Program-made: the position numbers and the translations under genes | Notes under the pieces: generated by a model | Seen by the model: only the letters and a program-made list of their open reading frames with translations | What the model was told of the DNA's origin: nothing | Database searches by the model: none | Assembly (NCBI RefSeq): GCF_018070465.1 | Contig: NZ_JAGPXT010000002.1 | Location: 62,001-126,000 of the forward strand | Length of the DNA: 64,000 nucleotides | DNA from: Micromonospora sp. C95 | Lineage (GTDB): Bacteria > Actinomycetota > Actinomycetes > Mycobacteriales > Micromonosporaceae | Direction: 5' to 3' | In this document: piece by piece, positions 1-64,000 of the stretch | How the letters are laid out: each line of letters begins with the position of its first letter | Position numbering within the stretch: position 1 is the first letter of the stretch

Positions 1-255
1 GTCGAGGACGCCCCCGGCGGCGTTGATCTCCTCGATCGCCAGCATGATCGAATCCCGGACGGTGACCTCGCTGATGGCCATCGTGCCGGAGAGGGAGTTG
101 AGCAGGCCCACCTTGACGGTGTCGCCGGAGACATCGGCGGCGACTCCCGCCGAGGTGTTCCCGTCGGTGGTCTTGCTGCCGCACGCGGCCAGCGCGGCCG
201 CGGCGACCAGGGTCATGGCACCCGCCAGGATGCGGCGGCCCCGGATCAGTGTCAT
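1..255 (-). CDS. urtA: Urea ABC transporter substrate-binding lipoprotein, N-terminal part
   Basis: Only the first 85 codons are in the window; the gene runs off the left edge. The ATG at 255 opens a short basic stretch, a hydrophobic segment and a lipobox-like LAAC followed by GS, so the product should be a lipoprotein anchored outside the membrane. The mature start ([18 protein letters not shown], then a [17 protein letters not shown] stretch) matches the Peripla_BP_5/UrtA family of urea and short-chain amide receptors of branched-chain-type ABC importers. The rest of a urt operon would lie to the left, outside the window. The nearby urease operon on the same strand supports urea as ligand. 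A closely related amide receptor cannot be excluded from 85 residues. Confidence 0.8.
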
Positions 256-438
256 CAAATCTCCCTGCGTCGCGCGTGTGACGTCAGTCAGTGCCCGGGA
301 ACGATCGTCGGCCCCGAGTCGAAGTGCGGATCTGTCTAACTGCGGTGCGGTCCGTCGGAACATTCGGCGCTGCCCGGACGATGGGTGGACACCGGTCCGA
401 GCGGCGATTCGGATATCGGGCAGGGAAAGCTTCGATCC

Positions 439-481
439 GTTTCATTGCACGGATGTTTCCCAATCCTCAATAGACTGTTTC
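439..481 (-). promoter_or_regulatory. Candidate nitrogen-regulator (GlnR-like) sites upstream of urtA
   Basis: The 456-base gap 256-711 holds no credible gene. On the minus strand it contains GAAAC three times, at 477-481, 455-459 and 439-443. The first two are exactly 22 bases apart, the spacing of the two GAAAC half-sites in actinobacterial GlnR boxes (GTnAC-n6-GAAAC repeated). The GTnAC halves are not well matched, so this is only a candidate. It lies about 185-225 bases upstream of the urtA start, which is far for a proximal promoter site. Confidence 0.25.
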
Positions 482-711
482 CGCTGGCCGGGCGTCCAGA
501 TGGCGGGCACGAAAAATGCCGGTGCCTCGCCCTGGAGAATCGGCGGAATGACACCGGCGCACGATTTTCAGCCGCAGTCGGCTGCGCTTTTCCGTCCATC
601 ACCGGACGGTGGTGAAATCCGGCGCCACGGCCGGATGCTTCACGTAGGAAGTATCTTTGCCGCCGGCCGACGAACCTGTCAAGGCACGGTCCGGTCACGC
701 CCCGACGAAGA

Positions 712-1839
712 TCACAGTTCGGTCAGGACGGTGAAGTCCAGGCCGTCGGCCTCGGCCAGGTAGATGCGCTGGCGAACGTGCCGGCGGCGCAGCCGCAACT
801 CACCGCGCGGCCCGTCGTAGGTCACCACCTCGGCGGAGGCCTCCACCGCCCGGACGTCGAGCGTGCCGGCCTTGGCGATCAGCGCGGCCAACAACATCAC
901 ACCCTCGTAGCAGGACTCACCCAGGCTGCCCAGCGGCGGCGCCTCCAGCCCGAAGCGGCGGCCGAAGCTGCCGTGGAAGTCGAGGTTCTCCTGGGTCACC
1001 AGGCCGGCGAAGAAACCCGCTGTGCTGAACAGCCCCCGGGTGTTGGCGGCACCGCTGGCCAGCAGCATGTTCTCGTCCATCAGGGTGCTCAGGCGCAGGC
1101 ACCGCTGGTCCAGACCGGCCCGCGCGAACGCCCGGTTGAACCGGACCGCGTCCGCGCCCACGAGCAGCATCAGCACCGCGTCGGCGTCGCTGTGTTCGAT
1201 GCGCCGCAGCACCTCGGCGTAGTCGTGCGTCTCCAGGGGCAGGAAGTGCTGGCCGACCACCCGCCCGCCGCTGCGCAGCGCGTACCGGTGCGCCGCCCGG
1301 GTGGTCCGGCGTGGCCAGACGTAGTCGTTGCCGACCACGAACCAGCGCCGCGCCCCGAGATCCCCGGCAAGCACCCGCATCGCCGGCCACAGCTGCGCGT
1401 CCGGCGTCTCGCTGGTCAGGAAGACACCCTCGGTGCGCTCACCCCCCTCGTACAGGGCGGTGTAGACGTACGGCACCCGGTGTGCGATGCGCGGCGCCAC
1501 CGCCTGGCGTACCGAGGAGATGTGCCAGCCGGTGACGCCCTGCACCGCGCCCACCGACACCAGCGCCTCGACCTCGGCGGCCACCTCGGCCGGCGGTGCC
1601 CCGCCGTCGACCGGCACCAGCCGCAGCTCCCGGCCGAGCACGCCGCCACGCCGGTTCAACTCCTCGACCGCGAGCTGCGCGCAGAGTTCACAGCTCGGAC
1701 CGAACATGCCCGCCGGCCCGCGCATCGGGTACACCAACGCGATGCTGACCACGCCCCGGTCGACGGTCAGCCAGGACGCCCCGGCGGCGATGCTCTCCCC
1801 CGCCTGCGGGCGTCCGGAGCCTGGTGCCGGCGCGGACAT
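712..1839 (-). CDS. Cytoplasmic UrtA/AmiC-like amide-binding protein
   Basis: About 375 residues of Peripla_BP_5 fold. VVSIALVYPMRGPAGMFG begins the first lobe, a GWHISSVRQAV-type segment follows, and YTALYEGGE resembles the ligand-binding YEG of AmiC and UrtA. No signal peptide or lipobox is seen from any start, unlike urtA at the left edge, so it probably works in the cytoplasm as a sensor, as AmiC does, and not as a transport receptor. The start is uncertain: ATGs at 1839, 1896 and 1917 are in frame. I prefer 1839 because the upstream ones run into the promoter of the divergent marR-type gene (a TACGAT -10-like box near 1893). Ligand is inferred (urea or a short amide) from family and neighbourhood. 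Confidence 0.7.
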   Translation of the reverse strand: MSAPAPGSGRPQAGESIAAGASWLTVDRGVVSIALVYPMRGPAGMFGPSCELCAQLAVEELNRRGGVLGRELRLVPVDGGAPPAEVAAEVEALVSVGAVQGVTGWHISSVRQAVAPRIAHRVPYVYTALYEGGERTEGVFLTSETPDAQLWPAMRVLAGDLGARRWFVVGNDYVWPRRTTRAAHRYALRSGGRVVGQHFLPLETHDYAEVLRRIEHSDADAVLMLLVGADAVRFNRAFARAGLDQRCLRLSTLMDENMLLASGAANTRGLFSTAGFFAGLVTQENLDFHGSFGRRFGLEAPPLGSLGESCYEGVMLLAALIAKAGTLDVRAVEASAEVVTYDGPRGELRLRRRHVRQRIYLAEADGLDFTVLTEL

Positions 1840-1935
1840 GAACACATGGTGGCCGCCGCCGCTGGTGAAGACCAGCCCTCCCAACCAGCGGGACATCTCG
1901 GTACGATGACACCGCATCAGCGAGGCGGGAGTGCC

Positions 1936-2382
1936 ATGTCAGACCTTCCCGGTTCCGCAGCCGACCTGCTACCCCTGCTCACCCGCGCCGAGCGGCTGCT
2001 CTCGCGCCGGGTCGGCGGGGTGCTCGCCGCCGAGTCGCTCACCATCGAGGCGTGGCGGGTCCTCTGCCTGCTCGCCGATGGTCTCGGGCACCCGATGAGC
2101 GAGGTCGCCGCCGAGGCGTCGCTGCCGCCCGGCACCCTGACCAAGCTGGTCGATCAACTTGTCGACCGCAACCTCGTCTTCCGCCGGGTCGACCCGCTCG
2201 ACCGCCGCCGCATCCGCGCCTACCTGACCGCCCGGGGCCGCCGCGAGCACGAACGGGTGGACAGCGCGATCCGCGCCGACCTGGTCGGGTTCGGCACGTC
2301 CACCGACGCCGACCTGGCCGCCCTCCTCGACGCCCTGATCACCCGCCTGGACGCCCGCCGCCGCACCCCCACCCCCGCCTGA
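1936..2382 (+). CDS. MarR-family transcriptional regulator
   Basis: This 148-residue protein has the MarR winged helix. A helix with LTIEAWRVLCLLADG is followed by the recognition region SLPPGTLTKLVDQLVDRNLV and the wing RRVDPLDRRRIRAYLTARG, where the DxRxxR signature of the family is visible. The ATG at 1936 has GGGAG about 5 bases upstream; a longer frame upstream is only antisense to the neighbouring gene. It is divergent from the amide-binding protein with under 100 bases between starts, so it probably controls that gene and itself. The effector is unknown. An amide or aromatic ligand would fit but is not shown. Confidence 0.85.
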   Translation: MSDLPGSAADLLPLLTRAERLLSRRVGGVLAAESLTIEAWRVLCLLADGLGHPMSEVAAEASLPPGTLTKLVDQLVDRNLVFRRVDPLDRRRIRAYLTARGRREHERVDSAIRADLVGFGTSTDADLAALLDALITRLDARRRTPTPA

Positions 2383-2411
2383 CGCGCGTCCCCCACACCC
2401 CGTCCGCCCCG

Positions 2412-2480
2412 CGATCTTGCACTTCTGGTCGCACCATAAGCCGCGAAACGCGCATATCAACGACCGAAAGTGCAAGATCG
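2412..2480. repeat. Palindromic intergenic repeat, copy 1 (GATCTTGCACTT family)
   Basis: Arms of about 20 bases at 2412-2431 and 2461-2480 are inverted repeats with a two-base mismatch, beginning CGATCTTGCACTT and ending AAGTGCAAGATCG, around a 29-base centre. It lies between two convergent genes (stops at 2382 and 2505) and may work as a two-way terminator. Copies 2 and 3 are at 33658-33731 and 48279-48354. Confidence 0.9.
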
Positions 2481-2504
2481 AGGAGGGTGGGGGCCGATGG
2501 GCGG

Positions 2505-3527
2505 TCAGCCGCCGTTGACGGGGCGGAACTGCGGGACGGTGTGGCGGGCGCGGGGGGCGGGGTTGGCGGTGCGGGCGATGGTGTCGAACATGGTCCGGCC
2601 GAGGGCCGCGTGGGCGCGTACGGCCGGGTGGGTGCCGCCGTAGTTGTCGAGTTCGCCGAGGGAGTCGGCGAAGAAGGCGTACATCAGGGTGGGCGCACCG
2701 GTCGCGTCGAACATGATCCCGACCTCGTGACGCGCCGCCCCCGAGGAGTCGTAGTCCGCGCCGTACTTGGTGGCGACCCGGCTGCGCTCCGCCGAGGACA
2801 TGTCGCGGCGGATCCCGTCGTGGTAACCGTTGATCCAGCGCAGGATGCCGAGCAGGAAGTCGCTCGACCGGGCCGAGAGCAGGGTCTTGTCGGCCAGCCG
2901 CCACAGCAGGTCATGAGTCTCGCGCGGGGTGGTGACGCCGAGGAAGAAGCGGTTCGGGTTGGCCACCGGCTCGACCCGGGTGTGCGTGAAACCCTTGGCC
3001 GCGAGGATCTCGTTGATCTCCAGTGCCGGCACCACCCGGCCGCACATCCGCACCGCCGTGTTGTCGGAGACGAGCAGCATCGCGGTGAGGAAGTTCGCCA
3101 CGGTGACCTCGTCTCCCCAGACCGTCTGGAGGAAGTAGATCCCGCTGCCGCCGAGGATGATGTCGGCGGTCAGGTCGAGCCGCTGGTCCAGTCGCAGCTC
3201 ACCGCGGTCGATCTTGTCCATGACCGCCACCGCGACCGCCAGCTTCTGCACGCTGTACCCGTGCGTCACCCGGTCGGCGTCGTCGTCGAGCACGGTACGC
3301 AGGGCGCCGGATTCGTCCACCATCGCGACGTGCGAGCGCCACACCCCGCCCGCCCGGGCCTTCTGCCGCCGGTACGTCCGGCGGATCACCTCTCGCGGCG
3401 ACATCCCGCCGTCGGCCGCTATGGTGCCGTCCCCCGGAGCGGCCACCGCGCCGGACGGCGTTGCCGCCACCGTCACCGCTGCCGCACCGAACCCGATCGC
3501 TGCCCGACGACTGATCCGCATGGTCAT
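2505..3527 (-). CDS. Exported class A beta-lactamase-like serine hydrolase
   Basis: A 340-residue protein with a twin-arginine-like N terminus (ISRRAAIGFG, then an Ala-rich segment), so probably exported by Tat. The serine beta-lactamase motifs are in order: SVQK (SxxK, nucleophile Ser and Lys), SDN in LLVSDNTA, an omega-loop-like EPVAN that can be read as ExxxN, and KYG where class A enzymes have KTG. It could hydrolyse beta-lactams or a peptidoglycan-type substrate; the altered third motif makes lactamase activity uncertain. The ATG at 3527 is chosen because GGGGAG precedes it at good spacing and it leaves the signal at the N terminus. It stands alone, convergent with the marR gene. Confidence 0.8.
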   Translation of the reverse strand: MTMRISRRAAIGFGAAAVTVAATPSGAVAAPGDGTIAADGGMSPREVIRRTYRRQKARAGGVWRSHVAMVDESGALRTVLDDDADRVTHGYSVQKLAVAVAVMDKIDRGELRLDQRLDLTADIILGGSGIYFLQTVWGDEVTVANFLTAMLLVSDNTAVRMCGRVVPALEINEILAAKGFTHTRVEPVANPNRFFLGVTTPRETHDLLWRLADKTLLSARSSDFLLGILRWINGYHDGIRRDMSSAERSRVATKYGADYDSSGAARHEVGIMFDATGAPTLMYAFFADSLGELDNYGGTHPAVRAHAALGRTMFDTIARTANPAPRARHTVPQFRPVNGG

Positions 3528-3748
3528 TGACTCTCCCCAGGGTTTCCACCAGCGCCGACGAGCACCAGCACCCCACACACCCTGCCATATGACCACATAG
3601 GACAGCCGGCCTGGCCGCACCCGGGTCTGTCGCGAGCCGGCCGGGGTGGCCCGCCTGCCGGACGCCGCGGGTGGCCCACCGGCAGACGATGGCCGAGGAG
3701 ACCGAGCGTGAGCAGAACCCGTCCGGGCTGGTGGCGCAGATCAAGTGT

Positions 3749-4714
3749 TCAGAGTGCGCTGATGGTCTCCGGGGCCCGTTCCCGGCGGGACAGTGCCCGC
3801 ACCACCGCGAGGGGACCGTGCCGCCAGGCGGCGATGCGGGTGAGCAGGTCAGTGGTCAGCTCGGTGGCGGCCGTCGGCATCTCGGGTGTCGGCAGGTCCA
3901 GGCTGACCGCCAGATCGTCGGCGTGCACCACCAGCTCCAGCAACCGGGTCAGCAGAAAGTCGTCGACGGTCAGTCCCCAGTCGCCGAGGTCGACGATCCG
4001 GTACGGCGGCTGTGCCGGCACCGTACGACGCAGCTTCGCCAGGGCCCCGTCCACCTCCACGGCGAGTCGAGCGGCGTCGGTCTCGGCGGCGGCCCGTTCA
4101 CCCCGCTCGCGGATGTCGGTGTTGTCCGCCTCGTCGGCGCCGGTTGTCACCCAGCCGCTGCCGGTGAAGTGGGCCAGGACGTCGATCGCGGTGTGCCCGG
4201 GCGCGACGTCGAGCAGTTCCGCCGTTCGGGTGATCTGGTTGGCGAGGTGCCGGGCCAGCCCGCCGGTCGAGTAGTACGGCAGGGCGCTCGGCGACGTCCA
4301 ATGCTCGGCCAGCACCGGCGTACGCAGCAGTACGGCGGCGACGTCGGCGGCGGCCAGGTAGGCGTTGCGGGTGGTGACGTCCGGTGGCACCAGACCCGGA
4401 TCGACGCGCAGGCCAAGGTCCGGCTGTCCCAGCCAGTCCAGGCGAGCCGAGGTCTGCTCGGCGTGTCCGGTCAGCAGCAGCCGCACGCGGTACGCGGCCA
4501 GCAGCATCGCCTGCAGGGAGTCCACCCCGAACGCGGCGTCGACCGCACCGTCGCCCAGCCCTTCGATCTGGAACGGGCAGCACCAGTCACCACCCGGCAA
4601 CGGGTCGGGGTGCGGCCTGCCGAGACGGACCACCAGCTCCGACATGCCACCGTCAGGAAGAACCATCGCGATCCGCCGCTCGGCGACGACCTCACCCAAC
4701 TCGTACAACCCCAC
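3749..4714 (-). CDS. DUF6968-like domain fused to an MDMPI (DinB-like) domain
   Basis: One frame of about 321 codons. Residues 1 to about 105 resemble the small DUF6968 family (LGEVVAERRIAMVLPDGG near the start, then a DWCCPFQIEGLG segment). From about residue 110 the protein is a mycothiol-dependent maleylpyruvate-isomerase-like domain: STGGLARHLANQITRTAELL and LELVVHADDLAVSLDL are typical. It overlaps the end of ureD by 23 bases and so is probably the last gene of the urease operon. The start is GTG at 4714 or, with better ribosome-site spacing to AGGAG, TTG at 4708. A GTG (VPPDVTTRN) at the domain junction could start a separate MDMPI protein. Its role in urea metabolism is unknown. Confidence 0.65.
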   Translation of the reverse strand: MGLYELGEVVAERRIAMVLPDGGMSELVVRLGRPHPDPLPGGDWCCPFQIEGLGDGAVDAAFGVDSLQAMLLAAYRVRLLLTGHAEQTSARLDWLGQPDLGLRVDPGLVPPDVTTRNAYLAAADVAAVLLRTPVLAEHWTSPSALPYYSTGGLARHLANQITRTAELLDVAPGHTAIDVLAHFTGSGWVTTGADEADNTDIRERGERAAAETDAARLAVEVDGALAKLRRTVPAQPPYRIVDLGDWGLTVDDFLLTRLLELVVHADDLAVSLDLPTPEMPTAATELTTDLLTRIAAWRHGPLAVVRALSRRERAPETISAL

Positions 4715-5474
4715 GCTCCTCTGCCTCGCCCGAGGCAGCGATGGTATCCGGGGCGGTATCGGGTTCGAGGTACTCCCGCAGGGTGTGCGCGTCCGGCGCG
4801 GTGGCGCTCCACAGGGTCGCCGGGCCGCCGGCCAGCGGCAGTCGGGCCCGCGTACCGCACACCGCAGCTGACTGCGCCGGTCTGGCCGGATCCACGATCA
4901 GCAGCGAGCCGGTGGCGGGCGCACCGGCCAGCACCGCCGGCCCGGCCCAGCCGGGGGCGTTCGGCCCGATCGCCAGGGACTGCCGCAGCAGCGGCCGACC
5001 GTCCAGGTCGACCCAGGTGTTGATCTCGGCGTTGCCGGGCCGCTCGCCGTGTCGGCCGCAGATCAGCTCGTCCCGCCAGTGCAGGACGCCGCCTTCGGCG
5101 ACGTCCACCTGAGCGTCCGCGACGTGCGCGCAGCCGGCCGCCGCGACCAGTTGCTCGGGCAGCCAGTACAGGGCCGCCCGGTCGGCGACGGTGGCCCGGA
5201 CCAGCATCCGGGACACCGCGCCGGGGCGACCCGGCAGCGCGATGGAGGCGGCGACCGTGTGCACGCGGACGACGGCGCCCGGGCCGATCTCGACGTCCAG
5301 GCGCAGGTCGTCGCCGGCCAGCGGCCCGGCCGCACCGCCGACGACGTACACCGTGACACCACCGCCGGGGGCCGATACCTGACGTAGCAACAGCGGGCTC
5401 TCGCCGCGCAGTTCGGTCAGGACGGTGTGGCCGTGCCGGTCGGCCCGGGCCACCAGCCGGGCGGTGGCCCGCAT
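4692..5474 (-). CDS. ureD: Urease accessory protein UreD
   Basis: The 260-residue product fits UreD (UreH), the scaffold that binds apo-urease with UreF and UreG during nickel insertion. Visible family features are LLLRQVSAPGGGVTVYVVGG, GDDLRLDVEIGPGAVVRVHT, the YWLPEQLVAAAGCAH segment (PEQ-type motif) and a central LHWRDELICGR. The start ATG at 5474 shares its A with the TGA of ureG, giving a TGATG junction and coupled translation. Gene order ureABCFGD is the usual actinobacterial one. Length is within the family range. Confidence 0.93.
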   Translation of the reverse strand: MRATARLVARADRHGHTVLTELRGESPLLLRQVSAPGGGVTVYVVGGAAGPLAGDDLRLDVEIGPGAVVRVHTVAASIALPGRPGAVSRMLVRATVADRAALYWLPEQLVAAAGCAHVADAQVDVAEGGVLHWRDELICGRHGERPGNAEINTWVDLDGRPLLRQSLAIGPNAPGWAGPAVLAGAPATGSLLIVDPARPAQSAAVCGTRARLPLAGGPATLWSATAPDAHTLREYLEPDTAPDTIAASGEAEERGVVRVG

Positions 5475-6196
5475 CAGGCCTGCCCAGCCGGGATGGCCCG
5501 GGCGGCCCGGTGGTGGGCCAGTTCGTGCCGGATCCAGCCGGCGACCCGGGTGGCCAGGGGATCCTCGCTGATGGACTGGAACACCGTGGGCAGGTCGCCC
5601 CGGCGGGCGCGGGCGTCCCGGTCCATCACGGACAGGTCGGCACCGACCATCGGCGCCAGGTCGGTCTTGTTGATGACCAGCAGGTCGGCGGCGGTCACCC
5701 CCGGGCCGCCCTTGCGGGGCACCTTGTCCCCGCCAGCCACGTCCACCACGAAGATCTGCCGGTCTACCAGGCCCCGGCTGAACGTCGCGGTCAGGTTGTC
5801 GCCGCCGCTCTCCACGAGCACCAGGTCCAGCGGACCCAGCGCGTCGGTCAGGTCGTCGACGGCGTCGAGGTTGGCACCGATGTCGTCGCGGATGGCGGTG
5901 TGCGGGCAGCAGCCCGTTTCCACCGCCCGGATCCGGGCCGGGTCGAGCACCCCGGCGCGCTTGAGGAAATCGGCGTCCTCGGTGGTGTAGATGTCGTTTG
6001 TCACCACGCCGAGGCGCAGTTCACCGGCGAACGCCCGGCACAGCGCCGCGACCAGGGCGGTCTTGCCGGAGCCGACCGGCCCGCCGATGCCGACCCGCAG
6101 TGCCCGCGCGGCGGCGGGCAGCGGGGCGTGCGGGTCGACTCCCGGCTCGGGGTGGGTGTGGGGAACGGACTCGTCGTGATCGAATTCAGGACGCAA
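5474..6196 (-). CDS. ureG: Urease accessory GTPase UreG
   Basis: UreG hydrolyses GTP to drive nickel delivery into urease. About 240 residues: a His/Asp-rich N terminus ([11 protein letters not shown], possible metal binding), P-loop [13 protein letters not shown] near residues 36-48, CCPHTAI (the conserved Cys-Pro-His nickel site), [12 protein letters not shown] and the NKTDLAP base-recognition motif. No ATG or GTG lies in a suitable place. I choose the TTG at 6196, which has GGGAGG eight bases upstream and overlaps the end of ureF by 11 bases. Longer readings in this frame are antisense noise. Confidence 0.93.
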
Positions 6197-6869
6197 AGAG
6201 ACGCACCTCCCAGGTGACGTGAGCTTCGGCGTGGATGTCGGCGAGCGGAGCGGCGGCGGCGGGCAGCCGCTCCGGTGGTTCCTCGGCGGCCCGCGCCGCC
6301 CGCGCCGCGGTGGCGTCGCAGGCACCGGCGAGCCGCACCAGCAGGGCCTGCACCTGGTACGGGTCCAGGCCCAGCAGGCGTACGGCGGCACTGGCCGCAC
6401 CGGTCACCGTCGCGTGGGCGGCGACCGTGGCCACCTGCCCCGGATCGAGACCGGCGGCGGCACCGACCAGCCCCAGCACCAGCGGCTGGTGTGGACCGTC
6501 CGGGGTGGCGGGCAGGTCGTCGAAGGTGACCGCCGGCCAGATCCGGCGACCGGCCCGCAGCAGTGCCCGCCCCTGCCGGCGGGACACCGACCGCTGAGCC
6601 GGCGAGGCGGTCCGGGCGTCCAGTTCGGCGTCGAGTCGGGCCAGCGCGTTGGCCCGGCCCGCCGACCAGGCCGCACCACGGGCCGCCGCCGCGAACGCCG
6701 CCGCGACCAGTCCACCGGTGGCAAGCCGACCCCGCAGGTACTCCCCCAGCGTGTCCAGGTCGGTCACCCGGCCGGCGGCGACGGCCGCTTCCAGCCCGGC
6801 CGAGTGCGCGTGCGCACCGGCCGGGAACCGCCCGTCGGCGAGGAGCAGCAGCATCGTCGGGGTGGTCAT
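6186..6869 (-). CDS. ureF: Urease accessory protein UreF
   Basis: The 227-residue, Ala-rich, all-helical product matches UreF, which joins UreD and UreG on the urease pre-activation complex. The N-terminal [21 protein letters not shown] is the conserved segment of the family (usually D-S-x-F-P-x-G-x-x-x-H-S-x-G-x-E). Helices follow to a C terminus ending VRLFAS. The ATG at 6869 overlaps the ureC stop (TGATG), so translation is coupled. The end overlaps the TTG start of ureG. Confidence 0.92.
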
Positions 6870-8572
6870 CAGAACAGGAAGTACCGCTGGGCCATGGGCA
6901 GTTCGGCAACCGGATCCGGCTCCACCACCACGCCGTCGATCCGGACCGTGAAGGTGTCCGGGTCGACCTCGATGCGCGGCAGCGCGCCGTTCTCCGGCAG
7001 GTCGGCCTTGCCGCGCGAACGTACGTCGGTCACCGGCACCACCCGGCGCCGCACGTCCAGCCGCAGCCCGGCCTCCAACGCCGCGGGCGCGACGAACGCC
7101 AGGCTGGTGGCGGCGGCCGCGACGCCGTACGCCCCGAACATCGGCCGGGGCAGCATCGGCTGCGGCGTGGGGATCGAGGCGTTCGCGTCACCCATCTGCG
7201 CGTACGCGATCATGCCGCCCTTGATGACCAGGTGCGGTCGTACGCCGAAGAACGCCGGCTCCCACAGCACCAGGTCGGCGAGCTTACCCGGCTCCACCGA
7301 CCCGATCTCGTGGTCCAGACCGTTGGCCATCGCCGCGCAGATGGTGTACTTCGCGACGTACCGGCGGGCCCGGTGGTTGTCGGCGGCCCCGTCGCCGGGC
7401 AGGGCGCCCACCCGGGCCTTCATCACGTGCGCGCTCTGCCAGGTCCGCAGCACGACCTCCCCGATCCGGCCCATCGCCTGCGCGTCGGAGCCGATGATGG
7501 AGATCGCCCCGAGGTCGTGCAGCAGGTCCTCGGCGGCCATCGTGGACGGCCGGATGCGGCTCTCGGCGAACGCCAGGTCCTCCGGCACCGTCGGGTTGAG
7601 ATGGTGGCAGACCATCAGCATGTCCAGGTGCTCGGCGAGGGTGTTGCGAGTGTACGGGCGGGTCGGGTTGGTCGACGACGGCAGCACGTTCGGCTCACCG
7701 GCGACGGTGATGATGTCCGGCGCGTGCCCGCCACCGGCCCCCTCGGTGTGGTACGAGTGGATCGCCCGTCCGCCGATGGCGCGCAGCGTGTCGGCGACGA
7801 ACCCGGCCTCGTTCAGGGTGTCGGTGTGGATGGAGACCTGCACGCCGGAGGCGTCCGCGACACGCAGGCAGGCGTCGATCGCCGCCGGCGTGGTGCCCCA
7901 GTCCTCGTGCAGCTTGAACCCGCCGGCACCGGCCCGCAGCTGCTCCCACAACGCCTCCTCCGAGACGGTGTTGCCCTTGCCGAGCAGCAGCACGTTGACC
8001 GGGAAGGTGTCCAGGGCCTCGTGCATCCGGGCCAGGTGCCAGGCGTTCGGGGTGACGGTGGTGGCCCGGGTGCCCTCGGACGGTCCGGTGCCGCCGCCGA
8101 CAAGCGTGGTGACCCCGCTGGCGAGGGCCTCGGCGACCGACTGCGGGCAGATCAAGTGCACATGGGTGTCGACCGCGCCGGCGGTGAGGATTCGGCCGTT
8201 GCCGGCTATCACCTCGGTCGCCGGGCCGATGACCAGGTCCGGGTGGACACCGTCCATGGTGTCCGGGTTGCCGGCGCGGCCCAGCGCCACGATTCGCCCG
8301 TCCCGCAACCCGACGTCGGCCTTCACCACGCCCCAGTGGTCGAGGACGACCGCGCCGGTGATGACGGTGTCCAGGGCACCATCGGCGCGCGTGGCGCGGG
8401 ACTGCCCCATCGACTCCCGGATGACCTTGCCACCACCGAAGACCGCCTCGTCACCACCGGCACAATGGTCCTGCTCGATCTCGATAAGCAGGTTGGTGTC
8501 GGCCAGCCTGATCCGGTCGCCTGTGCTCGGCCCGTACAGGGCGACGTAGCGGTCCCTTTCCACGCTGCTCAT
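6869..8572 (-). CDS. ureC: Urease catalytic subunit alpha UreC
   Basis: UreC hydrolyses urea to ammonia and carbamate at a di-nickel centre. About 567 residues, normal length. Active-site features are all visible: [10 protein letters not shown] (nickel-binding His pair), GFKLHEDWG with the Lys that is carbamylated (near residue 219), further His in HTDTLNEAG and [15 protein letters not shown], the flap Cys in MVCHHLNP, and GSDAQAMGR with the nickel-binding Asp. The ATG at 8572 ([18 protein letters not shown]) overlaps the ureB stop as ATGA. Nothing suggests inactivation. Confidence 0.97.
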
Positions 8573-8892
8573 GCGTTCCGTCCTTCGTCCAGTGCTCCGG
8601 CGCACTCGCCGCGCAGTCCCGGCACGATCCGTGCGCCACCCAGCGGCACCAGGTCCACCCGGCGGCTCACCCCCGGCTCGAACCGCACCGAGGTGCCGGC
8701 CGGTACCGCGAGCCGCTGCCCCCAGGCGGCGTCCCGGTCGAAGTCCAGCGCCGGGTTGGCCTCCGCGAAGTGGTAGTGCGAGCCGACCTGCACCGGCCGA
8801 TCGCCGGTGTTGACCACCAGCAGCGTGGTCACCGGGCGCCCGGCGTTGATCTCCACCGGGCCGTCGGCCGGCAGGATCTCCCCCGGGATCAC
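8569..8892 (-). CDS. ureB: Urease subunit beta UreB
   Basis: A 107-residue beta-rich subunit of the urease (alpha-beta-gamma) trimer. It begins [20 protein letters not shown] and contains [14 protein letters not shown] and [17 protein letters not shown], all typical of UreB. It overlaps ureA upstream and ureC downstream by four bases each (ATGA junctions), so the three structural subunits are translated as a coupled set. Confidence 0.96.
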
Positions 8893-9191
8893 GGGATCGG
8901 GTGGTGCACCGTCACCAGTTTGGTGCCGTCCGGGAACGTCGCCTCCACCTGCACCTCCCTCAGCAACTCGGGGATGCCGTCCTGCACGTCGTCGCGGCTG
9001 AGCACGGTGCGGCCGGCGGCCATCAGGTCGACCACGGACGCACCGTCACGCGCCCCTTCGAGCAGGAAGGCGGTGATCACCGCGACGGCTTCCGGATAGT
9101 TGAGGCGCAGGCCGCGCTCGCGGCGCCGCCGGGCGACGTCGGCCGCCACGTGGACGAGCAGGCGGTCCTGCTCGTGGGGGGTGAGATACAC
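8889..9191 (-). CDS. ureA: Urease subunit gamma UreA
   Basis: The 100-residue subunit starts at a GTG (9191) with GGGAG just upstream. [20 protein letters not shown], the [21 protein letters not shown] segment and [20 protein letters not shown] are family hallmarks. An in-frame ATG upstream exists but adds a basic, low-complexity extension with no counterpart in UreA, so it is rejected. It is the first gene of the urease operon; its promoter must lie in the gap to its right. Confidence 0.96.
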
Positions 9192-9424
9192 GGGTGCTCC
9201 CGGGTGGATGTCCGCGCCCCGTCCACCGCCGGCCCGGCGCCTCGACGCGCCGCCGCACGGTTCGGGTTTCGCCCGCCGCCCGACCGTCACGCGCTTCGGA
9301 CCTGGGAGTTCCACCCTCCCGGCCCACATGACGGACCACCGGCGGTGTCATCGGATGCGGACCGCACCGCCCACCGCTGAGCAGACCGTAAGGGATCACG
9401 CGCTTCCCGAGCAACCTCGCATTC
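9192..9424. other. Gene-free leader/promoter region of the urease operon
   Basis: No convincing gene is seen. This stretch must contain the ureA promoter and leader on the minus strand. I could not identify clear -35/-10 boxes or a convincing GlnR site here. Confidence 0.4.
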
Positions 9425-9485
9425 GTTGATCATGAGGTTGGCGGCAGTCGCGGAGATCGACTTTGCCGCCAACCTCATGATCAAC
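9425..9485. repeat. Perfect 22-base inverted repeat (GTTGATCATGAGG type)
   Basis: Arms at 9425-9446 and 9464-9485 are exact inverted repeats starting GTTGATCATGAGGTTGGCGG, with a 17-base centre that itself has GTCG/CGAC pairing. It lies between the divergent urease operon and the riboswitch-controlled transporter. A transcript of either strand would form a very strong hairpin. The sequence differs from the GATCTTGCACTT family. Confidence 0.92.
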
Positions 9486-9571
9486 CTGGCTCGGGGTGAG
9501 AGTGAGGGGGAGAGTGAGGGTGGTCATAGCGGGTGGGCGTTGGGCGGGCGGGGGCTGGTAGCGTCGGCGGC

Positions 9572-9655
9572 AGGTCATGAGTGCCAGCGCGAAGCCCCGG
9601 CTTGCTGGCCGGCAACCCTCGTCCGCGCAGGGGTGCCCCGGGTGAGGACCAGGCG
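9572..9655 (+). promoter_or_regulatory. S-adenosylmethionine riboswitch, SAM-IV-like
   Basis: The order of conserved elements fits the SAM-IV class of actinobacteria: GGTCATGAGTGCCAGCG, then GAAGCCCCGGCTTGCTGGCC, then GGCAACCCTC, then GGGGTGCCCCGGGTGAGGACC. P1 can pair GGTC (9574-9577) with GACC (9648-9651), and the GCCAGC/GCTGGC arms form an inner stem. It precedes a leader peptide and an amino-acid importer on the same strand. SAM binding would be expected to reduce expression. Class assignment (SAM-IV versus a SAM-I/IV variant) is by eye. Confidence 0.85.
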
Positions 9656-9719
9656 TCGGTGCAACCACCGGTGCAAGCGTGGCCTGGGTTCCCAGGTCAT
9701 CACGACCTTGAGGAGCACC

Positions 9720-9812
9720 ATGTCGTACCGCGATCGACCTGTGGCCCGCCCGGGCCTGACCCGGCGTCGGCACGTCGACATGATGCGGGTGTGCAGCGCC
9801 GCGTGTAGCTGA
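9720..9812 (+). CDS. Cys-containing leader peptide (attenuator uORF)
   Basis: A 30-codon ORF with a clear AGGAG seven to eight bases before the ATG. Its middle RRRHVDMMRVCSAACS matches the actinobacterial leader-peptide pattern R-R-x-H-V-D-x-x-R-V-x-S-A-x-C found before sulfur-metabolism genes. Two Cys codons lie in the last six codons, so ribosome stalling when Cys-tRNA is scarce could change folding of the RNA that follows (hairpins at 9823-9849 and 9881-9900) and permit expression of the transporter. The peptide itself probably has no other function. Too short for routine calling. Confidence 0.8.
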   Translation: MSYRDRPVARPGLTRRRHVDMMRVCSAACS

Positions 9813-9822
9813 CCGCGTCGCC

Positions 9823-9900
9823 ACCCGGTCACCGGACCCCTGACCGGGTCCGTCCCGCTCTGTCATCGATCCCATCCCAGCGGTCCGCCCAGGCGGACCG
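9823..9900 (+). promoter_or_regulatory. Candidate attenuator hairpins between leader peptide and transporter
   Basis: Two hairpins follow the leader-peptide stop: ACCCGGTCA/TGACCGGGT (9823-9831 with 9841-9849) and CGGTCCGCC/GGCGGACCG (9881-9889 with 9892-9900). Neither is followed by a T-run, so termination, if any, may be Rho-dependent or work by sequestering the ribosome site of the next gene. Mechanism is inferred. Confidence 0.5.
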
Positions 9901-9947
9901 TCGGTGTGGCACGTCCGTGCCCGCCGCAGCTCAACCAGGAGACACCT

Positions 9948-10796
9948 GTGCGATTCCCTTCCGCCCTGACCCGCGCCGCCGCCGTCGGTGTCGCCGCGAT
10001 CCTCGGTGCCGCCACCCTCACCGCCTGCGGCTCGGACTCCGCCGGCAGCGCGGCCGACAACCCGTACGGCCTGTCGCAGCCGGGCGTGCTGCGCGCCGGC
10101 ACGCTGACCGACGCCCCGCCGAACGTCTACCTCAAGGACGGAAAGTTCACCGGCTTCGACAACGACCTGCTGGTTGCCGCCGCCGACAAGCTCGGCCTGA
10201 AGGTCGAGTTCGTGGGCACCGATTTCTCCGCCCTGCTCGCTCAGGTCGGCAACCGCAAGTTCGACGTCGGTAGCTCCTCGATCACCATCACCGAGGCGCG
10301 CAAGAAGACCGTGGACTTCGGCAACGGGTACGACTTCGGCTACTTCGGGCTCGACGTGCCCGCCGGGTCGACGTTGCGCAGCTTCGACGAGTTGCCCGGC
10401 AAGCGGGTGGTGGTCGTGCAGGGCACCGTCCAGGACGATTACGCCACGAACAAGGACCTGGACCCGGTCCGCGTGCCCGACTACAGCGGCGCGATCAACC
10501 AGCTCAAGGCCGGTACCGCGGACGCGTGGATCGCCCCCGCCGAGATCGGTGAGAAGACCGCGGCGGACAGCGGCGGCAAGATCGCGGTGGCGGCGAAGGA
10601 ACTCAGCCCGGCCCCGACCGCGTACGCCTTCGCCAAGGGCAACGACGCGCTGCGCGAGGCGCTGAACCGGGCGCTCGACGAGCTGATCGCCGACGGCACC
10701 TGGACCCGGTTGCAGGAGCAGTACTACCCGGGCCGGCCGATCCCGGCCGACTTCACCCCGGGCAGCGGAGACGTGTCGGCACCGGCCGGCTCCTGA
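9948..10796 (+). CDS. Polar amino-acid ABC transporter substrate-binding lipoprotein
   Basis: About 282 residues. The GTG at 9948 follows CCAGGAG and gives a signal peptide with lipobox LTAC followed by GSD, so a lipoprotein. The rest is an SBP_bac_3 (family 3) domain: GVLRAGTLTDAPPNVY at the start, GKFTGFDNDLLVAAADKLG, a DVGSSSITITEARKKTVDF motif typical of the family, and a C-terminal EALNRALDELIADGTW helix. The SAM riboswitch and Cys leader peptide upstream suggest cystine, cysteine or methionine as ligand; the sequence alone does not settle it. First of a three-gene operon with permease and ATPase. Confidence 0.88.
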   Translation: MRFPSALTRAAAVGVAAILGAATLTACGSDSAGSAADNPYGLSQPGVLRAGTLTDAPPNVYLKDGKFTGFDNDLLVAAADKLGLKVEFVGTDFSALLAQVGNRKFDVGSSSITITEARKKTVDFGNGYDFGYFGLDVPAGSTLRSFDELPGKRVVVVQGTVQDDYATNKDLDPVRVPDYSGAINQLKAGTADAWIAPAEIGEKTAADSGGKIAVAAKELSPAPTAYAFAKGNDALREALNRALDELIADGTWTRLQEQYYPGRPIPADFTPGSGDVSAPAGS

Positions 10797-10832
10797 CGAC
10801 AGGACGACGAGCGAGCAGGGCGGAGGTTGACC

Positions 10833-11612
10833 GTGGATCCGTTGCGCACCCTGTGGGAGACGTTCTTCGACTGGGAGTCGATGCGCGAGGCGCTACCCGA
10901 GATGCTCACCGTCGGGTTGCCCAACACGCTCATCCTGGCGGTCACCGCCGCCCTGCTCGGCTCGGCGCTGGGCATCCTGCTGGCGGTGGCGGGGATATCG
11001 CGTACCCGCTGGCTGCGGTGGCCGGCGCGGGTGTACACCGACGTGTTCCGGGGCCTGCCGGCGGCGGCGACGATCCTGCTGATCGGGGTGGGGCTGGCCC
11101 CACTGGGCATGCAGGTGTGGGGCCCCAACCCGTACCCGCTGGGGATCCTGGCGCTGTCGCTGATCGCCTCGGCGTACCTCGGGGAGATCTTCCGCTCGGG
11201 CATCCAGTCGGTGGAGGCCACCCAGTTGGAGGCGGCCCGTGCGTTGGGCTTCTCCTGGCGCGAGGCGATGCGCAGAGTGATCATCCCGCAGGGCATCCGG
11301 CGGATCCTGCCGGCCTGGGTGAACCAGCTCATCGCCCTGATCAAGGACTCCAGCCTGGTCTACTTCCTCGGCCTGCTGGCCAGCCAACGGGAGCTGTTCC
11401 GGATCGGGCAGGACTACGCCGCGAACACCGGCAACCAGTCGGCGCTGCTGCTGGCCGGGCTGTTCTACCTCGCACTGACCGTGCCGCTGACGCACGTCGT
11501 CAACTGGATCGACCGGCGGCTGCGACACGGCCGGCCGGCGGCAGTACCCACCGACGACCCCGACGACCTGGACCTGGCGCTGCCCGGCGCCGCCGGAGGC
11601 AACCAACGATGA
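10833..11612 (+). CDS. Polar amino-acid ABC transporter permease (HisM/GlnP type)
   Basis: About 259 residues with five or so membrane segments. LPNTLILAVTAALLGSALGILLAV opens the BPD_transp_1 domain, and ATQLEAARALGFSWREAMRRVIIPQ contains the EAA loop (EAARALG) that docks to the ATPase; KDSSLVYFLGL is typical of His/Glu/Gln permeases. The GTG at 10833 lies six bases after GGAGG; a TTG two codons earlier is less well spaced. The C-terminal tail is charged and Pro-rich. The stop overlaps the ATPase start (ATGA). Confidence 0.92.
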   Translation: MDPLRTLWETFFDWESMREALPEMLTVGLPNTLILAVTAALLGSALGILLAVAGISRTRWLRWPARVYTDVFRGLPAAATILLIGVGLAPLGMQVWGPNPYPLGILALSLIASAYLGEIFRSGIQSVEATQLEAARALGFSWREAMRRVIIPQGIRRILPAWVNQLIALIKDSSLVYFLGLLASQRELFRIGQDYAANTGNQSALLLAGLFYLALTVPLTHVVNWIDRRLRHGRPAAVPTDDPDDLDLALPGAAGGNQR

Positions 11613-12340
11613 ACACCTCGGTCAGTCTGAGCCTGCGCGACGTCCACCTGGCCTTCGGCAGCCACCGGGTGCTGCGCGGGGTGGACCTGGACGTGGCACG
11701 CGGCGGCACCGCGTGCGTGATCGGCCCGTCCGGGTCGGGCAAGTCCACGCTGCTGCGCACCGTCAACCGGCTCCTCGAACCGGACCGTGGCGACGTGCTG
11801 CTGGACGGGCTCAGCGTGCTGCGCGACGACCCGGACGCCCTGCGGCAGCGGATCGGCATGGTGTTCCAACAGTTCAACCTCTTCCCGCACATGAGCGTGC
11901 TGCGCAACATCACCCTGCCGTTGCGCCGTATCGGCAAGCTCGGCGAGGACGAGGCGGTGGACCGGGCCCGGGCCGAACTCGACCGGGTCGGCCTCGCCGC
12001 GAAGGCCGACGCCCGGCCGGCGCACCTGTCCGGCGGGCAGCAGCAACGGGTCGCCATCGCCCGGGCACTGGCCATGCGGCCGCAGGTGATGCTCTTCGAC
12101 GAGGCCACCTCGGCGCTCGACCCGGAACTGGTGAAGGGGGTGCTGGCGCTGATGGCGGAGCTGTCCGCCCAGGGCATGACCATGGTGGTCGTCACCCACG
12201 AGATGGGCTTCGCCCGCCAGGTCGCCGACACCGTCGCCTTCATGGACACCGGGATCGTGCTGGAGGCCGGCGAGCCGGCCGCCGTCTTCGAGTCGCCGCA
12301 ACACCCTCGGCTACGCCGCTTCCTGTCCCAGGTGCTGTGA
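11609..12340 (+). CDS. Polar amino-acid ABC transporter ATPase (GlnQ/TcyN type)
   Basis: A 243-residue ABC ATPase. Walker A GPSGSGKST (near residue 37), Q-loop VFQQFNLFPHMSVLRNI, signature LSGGQQQR, Walker B VMLFDEATSALDPE and H-loop VVTHEMGFAR are all intact. The FNLFPHM and HEMGFAR motifs are typical of polar amino-acid importers. It completes the operon started by the binding protein, and its stop lies 12 bases from that of a convergent gene. Confidence 0.95.
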   Translation: MNTSVSLSLRDVHLAFGSHRVLRGVDLDVARGGTACVIGPSGSGKSTLLRTVNRLLEPDRGDVLLDGLSVLRDDPDALRQRIGMVFQQFNLFPHMSVLRNITLPLRRIGKLGEDEAVDRARAELDRVGLAAKADARPAHLSGGQQQRVAIARALAMRPQVMLFDEATSALDPELVKGVLALMAELSAQGMTMVVVTHEMGFARQVADTVAFMDTGIVLEAGEPAAVFESPQHPRLRRFLSQVL

Positions 12341-12352
12341 GGCTCTTGTCGC

Positions 12353-13288
12353 TCAGGAGCGGCGACGGGCGAGTATCGCGAGGGTCTCCCGGCGCACCTC
12401 GTCGGGCTCCCGGACGAGACGGCGGTGGCTGAACCTGACCACCAGGATGCCGACCGTGGCGAGTAGCGCGTCGCGCCGCAGGTCGATCTCGCGCTGACGG
12501 GGATCGCCGTGCGAGGCGGCACCGTCCACCTCGATGTTGACCCGCTCCTGCTCAGCGAACAGATCCAGGTACATGGTTCGCTTTCCCACCCGGACCCGCA
12601 CCTGTCGCCTCAGCGCGGGCATTCCCGGGCCGGTGAAGACCCGGTCGTGACCCCAGATCTCCAGCGGGCTGCGGCAGCCGGCGTCGAGCCGGTCGATGAG
12701 TACGGACAGCGCCGCCCGCCCGGTCAGCTTCGGCGCGAGCGCGACCCGGAGCCGGTACGCGGTGGTCATCCGGTCGTTCACCGCCCGGACGACCGGCCCG
12801 ATCCGCCCCTCCTCGGGCAACAGTGACCACGAACGCACCAGCGCCTCCTCCAGCCGAACGACCGGCACACCCCGTCGCACCACGACGTGAGGTGGTTCCG
12901 CCGCGAATGCTGTGCGGTGCCGCACCACCAGACTTTCCCTGCTCCGCAGCCCGGTACCAGCCGGCATGTCGAGGTACACAGGCTCACCCGCCGGCTGAGG
13001 CCGAAGGCCGTACACGTCAAGCGCGGTGAGCGCGCTCAAGGCCGCCCGGCCGTCGGCGTAGGCGAGCGCCGCCCGCCGGGCGACCTCGGGTGTCGCCCGT
13101 GCGAGCAGGTTTGTCGAATCCGGGCCGGCGAGCAGCGAGGCGTCGACGTAGACCGCCGGCAGGACGCGACGCAGCCAGCCACTGCGGTACGCCCGCCGCA
13201 ACGCCCATGGCGGTAGCACCTCGAGTGCCCGAGCGCGGGTCACCACACCGCCACCAGCCTCGACGAGCGATCGGAGCACGCCATCCAC
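12353..13288 (-). CDS. AbiEi-like antitoxin N-domain with C-terminal DUF559 domain
   Basis: About 311 residues. The N terminus (VDGVLRSLVEAGGGVVTRAR, then PPWALRRAYRSGWLRRVLPAVYV) looks like the winged helix of AbiEi-type antitoxins. The C terminus has a VSR/DUF559-like PD-(D/E)XK fold with YLDLFAEQERVNIEVDGAASHG, residues expected of the nuclease core (D..E.DG). No AbiEii toxin partner is adjacent. Such proteins are common in actinomycetes and their role is unproven. The GTG at 13288 is chosen by the family-like start VDGVLRSL; longer readings run into an inverted repeat upstream. Confidence 0.7.
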   Translation of the reverse strand: MDGVLRSLVEAGGGVVTRARALEVLPPWALRRAYRSGWLRRVLPAVYVDASLLAGPDSTNLLARATPEVARRAALAYADGRAALSALTALDVYGLRPQPAGEPVYLDMPAGTGLRSRESLVVRHRTAFAAEPPHVVVRRGVPVVRLEEALVRSWSLLPEEGRIGPVVRAVNDRMTTAYRLRVALAPKLTGRAALSVLIDRLDAGCRSPLEIWGHDRVFTGPGMPALRRQVRVRVGKRTMYLDLFAEQERVNIEVDGAASHGDPRQREIDLRRDALLATVGILVVRFSHRRLVREPDEVRRETLAILARRRS

Positions 13289-13391
13289 GGCAACCGAGCC
13301 TGCCCCGAGCCACGCCGACCCCGCAGCCCCCTGTGGACACCGCACCAAGCTGTGCACAACGCGTCGTCCCAGTGCCGAGTGTGGTACGGGT

Positions 13392-13460
13392 CCTTGATTG
13401 TTTGCAGTCGAGTGACAGTGGTAACGGCGTGTCGAGTCACTCGACTGCAAACGATCAAGG
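13392..13460. repeat. 25-base inverted repeat (CCTTGATTGTTTGCAGTCGAG type)
   Basis: Arms 13392-13416 and 13436-13460 pair over 25 bases with a single T/C difference (a G-T wobble in RNA) around a 19-base centre. It lies between the start of the AbiEi/DUF559 gene and the end of the ABC permease gene, both on the minus strand, so it may terminate the ABC operon. The sequence is unrelated to the other repeat families in the window. Confidence 0.9.
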
Positions 13461-13475
13461 CCGGCTCAGGCCGCG

Positions 13476-15101
13476 TCAGGTGGGGGTGTCGCGGTGGCGG
13501 AAGGTGGTGAGGCCGGTTGCGAGCAGGGCGGTGGCTACGGCGGTGAGGAGCACCAGGGGCAGGACTCTGACGTCGACGGCGGGCACCGACGGCACGTGGG
13601 TGTACGGGGAGAGGTTCAGCACCGCCTGCGGCAGGTCCAGCGCGGCACCCAGCTGACCGAGCAACAGGAACACGATCAGCACCGCCCAGCTCGACGCGAC
13701 CGACCAGCGCGGCAGCGCGCCGAACAGGGCGGTCACCACCCCGGCGCCGACGAGCAGGGCCGGCAGCCACAGCAGCGCGGCTCCGGTCAGGTCGACGGTC
13801 CAACCGACCGGGTCACCGACCGCCAGCCCGTACCCGAGGCCGGTGGTGGCACCGGCCAGCAGCATCAGCGCCAGCGCACCGAGCACGGAACCGACCACCT
13901 GGGTGCTCAACCACCGGGTGCGGCTGACGGCGGTGGCGAGCAGCGGTTCGAGGATGCCGTCGGACTCGTCGCCGCGTACCCGCAGCAGGGCCTGCACCAC
14001 GTACGCCCCGATGGTCAGGGCGAACAGCCCGAGCATCGCGGCCAGGAAGGCGTCGACCAGTTCGGCCCCGCCGCCGAGTTGGGCGATCGCCTCGGCGGCG
14101 GCCGGATTGTCGGCGATCATGTCGTCGACCTCGTTGCCGGCCAGACCCATGGCGAGGCCGAGCACCGCGACCGCGACCGCCCAGCCGGTCAGCGCGCCCC
14201 GGTGCAGCCGCCAGGTCAGCCCGGCCGGGCTGAGCAGTCCGGCGGCGGCGCGGGCCGGCCCGCGGCGGGCGGCGAGCAGGCCGGCGCCGAGGTCGCGCCG
14301 TTCGGCCAGCGCGTACGCCCCGGCGACCCCGGCGACCAGCAGGGCGACCGGCAGCGTGAGAACCCACCACCGCTCGTCGTCGAAGGCGCGAATCTGGGTG
14401 CCCCAGCCCAGCGGCGACAACCAGGTCGGCCAGGCGCTGTCCAGGCGCACCCCGTCGGCGGCGGGCTGACCGAGCACGTCACCCGTGGCCCGCAGCAGGA
14501 ACGCCACCCCGACCGTGGCCGAGGCGAGCGCGTTGGCGCCCCGGGAGGTCACCGAGAGCTGGGCGGTGACGGCGGCCACGCCGGTGAAGGCGAGGCCGAT
14601 GCCGACGATCGCCGCGGCGGCGGCCACCGAGCCGGCAACCGGCAGGCCGGCACCGACGAAGGCGAGCGCTAGCAGCGCCCCGGCCAGCACGTTGGCGCCG
14701 ACCACGACGACCAGGGCCGCGGTGAGCAGTGCGTACCGGCCGACGGCGGCGGCACCGAGCAGCTCGGCGCGGCCGGTCTCCTCGTTCTGCCGGGTGTGCC
14801 GGACCACGGCGAAGGTGCTCAGCAGCGCGGCGAGCACGGCCAGGGTGAGGTACGTCTCGGTGACCACCACGGCACCGAGATCGGTGCTGGCGATCGGGCC
14901 GTTGAAGGCGCGGGCGACGACGCTGGTGTTGGCCACCTCGGCGTACCCGATGCGGTTCTGCTCGTCGGGGTAGATGCTGGCCACGCTCTCGGCGAGGGCG
15001 TAGCCGATCAGCGGGCTGCCGAGCGTCCAGATGGCCAGGCGGATGCGGTCCCGACGCAGGGCGAGTCGGGTGAGCCGACCGGTGCCGGTGAAGGCGCTCA
15101 T
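13476..15101 (-). CDS. ABC exporter permease (TnrB3/ABC-2-like)
   Basis: About 541 residues with two similar halves of roughly six membrane segments each; LAALLSTFAVVRHTRQNEETGRAELL and VVQALLRVRGDESDGILEPLLAT are the paired 'RxxEExGRxExLLAT'-type loops seen in the tetronasin-resistance permease family. With the upstream ATPase it forms an exporter. Its ATG at 15101 overlaps the ATPase stop (ATGA). Expected role is export of a toxic or antibiotic-like compound; substrate unknown. The divergent TetR gene probably regulates the pair. Confidence 0.85.
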   Translation of the reverse strand: MSAFTGTGRLTRLALRRDRIRLAIWTLGSPLIGYALAESVASIYPDEQNRIGYAEVANTSVVARAFNGPIASTDLGAVVVTETYLTLAVLAALLSTFAVVRHTRQNEETGRAELLGAAAVGRYALLTAALVVVVGANVLAGALLALAFVGAGLPVAGSVAAAAAIVGIGLAFTGVAAVTAQLSVTSRGANALASATVGVAFLLRATGDVLGQPAADGVRLDSAWPTWLSPLGWGTQIRAFDDERWWVLTLPVALLVAGVAGAYALAERRDLGAGLLAARRGPARAAAGLLSPAGLTWRLHRGALTGWAVAVAVLGLAMGLAGNEVDDMIADNPAAAEAIAQLGGGAELVDAFLAAMLGLFALTIGAYVVQALLRVRGDESDGILEPLLATAVSRTRWLSTQVVGSVLGALALMLLAGATTGLGYGLAVGDPVGWTVDLTGAALLWLPALLVGAGVVTALFGALPRWSVASSWAVLIVFLLLGQLGAALDLPQAVLNLSPYTHVPSVPAVDVRVLPLVLLTAVATALLATGLTTFRHRDTPT

Positions 15102-16018
15102 CGGGCGCCTCCGGTCGGCGTCTGCCGGTCCCCCTCGATGGTCTCGCCGTAGTGCCGCAGGAAGAGTTCCTCCAGGGTGGGCGGTGTGCTGGTCAACGCG
15201 CGGACCTCGAAGCGGACCAGATGGGTCAGGAGCGTGTCGAGGTGCTCGGGCTCGACCTCCAGGCGGACGCGACCGTCGACGGGACGCACCTCGTGCACGC
15301 CGGGCAGCTCCGACAGACCGGTCACCGGACGTCCGGTCTCGACGGTGACGGTGGTACGCGCCAGGTGCCGCAGCTCGGACAGCGTGCCGGACTCGACGAT
15401 CCGGCCCTCCCGGATGATGCTGACCCGGTCGCAGAGCGCCTCGACCTCGGCCAGCACGTGGCTGGAGAGCAGGACGCTCGCGCCGGCCTCGGTGAGTTGC
15501 CGGACCTCCTCCTGGAACACCGCCTCCATCAGTGGGTCGAGTCCGGAGGTGGGCTCGTCCAGCACGTACAGCTCGACGTCGGAGGCGAAGGCGGCGACGA
15601 TCGCGACCTTCTGCCGGTTGCCCTTCGAGTAGGTGCGGCACTTCTTCGTCGGGTCCAGGTCGAAGCGGCGCAGCAGGTCGTCGCGGCGACGCGGGTCCAG
15701 CCCGCCGCGCAACGCACCGAACAGGTCGATCGCCTCTCCGCCGGAGAGGTTGGGCCAGAGGTTGACGTCACCCGGCACGTACGCCAGTCGCCGGTGCAAC
15801 GCGACGGCGTCACGCCACGGGTCGCCGTCGAGAATGCGGACCTGCCCGGAGTCGCGGCGCAGCAGGCCGAGCAGGATCCGGATGGTGGTGGACTTGCCCG
15901 AGCCGTTGGGCCCGAGGAAGCCGTGCACCTCCCCCGGTTCCACCGTCAGGTCGAGCCCGTCGAGCGCGCGTACGCCGCCGAAGGTCTTGACGAGGTTCTC
16001 GATGGCGATCACGGACAT
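15098..16018 (-). CDS. ABC exporter ATPase (DrrA-like)
   Basis: A 306-residue ATPase with Walker A GPNGSGKST near residue 37, Walker B LYVLDEPTSGLDP and switch His in LLSSHVLAEVE. The signature is YSKGNRQK in place of LSGGQ, as is usual in DrrA/CcmA-type exporters. A C-terminal regulatory extension after residue 220 follows. It starts at ATG 16018 and is co-transcribed with the permease. Confidence 0.92.
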   Translation of the reverse strand: MSVIAIENLVKTFGGVRALDGLDLTVEPGEVHGFLGPNGSGKSTTIRILLGLLRRDSGQVRILDGDPWRDAVALHRRLAYVPGDVNLWPNLSGGEAIDLFGALRGGLDPRRRDDLLRRFDLDPTKKCRTYSKGNRQKVAIVAAFASDVELYVLDEPTSGLDPLMEAVFQEEVRQLTEAGASVLLSSHVLAEVEALCDRVSIIREGRIVESGTLSELRHLARTTVTVETGRPVTGLSELPGVHEVRPVDGRVRLEVEPEHLDTLLTHLVRFEVRALTSTPPTLEELFLRHYGETIEGDRQTPTGGAR

Positions 16019-16116
16019 GGACGCCTCCCGTCGTTACCGGTGTCTGCCACTGACCGATGGTAAGGGATGCGTGCACCGCCACCGTCCGGCGGTCAGGTGC
16101 GATTACGCTTAGCGTC
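16019..16116. promoter_or_regulatory. Divergent control region with TetR operator candidates
   Basis: The 98 bases between the ABC ATPase and the tetR-type gene hold a perfect short palindrome ACGCT-T-AGCGT (16105-16115) right before the tetR start, and a wider TTACC/GGTAA pair (16034-16038 and 16059-16063). Either could be the operator of the divergent TetR regulator. No AGGAG precedes the tetR ATG, so that transcript may be leaderless. Confidence 0.4.
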
Positions 16117-16920
16117 ATGACCTGCACGGAGACCGACGGCACCCGCAGCCGGATCCTGCGCGCCGCGCTGGACCTCTTCGCCGAGCAGGGCTACCAACGC
16201 ACCTCGCTGCGGCAGATCGCCGAACGGTTGCGGCTGACCAAGGCCGCCATCCTCTACCACTTTCCCAGTAAGGCGCATCTGCTCGCCGCGCTGGCCGAGC
16301 CGTTGATCCGGGATCTGGAGGCGCTGCTGGACAGCGCCGGGCCACTGCCCGGCCGGCAGGCGAGGTGGACGCTGCTGGAGGGCTGGGTGGACACCATGCT
16401 CGCGCATCGTGGCCCACTCGGCATGCTCTTCCACGACCTCGCGCTCGTCGACCGGGGCAGCACCTACCACCGGCTGGTGCAGATCGCCATGCGGGCCAAC
16501 CAGATCGTCGCCGGACCGAACGCCGAACGACGGGACCGGGTCCGGGCGGTCCAGGCCATCGCCATGTGCAGCGACCCGGTGGTGTTCATGATCGACGTTC
16601 CCGCGTCGGTACTGCGGGCGGACATGCTGGACGGCGTCCGCCGACTGTTGGGTGAGACGCCACCCGGTGACCAGCCGCCAGTCGCCCGCACCACGACGGC
16701 GACCGACCCAGCCGCCGGCGCCGCGCCGCCCGGGCGGGTGGGTCGGCGGCGGCCGGGCCGCCCCCGTGCGATGAGCCCGGAGCAGGTGCGCGCCGCCCGC
16801 CGGATGCATCTGGCGGGCACCCACTCGGCCGACGAGATCGCCGCCGAGTTCGGTGTCTCGCGCGCCACCGTCTACCGCCACCTCGAAGCCGACCGGGATA
16901 ACGAGACAGTTACAAGATAG
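16117..16920 (+). CDS. TetR-family regulator with extra C-terminal HTH
   Basis: About 267 residues. Residues 5-60 are a TetR DNA-binding domain (TRSRILRAALDLFAEQGYQR, then TSLRQIAERLRLTKAAILYHF with the usual Y-H-F/Y ending). A ligand domain runs to about 185. After a Pro/Arg linker comes a second HTH of resolvase/Hin type: GRPRAMSPEQVRAARRMHLA, ADEIAAEFGVSRATVYRHLE. Such a double-HTH layout is unusual. It is divergent from an ABC exporter and is expected to repress it until a ligand binds. The ATG at 16117 is used; an earlier start would cover the operator region. Confidence 0.85.
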   Translation: MTCTETDGTRSRILRAALDLFAEQGYQRTSLRQIAERLRLTKAAILYHFPSKAHLLAALAEPLIRDLEALLDSAGPLPGRQARWTLLEGWVDTMLAHRGPLGMLFHDLALVDRGSTYHRLVQIAMRANQIVAGPNAERRDRVRAVQAIAMCSDPVVFMIDVPASVLRADMLDGVRRLLGETPPGDQPPVARTTTATDPAAGAAPPGRVGRRRPGRPRAMSPEQVRAARRMHLAGTHSADEIAAEFGVSRATVYRHLEADRDNETVTR

Positions 16921-16941
16921 TTTTGCGACCTGGTCGACAGG

Positions 16942-18267
16942 TCACCGCACCAGCCCGAGCCCGGTGTACGTGCGCTCGTACGCCGGGAACGCCTCGTCGG
17001 TGTGCGGCGCGTAGATCCAGGTACGCAGCGAGTTGGCCGCCGTGTCGATCTCCACCAACCGCACCGGGTTGGTCCGGCGGGAGTGGAACGTCTGCAGGAA
17101 GGAGTAGACCCGGTTGCCGTGCACTCCGGTGTCCACCCGGGACGCCGCCGTGCCGGTGTGGCCGGAGAAGACGAACCGGATGTTCGGGTACCGTCTCACG
17201 AGATTGTCGAAGACGTACTGCGGGCTGGTCGAACCGTAGCCGGCCGACCGACCGATCGAGGCGTCGCTCTCCAGGTAATGATGGGTGACGATCACGACGT
17301 TGTGCCGGGGATGGGCGGCCACGACCGCCTTCGCCCAGTCGACCGCCACCCGGCGCGGCCACAGTTCCAGGCTCAGCACCAGCCAACGTACCCCACCAGC
17401 GGTGTAGGTGGCGTAGGCGTTGTCCACCTTGCCCGCCTCGAACTGGCCACCCACCGCGCCGAACCGCCCGGCGGTGAAGTACCTGTTGAACACCGTCGTG
17501 TCGCGCAGCAACTGTCCGGCGGGACTGCGCAGTTCCCCGTCCGGGCCGGCGGCCTGGGTGTCGTGGTTGCCCACGGCGAGGGTGTACGGCAGGCCGGCCG
17601 TCTCCAGTGGGCGCAACGCCGTGCGGGCCCGTTCGTACTGCACGTGGCTGGGGGTGTCGTAGTTGACCACGTCGCCGGAGTGCGTGACGAAGCGCAGGTC
17701 GAGCGTGGTGCGCTGGGCGACCAGCCAGTCGACGCGCTGCCGCAGCCGGGTGTCGCCGGCGCTGAGCACCTCCTCCTGGGTGTCCGGCACCACGGCGAAG
17801 GTGAAGCGCGGGTCGACCGCCGGCGGCGGCTGCGTTCGCACGTACGCCAGGTGAGCGTTACGGTCGCACGCGCGGGTGTAGCGGTCGTTGACCAGCTCGA
17901 TCCGGACGTCGTGCGGACCGTCCGGCAACTCGGCGCCGACCGGATAGCCGCCGTAGTCGGTGGCGCTGGTGACGGTGACCTCGCCGACCAGCTCACCGCC
18001 GACCCTGACCCGTAGCGTCGGCCAGCCGTCGCAGTGGTCACCGATCGCACCGACGACCAGCCGGCCGGCGCCCGGGACGCGGGTCGTCGCGTAGCTGGCG
18101 TTGTGCCACAGCGTGGCGTGGGTGCCCGACGACGGCCGGGGCGTGCCCGTGGCCGGTTGGATCGAACCGTTGACCACGGTGAACGGCGACGCCGCGGGTG
18201 CCGCGCCGGCTGGTACGCCGGCCGACAGGACGACCACCACCGCCAGGATCGCGCGCGTGATCCGCAT
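16942..18267 (-). CDS. Secreted calcineurin-like metallophosphoesterase with CBM-like domain
   Basis: About 441 residues. The ATG at 18267 has GGGAGGG upstream and starts a Sec signal peptide (RITRAILAVVVVLSAGVPAG, cleavage after AGA or PAA). Residues ~30-140 look like a small beta-sandwich carbohydrate-binding module (CBM60-like: a LRVRVGGELVGEV stretch and NDRYTRACDRN). The catalytic part has FAVVPDTQ, HSGDVVNYD (GD motif), VGNHDTQ (GNHD), VTHHYL and FSGHTG, the five metal-binding blocks of the fold. It presumably acts outside the cell on a phosphoester bound near the wall. Substrate unknown. Confidence 0.85.
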   Translation of the reverse strand: MRITRAILAVVVVLSAGVPAGAAPAASPFTVVNGSIQPATGTPRPSSGTHATLWHNASYATTRVPGAGRLVVGAIGDHCDGWPTLRVRVGGELVGEVTVTSATDYGGYPVGAELPDGPHDVRIELVNDRYTRACDRNAHLAYVRTQPPPAVDPRFTFAVVPDTQEEVLSAGDTRLRQRVDWLVAQRTTLDLRFVTHSGDVVNYDTPSHVQYERARTALRPLETAGLPYTLAVGNHDTQAAGPDGELRSPAGQLLRDTTVFNRYFTAGRFGAVGGQFEAGKVDNAYATYTAGGVRWLVLSLELWPRRVAVDWAKAVVAAHPRHNVVIVTHHYLESDASIGRSAGYGSTSPQYVFDNLVRRYPNIRFVFSGHTGTAASRVDTGVHGNRVYSFLQTFHSRRTNPVRLVEIDTAANSLRTWIYAPHTDEAFPAYERTYTGLGLVR

Positions 18268-18361
18268 GGATGCCCTCCCTGTGCCACCTCCGGCAGCTGC
18301 CGGACATCGGGATGCTAAGACAGACCGACCGGGCATTCCCGGACCAGAACATCGACACGCA

Positions 18362-18394
18362 GTGACGTTTACTTTGACGAAACGTGACAAGCGA
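18362..18394. promoter_or_regulatory. Three 11-base direct-repeat units, PHO/GlnR-box-like
   Basis: Units GTGACGTTTAC, TTTGACGAAAC and GTGACAAGCGA follow each other at exact 11-base spacing, the geometry of actinobacterial PhoP and GlnR boxes. They lie about 95-127 bases upstream of the metallophosphoesterase start, where phosphate control would make sense. Match to the consensus GTTCACC is weak. Confidence 0.3.
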
Positions 18395-18407
18395 CGCGGC
18401 GGTTCGG

Positions 18408-19925
18408 TCAGCCGACGTCAACCCAGTCGAGCGTGCGTTGCACCGCTTTGCGCCAGCCCGCGTAACCGGTGGCCCGCTGTTCGGGCGACCAGGACGGCTG
18501 CCAGCGCCGGCTCTCGTTCCAGTTCTCCCGCAGTTCGTCGGTGTTCCGCCAGAATCCGACGGCCAGTCCGGCGGCGTAGGCCGCGCCGAGGGCGGTGGTC
18601 TCGGCGACCACGGGCCGACTCACCGGCACCCCGAGGATGTCCGCCTGCAACTGCATGCAGAGGTCGTTGACGGTCACCCCACCGTCGACCTTGAGGCACT
18701 CCAGCGACACGCCCGAGTCCCGCGCCATGGCCTCGGCCACGTCGCGGCTCTGGTAGCAGATGGCCTCCAGGGTCGCGCGGGCGATGTGCCCGTCGGTGTT
18801 GTAGCGGGACAGGCCGACGATCGCACCCCGCGCGTCGGAACGCCAGTACGGGGCGAACAGGCCGGAGAAGGCCGGTACGAAGTAGACCCCCCCGTTGTCG
18901 TCGACCTGGCGGGCGAGGTCCTCGCTCTGGGCCGCACTGCTAATGATCTTCAGCTGGTCACGGAGCCACTGCACGGCCGAACCGGTGACCGCGATGGAAC
19001 CTTCGAGCGCGTACACCGGCGGCTGGCCGGCGAACTGGTAGCACACGGTGGTGAGCAGCCCGGCCTCGGAGCGGACGATCTCCGATCCGGTGTTCAACAG
19101 CAGGAAGTTGCCCGTACCGTAGGTGTTCTTCGCCTCGCCCGGGGCGAAGCAGACCTGGCCGACGGTGGCCGCCTGCTGGTCGCCCAGGTCCCCGGTGATC
19201 GGTACGGGGCCGGCGAACGGACCGTTGGGCAGGGTGACGCCGTAGGCGTCCGGGTCGGACGACGGAACGATCCGGGGCAGCATCGCGCGCGGAATGCCGA
19301 AGATGGACAACAGTTCGTCGTCCCAGTCCAGCGTCTCCAGGTTCATCAGCATGGTCCGGCTGGCGTTCGTGGGGTCGGTGACGTGGATGCCGCCGTCGGT
19401 ACCACCGGTGAGGTGCCACAGCAACCAGGTGTCGGTGTTGCCGAAGATCGCCTCACCACGTTCGGCGGCCGCCCGCACCCCGTCGACGTTCTCCAGAATC
19501 CACTGGATCTTGCCGCCGGAGAAGTAGGTCGCCGGTGGGAGGCCGGCCTTACGCCGAATGATCTCGCCGCGCCCGTCACGTTGCAGCGCCGAGGCGATCC
19601 GATCGGTCCGGGTGTCCTGCCAGACGATGGCGTTGTAGTACGGCCGGCCGGTGCGCCGGTTCCACACCACCGTCGTCTCCCGCTGGTTGGTGACGCCGAG
19701 GGCGGCCAGGTCACCCGCGGCCAGGCTGTGCGTGTTCAGCGCCGTACGCACCACCGTCTGGGTACGCTCCCAGATCTCCAGCGGATTGTGCTCGACCCAG
19801 CCGGCGCGCGGCAGGATCTGCTGGTGTTCGAGCTGGTGGCGGCCGACCTCGTTGCCACCGTGGTCGAAGATCATGAATCGGGTGCTGGTGGTGCCCTGAT
19901 CCACGGCGCCGACGAATTCAGCCAT
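18408..19925 (-). CDS. glpK: Glycerol kinase
   Basis: GlpK phosphorylates glycerol with ATP to sn-glycerol 3-phosphate. The 505-residue product has [18 protein letters not shown] at the start (DQGTTS phosphate site), [20 protein letters not shown], a WQDTRT segment, [19 protein letters not shown] and the ATPase-like [14 protein letters not shown] plus [18 protein letters not shown] lies seven bases before the ATG at 19925. No glpF or glpD is adjacent, so the gene stands alone. Confidence 0.97.
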
Positions 19926-20139
19926 GCGTTCTCCTTGTCCTGGTCCTCGCTGGGTACAGCCTCGGGGTAGATCCTTCCCGATCTCCGCGTCGCTGGCCAC
20001 GAACGGCTGGCGCGGGCGACCGGTGGGCGGGCCTGCCGGGCGCAGCGGCACCGGGTGGGAGGGCCGGCGGATGCCCGGTACCGTTCGGCAGACCACCACT
20101 GGGTCGTCGCTGGCGGCGACCGGGAGCAGGAGCACAGCC

Positions 20140-21012
20140 ATGCGGTTAGATCTACGCGACCGGACCATCCTGATCACCGGAGCGGCGCGCGGCATCGGCG
20201 CCCAACTGGCCCGGGCGGCCGCCGCCCGGGGTGCCCGGGTCGCCCTGGTGGGCCTGGAACCGGCGCCGTTGCGGCAGGTTGCCGCCGAGGTCGGCGGACA
20301 CTGGTACGAGTGCGACGTCACCGACCAGGCGGGTCTCGACGACGCCGTCGCCTCGACCGTGCAGCGTTACGGCGGCATCGACGTGGTGGTGGCCAACGCC
20401 GGCATCGCCAACATCGGCACCGTGTCCACCGGCCCGGTCGACGCCCTGGCCCGCACCATCGAGGTGAACCTGACCGGGGTGGTCCGCACGGTCAGCGCGG
20501 CGCTGCCGCACGTGCGCGAAGCCCGGGGCCACGTGCTGATCGTGTCGTCGGCGGCGGCCTTCGCCGCCATGCCCGGGATGGCCGCGTACTGCGCGTCGAA
20601 GGCCGGGGTCGAACAGTTCGGCAACGTGCTGCGGCTGGAGAACCGCCGGCGAGGGCTCACCGTGGGCACCGCGCACCCGATCTGGATCGACACCGACCTG
20701 GTGCGCGACATCCGCGACGACCTCGCCTCGTTCCACACCGCGCAGCGCAGGCTGCCCTGGCCGCTGAACACCACGGTCAGTGTCGAGCGGTGCGCCGAAG
20801 CACTCCTGCGTGGCATCGAAGCTCGCCGACGCAAGGTCTACGTGCCACGCTCCATCGCACTGGTCCAGGCGCTGCGCCCGGTGGTGCTCAGTGGGTTCGC
20901 CGACCGGCTGATCGATCGGTTCGGCGGGGCGGAGGTGACCGAGCGGATGGAGGCGGAGGTACACCGCCTGGGCCGGTCCTTCGGTCGGACGTCGGTGGAG
21001 GGCGGCCGGTAG
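20140..21012 (+). CDS. SDR-family NAD(P)-dependent oxidoreductase
   Basis: About 290 residues with a classical short-chain dehydrogenase pattern: [15 protein letters not shown] (TGxxxGxG cofactor loop), [14 protein letters not shown] (NAG), VSSAAAF with the catalytic Ser and YCASK (YxxxK). The C-terminal 40 residues ([20 protein letters not shown]) resemble SDRs of lipid or steroid metabolism. Substrate unknown. The gene is divergent from glpK; AGGAG lies about 7 bases before the ATG. Confidence 0.9.
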
Positions 21013-21074
21013 CGCGCGAATGGTTGCCCCTCGGCAAAGGTCGCGGATGTTCGTGGACGACGTAATCTGCCTGC

Positions 21075-21569
21075 ATGAACAACCTCGGCCCGCCGGACGC
21101 CCGGGATTCCCGCGACCCGTCCCCCGGCGGGGGCAAGGCCACCCCGCTGCTGTCCGAGACGTTCACCGCGCAGACCGTGACTGCGCTGCGGCACCTGCTC
21201 GCCACTCGGGTGACGGCCGCCGGCCTCACCGGTGACGTGGCCGAGGATCTCGTCCTGGCCGTGCACGAACTGGTCACCAACGCCGTGCTGCACGGTGGGG
21301 GCCGTGGGCGACTCGACCTCTTCCGGCGAGCCGACCTGCTCGTCTGTGAGGTCACCGATCACGGACCCGAGCGCGGCGCAGACCTGCCGGTGAACCTGCC
21401 GGCGACGAACACCCCGGGCGGCCGAGGTCTCTGGCTCGCCCATCACCTGACCGGGGCGCTGACGCTGACCCGCCGACCCGACGGTCTGACCGCGACCGTC
21501 ACCGCCAGTCTGCGCGTCGAGCCGTCCGGGTCGCCCGAGGCGGCCACGGACCGGCCGCCGCGCCCGTAA
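21075..21569 (+). CDS. RsbW-like ATP-binding anti-sigma/serine kinase domain protein
   Basis: A 164-residue protein made of one HATPase_c_2 domain. LVLAVHELVTNAVLHGG is the N-box with the Mg-binding Asn, VTDHGPERGAD the G1 box and PGGRGLWLAHHL the G2 region. In streptomycetes and relatives these small GHKL ATPases bind sigma factors or phosphorylate anti-anti-sigma proteins. The partner is not next to it. The first 25 residues are Pro/Gly-rich and probably disordered. Confidence 0.85.
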   Translation: MNNLGPPDARDSRDPSPGGGKATPLLSETFTAQTVTALRHLLATRVTAAGLTGDVAEDLVLAVHELVTNAVLHGGGRGRLDLFRRADLLVCEVTDHGPERGADLPVNLPATNTPGGRGLWLAHHLTGALTLTRRPDGLTATVTASLRVEPSGSPEAATDRPPRP

Positions 21570-21590
21570 GCGACGGCCGGTCCACCCCGG

Positions 21591-21911
21591 TCAGCCCTTC
21601 TGCTTCTGCTGGCACGGCACGCAGAACCGCGCGTGCGGCAGGATCTCCAGGCGTTCCCGGGCGATGTCCGTTCCGCACCGCTCGCAACTGCCGTAGCCGC
21701 CGGCGGTCAGCCGCCGCAGCGCCCCGGCGATCTGGTCGAGGCTCTGCCGGGTGGCGGCGATCAACGCGGCGTTCGTGTGCGCCTCCGCCGGATCGCCGGT
21801 GTCGGCCGTCAACTCGGTCAGCCGAGCCGTCTGGGCCTCGAACTCGTGGCTGAGCGTCGTTTCGAGTTCGGTGAGCCACCGCTGGTCGTAGCTGTCGGTC
21901 CGTTCGCTCAT
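21591..21911 (-). CDS. DksA/TraR-type zinc-finger protein
   Basis: About 106 residues: a long coiled-coil hairpin (LETTLSHEFEAQTARLTELTA...IAATRQSLDQIAGALRRL) followed by a C4 zinc finger CERCG and CVPCQ separated by about 18 residues. This is the DksA/TraR layout; such proteins enter the secondary channel of RNA polymerase. The DxxDA tip of true DksA is not visible, so it may bind polymerase without the stringent-response function. GGAGGG precedes the ATG at 21911. A terminator-like hairpin sits in its leader. Confidence 0.88.
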   Translation of the reverse strand: MSERTDSYDQRWLTELETTLSHEFEAQTARLTELTADTGDPAEAHTNAALIAATRQSLDQIAGALRRLTAGGYGSCERCGTDIARERLEILPHARFCVPCQQKQKG

Positions 21912-21926
21912 GTCGGTTCCCTCCGG

Positions 21927-21962
21927 AAAAGAAAAAGGGCCGAAGCGGTGCGCTTCGCCCTT
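21927..21962 (-). terminator. Intrinsic terminator-like hairpin in the leader of the DksA/TraR gene
   Basis: On the minus strand AAGGGCGAAGCG, a short loop, CGCTTCGGCCCTT pair over about 12 bases (21935-21962, one bulge), directly followed by TTTTTCTTTT (complement of 21927-21936). This is a textbook Rho-independent terminator, rare in such GC-rich DNA. It ends only about 16 bases before the start codon, so it may be an attenuator of this gene; no minus-strand gene upstream needs it. Confidence 0.75.
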
Positions 21963-22357
21963 GGCCGTCACGTGTCTGTGCACGGCTTCCGGAGGGCTGC
22001 GACCGGCGGGACGCGGCTGGCCGGGGCCGGTCGGTGCCGGAATCCGGGACGCCGCGGTGGCCGCGCCCGGCGCGCGCAGCCCGGCCGCCATCGGGACGGC
22101 GGCGCGGTCGAGCGGCACGGCGGTTCGCATCGGACCACCATAGGCGGCGGCCGGCCGGAAACCAATGCCGATCCGACGCACGGGTCGAACCGCCCGGGCC
22201 CACGTCAAGGTGGGCCAGCCAGCCCAGACCAGCACCAGAGCGGATCAAAGCCGCTAAGGTGACGGTGGCGGAGGAGTTGACGGGCGCTTCGCCGTCGGCT
22301 CGGGCCACCCCGGCACCAGTCCTCGTCGGCCGGACACGGCCCGTAGGAGGTGCCGGG
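21963..22357. other. Gene-free divergent region
   Basis: About 395 bases between the DksA/TraR leader and the SCP2-like gene. No convincing ORF, RNA or repeat was recognised. It should contain promoters for both directions. Confidence 0.4.
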
Positions 22358-22801
22358 ATGTCGGAGGCGGTGCGCGACTTCTTCGACGGTCTCGCCAAGG
22401 GTGGGGGGCGGATGCTGCGGCAGGTCTCCGGCACCGTGCGCTTCAACCTGGCCTATCCCGACCGGGTCGACCACTGGCTGGTCAGCATCGACCAGGGCCG
22501 GATCACGGTGTCGCGTGACGACGTACCGGATGTGGACACGGTGATCTGGGCCGACGCGCAACTGTTTCTCCGGATGGCCTCCGGAGAGGTCAAGCCACTG
22601 CCGGCGTGGCTGCGCAACGACTTCACCGCCGACGGCGAATTCCGTCTCGTCATCATGCTGGAGCGCCTGTTCGCACCGCCGCCCGACGCCCGTCACCCGC
22701 GCGAGGTGGCCGCCCACCGGAATCACCGGGCTCCGGCCGACCGCCGACAGCCGTCGCCTGGAGAAGTGGTCCCCCCTTCCGGCGATGGGGAGTTGCCGTG
22801 A
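22358..22801 (+). CDS. SCP2 sterol-carrier-domain-like protein
   Basis: A 147-residue protein starting at ATG 22358 behind TAGGAGG. FDGLAKGGGRMLRQVSGTVRFN leads into an SCP2-like beta sheet with HWLVSIDQGRITVSRDDVPDVD and WADAQLFLRMASGEVKPL, where the 'G' and 'A' positions of the SCP2 fold are seen. The last 35 residues are Pro/Arg-rich. It overlaps the next gene by four bases (GTGA), so it is co-expressed with a debranching-enzyme-like protein. A lipid or hydrophobic ligand is inferred from the fold only. Confidence 0.75.
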   Translation: MSEAVRDFFDGLAKGGGRMLRQVSGTVRFNLAYPDRVDHWLVSIDQGRITVSRDDVPDVDTVIWADAQLFLRMASGEVKPLPAWLRNDFTADGEFRLVIMLERLFAPPPDARHPREVAAHRNHRAPADRRQPSPGEVVPPSGDGELP

Positions 22802-24864
22802 AGAAACTGGTCCGCATCCTCGACGGCAACATCTTCGCGCTGAGCGAGGACAACGGCGACATGGACTTCAGTCCCACGAATCCGTCCGGGTTCTTCGCCT
22901 TCGACAGCCGCTTCCTGTCCACCTGGCGGCTGCGGCTCGACGGCGAGCGGCTGCACCCGCTGGCCGTGCACGATCCGAGCTACTACAAGATCCGATTCTT
23001 TCTGGTGCCCGGCCATCCGACCCACTACGTCGACGCGAAGGTCTCGGTGATCCGCGACCGGTGGATCACCGACAGCGCCTTCGTCGAGCACCTCACCGTG
23101 CTCAACCACACGAACGGCCCCGTCGACTACGTGCTACGCATCGACGTGGACAGCGACTTCGCACCGGTCTACGACGTGGTCTGGCCGCACGGGTCGGCGC
23201 TGCGCGGCTACCGCGAGGTGTCGGGGAACGGTCTGCGGCTCGGCTACCGGCGGGAGAAGTTCCACCGGGTCACCGACGTCTCCACAAACGAGCCGGCGGA
23301 GTTCGACGAGCACGGGCTGACCTTCCGGATCCGGGTCGACCGGCAGGGCCGGTGGCGCACCACCCTGCAGGTGCGGGCGCTGGTGCTGCGTCCGGACGGT
23401 GCGGACATGCGGGAGCGGCTGCGGCACTCGCACGGCAAGGCGGGCACCGAGTTGCGCCACGACCTGAGCGAGTGGGTCGCCGAGGCTCCCCGGCTGCACT
23501 GCGACTGGGAGTCGCTGTGCACGACCTACCAGCGAGGGCTGGTGGACCTCGCCGGACTGCGTTTCTCGCCGCTGGCGCTGCCGCACGAGACCATGCTCGC
23601 CGCCGGGTTGCCCTGGTCGGCCACCATCATCGGCCGCGACAACCTGCTCACCTGTTACCAGACCCTGCCGTTCGTTCCCCGGATGGCGGCGACCACGCTG
23701 CGGCTGCTCGCCATCGACCAGGGCACGGTGCTCGACGACTTCCGGGACGAGGAACCCGGCAAGATCCTCAACGAGTTCCGGTACGGGGAGATGGCCGCCT
23801 TCGAGCAACGTCCCCAGTCGCCCTACTACGGCGGCGCGGACGTGACGCCCCTGTTCGTCGTGCTGCTCGACGAGTACGAGCGCTGGACCGGCGACGACAC
23901 GCTGGTACGGGATCTGGAGGACGCCGCCCGCGCGGCGCTGCACTGGATCGACGAGTACGGCGACCTGCGCGGCGACGGCTACCTCTGGTACCAGCCGCGC
24001 AACGACGCGAGCGGAGCGCAGAACCACTGCTGGAAGGACTCGCCGGAGGCCGTCTGTTACCGGGACGGCCGGCTGCCGGGGCTGCCGCGCGCCACCTGCG
24101 AGTTGCAGGGGTACGCGTACGACGCCAAGCGGCGCGGTGCCCGACTGGCCCGCGAGTTCTGGGGCGACCCGGCGTACGCCGACCGCCTGGAACGGCAGGC
24201 CGAGGAACTCAAGCGACGATTCAACCGCGACTTCTGGATCGACGGGAGTGAGTATTTCGCGCTGGCGCTCGGCCCCGACGGTGACCAGGTGGACGCGCTG
24301 GCGTCGAACATGGGACACCTGCTGTGGAGTGGCATCGTGGACGACTCCCGGGCCGCCGCCGTCGCCGGTCACCTGCTCGGGCCACGGCTCTTCTCCGGCT
24401 GGGGAGTACGGACCCTGGCCACCGAACAGGCCAGCTACAACCCGCTCGGTCTTCACGTGGGTACGGTCTGGCCGTTCGACAACTCGCTGATCGCCTCCGG
24501 GCTGCGCCACTACGGCTTCGCCGAGGAGGCGGGGAAGATCGCGGAGTCCGTCATCGAGGCGTCCCAGCACTTCGCCGGGCGGATGCCGGAGGCGTTCGCC
24601 GGCTACGACCGCCAGCTGACCCGGTTTCCGGTGCCGTACCCGGCGGCGAACAGCCCGCAGGCCTCCGCGACCGGTGCCACGTTCCTGCTGCTGCGCAGCC
24701 TGCTCGGCCTGGAGCCCTACGGCGAGCACCTGGTGGTGCACCCGGCAATTCCCCCGCGCTTCGGCCGGATCGAACTGTTGAACATTCCGGGCCGCTGGGG
24801 CCGCAAGGACGCGATCGCCAACGCCCGGGCGGGCATACCAGCAGCGCACAGTGGCAACAGGTGA
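22798..24864 (+). CDS. Glycogen debranching-type amylo-alpha-1,6-glucosidase
   Basis: About 688 residues starting at a GTG coupled to the SCP2 gene. Residues 1-200 are a GDE_N_bis domain (a SEDNGDMDFSPTNPSGFFAF stretch, then DSRFLSTWRLRLDGERL). From about 270 an (alpha/alpha)6 barrel of glucoamylase type follows: GLPWSATIIGRDNLLTCYQ, YLWYQPRNDASGAQNHCWKD, NPLGLHVGTVWPFDN, a FPVPYPAANSPQASATGATF stretch. Actinobacterial proteins of this layout are annotated as debranching enzymes, though many may act on other alpha-glucosides. No glgX or glgP is nearby. Confidence 0.85.
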   Translation: MKKLVRILDGNIFALSEDNGDMDFSPTNPSGFFAFDSRFLSTWRLRLDGERLHPLAVHDPSYYKIRFFLVPGHPTHYVDAKVSVIRDRWITDSAFVEHLTVLNHTNGPVDYVLRIDVDSDFAPVYDVVWPHGSALRGYREVSGNGLRLGYRREKFHRVTDVSTNEPAEFDEHGLTFRIRVDRQGRWRTTLQVRALVLRPDGADMRERLRHSHGKAGTELRHDLSEWVAEAPRLHCDWESLCTTYQRGLVDLAGLRFSPLALPHETMLAAGLPWSATIIGRDNLLTCYQTLPFVPRMAATTLRLLAIDQGTVLDDFRDEEPGKILNEFRYGEMAAFEQRPQSPYYGGADVTPLFVVLLDEYERWTGDDTLVRDLEDAARAALHWIDEYGDLRGDGYLWYQPRNDASGAQNHCWKDSPEAVCYRDGRLPGLPRATCELQGYAYDAKRRGARLAREFWGDPAYADRLERQAEELKRRFNRDFWIDGSEYFALALGPDGDQVDALASNMGHLLWSGIVDDSRAAAVAGHLLGPRLFSGWGVRTLATEQASYNPLGLHVGTVWPFDNSLIASGLRHYGFAEEAGKIAESVIEASQHFAGRMPEAFAGYDRQLTRFPVPYPAANSPQASATGATFLLLRSLLGLEPYGEHLVVHPAIPPRFGRIELLNIPGRWGRKDAIANARAGIPAAHSGNR

Positions 24865-24896
24865 GCCTGGACCGGGCCGAGGTAACGTGCTGCGGC

Positions 24897-25409
24897 ATGA
24901 GCGGCGTGGCGTACTCGCATTGTTCGTACTGTGGCGCGGCGTACCCGCCGCCGGCCGGCTGGCCTCGGCTCTGCGCGACCTGTGGTCAGCAGGTCTGGCG
25001 CAACCCGCTGCCGGTGGCGGTGGCCGTACAGCCGGTGCTGACCGCCACCGGCCTCGGCGTGGTCGTCGTCCGCCGGGACATCGAACCCGCCCGGGGACGG
25101 CTCGCGCTGCCCGGCGGGTTCGTCGAGTACGGCGAACGGTGGGAGGACGCCCTGGTCCGCGAACTGCGCGAGGAGACCGGCCTGCGGGCCGAGGCGGCCG
25201 GTGCCAGGCTGCTCACCGTGCAGAGCGCGCCGGCCGGCGGCACCATGCTGATCTTCGGAGAGCTGCCGGCCCGCCCCGCGGAGGAGCTTCCGCCGTCGGC
25301 ACCGACCGCGGAGGCCACCGAGTGGCTGGTGCTGACCGAGCCGACCGAGCTGGCCTTCTCCACCCACACGGAGGTGCTGGCTGATTTCCTCGCCCGCCGC
25401 CCGGTCTGA
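24897..25409 (+). CDS. Nudix hydrolase with N-terminal zinc ribbon
   Basis: A 170-residue protein. Residues 8-32 hold two CxxC pairs (CSYC, CATC), a zinc ribbon. Residues 45-150 are a Nudix domain with the box GGFVEYGERWEDALVRELRE-ETGL (GX5EX7REUXEEXGU pattern intact). This resembles the NudC-like/ADP-ribose-type Nudix proteins with a zinc ribbon, but it lacks the SQPWPFPxS motif of NAD pyrophosphatase, so the substrate is open. The start ATG is 32 bases after the upstream gene. Confidence 0.9.
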   Translation: MSGVAYSHCSYCGAAYPPPAGWPRLCATCGQQVWRNPLPVAVAVQPVLTATGLGVVVVRRDIEPARGRLALPGGFVEYGERWEDALVRELREETGLRAEAAGARLLTVQSAPAGGTMLIFGELPARPAEELPPSAPTAEATEWLVLTEPTELAFSTHTEVLADFLARRPV

Positions 25410-25522
25410 CCCGCCGGGCAGCGCCGGCAGGCGTGTTCGTCGGCTCGGCGGGTAGAAGGGGAGACCGCACCGGGACGCCGGCCCGTGCCAGGCCGGGTCG
25501 GTGCACACGTTCCGGAGGGCCG

Positions 25523-27874
25523 ATGACCAGCGAGCCGGGGGCCTCGGACGACGTCGTGGAGCTGCGGGTGCACGGCGTGTCCGGTGCCGATGCCGAACAG
25601 ATCCTCGACCGTCCGCACAGTCACCAGGTCGCCGGGGACCGCAGCGGCGGGTTCTACCGGCCGCGCCCGGGCTATCCGGACACCAGGGGCCCGGCGGGCG
25701 TGACGCTGGAGGCGTACCGCTGGGGTGAACTTCCCTCCGGCACCACCGTCCGCACGCTGTCGCTGATGTTCCTGCTGCCGTTCATGCTGTGCAACGTCGC
25801 GATCTGGATGCGGCCGCCCCCCGGGAACAAGTCCGATTCCGGGGTGAAGGCGTTGTGCCGGCTGCTCGCCCTCAGCCTCACCATGCTGTACGTGCTGGCG
25901 GCGATGGGCGTGGCGCTTGACCTGATCGCCTGGCGGTGCGTGCCGAACCCGTCCTGTCTGGCCGGGCGACCGTGGCTGTCCTGGATCAGCGACCGGCCTC
26001 CCGGGCTCACCCTGGCCGTCTTCGCGCTCCTGCCCTTCGGCGCGCTCATGCTGATCTGGCTGCTCGGTGTCCGCCCCGGCCGCAACTTCGCCGCCTTTCA
26101 CACCTCGATCAGCACCTCGGGGGGGCACCAGCTCAGCGCGGTGGGCCAGTGGGACAGCGCGCCGACCGTGGACCGGCTCTGTTCACTGCACGGCGCCGCC
26201 GGCCTGATGACCCTCGGTCTCGGTCTGGTCGCCGCCCGGATCAACTCGGGCCCGTCGCCGCTCAGCGTGACCCTGGCCGTGGTCACCGGTGCGGTGCTGC
26301 TGGCCAGCATCGTGCTGGTCTGCGCACACCCGTTCGTCGACCTGCTGCCGGTCGGCTCGTACGCGGACCGGATCGCGCGCGGGCTGCGCAACCTGGCCTT
26401 CGTACTGATCGCCGTGGTGCTGGTGGCGGTGTCGGTCGACCCCACTCCGTGGCGGATCCGGGACGGGCTGCCCGGCTACGCCACCGCCGTCGGGCTGGTC
26501 ATCTCCGCCCAGGCGGTCCTGCTGTTCCTGCTCGGCACGGGCGCGCTGATCGCCCGGAGCCGACGACGCGACAGCACCGCCGACACCAGCGGCCGCGCCG
26601 AACCGCCCGGCCGTCGAGGCGCCGGCCGCGGTGCGCCGCCGGTACCCAGTGTCGAGCCCGACGAGGCGCGTCGCGGCTTTGGCCGTGACGGGCTCGGCGC
26701 CGGACCGCTACGCGGGCTGGGCGCGCCCGTGATCGCGGCCACCGCGACCGGGCTGGCGGTGGCGATCTCCGCGGACCTGGTCTACCGGGTGGCCGATCTG
26801 CTCAACCGCCGTGCCGACGCCGACGGGGAGCGGGAGATCAGCCCGCCACTCGGCTACAAGTGGGCCATCTTCGTGTTCCTGGTGGCCTCGGCCGCCACCC
26901 TGCTGGCCGGTCTGATCATCGTGCTGACCAGTCGCATCCCGCGGATGCGTACCGCCCGGGCCACCGTCGCGCACGACTTTCCCGACGCACCGCCGACCGC
27001 CCGGTACCGCCTGCACCAGATCGAGCGCATGATCGCCCGGGCGCGGTTCACGGAACGGGTGGAGTCACTCGCGGTGGTGTACGCCTGTGTCGTCGGGGTA
27101 GGCATGCCCAGCAGTCTGCTCGGCATGTTGGGGCTGGCGCCGGGCACCACGGTGCAGCAGTTGACCGGCATTCCGGCCGCGGCGACCAACTTCGGTATCC
27201 AGGTGGGCAGTTTCCTCATCGCGGTGGTGGTGCTCGCGCTGCTCGTCGGCGGCATCTTCGCGTACCGCACTTCCCGGTTCCGCAGGTACGTGGGCGTGCT
27301 GTGGGACCTGGGGACGTTCTGGCCACGGGTGGCGCACCCCTTCGCACCGCCCTGCTACGCCGAGCGCGCGGTGCCGGAACTGGGTCGACGGATCGCGCAC
27401 CTCACCGACCAGGGTCACGGAGTGCTGCTCACCGGGCACAGTCACGGCTCGGTGCTGCTCGCGGCCACGATCCTGCAACTGCCACCCGAGATGTGCGGCC
27501 GGTTGGCGCTGCTGACCTACGGCTCACCGCTACGCCGGCTCTACGCCCGGCTGTTTCCGGCCTACGTCAGTGACGAGGTGCTCCGCGACGTGGGCGACCG
27601 GGTCAACTGGCGGTGGATCAACCTGTGGCGGGACACCGACCCGATCGGGGGCTGGGTCTTCTCGCCGCACCGGCCGGAGCATCCGCCGGCGGTGTCCGGC
27701 GCCGCCGGCACCGTGGACCGGCGACTGCGCGACCCGATCGGTGTCGTCCCGCCGCCCGGCGACAGCGTCCCGCACCCGATCGTCGGGCACTGGCCCGGCG
27801 AATCCGATCCGCGCTTCGAGACGGCGGTGGCGGAGCTGGCGAGCCGGCTGCGTGAGCACGACAAGCCGGTCTGA
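25523..27874 (+). CDS. Large polytopic membrane protein with alpha/beta-hydrolase motif
   Basis: About 783 residues; ATG 25523 follows GGAGGG. The N terminus [19 protein letters not shown] is a hydrolase-like first strand. Membrane segments occupy roughly residues 75-145, 175-200, 225-360, 395-415, 445-470 and 515-585. The last 180 residues hold [19 protein letters not shown], with the nucleophile-elbow GHSHG of lipases, and [16 protein letters not shown] downstream. So the two parts of a lipase-like fold appear to flank a membrane domain. Similar actinobacterial proteins are annotated only as integral membrane proteins. Enzyme activity is inferred. Confidence 0.7.
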
Positions 27875-27905
27875 GCCGGCCTGCGGTACGGCTATCCTTC
27901 CCCGG

Positions 27906-28397
27906 ATGGGCACCTCCCCCAGCGCCGAGCGGACCCTGATCGCGGCCAACCGCCGGGCCCGCCACGACTACACACTGCTCAAGACCTACGAGGCCGGCAT
28001 CGTGCTGGCCGGCACCGAGGTCAAATCGCTGCGAGCGGGTCGCGTCTCGCTTGTCGACGCCTTCGCGCAGGAACGCGACGGCGAGATCATGCTGTACGGA
28101 CTGCACATCGCCGAGTACGGCTACGGCAGCTGGACCAATCACGCACCCAGGCGGACCCGCAAGCTGCTCCTGCGCCGGGTGGAGATCGCCCGGATCCTGG
28201 ACCGGACCCGCGAGGGCGGCATCACCCTGGTGCCGCTGTCGATGTACTTCTCCGGCGGCTGGGCGAAGGTGGAGCTGGCACTGGCCAAGGGGCGCCGGTC
28301 GTACGACAAGCGGCAGGTGCTGGCCGAACGCGACGCGAACCGGGAGATCGCCCGCGAGCTGGGCCGCCGGCTCAAGGGCCGCCCAGGTCGACGCTGA
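27906..28397 (+). CDS. smpB: SsrA-binding protein SmpB
   Basis: SmpB binds tmRNA and loads it into stalled ribosomes. The 163-residue product shows the canonical blocks [40 protein letters not shown], a [20 protein letters not shown] stretch and the C-terminal [20 protein letters not shown] basic tail. No ssrA gene was recognised within the following 120 bases. It is preceded by the membrane hydrolase gene with 31 bases between. Confidence 0.97.
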
Positions 28398-28479
28398 GCC
28401 GCAGACCCGTGGTTCGGCCCTCGGGCCTGGTCGAGCCGGGGCGGACACGACCTGAGCTCGTCGGGAACCTCACGCCGGC

Positions 28480-28518
28480 CCCCGGGGTCTCTCCCCGGGG
28501 TCTCTCCCCGGGGTCTCT
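28480..28518. repeat. Three tandem copies of a 13-base unit CCCCGGGGTCTCT
   Basis: The unit occurs exactly three times with no spacer; each copy carries the palindrome CCCCGGGG. The array lies between the convergent smpB and Phd-like genes and touches the stop codon of the latter. It may vary in copy number between strains. Confidence 0.95.
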
Positions 28519-28931
28519 CAGCCGGCGAGCAGCTGGGTGTGCGCCGCACGCAACCGGGTGAGCGCGGGATCGCTTCCCGGGGGAAAGCGCCGATCCAGCT
28601 CGGCCCAGACCTCGGCGAGCGCCATGGTCACCGCCCGCAGCTCGGCGGCGTGTCGGCGCCCGCTCTGCTGCCGCTGCGCGTCGAGGCGCCGGGACCAGCC
28701 GGCGGTGACCTCGGCCAGCCGACCGGCGTCGGCGCGGGCCTCGGCGACGGTGCGGGCGGCCGCCGCCGGCACGATCGCGGCGACCGGCCGGGGGTCACCG
28801 TCCCGGGTCACCACCGTGACCGAGTCGGTCAGTTCGGCCATGGCGACGAGTTGGCTCAGTCGGGTGCGCGCCTCGCGGAGGGGCAGCGAGCGCGCCGGGG
28901 CGTTTCGCGGAGTGAGGGCGGGGACAGCCAT
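28518..28931 (-). CDS. Phd/YefM-like antitoxin-domain protein without a toxin partner
   Basis: About 137 residues. Residues 14-60 (SLPLREARTRLSQLVAMAEL, then TDSVTVVTRDGDPRPVAAIVP) fit the Phd/YefM antitoxin fold: an N-terminal helix for DNA contact and the VTxxGxPVAxIVP strand. The rest is a helical extension rich in Ala and Arg. No Doc, YoeB or PIN-type toxin is adjacent on either side, so it is either an orphan or a plain DNA-binding protein. Start ATG at 28931. Confidence 0.7.
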   Translation of the reverse strand: MAVPALTPRNAPARSLPLREARTRLSQLVAMAELTDSVTVVTRDGDPRPVAAIVPAAAARTVAEARADAGRLAEVTAGWSRRLDAQRQQSGRRHAAELRAVTMALAEVWAELDRRFPPGSDPALTRLRAAHTQLLAG

Positions 28932-28972
28932 GAATACATGGTCGGTGCCGGGTACGACACTTTCCGCGACGG

Positions 28973-29863
28973 TCAGCGCGCCGAGTGGTCCCGGCGGGAC
29001 GGAAACTGGGTGCCGGGCCGGGCCAGCGTCGACCGGGCGCGCAGCCCCACCGGATCGGGTGCGTCGGCGTTCGGCGGCGCGGTGGCCGTGGGCGGCTGTG
29101 GTCGCCGGGCGTCCAGGTAGGCGAGCGCGGCGCGGTCCTCGTCGGTGGGTGCGGCGAGCAACGCGTACACCAGGCCGACCACGCCGAAGATGACCAGCAG
29201 CACGATCGGGATCAGCAGCGTACCGACACCGGCCCCGCTGATCTCGCCGCGCTCCTCGTGCAGGTGCACCGACAGGGCGCTCATCCCGGTGAAGTGCATG
29301 CCGTTGACGGCCACCCCCATCACCAGCGCCGAGGCGAAGATCGCCGCCCCCTTGCGCACGGTCACCGCGAGCCAGAGCGCGACGGTGGCGGCGACCACGG
29401 CGATCAACACCGACAGCCCCACCCGGAGGTTGTCGTAGCGCAGTTGACCGTCCAGCCGCATCGCCGCCATGCCGGTGTAGTGCATCGCCGCCACTCCGGC
29501 ACCGGTGAACAGGCCGCCACCGAGGATCCGCACCGCCGAGATCCGACCGGTGCCGACGATCGCCAGCCCGATGCCGACCGCGATCACCGCGATCAGCGCG
29601 CTGCCAACGGTGATCGGCACGTCGTAGCGGATCCGCGACCCGGTCACCGCGAAGCCCAGCATCGCCATGAAGTGCATCGTCCAGATCGCCGTGCCGCCGA
29701 GCGCCCACGCGGCCAGGGTCCCCCACCAGAGCTTCTGGCCGGTGCTGGTGGCGGTCCGGATGCGGCCGGCGCAGACCAGGCCGAGGATGGAACCGAGCAC
29801 CGACAGCGCGTAGCTCAATGCCGGTGTGATCCAGCCGTACTCAAAGTGATTGATGTCCGCCAC
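28973..29863 (-). CDS. MHYT-domain integral membrane sensor
   Basis: About 296 residues starting at a GTG behind GGGGGGAG. Seven membrane segments fill residues 10-245. The three MHYT repeats are seen as TMHFMAM (near 62), AMHYTGMAAM (near 126) and GMHFTGMSAL (near 190); these His/Met residues are thought to bind copper or to sense gases in this family. The C-terminal 55 residues are cytoplasmic, Pro/Arg-rich, and have no GGDEF, EAL or kinase domain, so how a signal would be passed on is unknown. Confidence 0.9.
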   Translation of the reverse strand: MADINHFEYGWITPALSYALSVLGSILGLVCAGRIRTATSTGQKLWWGTLAAWALGGTAIWTMHFMAMLGFAVTGSRIRYDVPITVGSALIAVIAVGIGLAIVGTGRISAVRILGGGLFTGAGVAAMHYTGMAAMRLDGQLRYDNLRVGLSVLIAVVAATVALWLAVTVRKGAAIFASALVMGVAVNGMHFTGMSALSVHLHEERGEISGAGVGTLLIPIVLLVIFGVVGLVYALLAAPTDEDRAALAYLDARRPQPPTATAPPNADAPDPVGLRARSTLARPGTQFPSRRDHSAR

Positions 29864-29887
29864 GTGGGCTCCCCCCAGAGCTGCTAC

Positions 29888-29986
29888 CGGCGCGTAACGC
29901 ACGCGCCGAAGACATGATCCGGGACGCTCCCACCAGGCACAACAGGCCCCCCGGCAATTCTTGGGGTGCCGCTGCGGTAACGCAGC
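29888..29986. other. Hairpins in the MHYT gene leader
   Basis: Two compact hairpins, CGGCGCGT/ACGCGCCG (29888-29908) and GCTGCG-GTAA-CGCAGC (29971-29986), lie in the 166 bases between helY and the MHYT gene. The second, close to the end of helY, could be its terminator. I do not recognise a riboswitch class. Confidence 0.35.
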
Positions 29987-30029
29987 CGATGCGTCGATCC
30001 GACGGTCGCCCGGCGGCCGGTCGGCCGAT

Positions 30030-32810
30030 TCAGGCCGGTGAATGGTACGCCAGCACACCCCGGTTGACGGCGCTTATCGCCTGCCGTGCGGTGGCCCGCA
30101 GCTCGGTCGAGGCACCACCGGAGTCGGCCAGCTGGCCGAGCAGGTCCACCACCTGACGGGCCCAGCGGACGAAGTCCCCGGCGGGCATCTCACCGTCGAG
30201 CTCGTGCCCGCTGGCCAGCACCTTCGCCAGCGCCTCACCCCGGGCCCAGCGGTAGACCGGCCAGGCGAAACCGAGATCCGGCTCGCGGGTGACGGCCAGC
30301 CCGCGCGATGCTTCCTCGGCCTCGATCTCGCTCCACAGCTTGAGGGTCGCGTCGACGGCCTCGGCGACCGCGCCGCGGGGCAGCGAGGCTCGTTCGTCGA
30401 CGTCGCGGCGGGCCTCGAAGACCACCACCGACACGGCGGCGGCCAGCTCGGCCGGCGACAGACCGTCCCAGACGCCACGCCGCAGGCATTCCGCCACGAG
30501 CAGGTCCGCCTCCGTCCAGATCCGCCCGAGCATCCGGCCGGCGTCGGTGACGGCGCCGTCGGCGGCGAGATAGCCGCGCCCGGTGAGCAGCGCGACGATC
30601 CGGTCGAAGGTACGGGCCAACGATCCCGTCCGACCGGCGACCCGCTGCCGCAGCTCCTCGGTGTCACGTTCCAGCCGGCGACGGCGCTCGGCCCAACGGG
30701 CGTGCTCCTCGCGCTCCGGGCAGGCGTGGCAGGGATGCCGGCGCAGCTCGGTACGCAGCTGGCTGAGCTGGTGGTCCTCCCCCGACTGCCGACCCCGGGC
30801 CCCCCGGCGGGAGTGTCGGTCCAGTCCGGTGCCGCTGACCTGGGCGGCGAGATCACGCCGGGCCGCCGGATTGCGGTGGTTGAAATGCTTCGGCACCCGG
30901 ATGCGGGCCAGCACCTCGGCCGGGGTGGTGAAGTCGCCGGGGCTGATCCGGCCGGCCCAGCGGTCCTGGGTGAGCACCAGCGGGCGCGGCTCGCTGAAGC
31001 CTCCCGCCGCCGGATCGAGCACCACGGCCAGGCCGGCCCGCCGCCCGGACGGCACCCGGATCACGTCACCGACCCGCAGCCGCTCCAGGGCCGCCACCGC
31101 CGCCGCCCGACGCTGGCTCTGCCCCTGCCGGGCGATGGCCCGCTCCCGATCGGTGATCGCGACCCGCAGGGCGAAGTACTCGTCGAAGTCACCGTGGTGA
31201 CACTCCGCCTCGACGCCGTACGCCTCAATGGTCTCGGTGTTGCGTTGCACCTGTCGGGCCAGGCCGACCACCGAGCGGTCCGCCTGGAACTGCGCGAACG
31301 ACGACTCCAGCAGCGCCCGCGCCGATTCCGCACCGACGCTGCCGACCAGGTTCACCGCCATGTTGTACGACGGCCGGAAGCTGGATCGCAGCGGATACGT
31401 CCGGGTGGAGGCCAGACCCGCCACGTGCCGGGGGTCGGTCTCCGGGGACCACACCACCACGGCGTGCCCCTCCACGTCTATGCCCCGACGCCCGGCCCGC
31501 CCGGTGAGCTGGGTGTACTCCCCCGGGGTCAGGTCGACGTGCGCCTCGCCGTTGTACTTGACCAGGCGTTCCAGCACCACGCAGCGGGCCGGCATGTTGA
31601 TGCCCAGAGCCAGGGTCTCGGTGGCGAAGACCGCCTTGACCAGCCCACGGACGAACAGCTCCTCCACGACCTCCTTGAACGCCGGCAGCATCCCGGCGTG
31701 GTGCGCCGCCAGCCCGCGCTCCAGCCCGTCGAGCCACTCCCAGTAGCCGAGCACCGACAGGTCCTCGCCGGGGATCGCGGTCACCCGGGACTCCACCACC
31801 CGGCGGATCTCCGCCCGCTCCTCGGGCGAGGTGAGCCGCAGCCCGGCCGCGAGGCACTGCTGCACCGCGGCGTCGCAGCCGGCCCGGCTGAAGATGAACA
31901 GGATCGCCGGCAGCAGTCCCTCGCGGTCCAGCCGGTCGACGATGTCCGGGCGCAGCGGCCCCCGCCAGCGGGGGCCGCGCCGGCCGGCGCCGAAGCCGGC
32001 GGAGCGTCCCTCGCCGAGATCCAACCGGCGCATCGTGTCCCGGGTGTAGCGCAGCAGCTCCGGGTGCACGTCGTGCTTGCGGGCGGCGGCGGCGTCGTGG
32101 AACAGGTCGAACATCCGCTTGCCGACCAGCATGTGCTGCCACAGCGGCACCGGCCGGTGCTCGCTGACCACCACGGTGGTCTCGCCCCGGACGGTGATCA
32201 GCCAGTCGGCGAACTCCTCGGCATTGGAGACCGTGGCCGACAGCGACACCAGGGTCACCGAGGCGGGCAGGTGGATGATGACCTCCTCCCACACCCCGCC
32301 ACGGAACCGGTCGGCCAGGTAGTGAACCTCGTCCATCACCACGTACGCCAGGCCGTCGAGGGTGGCCGAGCCGGCGTACAGCATGTTGCGCAGCACCTCG
32401 GTGGTCATCACCACCACCGGGGCGTCGCCGTTGATGGCGTTGTCGCCGGTGAGCAGCCCGACCTGCGCGGCGCCGTACCGGTCGACCAGGTCGTGGTACT
32501 TCTGGTTCGACAGGGCCTTGATCGGCGTGGTGTAGAAGCATTTGCGCCGGGCACCGCCGGCCGGTGCCGGCCGACCGGGCGCGCCCCGCAGCGCCAGGTG
32601 TACGGCGAACTCGCCGACCACCGTCTTGCCGGCACCGGTCGGGGCGCAGACCAGCACGCCACTGCCCCGCTCCAGGGCCTGGCAGGACTCCCGCTGGAAG
32701 TCGTCGAGATCGAACCCCAGATCGGAGGTGAACTCTTCAAGCGCCGGGAACTCTGAGGCCTGGGCGGCCCGGCGGCGCGCCGCGGCGTACCGCTCGGCGG
32801 GGCTCGACAT
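30030..32810 (-). CDS. helY: Ski2-like DEAD/DEAH-box RNA helicase HelY
   Basis: A 926-residue superfamily 2 helicase of the Ski2/Mtr4 type. Motif I APTGAGKT (near residue 57), motif II DEVHYL, motif III LSATVSN, and motif VI QLTGRAGRRGID are intact. The C-terminal half has the rRNA-processing arm-like insertion and a DSHCT domain (AECLRRGVWDGLSPAELAAA). Actinobacterial HelY is normally encoded just beyond tatC; here about 11.6 kb lie between them. Several long antisense ORFs in this stretch are shadows. Confidence 0.95.
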   Translation of the reverse strand: MSSPAERYAAARRRAAQASEFPALEEFTSDLGFDLDDFQRESCQALERGSGVLVCAPTGAGKTVVGEFAVHLALRGAPGRPAPAGGARRKCFYTTPIKALSNQKYHDLVDRYGAAQVGLLTGDNAINGDAPVVVMTTEVLRNMLYAGSATLDGLAYVVMDEVHYLADRFRGGVWEEVIIHLPASVTLVSLSATVSNAEEFADWLITVRGETTVVVSEHRPVPLWQHMLVGKRMFDLFHDAAAARKHDVHPELLRYTRDTMRRLDLGEGRSAGFGAGRRGPRWRGPLRPDIVDRLDREGLLPAILFIFSRAGCDAAVQQCLAAGLRLTSPEERAEIRRVVESRVTAIPGEDLSVLGYWEWLDGLERGLAAHHAGMLPAFKEVVEELFVRGLVKAVFATETLALGINMPARCVVLERLVKYNGEAHVDLTPGEYTQLTGRAGRRGIDVEGHAVVVWSPETDPRHVAGLASTRTYPLRSSFRPSYNMAVNLVGSVGAESARALLESSFAQFQADRSVVGLARQVQRNTETIEAYGVEAECHHGDFDEYFALRVAITDRERAIARQGQSQRRAAAVAALERLRVGDVIRVPSGRRAGLAVVLDPAAGGFSEPRPLVLTQDRWAGRISPGDFTTPAEVLARIRVPKHFNHRNPAARRDLAAQVSGTGLDRHSRRGARGRQSGEDHQLSQLRTELRRHPCHACPEREEHARWAERRRRLERDTEELRQRVAGRTGSLARTFDRIVALLTGRGYLAADGAVTDAGRMLGRIWTEADLLVAECLRRGVWDGLSPAELAAAVSVVVFEARRDVDERASLPRGAVAEAVDATLKLWSEIEAEEASRGLAVTREPDLGFAWPVYRWARGEALAKVLASGHELDGEMPAGDFVRWARQVVDLLGQLADSGGASTELRATARQAISAVNRGVLAYHSPA

Positions 32811-32896
32811 GTCCTCAAGATTAGTGCGTGCCCACGACGGGCACCGGGCAAGGCCGAGCGCCGGGGCGGTCCGAGCGGGTCGGTAGGGTGCAGCAC

Positions 32897-33652
32897 GTGC
32901 CGGATCATGCCGAACCGACCAACCCCGTACCCGACACCGACGATCGGGGCCCGTCCCGGCGGCGGGTGCGGGCGGTCCTGTTCGACTTCCACGGCACCCT
33001 CGCGCAGGTGGAGGAGCCCAGCCAGTGGGTGCTGGCCGCCGCGTCGGCGTGCGGCGTGGACCTGGACCGGGCCCGCGCGACCGCCCTGGCCGACCGGCTG
33101 CTCACCGCCGGCCGTGCCGGTGGGCCACTGCCCGCCCGGGTACCGCCCCACCTGGCCGAGCTGTGGGCCGACCGGGATCTCTACGAGCACGCCCACCGGG
33201 GTGCCTACACCGGGCTGGCCGACACCGTCGACGCCGGCATCGACGGCTTCGCCGAGGCGCTGTACGAACGGCTGCTGGTGCCGCAGGGCTGGGTGCCCTA
33301 CCCCGACACCGCACCGACCCTCGCCGCCCTGCGGGCCGCCGACGTCCGGGTGGCCGTGGTCAGCAACATCGGCTTCGACATCCGGCCCCTCTTCGACGCC
33401 TGGGGGCTGGCCGACCTGGTCGACGCCCACGTCCTGTCGTACGAGGTGGGCCGGTGCAAGCCCGACCCGGCGATCTTCTGGCGGGCCTGCGGCCTGCTCG
33501 GCGTCGACCCCGAGGAGTCGCTCATGGTCGGCGACACCCCCGCAGACGCCGGTGCCGTCGCCGCCGGCTGCGCCGCACTGATCCTCCCCGCCGCCGACCC
33601 CGGCCGCCCCAACGCCCTCGGCTCCGTCCTCAACCTCCTCCCCACCCCCTAG
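32897..33652 (+). CDS. HAD-superfamily hydrolase
   Basis: About 251 residues. Motif I reads VLFDFHGTLA, so the second Asp of the usual DxDGT is His. Motif II is VVSNIGF (Ser/Thr position), motif III Lys in GRCKPDPAIFW, motif IV LMVGDTPADAGA. The cap is helical (subclass I). With His in place of the general acid, it may be a weak or unusual phosphatase. The GTG at 32897 is chosen; a TAGGGT -10-like box just upstream suggests a leaderless transcript. Confidence 0.8.
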   Translation: MPDHAEPTNPVPDTDDRGPSRRRVRAVLFDFHGTLAQVEEPSQWVLAAASACGVDLDRARATALADRLLTAGRAGGPLPARVPPHLAELWADRDLYEHAHRGAYTGLADTVDAGIDGFAEALYERLLVPQGWVPYPDTAPTLAALRAADVRVAVVSNIGFDIRPLFDAWGLADLVDAHVLSYEVGRCKPDPAIFWRACGLLGVDPEESLMVGDTPADAGAVAAGCAALILPAADPGRPNALGSVLNLLPTP

Positions 33653-33657
33653 ACCTC

Positions 33658-33731
33658 CGCGATCTTGCACTTATGGTCGCCGATATGTCGGCTTCCGGCC
33701 ACTTTTCCCCGACCAGAAGTGCAAGATCGCG
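33658..33731. repeat. Palindromic intergenic repeat, copy 2 (GATCTTGCACTT family)
   Basis: Arms 33658-33679 and 33710-33731 pair over 22 bases with one mismatch (CGCGATCTTGCACTT... / ...AAGTGCAAGATCGCG). It fills the space between the convergent HAD and diacylglycerol-kinase-like genes, starting six bases after the first stop. Confidence 0.9.
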
Positions 33732-33764
33732 GGCGGTGGAGGTGGTGGAGGTGGTGGAGGGTGG

Positions 33765-34691
33765 TCAGCGGAGGAGGTGGAGGGCGGCGGGGGTGGCGGT
33801 GACGGTGAGTGGGAGGGGGAGGGAGCGTTCGCCGTCGGCGTAGGTGGTGATGCCCTCCGCCGCGGCTAGGGCGACGGTGCGGGCGCGGTGGGTGTGCACC
33901 AGGGGATGGGTGACGTGGGTGCCGGCGTAGATGCGCGGCTTGACCCGGATCAAGGTACGCCTGTCGAATCGACCACCTACCACCACGTCGAGCAGGCCGT
34001 CGGTCGGGTCCGCGTCGGGACAGATCCGCATCCCGCCGCCGTAGCTGGCTCCGTTGCCCACCGCCACCAGGACCGCATCGACCTCGATCCGCTCACCGTC
34101 GAGGACGAGGGTGTACCGGCGGGGCCGTAGCCGGGCCAACTCCACCAGAATGGCCAGGTCGTAGCGGCGTGGGCCGCGCGGCCAGCGCATCCGGTTGGCC
34201 CGCTCGTTGACGATCGCGTCGAAGCCGGCCGCCAGCACCGCGCCGTACCAACGCACCGTGCCGTCGGCCCCGGTCATCCGGGCCAGGTCGACCGGCCGGC
34301 TGCGTCGCTCGCGCAGGGCAGTCGCGATGATTTCGACAGCAGCCCGGGGATCGGCCGGGAACCCGGTCTCCACCGCGAAGTCGTTGCCGGTGCCCGCCGG
34401 CACCGGCCCGAACGGCACCGAGGTGCCGGCGACGGCCTGCATCGCCCGGTGCACAGTGCCGTCGCCGCCCACCGCGACCAGGGCACCGGCCCCCTCGGCC
34501 ACGGCGGCCCGGCAGGCCGCCTCGGCCTCGGCCGCGCTGCCGGCCCGCAACAGCCGTACCGGCCGACCGGCGGCCGAGATCCCGTCCAGCAGCTCCGGCA
34601 GCAGCCCTCGGTGCCGACCACGGCCGGCGGTCGGGTTGGCCAGCACGGCGACGGGCCCGCCGGGCACCGAAGGGTGATCGTCTGAGGTCAC
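33765..34691 (-). CDS. Diacylglycerol/sphingosine kinase-like lipid kinase
   Basis: About 308 residues. VAVLANPTAGRGRH opens the DAGK catalytic domain; VAVGGDGTVHRAMQAV holds the GGDGT nucleotide motif and PAGTGNDFAVETG the GTGND motif. C-terminal lobe: VGNGASYGGGMRICPDADPT. It phosphorylates diacylglycerol or a related lipid; actinobacterial members can be bound to phosphatidylinositol mannoside supply. The GTG at 34691 is preceded at 7 bases by a TACGGT -10-like box (leaderless start); a GTG at 34700 is an alternative. Confidence 0.88.
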   Translation of the reverse strand: MTSDDHPSVPGGPVAVLANPTAGRGRHRGLLPELLDGISAAGRPVRLLRAGSAAEAEAACRAAVAEGAGALVAVGGDGTVHRAMQAVAGTSVPFGPVPAGTGNDFAVETGFPADPRAAVEIIATALRERRSRPVDLARMTGADGTVRWYGAVLAAGFDAIVNERANRMRWPRGPRRYDLAILVELARLRPRRYTLVLDGERIEVDAVLVAVGNGASYGGGMRICPDADPTDGLLDVVVGGRFDRRTLIRVKPRIYAGTHVTHPLVHTHRARTVALAAAEGITTYADGERSLPLPLTVTATPAALHLLR

Positions 34692-34923
34692 GGCGAGCAC
34701 CGTACCTGCCGGGACCGCCGCGACCGCGGCGAGCCGGCACCACCCCGCCGGGAAACGAAACCGGACAGTACCCCCGCTACGCCGCAACTGTCATTTGTCA
34801 TGACCGGTCGTGCGGCACGCATTCATCTCCATGACTGAAAACACTAGGGACGCCATAGGCCGAACGGACAGACTCGGATCCATCAACAGGACCACAGCCG
34901 GCGGGCGGATGGGAGGCGACACA
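34692..34923 (+). promoter_or_regulatory. Promoter region of the ram-like lanthipeptide operon
   Basis: 232 bases with lower GC than the surroundings and no gene. It contains close direct repeats TGTCATT/TGTCATG near 34790-34805 and a possible -10 (CACTAGGGA) near 34850. RamR-type activators bind such regions in streptomycetes, but I cannot define sites by eye. Confidence 0.4.
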
Positions 34924-37518
34924 GTGGACGAGCGCTACGACAGCTACTGCGCAGCCGACCCGCTGTTCTACGACTCCCTCGGCAGCGCCGTCGCGCAGCC
35001 CACCTTCGCCGCGGCGACCCGGCCGCTGCCGGCGGGCTGGCGCCGGGAGTCGCTCGACGACTGGCTCATCCACGCTCCGGACGGCGAACGCCTGCCGCAG
35101 CAGGGCTGGAAGGTGCACGTGTCGGCCACGGTCACCAACGCCGACCGGGTGCTGGATGCCGTGTGGGCCTACTGCGTACCCCGGGGGCTGTCCTTCAAGT
35201 TCCTGCGCGGCCCCCGCACCCTGCTGCTGCGCAACTCCAAGTACGCGGCCCGTGCCGCCAGCGGCAAGTTCGTCACCGTCTACCCCCGCGACGACGCCGA
35301 ACTCGAACTGGTCTGCAAGGAACTGGACGAGCTGCTCACCGGCGAGGCCGGCCCGTACATCCTCAGCGACCTGCGCTACGCCGCCGGACCGGTGTACGTC
35401 CGCTACGGCGGCTTCGCCGCCCGGTACTGCCACTCCGCCGACGGGCAGGTGGTCCCGGCCGTCGAGGACGAGTCCGGCACCCTGGTGCCGGACCGTCGCG
35501 ACCCGGTCTTCCACGTGCCGTCCTGGGTGGCACTGCCCGACTTCCTCGCGCCACACCTGGCCGCCCGCAACGCGACAAGCACCGACGAGGTCCCCTACCG
35601 GATCGAGAAGGTCATCCACTTCTCCAACGGCGGCGGCCTGTACGTCGGACGCGACGTGCGCACCGACACGCAGCTCGTGTTCAAGGAGGCCCGGCCGCAC
35701 GCCGGCCTGGACGCCGACGGCGTCGACGCCGTCACCCGGCTGGCTCGGGAGGCCGCCGTCCTGCGCCAGCTCGCCGACCTGCCGCAGGTGCCCCGGGTGC
35801 ACGACGAGTTCGCCCTGAGCGACCACCGGTTCCTCGCCCTGGAGTTCATCGAGGGCCGCCCGCTGAACAAGCTCCTGGTCGAGCGCTACCCGCTTATCGA
35901 CGCCGACGCCACCGACGACGACCGGGCGGCGTACGCGAGCTGGGCGCTGGACGTCCACCGCCAGGTCGACGAGGTCGTCCGGGAGATCCACGCGCGCGGG
36001 CTGGTCTACGGTGACCTGCACCTGTTCAACATCATGCTGCGTCCGGACGGCCGGGTCGCGCTCGTCGACTTCGAGGTGGCCGCCCCGGTCGACGGGCACC
36101 GCCGACCGGGCCTGCGCAACCAGGGCTTCGCCGCACCCCGGGGACGCACCGGCGTGGCCGTCGACCACTACGCCCTGGCCTGCCTGCGGCTGGCCCTGTT
36201 CCTGCCGCTGACCCAGCTGGTCCGCCTCGTCCCGGCGAAGGCGGCGCACCTGGCCGACATCATCGCCGACGCCTTCCCAGTGCCGAGGGACTTCCTCGAC
36301 GCCGCGGTGGCGGAGATCAGCACGCCGGACGCCCGGCCCGGGGAACCCGTACCGCCCACCGCCGACGTGCCACCCGTCGACCGGGACAAGCTCACCCGCG
36401 CCGTCCTCGCCAGCGCCACTCCCGACCGCGCCGACCGGCTGTTCCCCGGCGACATCGAACAGTTCCGCAGCGGCGGGCTCAACCTCGCCCACGGTGCGGC
36501 CGGCGTGCTGTACGCGTTGCACCGCAGCGGCGCTGGCCGGTGGCCGGACCACGAACAGTGGCTGGTCCGCCAGGCCACCGCACCCCCGTCGGGCACCCGG
36601 TGCGGCTTCTACGACGGCCTGCACGGCGTCGCGTACGCCCTGGAACTGCTCGGCCGCCGGCAGGACGCGCTCGACGTGCTCGACATCTGCCTACGCGAGT
36701 CGACCACCGGGCTGGACCACAGCCTGACCGGCGGGCTGGCGGGCATCGCCCTCAACCTGGCCGAGCTGGGCGGGCGTACCGGGGAACCGGCGCTACGGGA
36801 GGCGGCCTGGCAGGTCACCGGAGAGTTGGTGGAACGACTCGCCGACGACCCCGGCGGCGACGTCAGCGGGGGGCGACACCCCTACGCCGGGCTGCTCCGC
36901 GGCCGGACCGGAGCGGCGTTGCTGCTGGTACGACTGTACGAGCTGACCGGCGACCCGGACCTGCTCGACCACGCCGCCACCGCGCTGCGCCAGGACCTGC
37001 GTCGCTGCGTGGTCCGACCCGACGGTGCGCTCGAGGTCAACGAGGGTTGGCGGACCATGCCCTACCTGGGGCAGGGCAGCGTCGGCATCGGGCTCGTCCT
37101 CGACCAGTACCTGCGCCACCGCCACGACGAGCAGTTCGCCGAGGCGAGCGCCGGGGTGCGGCGCGCCGCCCGGTCGCCGTTCTACGCCCAGTCCGGCCTC
37201 TTCGCGGGTCGGGCCGGCATCATCGTCTACCTCGCCGCCCAACCCGACGATCCGGAGCTACGCGACGAGCTGGACCGGCAGATCCGACGGCTGAACTGGC
37301 ACGCCCTGCCCTACCGGGACGGCACCGCCTTCCCCGGCGAGCAGTTGCTGCGGCTGTCCATGGACCTCGCCACCGGCACCGCGGGCGTACTGCTGGCGCT
37401 GGCCGCCGCCCGGACCGACGACCCGGCGGCCCTGCCCTTCCTCGCGCCCCTCACCGGCGCACCAGACTCCCCCGCGACGGCGGGGGCGACCCTGACCCCG
37501 ATTCCCGATGGGAGGTGA
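34924..37518 (+). CDS. ramC: Class III lanthipeptide synthetase (LanKC, RamC-like)
   Basis: Bifunctional enzyme that phosphorylates and dehydrates Ser/Thr in the precursor and then forms lanthionine or labionin rings. About 864 residues: an N-terminal lyase-like domain (1 to ~210), a kinase domain with the Gly-rich KVIHFSNGGGLYVG near 233, catalytic loop GLVYGDLHLFNIM near 358 and VDFE in place of DFG, and a LanC-like cyclase from about 500. The cyclase lacks the Cys/Cys-His zinc ligands (it has GLFAGRAGI where class I/II enzymes have CHG), as in class III. The GTG at 34924 sits seven bases after GGGAGG; earlier ATGs are less likely. It starts the ram operon. Confidence 0.93.
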   Translation: MDERYDSYCAADPLFYDSLGSAVAQPTFAAATRPLPAGWRRESLDDWLIHAPDGERLPQQGWKVHVSATVTNADRVLDAVWAYCVPRGLSFKFLRGPRTLLLRNSKYAARAASGKFVTVYPRDDAELELVCKELDELLTGEAGPYILSDLRYAAGPVYVRYGGFAARYCHSADGQVVPAVEDESGTLVPDRRDPVFHVPSWVALPDFLAPHLAARNATSTDEVPYRIEKVIHFSNGGGLYVGRDVRTDTQLVFKEARPHAGLDADGVDAVTRLAREAAVLRQLADLPQVPRVHDEFALSDHRFLALEFIEGRPLNKLLVERYPLIDADATDDDRAAYASWALDVHRQVDEVVREIHARGLVYGDLHLFNIMLRPDGRVALVDFEVAAPVDGHRRPGLRNQGFAAPRGRTGVAVDHYALACLRLALFLPLTQLVRLVPAKAAHLADIIADAFPVPRDFLDAAVAEISTPDARPGEPVPPTADVPPVDRDKLTRAVLASATPDRADRLFPGDIEQFRSGGLNLAHGAAGVLYALHRSGAGRWPDHEQWLVRQATAPPSGTRCGFYDGLHGVAYALELLGRRQDALDVLDICLRESTTGLDHSLTGGLAGIALNLAELGGRTGEPALREAAWQVTGELVERLADDPGGDVSGGRHPYAGLLRGRTGAALLLVRLYELTGDPDLLDHAATALRQDLRRCVVRPDGALEVNEGWRTMPYLGQGSVGIGLVLDQYLRHRHDEQFAEASAGVRRAARSPFYAQSGLFAGRAGIIVYLAAQPDDPELRDELDRQIRRLNWHALPYRDGTAFPGEQLLRLSMDLATGTAGVLLALAAARTDDPAALPFLAPLTGAPDSPATAGATLTPIPDGR

Positions 37519-37524
37519 CACGAC

Positions 37525-37644
37525 ATGGCGCTCCTCGACCTTCAGGGACTGGAGGCGGCTCCGGCCGACCGGACCGGCGGTGGTAGCCGGGCGAGCCTGC
37601 TGCTCTGCGGCGACAGCTCGCTGTCCGTGACGACCTGCAACTGA
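37525..37644 (+). CDS. ramS: SapB-like class III lanthipeptide precursor (RamS/AmfS type)
   Basis: A 39-codon gene with GGGAGG upstream that overlaps the stop of the synthetase gene. The leader MALLDLQGLE has the LLDLQ motif needed for class III recognition. The core SRASLLLCGDSSLSVTTCN differs from my memory of the S. coelicolor SapB core at only one position (Val for Ile). It contains two SxxSxxxC motifs (Ser21-Ser24-Cys28 and Ser31-Ser34-Cys38) suited to two rings. The mature product is expected to be an amphiphilic, secreted morphogen/biosurfactant peptide. Too short for routine ORF calling. Confidence 0.95.
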   Translation: MALLDLQGLEAAPADRTGGGSRASLLLCGDSSLSVTTCN

Positions 37645-37717
37645 TCGGACCGCAGCACGCGAGGCCCTGGACGGTTACCTGACCGTCCAGGGCCACGCCG
37701 CACGAACGGGAGGACCG

Positions 37718-39448
37718 ATGCGAACGCCGGCCGGCGCCGACCGCCTGCTGCTCCGGGTGGTCCGCGACGGTGGCGGCTGGACCGCCACGCTTGTGGTGGT
37801 GGGTCTGGCCGGTGCCGCCGCCGAACTGGCCCTGCCCGCGGTGCTGGGGCTGGCCGTGGATGCCGCCGTCGGTGGTGACGCCTCTCCCCGATGGCCGGTG
37901 GTCGCCAGCGCCCTGGTCGTCATCCTGCTGGTCACCGACGTCCTCGGTGACCTGGCGGGCGGGTACGGGGCCGCCCGGGCCACCGCCCGGCTCCGTCGGC
38001 GGCTGCTGCGGCACCTGTTCGCGTTGGACGTTCGAGCCGTGCGCCGCTTCCCGGTCGGTGACCTGGTCGGCCGGCTCACCGGGCAGGCCGCCGACACCGG
38101 GCAGGCCGGCACCGCAGTGGCGCTGGGCTGGATCGCGGTACTGCCGCCGCTGGGCAGTGTCGTGGCCCTGTTCCTGCTGGAGCCCGTCCTCGGGCTCACC
38201 CTGCTCGCCGGGCTGGCCGTGCTGACCGTCCTCATGGCCACGTTCGTCACCGACGCCTCGGCGGCCATCACCGCGTACCAGCGGGTACTCGGGACGATCG
38301 CCGGCCGGCTACAGGAGGCGCTCGGGGGGGCCCGCACCATCGCCGCAGCCGGCACCACCGACACCGAGCGCGACCGGGTGCTGGCGACACTGCCGCAACT
38401 ACGCGGCCACGGCCGGCTCGGCTGGCGGTTGCTGGCCCGGGCCAACGCCCGCGTCGCGGCCGTGGCACCGCTGCTCCAGGTCGCCGTCGTCGCCGTCGGC
38501 GGGTACGCGCTGAGCGTCGGCTGGCTCACCGCCGGTCAACTGGTCGCCGCCGTGCAGTACGCCGCGCTCGGGGCCGGGTTGGGCGCGGTGCTGGCCACCC
38601 TCAACCGGCTGGTCCGCAGCCGGGCAGCGGCCCGCCGGGTCGCCGAGCCGTTGTCCTGTCCGGTGCGCCCCGATGGCGACGAGCCGTTGCCGCCCGGCGG
38701 CGGCCATCTGCGGCTGCGCGGGGTCGGTGTCCGCGCCGACGACGACCGGGCGGTCCTGGACGCGATCGACCTGGACGTGCCCGCGGGTTGCACGCTGGCC
38801 GTGGTCGGGCGTTCCGGGGCCGGCAAGTCCGCCCTCGCCGCCGTGGCCGGGCGGTTGTACGACCCGGACACCGGCGAGGTGCTGCTGGACGGGGTGCCAC
38901 TGGCCCGTCTCGGCCGGGCCGCGCTGCGTCGGGCGGTGGGTCACGCCTTCGACCGTCCGGTGCTTGTCGGTGTGACGGTGCACGACGCGATCGGCCTCGG
39001 CCTGCCGGAACGGTCGGCTCGCCCGCCCTCGACAGGTGCGCCGGCCACCGCCGCCGTGCTGGCGGCGGCCCGGTCCGCGCAGATCGACGGGGTCGTGGCC
39101 CGGCTGCCCGACGGGTTCCGCACCCGGACCGCAGACGCACCGCTGTCCGGGGGTGAGACCCAACGCCTCGGGCTGGCTCGCGCGTTCCACGCCGAGCGGC
39201 TGCTCATCCTCGACGACGCGACATCCAGCCTGGACACCGCCACCGAACATCGGATCACCCGTGCGATGACCGGCCGGAACGCGGGACGTACCCGCCTGGT
39301 GGTCACCCACCGGGTGGCCACGGCCGCCGCGGCGGACCTGGTCGCCTGGCTCGACGCCGGTCGGCTGCGCGCCCTGGCACCGCATCGGCGGCTCTGGGCG
39401 GACCCGGACTACCGGGCGGTGTTCGCGGACGACGGTGTCCCCCGATGA
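37718..39448 (+). CDS. ramA: ABC half-transporter of the lanthipeptide operon (RamA-like)
   Basis: 576 residues: about six membrane segments in the first 310, then an ATPase with Walker A GRSGAGKS (near 366), signature LSGGE (near 475) and Walker B LLILDDATSSLD. H-loop VVTHRVATA. Starts at ATG 37718 behind GGGAGGACC. Pairs with the next gene, whose start overlaps its stop (ATGA), to form a heterodimeric exporter for the modified peptide. A leader peptidase domain is absent, as usual for class III clusters, so the protease is elsewhere. Confidence 0.9.
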   Translation: MRTPAGADRLLLRVVRDGGGWTATLVVVGLAGAAAELALPAVLGLAVDAAVGGDASPRWPVVASALVVILLVTDVLGDLAGGYGAARATARLRRRLLRHLFALDVRAVRRFPVGDLVGRLTGQAADTGQAGTAVALGWIAVLPPLGSVVALFLLEPVLGLTLLAGLAVLTVLMATFVTDASAAITAYQRVLGTIAGRLQEALGGARTIAAAGTTDTERDRVLATLPQLRGHGRLGWRLLARANARVAAVAPLLQVAVVAVGGYALSVGWLTAGQLVAAVQYAALGAGLGAVLATLNRLVRSRAAARRVAEPLSCPVRPDGDEPLPPGGGHLRLRGVGVRADDDRAVLDAIDLDVPAGCTLAVVGRSGAGKSALAAVAGRLYDPDTGEVLLDGVPLARLGRAALRRAVGHAFDRPVLVGVTVHDAIGLGLPERSARPPSTGAPATAAVLAAARSAQIDGVVARLPDGFRTRTADAPLSGGETQRLGLARAFHAERLLILDDATSSLDTATEHRITRAMTGRNAGRTRLVVTHRVATAAAADLVAWLDAGRLRALAPHRRLWADPDYRAVFADDGVPR

Positions 39449-41220
39449 ACGGCCCGGGCGTCGGTCGGACGACGTGGCAGGCGCTGCGGGCACGTCGCCG
39501 GCACGTCGGCCGGCTCGCCGCCTGGTCGGCGGTCGAGTCCTTGCCGGCGCTGCTTGCCGGGCTGCTCGTTGCCCGCGCCGTCGACCAGGGCTTCCTGGCT
39601 GGTCGGTTCGCCACCGGCCTGGCCTGGCTGGGCGGACTCGCCGTGGCCGTCGTGCTCGGCGCGGTGGCGACCGGGCGGGTCTACCGGAGCCTGGGCTCAG
39701 TCGTGGAACCGTTCCGCGACGAGCTGGCTCGAATGGTGGTCCACGGCGCGTTGCACGACGCCACCCGGGCCGGTGGTCGCCCGGACAGCGCCCCGGTGGC
39801 CCGCTTGACCCATCACGTGGAGATCGTCCGGGACACCTTCGGTGGCCTGGTCATGGTGGTACGCGGCTTCCTGTTCACCGCCGGAGCGGCCCTGCTCGGC
39901 CTGCTGGCGCTGGACCCTACGGTCGCGGCGCTGGTGGCGGCTCCGCTGCTCGCGGGGCTTGTCGTCTTCGCCGCCGCGCTTCCCGCGATGCTGGCACACC
40001 AGCGCACCCAGGTGCGGGTCGGCGAGGCGCTCGGCCGGTCGGCGGCGACCGCGCTGACCGGTCACCGCGACGTGCTCGCCTGCGGCGCCGAGGAACGTAC
40101 GCTGACCGAGGTCGACCGGAGGGTCAGCAACCATGCCGGCGCAGAGCGGACGCTGGCCCGGATGTCCGCGCTGCGCAGCCTCAGCCTCGGGGTGGGCGGC
40201 TGGCTGCCGGTGGTGGTCCTGCTGCTCGCCGCCCCGTGGCTGGTGCGGCGCGGGCTGAGCACCGGCGCGGTGCTCGGCGCACTGGTCTACGTCACCACCA
40301 GCCTGCAACCCGCGCTGCACGCACTGGTGCAGGGGCTGGGTGGCGGAGGGCTGCGCTACGCCGTCACCCTGGAACGGATCCTGCGCACCTGCCGACCTCC
40401 GTCGCCCCGCAAGCGGACGGCCACCCCGATCCCGGAGCCGGTGGACGACACCCCGGCGGTGCGGTTGTCCGGCCTGACCTTCCGGTACGGACCCGGCGCC
40501 CGGCCGATCCTGGACGACTTCTCGATGACCCTGCGCGAGGGGGAACATCTGGCCGTGGTGGGGCCCAGCGGCGCCGGCAAGTCCACCCTGGCCGGGCTGG
40601 TCGCCGGACTGGTCGAGCCGGAGCACGGCACGGTTCACCTCGCCGGTCGATCGGTGGCCGCCGTCGGTCCCGCCGACCTGGCCGCGCTGCGGGTGCTCGT
40701 GCCGCAGGAGGCGTACGTGTTCACCGGTTCCCTGGCCGACAACCTCCGCTACCTCTGCCCGGACGCGGACGACACGGCCGTCGAGACCACGCTGGCCCGG
40801 CTCGGCGCCGACGCTCTCGCCCAGCGGCTGGGCGGCCTCGCCGCCACGGTCGACCCCGGCACGCTCTCCGCCGGTGAGCGGCAACTGATCGCCGCCGTAC
40901 GCGCCTACCTGGCCCCCGCGCCGCTCGTCATCCTGGACGAGGCGACCTGTCACCTGGACCCGACACTGGAGGCCACCGTCGAGTCGGCCTTCGCTCGGCG
41001 ACCGGGCACCCTGATCGTCATCGCCCACCGGATCAGTTCCGCCGTCCGCGCTCGACGGGTGCTGGTGTTCGACGAGGACGGACCGCTGGACGGCAGCCAT
41101 CAGGAACTGCTGGCTCGCTCGCCCGGCTACCGCGAGCTGGTCGGGCACTGGGACGGTGTCGCGGCGGCGGCCAGCGGCGCTGACCGTGCCGTCAGCGGGG
41201 TCACCGCGCTCCGCGGCTGA
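39445..41220 (+). CDS. ramB: ABC half-transporter of the lanthipeptide operon (RamB-like)
   Basis: 591 residues, again about six membrane segments then an ATPase: Walker A GPSGAGKST (near 373), signature LSAGERQL (Ala for Gly), Walker B LVILDEATCHLD, H-loop IAHRIS. It overlaps the RamA-like gene by four bases. Together they should export the SapB-like peptide. A hairpin follows its stop, ending the plus-strand operon. Confidence 0.9.
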   Translation: MNGPGVGRTTWQALRARRRHVGRLAAWSAVESLPALLAGLLVARAVDQGFLAGRFATGLAWLGGLAVAVVLGAVATGRVYRSLGSVVEPFRDELARMVVHGALHDATRAGGRPDSAPVARLTHHVEIVRDTFGGLVMVVRGFLFTAGAALLGLLALDPTVAALVAAPLLAGLVVFAAALPAMLAHQRTQVRVGEALGRSAATALTGHRDVLACGAEERTLTEVDRRVSNHAGAERTLARMSALRSLSLGVGGWLPVVVLLLAAPWLVRRGLSTGAVLGALVYVTTSLQPALHALVQGLGGGGLRYAVTLERILRTCRPPSPRKRTATPIPEPVDDTPAVRLSGLTFRYGPGARPILDDFSMTLREGEHLAVVGPSGAGKSTLAGLVAGLVEPEHGTVHLAGRSVAAVGPADLAALRVLVPQEAYVFTGSLADNLRYLCPDADDTAVETTLARLGADALAQRLGGLAATVDPGTLSAGERQLIAAVRAYLAPAPLVILDEATCHLDPTLEATVESAFARRPGTLIVIAHRISSAVRARRVLVFDEDGPLDGSHQELLARSPGYRELVGHWDGVAAAASGADRAVSGVTALRG

Positions 41221-41221
41221 C

Positions 41222-41237
41222 CTTCCCGTGCGGGAAG
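41222..41237. terminator. Hairpin between convergent ramB-like and regulator genes
   Basis: CTTCCC-GTGC-GGGAAG, a compact hairpin two bases after the ramB-like stop and 13 bases before the regulator stop. No T-run. Probably shared terminator. Confidence 0.5.
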
Positions 41238-41249
41238 CGTGCGGCTCGG

Positions 41250-41828
41250 TCAGATCCAGCCGGCGTCGCGGGCCACCTGGACCGCCTCGACTCTGGTGCG
41301 TCCGCCCGTCTTCCGGATGATCCGGCCGAGATGATTACGGACCGTGCCAGGGGCGAGACCCAGCGATCCGGCCACCTCCGCGACCGGTGCACCACCCGCC
41401 GTCAGGTCGAGGATCTGTGCCTCACGCGGCGTGAGCGGGCTGTCCCGGCGCAGCGCCGCCAGCACCAGGTCCGCGTCCACCACCGGCTCACCACGGGACA
41501 ACCGGCGGATTCCGTCGACCACCCGCTGCGGCGGGACGTCGCTGCCGAGTACACCGACGGTGCGGGAGGGGGTGAGCGTCCGGTACAGGTGCCCGGCCCG
41601 GCGCGGCTCGGCGAGCACCAGCAGCGGACAGGAGCCGGTCGCCGGCATCTTCTCGACGAGGTCGAGGTCGACCACTGCCACGTCCGGACGACGGGTACGG
41701 ATCGTCCAGGTGACCACGTCACCCCGAGCCACCTCCGCCACCACGCTGATGTCGTCCTCAGCGGCGAGCACGAGGGACAGGGCACCACGGACCAGTGCAC
41801 CATCGATTGCGAGCAGGGTACGGATCAC
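41250..41828 (-). CDS. LuxR/NarL-type regulator with degenerate receiver (RamR-like, first copy)
   Basis: About 192 residues starting at GTG 41828, six bases after GGAGAG. The receiver half keeps the central Asp region (VAVVDLDLVEK) but the acidic pair is replaced (TLLAIDGAL) and the usual Lys near the end is missing (VGVLGSDVP), so phosphorylation is doubtful. The C-terminal HTH LTPREAQILDLTAGGAPVAE, LAPGTVRNHLGRI is intact. It faces the lanthipeptide operon and resembles the next gene in length and HTH. By position it is a candidate activator of the ram operon. Confidence 0.82.
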   Translation of the reverse strand: MIRTLLAIDGALVRGALSLVLAAEDDISVVAEVARGDVVTWTIRTRRPDVAVVDLDLVEKMPATGSCPLLVLAEPRRAGHLYRTLTPSRTVGVLGSDVPPQRVVDGIRRLSRGEPVVDADLVLAALRRDSPLTPREAQILDLTAGGAPVAEVAGSLGLAPGTVRNHLGRIIRKTGGRTRVEAVQVARDAGWI

Positions 41829-41918
41829 CGCAGGCTCTCCGAACATCGTCGGGTGGATCACGTAACGTCAGCATTCAAACACGGCCCGGCCGGTTCCGCC
41901 CGCCGACGGCCGGCGGCC

Positions 41919-41950
41919 GGCTGGGAGCCGCCGCCCGGCGGCCCCCAGCC
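41919..41950. terminator. Strong hairpin between the two LuxR-type regulators
   Basis: Outer arms GGCTGGG/CCCAGCC (41919-41925 and 41944-41950) with an inner GCCGCC/GGCGGC stem. It starts five bases after the stop of the upstream regulator (minus strand) and suggests the two regulators are separate transcripts. Confidence 0.65.
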
Positions 41951-41954
41951 ACGG

Positions 41955-42560
41955 TCACATCCAGCCGTCACGACGCGCGAGCAGGACCGCCTCCATCCGG
42001 TTGCGGGCACCGGTCTTGCGCATGATCGCCGACAGGTGGTTACGCACCGTGCCGTGCGCCAGGAACAGCCGTTCGGCGATCTCCTTCAGCGGCAGTCCCT
42101 CGGCCGCCATCCGCAGCACCTCTGCCTCCCGCGGCGTCAGCGGGCCGGTGGCGGGCCGTAGCGCCGTCGCGGCGGCGGCCACGTCGATGATCCGGTCCCC
42201 CGCCGCGAGCGCCCGTACGGCCCGGACCAACTCGTGCAGCGGCTCGTCCTTGCCAACCAATCCTTTCGCTCCGGCCGTCAACGCCTCCGTCACCAGGCCC
42301 CGGCTCCACCGGTCACTCAGGGCCAGCACCGCTGTCGCGGGTGCCGCCTCGGTGATCTCGATGATGACCGCCACCGGCTCGGGAGCATCGGATGCCAGGT
42401 CCACAAGGACCACGTCCGGCAGGTGCCGACGCACCATCCCCGGCAACTCACCGATACCCGTCGCCTCGGCGACGACCTGGATGTCCTCCTCACCGGCCAG
42501 TGCCGCGCACAGCGCACTGCGCAGCAGACCCATACTTTCGCCAACCACAACGCGGATCAC
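41955..42560 (-). CDS. LuxR/NarL-type response regulator (RamR-like, second copy)
   Basis: About 201 residues from a GTG at 42560 (GGAG at seven bases). Receiver: VIRVVVGESMGLLRSAL, then VVLVDLASD with the phosphoacceptor Asp and GLVGKDEP with the conserved Lys; the N-terminal acidic pair is replaced by Gly-Glu. HTH: LTPREAEVLRMAAEGLPLKE, FLAHGTVRNHLSAIMRKTG. It looks more like a working receiver than its neighbour. The two share the HTH and the last 12 residues (R.EAV..AR..GW), which suggests duplication. The longer frame upstream is not real. Confidence 0.85.
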   Translation of the reverse strand: MIRVVVGESMGLLRSALCAALAGEEDIQVVAEATGIGELPGMVRRHLPDVVLVDLASDAPEPVAVIIEITEAAPATAVLALSDRWSRGLVTEALTAGAKGLVGKDEPLHELVRAVRALAAGDRIIDVAAAATALRPATGPLTPREAEVLRMAAEGLPLKEIAERLFLAHGTVRNHLSAIMRKTGARNRMEAVLLARRDGWM

Positions 42561-42753
42561 CACGTAGCTCCGATCTGAGTACGCGCCACGGCCGACTCCC
42601 GGTCTCCTCAACGGGACTGCGCAGGGTCGGCCACGCGCCAACGGACTGGGCCCGGCCCGTGGGACGTCGGTTGCGACGGCCCCGGGCACCCGTAGGACCA
42701 GCCGGGCGATCAGCCGGCGGAACACCGGCGGTGCCGGGCGGGTCAGGGCGGAC

Positions 42754-44226
42754 TCAGCCAGGTCGGACGGCCACGCCGGGGGAACGGCCCGCGTACCTGC
42801 CGGGCGGAGGGACATCGGTCCGAGCGCTGGCCGTCGCCAGCACCTGGCACCCGTCGAGGATCATTGCTCGCAGCGGTCCGGGGCCCCCATCGGCACCTGT
42901 GACGCCGTCGCCACCGGGCGGAGGAGGACGCTGCGGAAGGCCGGTCGGCTCCGGCATCGACCCGGGCCCTGCACCGGACGTGCCGGTGGCGGGCCGGTGC
43001 CACCCGAGCGCCACCCCGGCCACCGGCGCGGCCGGCGTAACCTCCCCCGGCGGTGCGGCCCGTGGTGCTGCGGCCCGTGGTGCTGCGGCGGTTGGCGGAT
43101 CAGGTGCCGGCGACGGAGCCGGCGCTGAAACACCCGAGACACCCGCAACCGGGTCGGTGGTCGGCGCCCACGACGTCGGCCTCTCCACGGTGTACGAACC
43201 GACAGCGGAAGCTCGCGGCAGGACGGGAATCATGGGAGTGACCTGGCCCGTGAGCTGCGTGACCGGCGTCGCCATCGTTGCCACGCCGGACGACACCGCC
43301 GCGACGGCTGTGACCAGCACCGGTCGCAGCACAGCCGGCGACCGCACGACGACGGCTCCCGTAGCGGGCAGCTCCGCCAGGCCCGTCGCGGGCAGCTCCG
43401 CCAGGCCCGTCGCGGGCAGCTCCGCCAGGCCCGTCGCGGGCAGCTCCGTGACGAGCGGCGGCGCCAGACCGGTCACGGCCCGGGTCACCTCCGACCGGGG
43501 CGGCAGCGCCCCTCCCTCGCCCGGGACCGGAACCCGGTCGCCGACGTTCGGCACGGTCGACCGGATCGGCGGTACCCCCGGCGTGCGCCCGACCGAATCG
43601 GGGCCCTTCGCAGGCCCGCCCCGCGCTGTCCGGGCAGCCATCGCGCGGTCACCTGGCGCACGGCTGGTCAGGGACCGGTCCGCCGGTGAACGGCTGCCCG
43701 GTGACGGGTCGGCGGACGGACCGTCGGGCGTAGGCACTCGACCGGTACGCGCGGTCGCTGGTGGCCGAGCCGGGCGGTCCCGGGCCGGTCGGCCGTTGCG
43801 CGCCCCGCCTCTCTCGGCACGGCTGTTGTCATCCTGCCGACCGGCATCCGGGGAACCGCGCGTCGAACTCCGGCCCCTACCGGGATGCCGGACGTCCGGG
43901 CGTTCGACGAGGCCGGTGACCAGTTCGTCGAGGGGCGAGGCGGGCCGATCGAGGTCGGGGTGCTGCCGATCCGCGCCGGCCGAGGGAACCTCGGCGCTGT
44001 CCGCGCTGGCCGAGGGAACCTCGGCGTTGTCCGCGCTGGCCGGGTCGCTCGACAAGGCACCGACGAGGAGCCCGACGCCGACGGCGGCGGCTGCCATGAC
44101 GGCGAAACGGGCAACGGCGGCACCTGAGCGCGCTGCCGAGGCGTCGGGTTCCCGCCGGGCGGCGGGCGGACGGCGGAACGTCGGACGACGCACGGAGCCT
44201 CTCTCTCGCTGAGAACGTCGACTCAT
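42754..44226 (-). CDS. Pro/Ala-rich exported or membrane-anchored protein with LPATG repeats
   Basis: About 490 residues of low complexity. An Arg-rich start (MSRRSQRERGSVRRPTFRRP) leads to one hydrophobic segment (FAVMAAAAVGVGLLVGALSS near residues 43-62), either an uncleaved signal anchor or a signal peptide cut at ASA. The rest is disordered, rich in Pro, Ala, Arg, Ser and Thr, with four tandem ELPATGLA units near residues 260-290 and a TPVTQLTGQVTPMIPVLP hydrophobic patch. No known domain. Next to the lanthipeptide locus and divergent from nothing; own promoter likely since a strong terminator precedes it. Function unknown. Confidence 0.65.
   Translation of the reverse strand: MSRRSQRERGSVRRPTFRRPPAARREPDASAARSGAAVARFAVMAAAAVGVGLLVGALSSDPASADNAEVPSASADSAEVPSAGADRQHPDLDRPASPLDELVTGLVERPDVRHPGRGRSSTRGSPDAGRQDDNSRAERGGARNGRPARDRPARPPATARTGRVPTPDGPSADPSPGSRSPADRSLTSRAPGDRAMAARTARGGPAKGPDSVGRTPGVPPIRSTVPNVGDRVPVPGEGGALPPRSEVTRAVTGLAPPLVTELPATGLAELPATGLAELPATGLAELPATGAVVVRSPAVLRPVLVTAVAAVSSGVATMATPVTQLTGQVTPMIPVLPRASAVGSYTVERPTSWAPTTDPVAGVSGVSAPAPSPAPDPPTAAAPRAAAPRAAPPGEVTPAAPVAGVALGWHRPATGTSGAGPGSMPEPTGLPQRPPPPGGDGVTGADGGPGPLRAMILDGCQVLATASARTDVPPPGRYAGRSPGVAVRPG
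43364..43448. repeat. 24-base tandem repeat, 3.5 copies, inside the Pro/Ala-rich gene
   Basis: Unit GCGGGCAGCTCCGCCAGGCC-CGTC at 43364-43387, 43388-43411, 43412-43435 and a 13-base partial copy. The copies are identical in sequence. Each encodes ELPATGLA on the minus strand. Near-perfect identity suggests recent expansion. Confidence 0.95.
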
Positions 44227-44366
44227 CGTATTCAGTCCCTTACCCCGTCGCTTACCGTGCACAACCCGGTGACGGATTGCCGACTCTCCGGCTGACGGTG
44301 GCACTGCCATCCGATAACCGGCACGGACTTACCGCGGGGTTTCACCGCCGATCGCAGGCACCAGAA

Positions 44367-44402
44367 CGCGACAAGCCTTCCGCGTCGGGAAGGCTTGTCG
44401 CG
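44367..44402. terminator. Perfect 15-bp hairpin after tatC
   Basis: CGCGACAAGCCTTCC and GGAAGGCTTGTCGCG pair perfectly around a six-base loop (44367-44381, 44388-44402). It lies 22 bases after the tatC stop (minus strand) and separates the tat operon from the Pro/Ala-rich gene. Confidence 0.85.
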
Positions 44403-44424
44403 TTTACCCGCCAAGCGTCGCGGG

Positions 44425-45375
44425 TCAGGTCACGTCGTCGTACCGTCGGTCGATCGGAGCCGGCGCGTCGACAGGTGCAGGGGCGCCGATCGGGCCACTC
44501 GCGTCGACCCGCCGCCCCGCCTCGACCGGCTCCCGGTCGAACTCCAGCGGGGAGACCTCGTCGTCGTCGATGCCGGCATAGATCTCCTTGCCGCGCCCCC
44601 GACGCTTGTCGTTGAGGAATGCGACGCCGACCGCGGCGAAGTAGAGCGCGCACAGGCACAACGCCAGCGCGCTCATGCCGAACGGATCCGGCGTGGGAGT
44701 GACCACCGCGGAGAAGGCGAAGAAGACGAAGACGGCCACCCGCCACCAGCCGAGCAGTCGCTTCGCGCTGGCGATACCGACGAAGTTGAGCATCAACACG
44801 ATCAACGGAAACTCGAACGCCACCCCGAACATCAGAATCAGGTTGGTGATGAACGAGATGTAGCGGGTGATGTCGAGCGTGGTGTTGATGTCATCGCCGG
44901 AGATCTCCAGCAGGAACTCCAGCCCCTTCGAGGCGACGAAGTACGCCAGCACGGCACCGGCCGCGAACAACGGTGCGGCCAGGGCGGTGAAGGCGTACGC
45001 GTACCGCCGCTCGTGCCGGTGCAGGCCCGGCGCGATGAAGGCCCACAACTGGTAGAGCCAGATCGGTGCGGCGAGGATCAGACCGACCCACAGACCGATC
45101 TTCAGGTTCAGCAGGAACAGGTCCGCCGGACCGAGCTGGACGAAGTTGCACCGGCCGTCGGGCAGTTGGCTGCCGGGCAACTGGCAGTAGGGCTGAGACA
45201 GCAGTTCACGGACCGGCCCGGCCAGCCAGAGACCGACACCGAACCCGATCAGGATGCCCAGCGACGCCTTGAACAGCCGGTTGCGTAGCTCGCGGATGTG
45301 CTCGACGAGGGTCATCGAGCCGTCGGCGGCCCGCTCGAAGTTGCTCGATCCGCGCTTGCGGAGTCCGAAGGCCAC
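44425..45375 (-). CDS. tatC: Twin-arginine translocase subunit TatC
   Basis: TatC recognises twin-arginine signal peptides of folded proteins. 316 residues, start GTG at 45375. MTLVEHIRELRNRLFKA is the conserved cytoplasmic N terminus (HxxELRxR), followed by six membrane segments and an FAFSAVVTPTPDPFGM loop typical of TatC. The C-terminal 60 residues are an Asp/Pro-rich tail. tatA lies 18 bases upstream. The twin-arginine-like beta-lactamase-type protein in this window is a possible substrate. Confidence 0.97.
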   Translation of the reverse strand: MAFGLRKRGSSNFERAADGSMTLVEHIRELRNRLFKASLGILIGFGVGLWLAGPVRELLSQPYCQLPGSQLPDGRCNFVQLGPADLFLLNLKIGLWVGLILAAPIWLYQLWAFIAPGLHRHERRYAYAFTALAAPLFAAGAVLAYFVASKGLEFLLEISGDDINTTLDITRYISFITNLILMFGVAFEFPLIVLMLNFVGIASAKRLLGWWRVAVFVFFAFSAVVTPTPDPFGMSALALCLCALYFAAVGVAFLNDKRRGRGKEIYAGIDDDEVSPLEFDREPVEAGRRVDASGPIGAPAPVDAPAPIDRRYDDVT

Positions 45376-45393
45376 GGTTACCTGACCCGGGGG

Positions 45394-45687
45394 TCAGTTC
45401 TCGCGGACGCGCTGCACCGGGTCGACGACCGGCTGCTGCACGGTGCCCTGGTAGGGCTGCTGCTGCGGCGGCGCCGGCTGCTGCGGCGGGTACGGCTGGT
45501 AGCCGGCCTGCGCGTCGGCCTTGCCGGCGAGGTCGCGGTCGTCGTCGGCCAGGCTCTTCGTCTCGGCCTTGATGATCCGCAGCGAGCGGCCGAGGGACCG
45601 GGCGGCGTCGGGAAGCCGCTTCGCGCCGAAGAGCAGGATCAGCACGACCACGAGTACGGCGATGTGCCAGGGCTTGAGGGCATGCAT
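45394..45687 (-). CDS. tatA: Twin-arginine translocase subunit TatA
   Basis: 97 residues: one membrane helix ([20 protein letters not shown], with the hinge FGAKRLP), an amphipathic helix [15 protein letters not shown] and a Gln/Pro-rich tail. Layout and FGxxKLP-like motif identify TatA/E. The start ATG at 45687 is chosen because it begins six residues before the helix. Operon with tatC. Confidence 0.96.
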
Positions 45688-45760
45688 GGAGGGCTCCAGT
45701 CGCACTGTGTCGATGAGGGTGGTTCCGCAGCCCATCGTACGTGCGACGAAGGCCGTTGCC

Positions 45761-45795
45761 ACCCGCCGGGGCGGTGGTGGTTCGTCCCGGCGGGT
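45761..45795. terminator. Inverted repeat in the leader of tatA
   Basis: ACCCGCCGGG and CCCGGCGGGT form a perfect 10-bp stem around a 15-base loop. It lies between the coiled-coil gene and tatA on the minus strand and is followed by no T-run. Could end the pafBC transcript. Confidence 0.5.
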
Positions 45796-45935
45796 GAAGT
45801 CTCGGCCAACCGCGAGTGTCCCGTCAACCAGGCGGCTGGATCATTCTGCGCGAAGTCGCGACGCCGCGTGCAGCAGCACGCACCGTACGGGCAGGAACGC
45901 GCACCGCGCGGGAGGTGACGCCGGCGGAACGGCCC

Positions 45936-46184
45936 TCAGTCGCCGCGCCGCGCCTTGATCACGGTGAGCCGCTGCTGGGTGGTCTCAAGCCGGCTCTGCA
46001 AGCCCTCCGCCCGCTGCTGGAGGCTCTCCGCCGCCTCGCGCAGCGCCGTCGCCTCGTCGGCCCGCCGCTGCAACGCCAGGGCCGCCCGGCGCAGCCGGGG
46101 CAGTCGCGCCAGCACGGGTCGTACCGCCAGCGCGAGCAGAACCAACGGCACCAGCACGAGCGCGAGCACGATCCACTTCAGCAC
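45936..46184 (-). CDS. Small membrane protein with coiled-coil tail, between pafC and tatA
   Basis: 82 residues from a GTG at 46184, ten bases past the pafC stop. One membrane helix (LKWIVLALVLVPLVLLALAV) then a basic hinge and a long heptad-like helix (RRADEATALREAAESLQQRA, EGLQSRLETTQQRLTVIKA). A bitopic protein with cytoplasmic coiled coil is predicted. I do not recognise a named family. Its position in the pafBC-tatAC run may only reflect conserved order. Confidence 0.75.
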   Translation of the reverse strand: MLKWIVLALVLVPLVLLALAVRPVLARLPRLRRAALALQRRADEATALREAAESLQQRAEGLQSRLETTQQRLTVIKARRGD

Positions 46185-46194
46185 GCCGGCCAGC

Positions 46195-47217
46195 CTACTG
46201 CCTGTCGCCGGCCGCCGCCGGGTCCGCGTCGGCCGGCACCGGCTGGGCGTACGCCTCCAGGGCCGCCACCGCCGACTGGTGAATCTGCCCGGCCAGCTCG
46301 GTCGGTGCGACGACCTCGACGTCCGAGCCGAGACCCAGCACGAACCGACGGGCCCAGCCGAGATCGGTGACGCGCAGCGACACCACCCACCGCTCGCCGT
46401 CGGACTCGACCCGCTCGCACGGGTAGTACTCGGTGATCCACCGCTCGCCCCGACCGATCCGCAACGTGACCAGCGGCAGGTCGGGCGAGGGCCGGAACGC
46501 CCCGTGACGCAGGTCGTGCGGCCGGGCCTGCGGGGGCACCACGGCCGGTTCGGCAAGCTCGGTCACCGCGTCGATCCGGTCGGCCCGGAACAGCCGCACC
46601 GCCTCGGCGCGGCGGCACCACGCCTCCAGGTACGTCCGGCCGCCGATCATCAGCACCCGCAGCGGGTCGATGACCCGCTCGGTGGTCTCGTCGCGGGCCG
46701 GCGTGTAATACGTGATCCGCAACGCGCGGCCACCCTCCACCGCGGCCCGCAACTGTTCCACCCGGCCGGTGTCACCGGGCAGCCGCACCTCGACCGGCGC
46801 GGCGACCAGGTCACCGGCCGCGTCCTCGATCTTCGCGAGGGCCCGCTCGACCGCCTCCCGGTTCGCCACCGCGGCCGTCTCGGCCAGCATCCGCAACGCC
46901 ACCACCAGCGCCAGCGCCTCGTCCGGCGTGAGCCGCAGCGGCCGGTCGATGCCCGCGTCGTAGGTGATGGTCACCCGGTCACCGTCGAACGCCATGTCGA
47001 TCAGGTCACCCGGGCCGTACCCGGGCAGCCCGCAGACCCACAACAGCTCCAGGTCCTCGCGCAACTGCCGCTCGGTGACACCCAGGTCACCGGCCGCCTC
47101 GGCGATCTCGATCCCGGGCCGGGCGAGCAGGTACGGCACCAGGTTCAGCAACCGGGCCAGCCGGTCCGCTGACGCCCGGGAACCAGCACGGGCCGCCGGT
47201 CGGGTCGGGCCGCTCAT
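46195..47217 (-). CDS. pafC: DNA-damage response regulator subunit PafC (WYL domain)
   Basis: PafC with PafB activates RecA-independent DNA-damage genes in actinobacteria. 340 residues: an HTH near residues 18-60 (ADRLARLLNLVPYLLARPGI, AEAAGDLGVTERQLREDLEL), a WYL-type core (LRITYYTPARDETTERVIDP, GGRTYLEAWCRRAEAVRLFR) and a WCX C-terminal domain. In place of W-Y-L the triplet reads TYLEAW. Start ATG 47217 overlaps the pafB stop (ATGA). Confidence 0.95.
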   Translation of the reverse strand: MSGPTRPAARAGSRASADRLARLLNLVPYLLARPGIEIAEAAGDLGVTERQLREDLELLWVCGLPGYGPGDLIDMAFDGDRVTITYDAGIDRPLRLTPDEALALVVALRMLAETAAVANREAVERALAKIEDAAGDLVAAPVEVRLPGDTGRVEQLRAAVEGGRALRITYYTPARDETTERVIDPLRVLMIGGRTYLEAWCRRAEAVRLFRADRIDAVTELAEPAVVPPQARPHDLRHGAFRPSPDLPLVTLRIGRGERWITEYYPCERVESDGERWVVSLRVTDLGWARRFVLGLGSDVEVVAPTELAGQIHQSAVAALEAYAQPVPADADPAAAGDRQ

Positions 47218-48203
47218 GGGACCACCGTCAGCGAGTCGTGTCGGGCGGCGATCTCCTTCAGCCGCTGGATGACCGCCTCCCGCACCTCGGGCGGGTCGAC
47301 CACCCGCACGTCGGGCCCGTAGCCGACCAGGTGACCGGCCAGCGAGCAGGCGTCGCCGTACGGCAGCACCAGCCGGTCCGCCTCGGGCCCGACGGTGACC
47401 TCCACCGCCCAGCGGCGCAACCCGGCGGCACGTCCAGGGGTGACCAGCACGGTCGCCCGGCCGGGTCGCTCGACCGGGCCGGACCAGCGGGCCACGTGAC
47501 TGATCAGGTCGACACCGGTCGGCGGCTGGTAGGCACCCGGCTCGCCGGTGGCCCGCACCGGGCCCACCACCCGGGACAACCGGAAACAACGGGTGGCGTC
47601 GCGGTCCAGGTCGTGGCCGACCACGTACCACCGGCCCCGCCAGCACACCACGCCCCACGGTTGCAGCCGGCGCCGGGCGGGCGCGTCGCGGTCCGGCACC
47701 CGGTAGTCGAAGCGGACCTCCCGGCGGTCGCGGGCGGCCGCGGTCAGCGGCGCGAACGCCGGGTCGACCGTGACCATCGGCTCCAGCCCGAGGGTGGCCT
47801 GGGGGTCCACGTCCACGCCGGCGGCGCGCAGCTTCGCCAACCCGGACGAGGCGGCGGCGGCCAGCCCGGCGTGCTGCCAGAGTCGTGCGGCGATGCCGAC
47901 TGCGGCTGCCTCGTCCGGCTGGAGGGGAATGTCGGGCAGCGCGTACTCCCGGCGGGCGATCCGATATCCGGGCTCCGCGTCGAAGGCGCTGGCCGTCCCG
48001 GTCTCCAGCGGTACGCCCAGTTCCCGCAGCTCAGCCTTGTCCCGCTCGAACTTGCGCTGGAAGGCCTCGTGCTCGCGGGCGTCGTCCGGATCGTGTTCGT
48101 AACCGGGCACGGTCGCGGCGATCTGCGCGGCGGTCAGGAACCGCCGCGTGGACAGCAGGCAGATCACCAGGTTGACCAGCCGTTCGGTGCGACTCCGCGA
48201 CAC
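47214..48203 (-). CDS. pafB: DNA-damage response regulator subunit PafB (WYL domain)
   Basis: Partner of PafC. 329 residues: winged helix at 6-75 (TERLVNLVICLLSTRRFLTA, then FERDKAELRELGVPLE), WYL core (EVRFDYRVPDRDAPARRRLQ, WRGRWYVVGHDLDRDATRCF with the W-Y-V form of the motif) and WCX domain to the end. It is co-translated with pafC. A palindromic repeat lies in its upstream region. Confidence 0.95.
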   Translation of the reverse strand: MSRSRTERLVNLVICLLSTRRFLTAAQIAATVPGYEHDPDDAREHEAFQRKFERDKAELRELGVPLETGTASAFDAEPGYRIARREYALPDIPLQPDEAAAVGIAARLWQHAGLAAAASSGLAKLRAAGVDVDPQATLGLEPMVTVDPAFAPLTAAARDRREVRFDYRVPDRDAPARRRLQPWGVVCWRGRWYVVGHDLDRDATRCFRLSRVVGPVRATGEPGAYQPPTGVDLISHVARWSGPVERPGRATVLVTPGRAAGLRRWAVEVTVGPEADRLVLPYGDACSLAGHLVGYGPDVRVVDPPEVREAVIQRLKEIAARHDSLTVVP

Positions 48204-48278
48204 CCGCTACACGCTAGCAGCCCACCCCCCTCCCCCAGTCACCCCACGCCACCCCCTCTCCCCCAATCCCTCCTCGTC

Positions 48279-48354
48279 CGTCGATCTTGCACTTCTGGTC
48301 GCCGGTATGCCGCTTTTGTTGTGCTGCGCGGAGGCAGAAAGTGCAAGATCGACG
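48279..48354. repeat. Palindromic intergenic repeat, copy 3 (GATCTTGCACTT family)
   Basis: Arms CGTCGATCTTGCACTT-CTG (48279-48297) and CAGAAAGTGCAAGATCGACG (48335-48354) pair with a one-base bulge. Unlike copies 1 and 2 it lies between divergent genes (pafB and the DUF3866 gene), so termination cannot be its only role. Confidence 0.9.
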
Positions 48355-48397
48355 GGTGGGGTGCGGGGGGCGGGGTGGCGTGGGTTAGCGTGCGGGG

Positions 48398-49510
48398 GTG
48401 GTGCGGTGGCGGGTGGGGACGGTAGCGGGGGTGCGTCGGCGGTGGGCCGGGGCGGTGGAGCTGGACGTCGAGGTGGATGGCGGCGGCGCGATGCGGGCGC
48501 TGGCCTATCCGGCGCTCGTCGGTGAGCCGGAGGCGGGCGATCGGGTGCTACTCAACGCCGGTGCGCTGCTGATGGGGCTGGGTACCGGCGGGTACGCCCT
48601 GGTCGTGGCGCTGCCGGAGCGGCTGCCGCCGGACCCGCCGCAGGCTCTCGACTCCCGCGACGCGGGGCATCTGGTCAAGGCCCGGTACACCCCGTTGCAG
48701 CCGATCCTGCTCGGCGTCGACGAGGAGGCCTCACCGCACCGGCAGGTGTTGGCCGCCGCCGACGACCTGGCCGGCCTGCCGGTGGTGACGGCCGACCTGC
48801 ACTCCGCGCTGCCGGCGATCCTGGCCGGAGTTCGGCTCGACGCGCCGCAGGCGCGGGTGGCGTACCTGCTCACCGACGGCGGGGCGTTGCCCGCCTGGTT
48901 CTCCCGCACCCTCGCCGGGCTGCGCGACGAACTGGTCGGCACGATCAGCGTGGGGCAGGCGTTCGGCGGTGATCTGGAGGCGTCGACCCTGCACAGCGGA
49001 CTGCTCGCCGCCCGGCACGTGCTGGGCGCCGACGTGGCGGTGGTGGCGCAGGGCCCGGGCAATCTCGGTACCGGCACCCGCTGGGGATTCTCCGGGGTGG
49101 CCGTCGGCGAGGCGGTGAACGCCGTCGCCACTCTCGGCGGCCGCCCGGTGGGCTCGCTACGGATCTCCGCCGCCGACCCGCGACCCCGGCACCGGGGCGT
49201 GTCGCACCACAGCCTCACCGCGTACGGCCGGGTGGCGCTGGCCCGCGCGGAACTGGTCGTGCCGGCGGGCCTGGAACCGGAACTTGCCGCCGAGGTCGAG
49301 GCCGCGGTGAAACCGCTGGCCGAGCGGCACACGCTGGTGCGGGTGGACACCACCGGGCTGGACCCGGCGCTGCGACGCAGCCCGGTGCCGCTGTCGACGA
49401 TGGGACGCGGGCTGGACGCCGACCACGCCTACTTCCTGGCCGCCGCCGCGGCCGGCCGGCACGCCGCCCGCCTGACGATGCAGCCACCTCCGGCACCGGC
49501 CGGGGGCTGA
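48398..49510 (+). CDS. DUF3866 family protein
   Basis: 370 residues from GTG 48398, with a TAGCGT -10-like box a few bases upstream (probably leaderless). ARYTPLQPILLGVDEEASPH, AQGPGNLGTGTRWGFSGVAV, the RPRHRGVSHHSLTAYGRVAL stretch and LDADHAYFLAAAAAGRHAA match the DUF3866 family, conserved in actinobacteria beside the paf genes. No catalytic site is known; the His-rich RHRGVSHHS and the final DxDxAYF are good candidates for metal or ligand binding. It sits on the plus strand between two minus-strand paf genes. Confidence 0.85.
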   Translation: MVRWRVGTVAGVRRRWAGAVELDVEVDGGGAMRALAYPALVGEPEAGDRVLLNAGALLMGLGTGGYALVVALPERLPPDPPQALDSRDAGHLVKARYTPLQPILLGVDEEASPHRQVLAAADDLAGLPVVTADLHSALPAILAGVRLDAPQARVAYLLTDGGALPAWFSRTLAGLRDELVGTISVGQAFGGDLEASTLHSGLLAARHVLGADVAVVAQGPGNLGTGTRWGFSGVAVGEAVNAVATLGGRPVGSLRISAADPRPRHRGVSHHSLTAYGRVALARAELVVPAGLEPELAAEVEAAVKPLAERHTLVRVDTTGLDPALRRSPVPLSTMGRGLDADHAYFLAAAAAGRHAARLTMQPPPAPAGG

Positions 49511-49541
49511 CCAGGCGCCCTGTGCGAACGCCCCGCGCGCC

Positions 49542-49727
49542 TCAGGCGAAGATGACCAGGGCGAGCCAGGCGCCGACGATCAGCGCCAGAGCCAGGGCCA
49601 GCACCCAGGTGGGCACGGTGTGACCGCCACGGCGGTTACGCTCGATCTCGGCGCGGACCTTGTCGCGGCGGCGTTCGAGCCAGCTCTGCCGCTGAGCGCC
49701 CGGGGTGGGAGGTTCAGGAGGAATCAT
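49542..49727 (-). CDS. Small single-pass membrane protein downstream of pafA
   Basis: 61 residues: a charged, helical N terminus (SWLERRRDKVRAEIERNRRG) then one C-terminal membrane helix (VPTWVLALALALIVGAWLAL). A tail-anchored topology is predicted. The ATG at 49727 lies 54 bases after the pafA stop. Function unknown; kept as a gene because of the clear helix layout and codon bias. Confidence 0.7.
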   Translation of the reverse strand: MIPPEPPTPGAQRQSWLERRRDKVRAEIERNRRGGHTVPTWVLALALALIVGAWLALVIFA

Positions 49728-49780
49728 GGCCTGACCAGCCTACCCGGGGCCGGCCGTCGGCTCGGCCCCGGTCGGCTCCG

Positions 49781-51139
49781 TCACATGCTGGCGATCAGCC
49801 GTTCCACCCGCTCGTCGTACGCCCGGAACGGGTCCTTGCAGAGCACCGTCCGCTGCGCCTGGTCGTTGAGCTTCAGGTGCACCCAGTCGACGGTGAAGTC
49901 CCGTCGCTTCTCCTGTGCGTGCCGGATGAACTCGCCGCGCAGCCGGGCCCGGGTGGTCTGCGGCGGCGTCTCCTTCGCCTCGAAGATCTCCGGATCGGTG
50001 GCCACCCGGTCCACGTCGCCGCGCCGCTCCAGCAATGCGTAGAGCCCGCGCCCCCGGCGCAGGTCGTGGTACGCCAGGTCCATCTGCGCCACCCGGGGGT
50101 GGGACAGCGGCAGGTCGTGCTTGCGCTGGTAACGCTCGATCAGCCGCAGCTTGGTCACCCAGTCGATCTCCCGGGAGACCGGTTCCAGGTCGCCGGTCTC
50201 CACCGCCCGCAGCACCCGCCCCCACAGCTCGACCACCCGCTTGGCGGTCTGGTCGCCGCCCCGGCGCTCGACGAACTCGGTGGCCTTGGCCAGATATTCC
50301 TGCTGGATCTCCAGGGCGCTGATCTCCTTGCCCGAGGCCAACCGCACCTTCCGCCGGCCGGTGATGTCGTGCGACACCTCCCGGATCGCCCGGATCGGGT
50401 TCTCCAGGGTGAGGTCGCGCATCACCACGCCACCCTCGATCATGCGCAGCACGATGTCGGCGGTGCCGACCTTCAGCAGCGTGGTGACCTCGTTCATGTT
50501 GGAGTCGCCGACGATCACGTGCAGCCGGCGGTACCGTTCCGCGTCGGCGTGCGGCTCGTCGCGGGTGTTGATGATCGGGCGGCTGCGGGTGGTCGCCGAG
50601 GACACTCCCTCCCAGATGTGCTCGGCCCGCTGGGACAGGCAGTACACCGCGCCGCGCGGCGTCTGCAACACCTTGCCGGCACCGCAGATGAGCTGCCGGG
50701 TGACCAGGAACGGGATCAGCACGTCGGCGAGCCGGCCGAACTCGCCGTGCCGGGACACCAGGTAGTTCTCGTGGCAGCCGTACGAGTTGCCGGCCGAGTC
50801 GGTGTTGTTCTTGAACAGGTAGATCTCGCCGGCGATGCCCTCGTCGTGCAGCCGCTTCTCCGCGTCGATGAGCAGCCCCTCCAGGATCCGCTCGCCGGCC
50901 CGGTCGTGGGCGACCAGGTCGACCACCGAGTCGCACTCCGGGGTGGCGTACTCGGGGTGTGAGCCGACATCCAGGTAGAGCCGCGCCCCGTTACGCAGGA
51001 AGACGTTGCTCGACCGGCCCCAGGACACCACCCGGCGGAAGAGGTACCGGGCCACCTCGTCGGGGGACAGCCGCCGCTGTCCGCGGTAGGTACAGGTGAC
51101 GCCGTACTCGGTCTCCAGACCGAAGATTCGCCGTTCCAT
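49781..51139 (-). CDS. pafA: Pup-protein ligase PafA
   Basis: PafA joins the C-terminal Glu of Pup (after deamidation) to lysines of target proteins. 452 residues, full length. It begins [15 protein letters not shown] with the ATP/Mg-binding Glu, and has [60 protein letters not shown] and [19 protein letters not shown], the glutamine-synthetase-like catalytic blocks shared with Dop. It lacks the Dop-specific loop. Start ATG at 51139. Confidence 0.97.
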
Positions 51140-51197
51140 GATGAGACATTAGCCGTACGGAGGCCCTGTTCGTCACTGTCGGGGGCACGTGCCGACC

Positions 51198-51815
51198 TCA
51201 GCCGTCGGTGGAACCTGCCGCGGCGACGAGAGTCGCGACGTACCGCCGGCAGGTGTCGTACTCCGGCAGCAACCCGGCCGCCCGGGCCTGCGCCAGGGTG
51301 GGCGCGGCGGCGTCGCGGGCGGACAGCTGCGGCCCGGTGGTCGGCCAGTCGATGCCCAGTTCCTCGTCCAGCGGGTGCACCGCGTGCTCGGCCGAGGGGT
51401 GGTACGTGGTCGAGCAGAGGTAGGTGAGGGTGGCGTCGTCGGTCAACGCGCAGAAGCCGTGGCCGAGCCCCTCGGCCAGGTAGACCGCACGCCGGTCCAC
51501 GTCGTCCAGGCGTACCCCCTCCCACCGGCCGAAGGTGGGCGAGCCGACCCGCAGGTCGACGAGCACGTCGAGCACCGCCCCCCGGACGCAGGTGACGTAC
51601 TTCGCCTGCCCCGGCGGCACGTCGGCGAAGTGGATGCCGCGCACCACGTCACGGGCCGAGACCGACAGGTTGCCCTGTGCCAGCCGCAACGGATGCCCGA
51701 CCGCCTCGGCCAGGCGGTCGAAGCGGTACCACTCCAGGAACAGCCCGCGCGGGTCGCCGTGCTGCTGCGGGGTGATCTCCCAGGCGCCCTCGACGCTCAA
51801 CGGTCGCAGCTTCAT
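51198..51815 (-). CDS. rfbC: dTDP-4-dehydrorhamnose 3,5-epimerase
   Basis: Third step of dTDP-L-rhamnose synthesis. 205 residues of cupin fold with [31 protein letters not shown] (catalytic His in RGIHF), [20 protein letters not shown] and [17 protein letters not shown]. Start ATG 51815 overlaps the rfbA stop (ATGA). Transcribed with rfbA away from rfbB. Confidence 0.96.
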
Positions 51816-52723
51816 CGGACCGCCCCCGTTCCAGCGATCTCGCCGGTCGGCTCCTGCCGGTCGCCGGCGAGCAGGTCGAGCAGGTAGTCGCCGTAGCCGC
51901 TGCGGGTCAGCGGCTCGGCCAGCGCGCGCAACTGCGCGTCGTCGATCAGCCCGGCCCGCCAGGCGGCCTCCTCCACGCAGCCGATCTTCATGCCCTGCCG
52001 CTCCTCGATCACCCGAACGAACTCGGCGGCCTGCATCAGCGAGGTGAAGGTGCCGGTGTCCAGCCAGGCGGTCCCCCGATCCAGCACGGTGACCGACAGC
52101 TCGCCCCACCGCCGGTACGCCTCGTTCACCGCGGTGATCTCCAACTCACCCCGGGCGCTGGGCGTGAGCCCCCGCGCGATCTCCACCACCCGGTTGTCGT
52201 AGAAGTACAGGCCGGGAACCGCGTACCGGGACCTCGGGCGCGGCGGCTTCTCCTCGATGGACAGCACCCGCCCGTCGGCGTCGAAGTGCACCACGCCGTA
52301 CGCCTGCGGGTTGGCCACCGGGTAGGCGAAGATCCGGCCACCGACCGGATCACCGGCCGCCGCCAGCTGCCGGCCGAGGCCCACCCCGTGGAAGATGTTG
52401 TCCCCGAGGACCAGCGCCACCGACTCGTCGCCGATGAAGTCCGCGCCCAGCACGAACGCCTGGGCGATGCCCTCCGGCCGGGGCTGGGCGACGTACTCCA
52501 GCCGGAGCCCGAACTGGCTGCCGTCGCCGAGCAGCCGCTGGAACTGATCCTGCTCCTCCGGTGTGGTGATCACCAGGATCTCGACCACTCCCGCCATCAC
52601 CAGGGTGGAGAGCGGGTAGTAGATCATCGGCTTGTCGAAGACCGGCATCAGCTGTTTCGACACCGCCCGGGTGATCGGCCACAGCCGGGACCCGGTGCCA
52701 CCGGCGAGCAGGATTCCACGCAT
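51812..52723 (-). CDS. rfbA: Glucose-1-phosphate thymidylyltransferase
   Basis: First step of dTDP-L-rhamnose synthesis: makes dTDP-glucose from dTTP and glucose 1-phosphate. 303 residues; [20 protein letters not shown] nucleotide-binding loop, [34 protein letters not shown] and [20 protein letters not shown] are standard. Shares a short intergenic region with the divergent rfbB. Confidence 0.97.
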
Positions 52724-52810
52724 CCGGGGGAGCCTACCGGCACAACCGGACGAACAGCCGCGCGTCGCCTGCGCTGCGGATGTGGCCGTTTCGCGTAGAC
52801 TTCCGGACCC

Positions 52811-53809
52811 GTGAGGATCCTGGTCACCGGCGGTGCCGGCTTCATCGGCTCGGAATACGTCCGGACGCTGCTCGGCGTCTCCGGCGGCAGCGCGGCGGGC
52901 GTACCGGCGGTGGAACCGGCCCAAGTCACCGTGCTGGACGCGCTGACCTACTCCGGCAACCTGGCCAACCTCGCGCCGGTGGCCGACGACCCCCGGCTGC
53001 GGTTCGTCCAGGGTGACATCCGTCACCCCGAGGTGGTCGACGACGCCGTCGCGGGGCACGACGTGGTCGTGCACTTCGCCGCCGAGTCCCATGTCGACCG
53101 CTCGATCGCCGGCGCCGCGCCCTTCGTCACCACGAACGTCCTCGGCACCCAGAACCTGCTCGACGCCGCGCTACGCCACGGCGTCTCCCGGTTCGTACAC
53201 GTCTCCACCGACGAGGTCTACGGCTCCATCGCCGACGGTTCCTGGACCGAGGACTGGCCGCTGGCCCCCAACTCCCCGTACTCGGCGTCGAAGGCCGGCT
53301 CCGACCTGCTCGCCCTGGCCTACCACCGCACCCACGGCCTCGACGTGGTGGTGACCCGCTGCTCCAACAACTACGGGCCCTACCAGTACCCGGAGAAGGT
53401 CGTCCCGCTGTTCGTCACCAACCTCCTCGACGGGCGCAGCGTCCCGCTCTACGGCGACGGCGGCAACGTACGCGACTGGCTGCACGTGCACGACCACTGC
53501 CGGGGCATCGCCCTCGTCCAGCACAAGGGTCGCGCCGGCGAGGTCTACCACATCGGCGGCGGCACCGAACTCACCAACAAGGAACTGACCGCCCGGCTGC
53601 TCGACGCCTGCGACGCCGGCTGGGACCGGGTGACCCCCGTCGCCGACCGCAAGGGACACGACCGCCGCTACTCCCTCGACATCACCAAGATCAGCAACGA
53701 GCTCGGGTACGCACCGAGCATCACCCTCGACGCCGGTCTCGCCGACACCGTCCGCTGGTACCGGGACAACCGGGCCTGGTGGGAACCGCTGAAGGCGGCG
53801 AGCGCATGA
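52811..53809 (+). CDS. rfbB: dTDP-glucose 4,6-dehydratase
   Basis: Second step of dTDP-L-rhamnose synthesis. 332 residues: [15 protein letters not shown] (NAD loop), [21 protein letters not shown] with catalytic Thr-Asp-Glu, [11 protein letters not shown] (YxxxK) and [15 protein letters not shown] short insertion ([16 protein letters not shown]) follows the first helix. The GTG start has a TAGACT -10-like box about 10 bases upstream, so the transcript is probably leaderless. Confidence 0.97.
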
Positions 53810-54690
53810 GGTTCCTGGTGACCGGTGCCGGTGGGATGCTCGGACGCGACCTGGTCGACGTCCTCGAAGCGCGGCCGGAACACCAGGTCACCCCCGCCAC
53901 CCGCACCGACCTGGACATCACCGACGCCGCCGCCGTGCACGCCGCCGTCGCCGGCCACCACGTGGTGGTCAACACCGCCGCCTGGACCGACGTCGACGGC
54001 GCCGAGACACACGAGTCGGCCGCCACCGCCGTCAACGGCGACGCCGTCGTCCACCTCGCCACCGCCTGCGCCGCGCACGGCGCCCGGCTGCTGCACCTGT
54101 CCACCGACTACGTCTTCGACGGCACCGCCACCACGCCGTACCCCGAGGACGCGCCGACCGCCCCGCTCAACGCGTACGGTCGCGGCAAGCTCATCGGGGA
54201 ACAGGCCGTGACCCGGCTGCTGCCCGACACCGGATACGTGGTGCGGACCGCCTGGCTCTACGGTGCCCACGACCGCAACTTCGTCACCACGATGCTCGAC
54301 CTGGCCGACCGGCGCGACACCCTCGACGTCGTCGACGACCAGCACGGCCAGCCGACCTGGTCGCACGCCCTGGCCCGGCACCTGGTCTCGCTCGCCGAGG
54401 CCGCCCACGCCGGACGCGCCGCACCGGGGATCTACCACGGCACCTGCTCCGGCGAGACCACCTGGTACGGCCTGGCCCGCGCCGTGTTCGCCCGGCACGG
54501 GCTCGACCCGGACCGGATCCGACCCACCACAAGTGCCCGATTCGTGCGACCTGCCCCAAGACCGACGTACAGTGTGCTAGGGCACGGCCGGTGGGCCGAG
54601 GCCGGGCTGCCGCCCCTGCCGGACTGGCACGCCGCCCTGGTCGACGCGTTCGCCCCCGCCGCTCCACCCTCCCCGTGGAAGGTCGTATGA
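53806..54690 (+). CDS. rfbD: dTDP-4-dehydrorhamnose reductase
   Basis: Last step of dTDP-L-rhamnose synthesis. 294 residues: FLVTGAGGMLGRDL, VNTAAWTDVDGAE, LSTDYVFDGTATTPYPEDA, NAYGRGKLIGEQAV (YxxxK) and VVRTAWLYGAH. Starts by overlapping the rfbB stop (ATGA). Its own stop overlaps the next gene. Confidence 0.96.
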   Translation: MRFLVTGAGGMLGRDLVDVLEARPEHQVTPATRTDLDITDAAAVHAAVAGHHVVVNTAAWTDVDGAETHESAATAVNGDAVVHLATACAAHGARLLHLSTDYVFDGTATTPYPEDAPTAPLNAYGRGKLIGEQAVTRLLPDTGYVVRTAWLYGAHDRNFVTTMLDLADRRDTLDVVDDQHGQPTWSHALARHLVSLAEAAHAGRAAPGIYHGTCSGETTWYGLARAVFARHGLDPDRIRPTTSARFVRPAPRPTYSVLGHGRWAEAGLPPLPDWHAALVDAFAPAAPPSPWKVV

Positions 54691-55085
54691 AGCTCACCCT
54701 GGTCACCGGTCTGACCGGTCTGATCCTGCTGGCCACGATCGTCGAGCTGCTGCGCCGCCGGCAACTGCGCGAGAAGTACGGCATGCTCTGGCTCGGCCTG
54801 CTGTTCGTGGTGATTCCGCTGTCGCTGTTCCCCCGGCTGCTAGACGGCGTCGCCGACCTGCTCGGTGTCGCGTCCGGAGTCAGCCTGGTGCTCTTCCTGG
54901 GCATCGTCTTCCTCCTGCTGGTCTGCATCCACCTCAGCTGGGAGGTCAGCGCGCTGGAGGAGGAGACCCGCACGCTCGCCGAGGAGTTCGCCCTGCTCCG
55001 CGCCGAAGTCGCAGCCGACCGGGCGGAACGGGCGGAGTGGGCCCGGTACTCGGACCGAGCGGAAATGGTGTCCCGCGATGGTTAA
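54687..55085 (+). CDS. DUF2304 membrane protein
   Basis: 132 residues with three membrane segments (about 4-20, 35-50, 65-95) and a C-terminal helix rich in Glu/Arg (EEETRTLAEEFALLRAEVAA). LRRRQLREKYGMLWLGLLFV is the DUF2304 hallmark. Members of this family are usually found next to a family 2 glycosyltransferase, as here, and may anchor it to the membrane. Overlaps rfbD and the next gene. Confidence 0.85.
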   Translation: MKLTLVTGLTGLILLATIVELLRRRQLREKYGMLWLGLLFVVIPLSLFPRLLDGVADLLGVASGVSLVLFLGIVFLLLVCIHLSWEVSALEEETRTLAEEFALLRAEVAADRAERAEWARYSDRAEMVSRDG

Positions 55086-55779
55086 CGGCAAGCGGCTGCT
55101 CGTCATCATCCCGGCGCTCAACGAAGCCGCCTCCATCGGCGACGTCGTCGGTGAGATCCGCGGCGAACTGCCCGGGGTCGACGTGCTCGTCGTCGACGAC
55201 GGCTCCACCGACCACACCGCCGCCGTCGCCGCCGCCGCCGGTGCCCGCGTCGCCCGACTGCCGTACAACCTCGGCGTCGGTGGCGCCATGCGGCTCGGCT
55301 ACCGCTACGCCCGCGACCACGACTACGACGTCGCGGTGCAGGTCGACGCCGACGGGCAGCACGATCCCCGGTACGTGCCGAAGCTCGTCGACCTGCTCGA
55401 CGACTACGACCTGGTCATCGGGGCCCGGTTCGCCGGCGAGGGCGAATACACGGTACGCGGCCCGCGCCGCTGGGCGATGGGCATGCTGTCGTTGGTGCTG
55501 TCCGGTCTGGCCGGCGCCACGCTCACCGACACCACGAGCGGCTTCCGGGCCGCCAACCGACGAATGATCGAAATGTTCGCCCGCTGGTACCCCGCCGAGT
55601 ACCTCGGCGACACCGTCGAGACGCTCGTCCACGCCGCCCGGCGCGGCTACCGGATCCAACAGGTGCCGGTCGCCATGCGCCGCCGGATGGCCGGTACGCC
55701 CAGCCACTCCCCCGCCAAGGCGATGGTCTACCTCGGTCGAGCCGTGGCCGTGCTCACCCTCGCCCTCATCCGCCGGTGA
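55078..55779 (+). CDS. Family 2 glycosyltransferase (DPM1/polyprenyl-phosphate type)
   Basis: 233 residues. LLVIIPALNEAASIGDVV, VVDDGSTDHTAAVA, QVDADGQHDP (DxD-like metal site), DTTSGFRAANRRM are typical of dolichyl/polyprenyl-phosphate sugar transferases. A C-terminal basic/hydrophobic stretch ends the protein. It likely makes a lipid-linked sugar or adds a sugar to a lipid-linked glycan in this cluster. Overlaps DUF2304 by eight bases. Confidence 0.9.
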   Translation: MVNGKRLLVIIPALNEAASIGDVVGEIRGELPGVDVLVVDDGSTDHTAAVAAAAGARVARLPYNLGVGGAMRLGYRYARDHDYDVAVQVDADGQHDPRYVPKLVDLLDDYDLVIGARFAGEGEYTVRGPRRWAMGMLSLVLSGLAGATLTDTTSGFRAANRRMIEMFARWYPAEYLGDTVETLVHAARRGYRIQQVPVAMRRRMAGTPSHSPAKAMVYLGRAVAVLTLALIRR

Positions 55780-57080
55780 TGCGCCGCCTGCTCCGTCTCG
55801 TCCCGCCCGGCACCATCGGCGTCGGCATCGGGCTGGCCGTGGTCGGACTGGCCTCCTACGTCCACCTCGCCCTGGCCGGGCACAACCTCGACGCCGCCGA
55901 CTACTCCTCGCTGTCGGTGCTCTGGTCGGTCGTGTTCACCCTCGGCATCGGCGTGTTCTTCCCCGTCGAACAGGAAGTCGCCCGCCTCGTCGCGGCCCGG
56001 CGCACCCGTGGACTGCCACCCGGCCCGGTACTGGCCCGCGGCGCCGCCGTCGCCGCCGCCGTACTCGGCCTGCTCCTGGTGCTCACCATCGGCGCCGCCG
56101 ACCTGCTCACCGACCGGCTCTTCGGCGGCGACGCCGCCATGGTGCCCGCCCTCGGTGGGGCACTGGCCGCGTTGGCCGTGGCGCACACCACTCGTGGCGT
56201 GCTCTCCGGCCTGCGCCGCTTCGACTGGTACGGCACCCAGCTCGGCCTCGACGGTGGGCTGCGCATCGGCCTGGTCGCCGCCCTCGCCGTCACCGGTGTG
56301 GACTCCCCCGTGGCCTACGCACTGGTGCTGGTCGCGGCACCACTGGCCGCCGTCGCGCTGACCGCCGCACCGATCGTCCGGACGGTCGGCCGCGGACCGG
56401 CGGTCCCCTGGCCACCCCTGCTCCGCGGCCTCACCCTGCTCACCGTCTCCAGCCTGCTGGCCCAGGTGGTCGTCAACGTCGGCGTGATCAACGTAAGGCT
56501 GCTCGACCCGACCGACGTCGCCACCGCCGGCGCACTGCTCTCCGCGCTGGTGCTGGTCCGCATACCCCTGTTCGTGTTCGGCTCGATGCAGGCCGCGCTG
56601 CTGCCCGGCCTGTCCACCGCCGCCGCCACCGGCGACGAACCCGCCTTCCGCACCCTGCTGCGTCGATCCCTGGCCGTGGTCACCGCCCTCGGGGCCCTCG
56701 GCGGCGTCCTCGCCGCCCTGTTCGGCCCATGGCTCGTACAGGCCCTCTTCGACACCCCCGACGTCCTCGGCCACGCAGACTTCGCCTGGCTGTCGGTGGC
56801 CACCCTGGCCTACCTGTGGGCGATGGTGCTCGGCCAGGCGCTGCTGGCCCGCAACCGGCACCATGCCCAGGCCCTGGCCTGGACCGTCGGCGTCGCCGCG
56901 CTCGTCGTGGCGACCCTGCCCCCACTGCCCGTCGCACTGCGCGTCGAGCTCGGCTACACCGTCGGCTCGGTGGTGGCCGCCGTCGTCATGGTCACCCTGC
57001 TGCGCCGCCGGCGGACGGCACCACCGGCGCCACCGGTCGCGGCCCCGGTGCCCGTCGCCACCAGCGGAGGAGCAGCATGA
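55779..57080 (+). CDS. Polysaccharide flippase-like membrane protein (Wzx/MATE type)
   Basis: 433 residues with about 12 membrane segments. NLDAADYSSLSVLWSVVFTL and FFPVEQEVARLVAARR start the fold of the oligosaccharide flippase superfamily; LLPGLSTAAATGDEPAFRTL (a loop) and a C-terminal Pro/Ala tail follow. The start is ATG 55779 in a TGATG junction with the upstream transferase, or GTG 55776. Predicted to move a lipid-linked glycan across the membrane. Confidence 0.8.
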   Translation: MRRLLRLVPPGTIGVGIGLAVVGLASYVHLALAGHNLDAADYSSLSVLWSVVFTLGIGVFFPVEQEVARLVAARRTRGLPPGPVLARGAAVAAAVLGLLLVLTIGAADLLTDRLFGGDAAMVPALGGALAALAVAHTTRGVLSGLRRFDWYGTQLGLDGGLRIGLVAALAVTGVDSPVAYALVLVAAPLAAVALTAAPIVRTVGRGPAVPWPPLLRGLTLLTVSSLLAQVVVNVGVINVRLLDPTDVATAGALLSALVLVRIPLFVFGSMQAALLPGLSTAAATGDEPAFRTLLRRSLAVVTALGALGGVLAALFGPWLVQALFDTPDVLGHADFAWLSVATLAYLWAMVLGQALLARNRHHAQALAWTVGVAALVVATLPPLPVALRVELGYTVGSVVAAVVMVTLLRRRRTAPPAPPVAAPVPVATSGGAA

Positions 57081-58105
57081 GACCGCCCCGCGTCACCGCC
57101 GTGATGCTCGCCTACGGTGCCGAACCCTGGCTTGTCGACGCCGCTCGGGCCGTACTGGCCAGCACCGGCGTCGACATCGAACTCGTCGTGGTCGACAACG
57201 GCTGCACCGGAGACGGCATCGACGTGGTCAAGGGCCTGCCCGGCGTACGGGTTCTCCGGCCGGAGGCCAACACCGGCTACTCCGGCGGCTGCAACATCGG
57301 TGCCGCCGAGGCCACCGGCGACTGGTTGGCCTTCGTCAACTCCGACGCCATCGTGGCCGCCGACGCCCTCGCCAAGGTCGTCGCGGTGGCCGCCGAGCCC
57401 GGCGTCGGCGCCGCCATGGCCTCCATCCGGCTCGCCCACGACCCCGACCTGATCAACACCTCGGGCAACCCGCTGCACTTCACCGGCCTGTCCTGGGCCG
57501 GCGGCAACGGCGAGCCGGCAAGCGCCCACGCCCGACGCACCGTGGTGCCCTCGCTGAGCGGCTGCTGCTTCGTCATCGGCCGCCACCGCTGGGCAGAACT
57601 CGACGGCTTCGCCGACGAGTACTTCGCCTACCACGAGGACACCGAACTCAGCCTGCGGTTGTGGCAGCGCGGCCTACGGCTGGAGTACGTGCCCGACGCC
57701 GTGGTCCGGCACCACTACGAGTTCTCCCGCAACGACCTCAAGCTCTACCTGGTCGAACGCAACCGGCTGCTCACCCTGCTCACCGCGTACCAGGTCCGGA
57801 CCCTGGCACTGCTGGCACCGATGCTGCTGCTCACCGAGGTTGCCATGCTCGCCGCCGCGCTGGCGGGCGGCTGGGGGCGGCAGAAGACCCGGGGCTGGGC
57901 CTGGCTGTGGCGTCACCGCAGCTGGGTACGCGCCCGCCGGCGACGCCTGCAGGTCGAGCGCACTGTCGGCGACGGCACTCTCGCCGGCCTGATGACCGCC
58001 CGCGTCGCCCCGTCGAACGTGGCCGCGCCGCCCGGAATGGGCATCTTCAACGTCATCGCCACGGCCTGGTGGGCACTTGTGCGGCCGCTGCTCTCCCGCC
58101 ACTGA
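57077..58105 (+). CDS. Family 2 glycosyltransferase, rhamnosyltransferase-like
   Basis: 342 residues. VTAVMLAYGAEPWLVDAARA, VVVDNGCTGDGIDVV, ANTGYSGGCNIGAAEATGDW, FVNSDAIVA and EYFAYHEDTELSLRLWQRGL are the blocks of WbbL/RfbF-like transferases. A membrane helix (TLALLAPMLLLTEVAMLAAAL) near residue 240. With rhamnose made next door, a rhamnosyl donor is plausible. Last gene of the plus-strand glycan operon; a bidirectional hairpin follows. Confidence 0.88.
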   Translation: MRPPRVTAVMLAYGAEPWLVDAARAVLASTGVDIELVVVDNGCTGDGIDVVKGLPGVRVLRPEANTGYSGGCNIGAAEATGDWLAFVNSDAIVAADALAKVVAVAAEPGVGAAMASIRLAHDPDLINTSGNPLHFTGLSWAGGNGEPASAHARRTVVPSLSGCCFVIGRHRWAELDGFADEYFAYHEDTELSLRLWQRGLRLEYVPDAVVRHHYEFSRNDLKLYLVERNRLLTLLTAYQVRTLALLAPMLLLTEVAMLAAALAGGWGRQKTRGWAWLWRHRSWVRARRRRLQVERTVGDGTLAGLMTARVAPSNVAAPPGMGIFNVIATAWWALVRPLLSRH

Positions 58106-58160
58106 CCCACCCGGCACCAGCGGACCCGGTGCGCCGCCGGCGCGGCCGGGAGCTGACGAC

Positions 58161-58194
58161 GCGGCGCCCGACCGGTCGAAACCGCGGGCGCCGC
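58161..58194. terminator. Bidirectional hairpin between the glycan operon and prcA
   Basis: GCGGCGCCCG and CGGGCGCCGC form a perfect 10-bp stem around a 14-base loop, between two convergent stops (58105 and 58216). Confidence 0.75.
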
Positions 58195-58215
58195 AACTGC
58201 TCCGGGGGGTGCAGC

Positions 58216-59049
58216 TCAGCTGTCGGAGCTGTCGCCCGGCTTGTCCTCCAGGTCCGCGGAGCCGGCCGAGGTGGTCGGCTTGTGCCCCTCCTCGGTCGGC
58301 GTGGTCGGGGTCTGCGCCCGGCCACCCTCCGCCGCCGACTCCCCGGCCGCGTCGCCGTCCAGCAACCCGGTCAACGCGGCCCCGGTGATCCGCCGGAAGG
58401 TGCGACCCACCCGGTTGCGGTCCAGGATCGCCACCTCCAACTGGTCGCCGGCGATCGTGCGGGCGGCGCCGCCCTCACCGCCGACGCTGCCCAGCGCCTG
58501 CACCGCCACCTTCACCGCTTCGCCGAGCGACATGTCGGGCCGATGGTTCGACTTCAGCACCCCGGAGATCGCCTCGGCCTGACCGCCCATCGCCATCCGG
58601 CCCGGCTCGTCGGTCACCGACCCGTCGTAGGTGCACCGGTACAGCGAGTCCTCCTCCGGCGTGGCACCCACCTCCGCCACGCAGATCTCCACCTCGAACG
58701 GCTTGGACTGCTCGGTGAAGATGGCGCCGAGAATCTGGGCGTACGAGTTGGCCAGCGCCAGACCGGTCACGTCCCGGCGGTCGTAGCTCAGACCGTTGAG
58801 GTCGGCCATCCGGACACCCGCCCGGCGCAGGTTCTCGAACTCGTTGTACCGCCCGACGGCGGCGAAACCGATCCGGTCGTAGATCTCGCTGACCTTGTGC
58901 AGCGTGCTGGAGAGATTCTCGGCAACGAAGAGCACCCCGCCGGTGTAACTGACGACCACCGAGCTGCGTCCCCGAGCGATGCCCTTGCGGGCCAACTCGG
59001 AACGGTCGCGCATGATCTGTTCGGGCGAGGCGTAGAACTGCATGGCCAC
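58216..59049 (-). CDS. prcA: Proteasome subunit alpha
   Basis: Forms the outer gate rings of the 20S core. 277 residues: [20 protein letters not shown] is the conserved N-terminal gate and H0 helix, [20 protein letters not shown] and [20 protein letters not shown] follow. The C-terminal 50 residues are Asp/Glu/Pro/Thr-rich and disordered. The GTG at 59049 (AAGGAG upstream) or the ATG two codons later is the start. 58 bases after prcB. Confidence 0.97.
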
Positions 59050-59107
59050 GGCGGCGGCTCTCCTTCGGCGGTACTCGGGGAAACGGGATCAGCTGCGGAC
59101 GGGCGGC

Positions 59108-59947
59108 TCAGCCGCCCGGATTCTCCATCCGACCGGCGACGACGCTCTCCGCGATCGCCGAGGTCTCCGCGTCGGTCAGCCGGTGCGTGCCCTGCGCCGT
59201 CGCGGTCATCACCACCGGGTAGATCCGGCGGGTCAGGTCGGGGCCACCGGTAGCCGTGTCGTCGTCGGCGGCGTCGTAGAGCGCCTCCACCGCCAACCGC
59301 ACCGCGTCGTCGACGGACAGCCCGGTCCGGAACCGCTTCTTCAACGCCGACTTGGCGAACAGCGAACCCGAGCCGATCGCGTCGTAGCCAGTCTCCTCGT
59401 ACGGGCCGCCGGTGACGTCGAAACTGAAGATCCGCCCGGCCCGCGCCGGATCGGCCGCCGCCAGGTCGAACCCGGCGAACAGCGGAATCACCGCCAGCCC
59501 CTGCATCGCCGCGCCCAGGTTGCCCCGGATCATCGAGGCGAGGCGGTTTGCCTTGCCGTCGAGCGAGAGCATCGCGCCCTCGATCTTCTCGTAGTGCTCC
59601 AGCTCCACCTGGAACAGCCGCATCAACTCGATGCCGATGCCGGCGGCGCCGGCGATGCCCACCAGCGAGTACGCGTCGGCGGGGTGCACCTTCTCGATGT
59701 CCCGCTGGGCGATCAGATTGCCCATGGTGGCCCGCCGGTCACCGGCCATCACGACACCGCCGGCCGCGGCGATCGCCACGATCGTGGTCGCGTGCGGAGC
59801 CAGATCGGCGGCCATGCCCGGGGGCAGCGCCCGTCGGCCGGGCAGCATCTCGGGGGCCACCTTGCTCAGGAATGCCGTGAAGGAGGACGTCCCCGCGTTG
59901 GTGAACACATCTGGAAGACGCCCGGATGGATCAAAACCCGCTGCCAC
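59108..59947 (-). CDS. prcB: Proteasome subunit beta, with propeptide
   Basis: Proteolytic rings of the 20S core. 279 residues. By alignment with mycobacterial PrcB the propeptide ends after residue 53 (DLAPHA) and the mature subunit begins with catalytic Thr54 in [24 protein letters not shown] and the conserved Lys/Asp region follow. Start GTG at 59947. Its first 82 bases overlap, in another frame, the end of the endonuclease VII-like gene. Confidence 0.97.
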
Positions 59948-60546
59948 GTGGTTCCTCTCAGGTACGTGACGGCCCTGGCCAGCCTCGTCGGACTGTCACG
60001 GAACTGGCCAAGACCACCGTTGCAGTTGAAGCAGAGTATCCCGCGTACCCACCCGGTGCGATGATCGTGGTCCACATGTTCCGGATCGGGGTCACCGCAG
60101 ACCGCGCAGACACCGCCCTGCTCGGCCAGGAGCTGGTCGAACTCCCGCTGCCCGATGCCGTACCGCCGCCGCAGGTGATACTCGCGGGTGCCGCCGTAGA
60201 GCCGTTGGGCGGTCTCCTTGCCGCGTGCGTTGTGACAGGGCTTGCAGTAACTGTGCCGGCCACTGGCCTTGCGAGTCGTGCTCGGGAACTCGCCCAACGG
60301 CTTGATCTGCTCGCAGTCCGGGCACCACTTCAGACCCTGGCCCACCGGAGTCGCCGACATCCGTGCGGGGGCGATGCCACGCTTGCGGCGACTGGCCTCC
60401 GAGCGGGCTCTCGCACAAACCTTGCAGTAGTAGGCACGACCGTCGACTCGGCGACTGTTGCGGTGAAACTCGGTGAGGGGCAGCGTTCGTCGACACTGTG
60501 GGCATGTCTTGTCCGACCTGACGGGCAAATCGGACATATGCCTCAT
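59866..60546 (-). CDS. Endonuclease VII-like HNH protein with two zinc ribbons
   Basis: 226 residues, start ATG at 60546 overlapping the pup stop (ATGA). Residues 15-48 and 74-108 are two similar zinc ribbons (CPQC...CKVC and CPDC...CKPC, each followed by a basic helix). Residues ~125-195 form a Recombination endonuclease VII domain: [25 protein letters not shown] (the H-D-H and CxxC of the beta-beta-alpha-metal site) and a GLGQFRDS helix. The last 27 residues are encoded by bases shared with prcB. It sits inside the pup-proteasome operon; a DNA-repair or mobile origin is possible. Function not known to me. Confidence 0.85.
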
Positions 60547-60758
60547 TGACCCCCTTTCTGGACATAGCCCCTCACGAACTCTTCGGCGTTTTCCTCGAGG
60601 ACGGAGTCGATCTCGTCGAGCAGGTCGTCGACGTCCTCGGTGATCTCGGCGTGCCGCTCGGCGACCTCCGGGTTCGCCTCGACGGTGACGTCCTCGACCT
60701 CTTCGCCCTGACGGGCCTTGCCCGACTGCGACTGACCGCCGCTGTCACGAGTGGCCAT
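60543..60758 (-). CDS. pup: Prokaryotic ubiquitin-like protein Pup
   Basis: 71 residues, disordered, Glu/Asp/Gln-rich. The conserved second half reads DLLDEIDSVLEENAEEFVRG then YVQKGGQ; the final Gln must be deamidated by Dop before ligation. GGAGGAGG lies just before the ATG at 60758; a GTG five codons earlier would put that ribosome site inside the gene, so it is rejected. The stop overlaps the endonuclease-like gene. Confidence 0.98.
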   Translation of the reverse strand: MATRDSGGQSQSGKARQGEEVEDVTVEANPEVAERHAEITEDVDDLLDEIDSVLEENAEEFVRGYVQKGGQ

Positions 60759-60814
60759 CGTTGCCTCCTCCACGATCTCCCTGCGATGAACTTACCTCGC
60801 GGGAGCGACGAAAC

Positions 60815-60848
60815 GTCCCCCGCGCGCCGGTACCGGTGCGCGGGGGAC
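60815..60848. terminator. Hairpin between dop and pup
   Basis: GTCCCCCGCGC and GCGCGGGGGAC pair perfectly over 11 bases (60815-60825, 60838-60848), with CCGGTACCGG in the loop. It follows the dop stop by about 30 bases on the minus strand and separates dop from pup. Confidence 0.8.
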
Positions 60849-60876
60849 GAACAGCTGATGGACGGGGACCGGTGGG

Positions 60877-62394
60877 TCAGCCGCCGGTCAGGGTCTCCAG
60901 CAGATCCTTGGCGCTGGCACAGCGGTCGAACAACTCCCCGACGTGCCGCCGGGTGCCCCGCTCCGGCTCCATCATCGGCACCCGTACCAGCGACTCCCGG
61001 CCGACGTCGAAGATCACCGAGTCCCAGCTGGCGGCGACCACCTCGGAGGCGTACTGGGCCAGGCAGCGGCCACGGAAGTACGCCCGGGTGTCCTCCGGCG
61101 GCTCCGTCATCGCCGTACGGCTCTCCTCGTCGCTGAGCAGCGTCCTCATCGACCCGCGGGAGACCAACCGGTGGTAGAGGCCCTTCTCCGGGCGTACGTC
61201 GGAGTACTGCAGGTCGACCAGTTGGAGCTTGTGTGAGCCCCAGCCGAGCTGCTCCCGCTCCCGGTAGCCCTCCAGCAGCCGCAGCTTCGCCACCCAGTCC
61301 AGCTCGTCGGCGCAGAGCATCACGTCGCGCCCCAGCCGGTCGAGCACGTTCTCCCACCGGTCCAGCACGTCAGCGGTCTGCTCGTCGACGTCGTTGCCGT
61401 AGCGGTCGTCGACGAACGCGCGCACCCGCTCCAGGTAGGCCCACTGCACGTCCATGGCCGTCAGGCGACGCCCGTCGCGCAGCCGCATCAGGTGCGTCAG
61501 CGACGGGTCGTGACTGACCGCGCGTAGCTCGCCGACCGGGTCGGCGATGCCGAGATCCGGGCCGAGCGCCTTCTCCTCGATCATCGTGAGGATCAACGCG
61601 GTGGTGCCCACCTTGAGGTAGGTGGAGATCTCCGAGAGGTTCGCGTCGCCGATGATGACGTGCAGGCGGCGGTACTTGTCCGCGTCGGCGTGCGGTTCGT
61701 CGCGGGTGTTGATGATCGGCCGTTTGAGGGTGGTCTCGAGGCCGACCTCGACCTCGAAGAAGTCGGCGCGTTGGGAGATTTGGAAGCCGCTCTGGCCACC
61801 GTCCTGGCCGATGCCGACGCGGCCGGCACCGCAGACGATCTGCCGCGTGACGAAGAACGGCGTCAGGTACGCCACGATGTCGGCGAACGGCGTCTGCCGG
61901 CGCATGAGGTAGTTCTCGTGCGCGCCGTAGCTGGCGCCCTTGTTGTCGGTGTTGTTCTTGTAGAGGTGGATCGGTGCGGCACCGGGGATCGTGGCGGCCC
62001 GCCGGGCCGCCTCCGCCATCACCCGCTCTCCCGCCTTGTCCCAGCGGACCACGTCGCGGGGGTTGGTGACCTCGGGGGTGGAGTACTCCGGGTGCGCGTG
62101 GTCGACGTAGAGCCGGGCGCCGTTGGTCAGGATCACGTTGGCCAGGCCGAGGTCCTCGTCGGCGAGCGCCTCGGCCGGGTCGTAGGCCGCGCCGGAGTAG
62201 GTGAACCCGCGGGCGTCCCGCAGCGGTGACTCCTCCTCGTAGTCCCAGCGGGCCCGGCCGCCGCGGTTCAGCTCCGGTCGGGCGCCGTAGGCGTTGACCA
62301 CCTGGGAGGAGGTGACCATCGGGTTGGCGCCGGCCTGACCGGGCACGGAGATGCCGTACTCGACCTCGGTGCCCATGATTCGTCTAACGCTCAT
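60877..62394 (-). CDS. dop: Pup deamidase/depupylase Dop
   Basis: Dop deamidates the C-terminal Gln of Pup and removes Pup from targets. 505 residues. [13 protein letters not shown] is the active-site start; the Dop-specific insertion of about 40 residues follows ([30 protein letters not shown]). Further GS-like blocks: [60 protein letters not shown]. The ATG at 62394 gives the usual length; a longer frame lacks family support. Confidence 0.97.
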
Positions 62395-62503
62395 CGACCT
62401 ACCCGCTTCGTTTGCCTGACCGGTCCCCGTCATGTCGAGCGTAGTCGCCACGTCGCCAACCGGGGGCGTGGCGGTCGTGCGGCGTACCGCTGGGTCGCGT
62501 CGG

Positions 62504-64000
62504 TCAGGCCGGGGGTTCGTCGACGAGCATCACCTCGACGGTGGCCCGGTCACGCAGTTCCGGGGCGTCCCGCAGCAGCCTGTTGACCCGGACCTGGGCA
62601 CCGTCGGTGGTGACCACCAGCCGGATGTCGCCCAGAGTCCGTTGCAGCATCTGCGAGGTTCGCTCCGGTTCGACGAAGGCCATGTGGTAGATCCCGGCTT
62701 CGGTCTGCGCGGTCGTGCCCTGCATGGTGGCAACGCAGATGTTGGCCAGGTAGGCACGGTACGGGCTGCGGTCGAGGATCAGCGTGGTGACGCCGTCGAC
62801 CGGTGGATACCGCCGCAGGGCCCGGTCGCACACGACGGGGACGCGCGTGGGCTGGTCGACCTGCTGGTGCGCCCAGCGCTGCGCCCAGGTCGGGTTGTCG
62901 ACGACGAGCAGGCTGCGGTGCCAACCGGTGACACCGACGAGCAGCACGGTGGCGGCGACGACGGCGACGGCGGTGAGGCCGGCCGTGGCGGTGCGCAGCG
63001 GGCGGTTGCGACGTGGGATCGGCAGTAGCCGTACCACGGCGGCGGTGCCGGCGATCAGCAGCACCGTGGTGAGGTGGCCGGCCTTGTTGAAGTAGTAGCC
63101 GGGTTCACCGCCGAGGCTGACGCTGGCCTGCCCGATGCCCAGGACGAGGGCGAGGCTGACCAGCAGGATGAACAGCCAGCGTCGCCAGGCCGGGTCGTCG
63201 CGTCCGGACCGTACGGCGTGCACCAGCAGCGCCGGTACGACGAGGGCGCCCAGGCCGCCGAGGGCGAGCCAGGTCTCGGTGAGGTCGGGTCCGACGGTGG
63301 CGGTGAGTGCCTCGGTCTGGTTGGCGCGGAACACGCCGAGCAGGATCGGCACCGGGGTGAGGACGGCGGTGGCCGTGCCGATGGCCAGCACGGCGCGGCG
63401 GGCCCGCAGCACCTCACGACGGCGGGCGAGCAGGGCCCCCAGCACCATGACGGCGGCGGCGGGGAGGAACAGGTAGTAGGTGTAGCCGATGCCGACGAGC
63501 AGGGCACCGAGCAGCAGCAGGTGTTCGCGGAGGGCGGCGACCGGCCGGGCGACGAGCGCTGCGAGGGCGATGGTGAGGGTCAGCCCGAGCGTCTCGGTGG
63601 GGTATCCCGACAGGAGCATGCGGGGCATCTGGCTGCCGAGGACGAGGGCACATACGACGACGGTGAGCACGCTGCGACTGAGCGGGTGCAGCGGCCCGGG
63701 TAGGCGGTGCGCGGCCCAGAGCAGGGTGAGCACGAAGACGCCGAACGTGGCGACGTTCCACCACAGGAACGGCTGCACCGCGCCGGGTCCGGCCGGTGCG
63801 ACGCCGGGCGGGGTGAGGTGGCCGTCGAGCAGGGCGACCAGCAGGTGCCAGCCCTGCGGGTAGTGGACGAGCAGGGAGAGGAGCTGCTCGCGTACGGCGT
63901 CGGGGTCAAGGAAGACGTAGCCGCCGTGTCTGCCGATGACGTCGACGAGGGAGAAGTGCCGGAAGTAGTCCTCGCCCCTGGAGAGGATCGTCAGCCGGCC
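62504..64000 (-). CDS. Polytopic membrane protein, GT-C-type glycosyltransferase candidate (5' end outside)
   Basis: The frame is open from the right window edge to a stop at 62504, at least 498 residues. About ten hydrophobic segments are followed by a 150-residue extracytoplasmic C terminus. Near the visible start a [19 protein letters not shown] segment and HYPQGWHLL are followed by a membrane helix; acidic/His loops after the first helix and a soluble C terminus are typical of GT-C glycosyltransferases of actinobacteria. Without the start, family assignment is tentative. Confidence 0.6.

Follow-up and report, generated by a model that had tools for sequence, protein, structure and literature searches.

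SapB is the textbook peptide that breaks surface tension during the aerial growth of Streptomyces. The S. coelicolor system (SapB/ramCSAB-ramR), as outlined in PMC4255298, contains ramC and ramS, a pair of transporter genes and the gene of a LuxR-type response regulator, all of which it has in common with the locus described here, located in a 64,000-nucleotide stretch of Micromonospora DNA (the window). The same account places a TTA codon in the ramR-like or ramC gene of most Streptomyces SapB clusters. Our locus differs from the S. coelicolor system by a second regulator gene and the absence of TTA codons, and its host, in which no chaplins were detected, belongs to a group for which descriptions state that aerial mycelium is absent. 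AmfS of S. griseus, durhapeptin and other class III lanthipeptides share with it the LanKC synthetase, an LLDLQ-type leader, two SxxSxxxC motifs and the morphogen class, but their core sequences differ and some members contain labionin, according to the account in PMC13380574, where the lanthionine or labionin ring type is also said to be unreadable from the synthetase.

Homologues of the SapB precursor are already listed for Verrucosispora and Micromonospora in PMC9011353, and SapB clusters are among the predictions given for Micromonospora genomes in PMC9967187 and PMC7918784. These published matches very probably represent the same family of loci as ours, which is a further SapB-type case and, with both the family and its occurrence in these genera on record, ordinary as a cluster discovery. 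As presented in those entries, they are precursor or cluster matches only, accompanied by nothing on regulators, sites, hairpin or prevalence.

The lanthipeptide operon and its precursor

The genes ramC, ramS, ramA and ramB form a class III lanthipeptide operon at positions 34924–41220 of the plus strand, and the span up to 42560 additionally holds two regulator genes. ramC (34924–37518, +) encodes a class III lanthionine synthetase (LanKC) that combines a RamC_N domain with a kinase-like and a LanC-like one; within the open reading frame, which covers 34810–37518, the GTG at 34924 was chosen as the start. Its product matches the NCBIfam model lanthi_synth_III with 1119.1 bits (cut-off 575) and Pfam RamC_N with 279.9 bits, and Pkinase and LANC_like were also matched. 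Two ABC exporter half-transporter genes follow directly 3′ of ramS, as in SapB/ram loci: ramA (37718–39448, +; Pfam ABC_membrane and ABC_tran) and ramB (39445–41220, +; Pfam ABC_tran, with ABC_membrane under its cut-off), which overlap by four bases. The initial annotation had proposed a complete SapB-type (ram/amf) locus with a class III synthetase and two exporter half-transporters in the order ramC-ramS-ramA-ramB; every named part was found in its place. We regard the locus with considerable confidence as a working SapB-type operon, for which we infer the chemistry, export, cleavage, regulation and role from the genes.

The same order of ramC, a ramS-like precursor gene, ramA and ramB occurs in 72 of 80 loci, Streptomyces among them, so that the arrangement is not due to chance. 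These loci form the top 80 in a ranking of 274 relatives by RamC similarity, and the set is therefore biased to close kin. Among the other eight, the precursor gene of one (L074) is located elsewhere and seven have no ramA or ramB match, mostly because the record ends, and in one case because of a run of N. An apparent loss of ramS-ramA-ramB in that last locus (L021) was accordingly rejected as a deletion. The record of another locus, L018, stops at the ramS-ramA-ramB region.

The 39-residue SapB/AmfS-type precursor MALLDLQGLEAAPADRTGGGSRASLLLCGDSSLSVTTCN is encoded by ramS (37525–37644, +), which begins six bases past the ramC stop and is preceded by GGAGGT. Residues 1–20 (37525–37584, +) constitute the leader with the LLDLQ motif, the cleavage point being inferred, and residues 21–39 (37585–37641, +) the core SRASLLLCGDSSLSVTTCN, in which the S-x-x-S-x-x-x-C ring motif occurs twice; both features had been pointed out before. 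The precursor had also been considered too short for normal gene calling, which does not hold: it scores 61.2 bits against Pfam PF19402 RamS (cut-off 24.3) and 65.8 bits against NCBIfam NF033212 SapB/AmfS (cut-off 25). Because such curated models exist, RamS is within reach of ordinary annotation.

The 19-residue core is identical in the ram precursor of Streptomyces xantholiticus (L081), and shows a single difference, Val for Ile, from what we take to be the S. coelicolor SapB core, a string for which a literature search returned no match. Among 42 distinct precursor DNAs, counted over 39-residue precursors only, the core positions are almost invariant, while several leader residues vary. A different core stands beside an orthologous ramC in L024, and likewise in some other loci; therefore, the peptide can change. 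Pooled dN/dS was 0.42 for core residues 21–39 (with low dS) and 0.29 for residues 23–38, compared with 0.23 in the leader and 0.50 in RamC; these values give no sign that the core is under stronger selection than the leader. Synonymous variation was lower in the core codons (0.156) than in matched codons of RamC (0.288), with 70 of 20,000 draws no higher, but this signal became weak when 37 loci were thinned to 19 (1,097 of 20,000), and we dropped an RNA-level constraint on these codons.

In the proposed pathway, RamC would bind the LLDLQ leader, dehydrate the Ser residues of both motifs and form two lanthionine (or labionin) rings, and RamA and RamB would carry the peptide out. The computed MH+ of the four-fold dehydrated core with zero to four extra N-terminal residues of TGGG is 1854.9–2127.0, the individual values being 1854.88, 1911.91, 1968.93, 2025.95 and 2127.00. 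No leader peptidase was found among the cluster genes scanned, in line with the initial annotation, and the Pfam scan gave no peptidase domain in RamA or RamB. Removal of the leader would fall to a protease whose gene lies elsewhere, perhaps an M1 metallopeptidase of the AplP type. The genome has three M1 metallopeptidase genes, all outside the 64-kb window; one of them is short and has relatives in all 11 genomes tested, including three that are ramS-negative.

The regulator pair and the ramS-ramA hairpin

Two LuxR-type regulator genes, which we call R2 and R1, lie on the minus strand beyond ramB and were absent from the initial annotation. R2 (41250–41861, −; Pfam GerE 47.4 bits) adjoins ramB in Micromonosporaceae loci. 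R1 (41955–42563, −) is a RamR-like response regulator gene with matches to GerE (65.6 bits) and Response_reg (30.1 bits, just below the cut-off of 30.2); its putative start is a GTG at 42563, and the open reading frame extends to 42815. The operon is thus adjoined by two genes of the RamR type, and such a gene likewise lies beside ramB in Streptomyces. R1 and R2 are both present in all 38 fetched Micromonospora or Plantactinospora loci with a regulator match, whereas Streptomyces loci have one regulator gene, which was best matched by R1 in six of the 11 loci with a match (41–46%) and better by R2 in the other five (37–40%).

The receiver-like domain of R2 has the phospho-acceptor Asp but lacks the conserved Lys in 39 of 39 paired rows. 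R1 mostly retains the Lys, but Asp is lost in about a third of the loci; because D occupies the Asp column in only 22 of 38 paired rows, R1 was rejected as a fully conventional receiver across the group, although in this locus it has both residues. The two adjacent regulators probably govern transcription of the operon. BldM and WhiI form a heterodimer, and R1 and R2 may, by analogy, act together, possibly in the same manner.

None of the six genes (ramC, ramS, ramA, ramB and the two regulator genes) contains a TTA codon, and all six are open. Two plus-strand open reading frames, 41331–42161 and 42392–44212, had no family matches in Pfam or NCBIfam and were rejected as genes; the former was treated as a shadow frame because it is antisense to the regulator genes.

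A 13-bp GC hairpin without a T-run, likewise missing from the initial annotation, lies between ramS and ramA (37663–37694, +). In an alignment of 48 of 49 loci (L036 was omitted, as its record breaks off within this region), double changes were observed at seven of 12 pairs, amounting to 67 double-change cells, a level reached by none of 500 shuffles. No terminator-like pattern was found at the hairpin, and a literature search yielded nothing that brings ramS, ramA, SapB and a terminator together. The hairpin is probably an RNA processing or attenuation element, and it would probably let ramS RNA build up over exporter RNA.

Distribution and role of the peptide

RamC matches that of Verrucosispora sediminis at 94%, and the host belongs to the Verrucosispora group within Micromonospora, in keeping with the initial annotation, which had considered that it might be Micromonospora-like. 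Its expectation of few or no aerial hyphae agrees with descriptions of this group, in which aerial mycelium is absent (PMC5754459, PMC8146288); a listing in PMC9011353 places Micromonospora and Verrucosispora among the formers of aerial hyphae. The chaplin family gave no matches in this genome and three other Micromonospora genomes, whereas four Streptomyces control genomes were all positive, with 6, 7, 8 and 12 matches. Of the features of the Streptomyces SapB-chaplin aerial growth system, neither chaplins nor a TTA codon in ramC or the ramR-type genes, the latter frequent but not universal in Streptomyces, were found here.

Since no aerial mycelium is described and no chaplin was found, the peptide is probably used at a colony/air or spore/water surface and not for raising hyphae. 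The product would be an amphiphilic SapB-like peptide that cuts surface tension or forms a coat on colonies or spores, and we tentatively favor the reading that it serves as a surface agent without aerial growth. A more specific version, in which Micromonosporaceae SapB coats substrate-borne spores or colonies or helps to wet them, independently of chaplins and aerial hyphae, and is switched by an R1/R2 pair with complementary defects, is rather unlikely in its entirety.

A ramS match was found in 82 of 159 genomes of the genus (77 without) and in 96 of 300 genomes of the family. The operon sits in the dagK-tatC junction, which measures 26–202 bp in 13 of the 28 genomes examined for its width, and its flanks differ among lineages. 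Because the operon is patchy and its flanks vary, it does not serve a required function of the genus. The proposal that strong conservation points to another role therefore stands in part: most carriers have almost the same core, but the operon itself is not uniformly kept. With about half of the genus lacking the operon, a dispensable accessory product is no poorer an explanation than a structural role. This distribution and placement would also suit a horizontally spread operon whose product is aimed mainly at neighbors, as an inter-species morphogen, antimicrobial or biofilm modulator, instead of the host's own development. The two groups of Micromonospora RamC, interspersed with other genera, the core in common with Streptomyces and relatives at 56–64% on three Streptomyces plasmid records point the same way. 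However, the regulators and the hairpin accompany the operon across Micromonospora, which suggests long residence and its own control, and we consider this explanation rather unlikely.

Patchiness alone is compatible with a developmental role, because SapB is present in only half of the eight Streptomyces genomes covered in PMC3848822. The peptide could have the same purpose as in Streptomyces, lifting rudimentary aerial hyphae that were overlooked or are medium-dependent; the core identical to that of S. xantholiticus and the listing of both genera as aerial-hyphae formers agree with this, but the group and species descriptions and the chaplin counts (zero of four versus four of four genomes) make it unlikely. 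That the operon is an intact but unexpressed relic would suit the patchy retention, but is very improbable given six open genes without TTA and the retained core residues and hairpin pairing.

If the peptide does act as a surface agent or coat independent of aerial hyphae, the surface function of SapB would be separable from aerial growth. A near-identical operon in a host without described aerial mycelium, and with no chaplins found in four genomes, offers a clean system for the peptide's own role, and the regulator pair, together with the hairpin between ramS and ramA and its covarying pairs, provides concrete handles for its study.

The operon and its precursor peptide

In the window, ramC (34924–37518, with a GTG start at 34924), the precursor gene ramS (37525–37644), and the transporter genes ramA (37718–39448) and ramB (39445–41220) lie on the plus strand in this order. 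The initial annotation had proposed a complete SapB-type locus spanning 34924–42560; the open reading frames, sequence, and translation of the ram genes agreed upon re-examination, and the locus is real and complete, with its gene families and order confirmed. RamS matched PF19402 of Pfam (61.2 bits; cut-off, 24.3) and the SapB/AmfS model NF033212 of NCBIfam (65.8 bits; cut-off, 25), and RamC scored 1119.1 bits against the class III LanKC model (cut-off, 575). The operon part of the proposed span holds, but two minus-strand regulator genes inside it had been overlooked. Among the best 80 of 274 relatives in a RamC search, a set biased toward close kin, a ramS-like precursor gene lies between ramC and ramA-ramB in 72 loci; seven of the eight exceptions have no ramA or ramB match, and in the eighth (L074) the precursor lies at another place.

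A precursor is present in 50 of the 52 Micromonosporaceae loci examined (a list outside which L057 and L058 fall), and is missing in L021, which contains a run of N, and L018, whose record ends there. The 50 loci hold one (38 loci), two (9), or three (3) copies; tandem triple ramS genes were observed in L030, L035, and L044. The exact 19-residue core of the window occurs in 34 of 65 precursors, and the core of the Streptomyces xantholiticus locus (L081) is identical to it. The S. coelicolor SapB core presumably differs at one of the 19 residues (Val for Ile). The six ring Ser/Cys residues and four core Leu residues are invariant in 42 distinct DNA sequences, a count confined to 39-residue precursors, and several leader residues vary. 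The precursor of the relative L024 (11605–11721 of that locus), which has another length, carries a different core, SNASVVLCPISVMSLITC, and keeps the SxxSxxxC ring spacing. Precursors of lower identity (58–72%), known by identity alone, were also noted in the genomes G033, G050, G068, and G072. The ramC genes beside the diverged precursors of L024 and these four genomes are orthologues at 74–78%.

The regulator pair beside ramB

The two minus-strand genes, R2 (41250–41861; 203 aa) and R1 (41955–42563; GTG start inferred), both encode LuxR/NarL-type regulators. As in the window, both adjoin ramB in all 38 Micromonospora and Plantactinospora loci with a regulator match among the best 80 of 274; five further loci (L006, L009, L018, L032, and L036) gave no match because their DNA records end too early. 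Two regulators were also found in Actinoplanes sp. KI2 (L041) and Catenuloplanes (L043). A single gene is present in each of the 11 Streptomyces loci, out of 12, with a regulator match, and six of these regulators are closer to R1 (41–46%) and five to R2 (37–40%).

In a tree of 105 regulator rows, R1 of Micromonospora and Plantactinospora forms a group of 34 rows with support of 92/67, which falls short of the starred level, and R2 forms a second, starred group of 38 rows (99/89). The R2 group is the nearer of the two to the regulators that other Micromonosporaceae and allies carry singly. R1 and R2 are both candidates for the strict RamR orthologue.

The receiver domains were counted after the misaligned R1 row of L007 was dropped and L074, whose second regulator gene is far from its operon, was set aside. 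Of the 39 paired rows of R2, 38 have the phospho-Asp and none has the Lys. R1 has the Lys in 31 of 38 rows (three of the remaining seven are gaps) and Asp in 22; another residue replaces the Asp in 13 rows (9 Ala, 3 Glu, and 1 Gly), with 3 gaps. Therefore, R1 and R2 are both degenerate in many loci, with complementary defects. The R1 of the window itself retains both Asp and Lys, and the Streptomyces single regulators have the Asp in 11 of 11 and the Lys in 9 of 11.

A covarying hairpin between ramS and ramA

A perfect GC hairpin of 13 bp with no T-run lies on the plus strand at 37663–37694, and a terminator scan of 34700–42700 found none. The 62 bases 3′ of the last precursor were aligned for 48 of the 49 listed loci (L036, a truncated record, was omitted). 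Pairing is kept in 96.1% of the alignment cells, and 7 of 12 pairs show changes on both sides. Double changes occupy 67 cells against a shuffled mean of 20.5, a value reached in 0 of 500 shuffles, although kinship of the sequences inflates this result. When the partners were slid out of register, pairing fell to 60% or less, a comparison biased toward the hairpin in that its structure was derived from 34 of the 48 loci. We infer a role in RNA processing or attenuation that would favour ramS over the exporters.

Two features, the paired regulators and the hairpin with its covariation, are added to an otherwise ordinary SapB-type operon. Neither was met in the excerpts of the literature consulted, which came from queries that did not name a Micromonospora regulator pair. 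SapB-query matches in Micromonospora and Verrucosispora (PMC9011353) and Micromonospora strains with SapB clusters (PMC9967187, PMC7918784) appear in excerpts of earlier reports.

Distribution, insertion site, and developmental setting

A ramS match was found in 82 of 159 genus genomes and in 96 of 300 genomes (13 of 42 genera) of a family sample; RamC was detected at E ≤1e-100 in 89 of the 159, in part only as relatives at 45–51%. Of eight Streptomyces genomes, only half were found to have SapB, according to an excerpt of PMC3848822. In a RamC tree, Micromonospora splits into two groups interspersed with Plantactinospora, Actinoplanes, and Catenuloplanes, which suggests that some transfer occurred between genera.

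The window operon is flanked by dagK/helicase on one side and tatC/tatA on the other. When the loci were grouped by how similar their left flanks are (44 of 47 could be used), six others fell together with the window, and the rest into nine further groups and 11 singletons, a number that is an upper bound because divergence can also split one site. The seven same-flank loci also form one group in the RamC tree (SH-aLRT 99, quick method). In 30 hand-chosen genomes, the dagK-tatC distance was measurable in 28: it is 26–202 bp in 13, three of which carry ramS elsewhere, 8.8–9.6 kb in three with the operon there, and 0.76–13.6 kb in 11, known by width alone; the two genes are far apart in one. On the simplest reading, the genus carries the operon as an accessory element, and the operon entered this junction once in the lineage of the window; the junction (34788–44424) is possibly an insertion hot spot. 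Within it, the approximately 1.9 kb from R1 to tatC (42564–44424) gave open reading frames with no family match in the scan, and this stretch resembles close relatives less than the neighbouring DNA does.

A Pfam scan of RamA and RamB detected no peptidase domain. Unclustered M1 (AplP-like) proteases can serve in class III leader removal (PMC10885120, in part), and the genome of the window has three M1 genes, one of them short. Relatives of the short M1 peptidase were found in all 11 genomes tested, three of which lack ramS, and it is therefore only a candidate leader protease.

Chaplin matches numbered zero in each of four Micromonospora genomes and 6, 7, 8, and 12 in four Streptomyces controls. 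Verrucosispora (PMC5754459) and Micromonospora in general (PMC8146288) are described in excerpts as lacking aerial mycelium or hyphae; contrary to this, a passage of PMC9011353 places both among aerial-hyphae-forming genera. The operon of the window is of the ordinary SapB type; its developmental setting is unusual.
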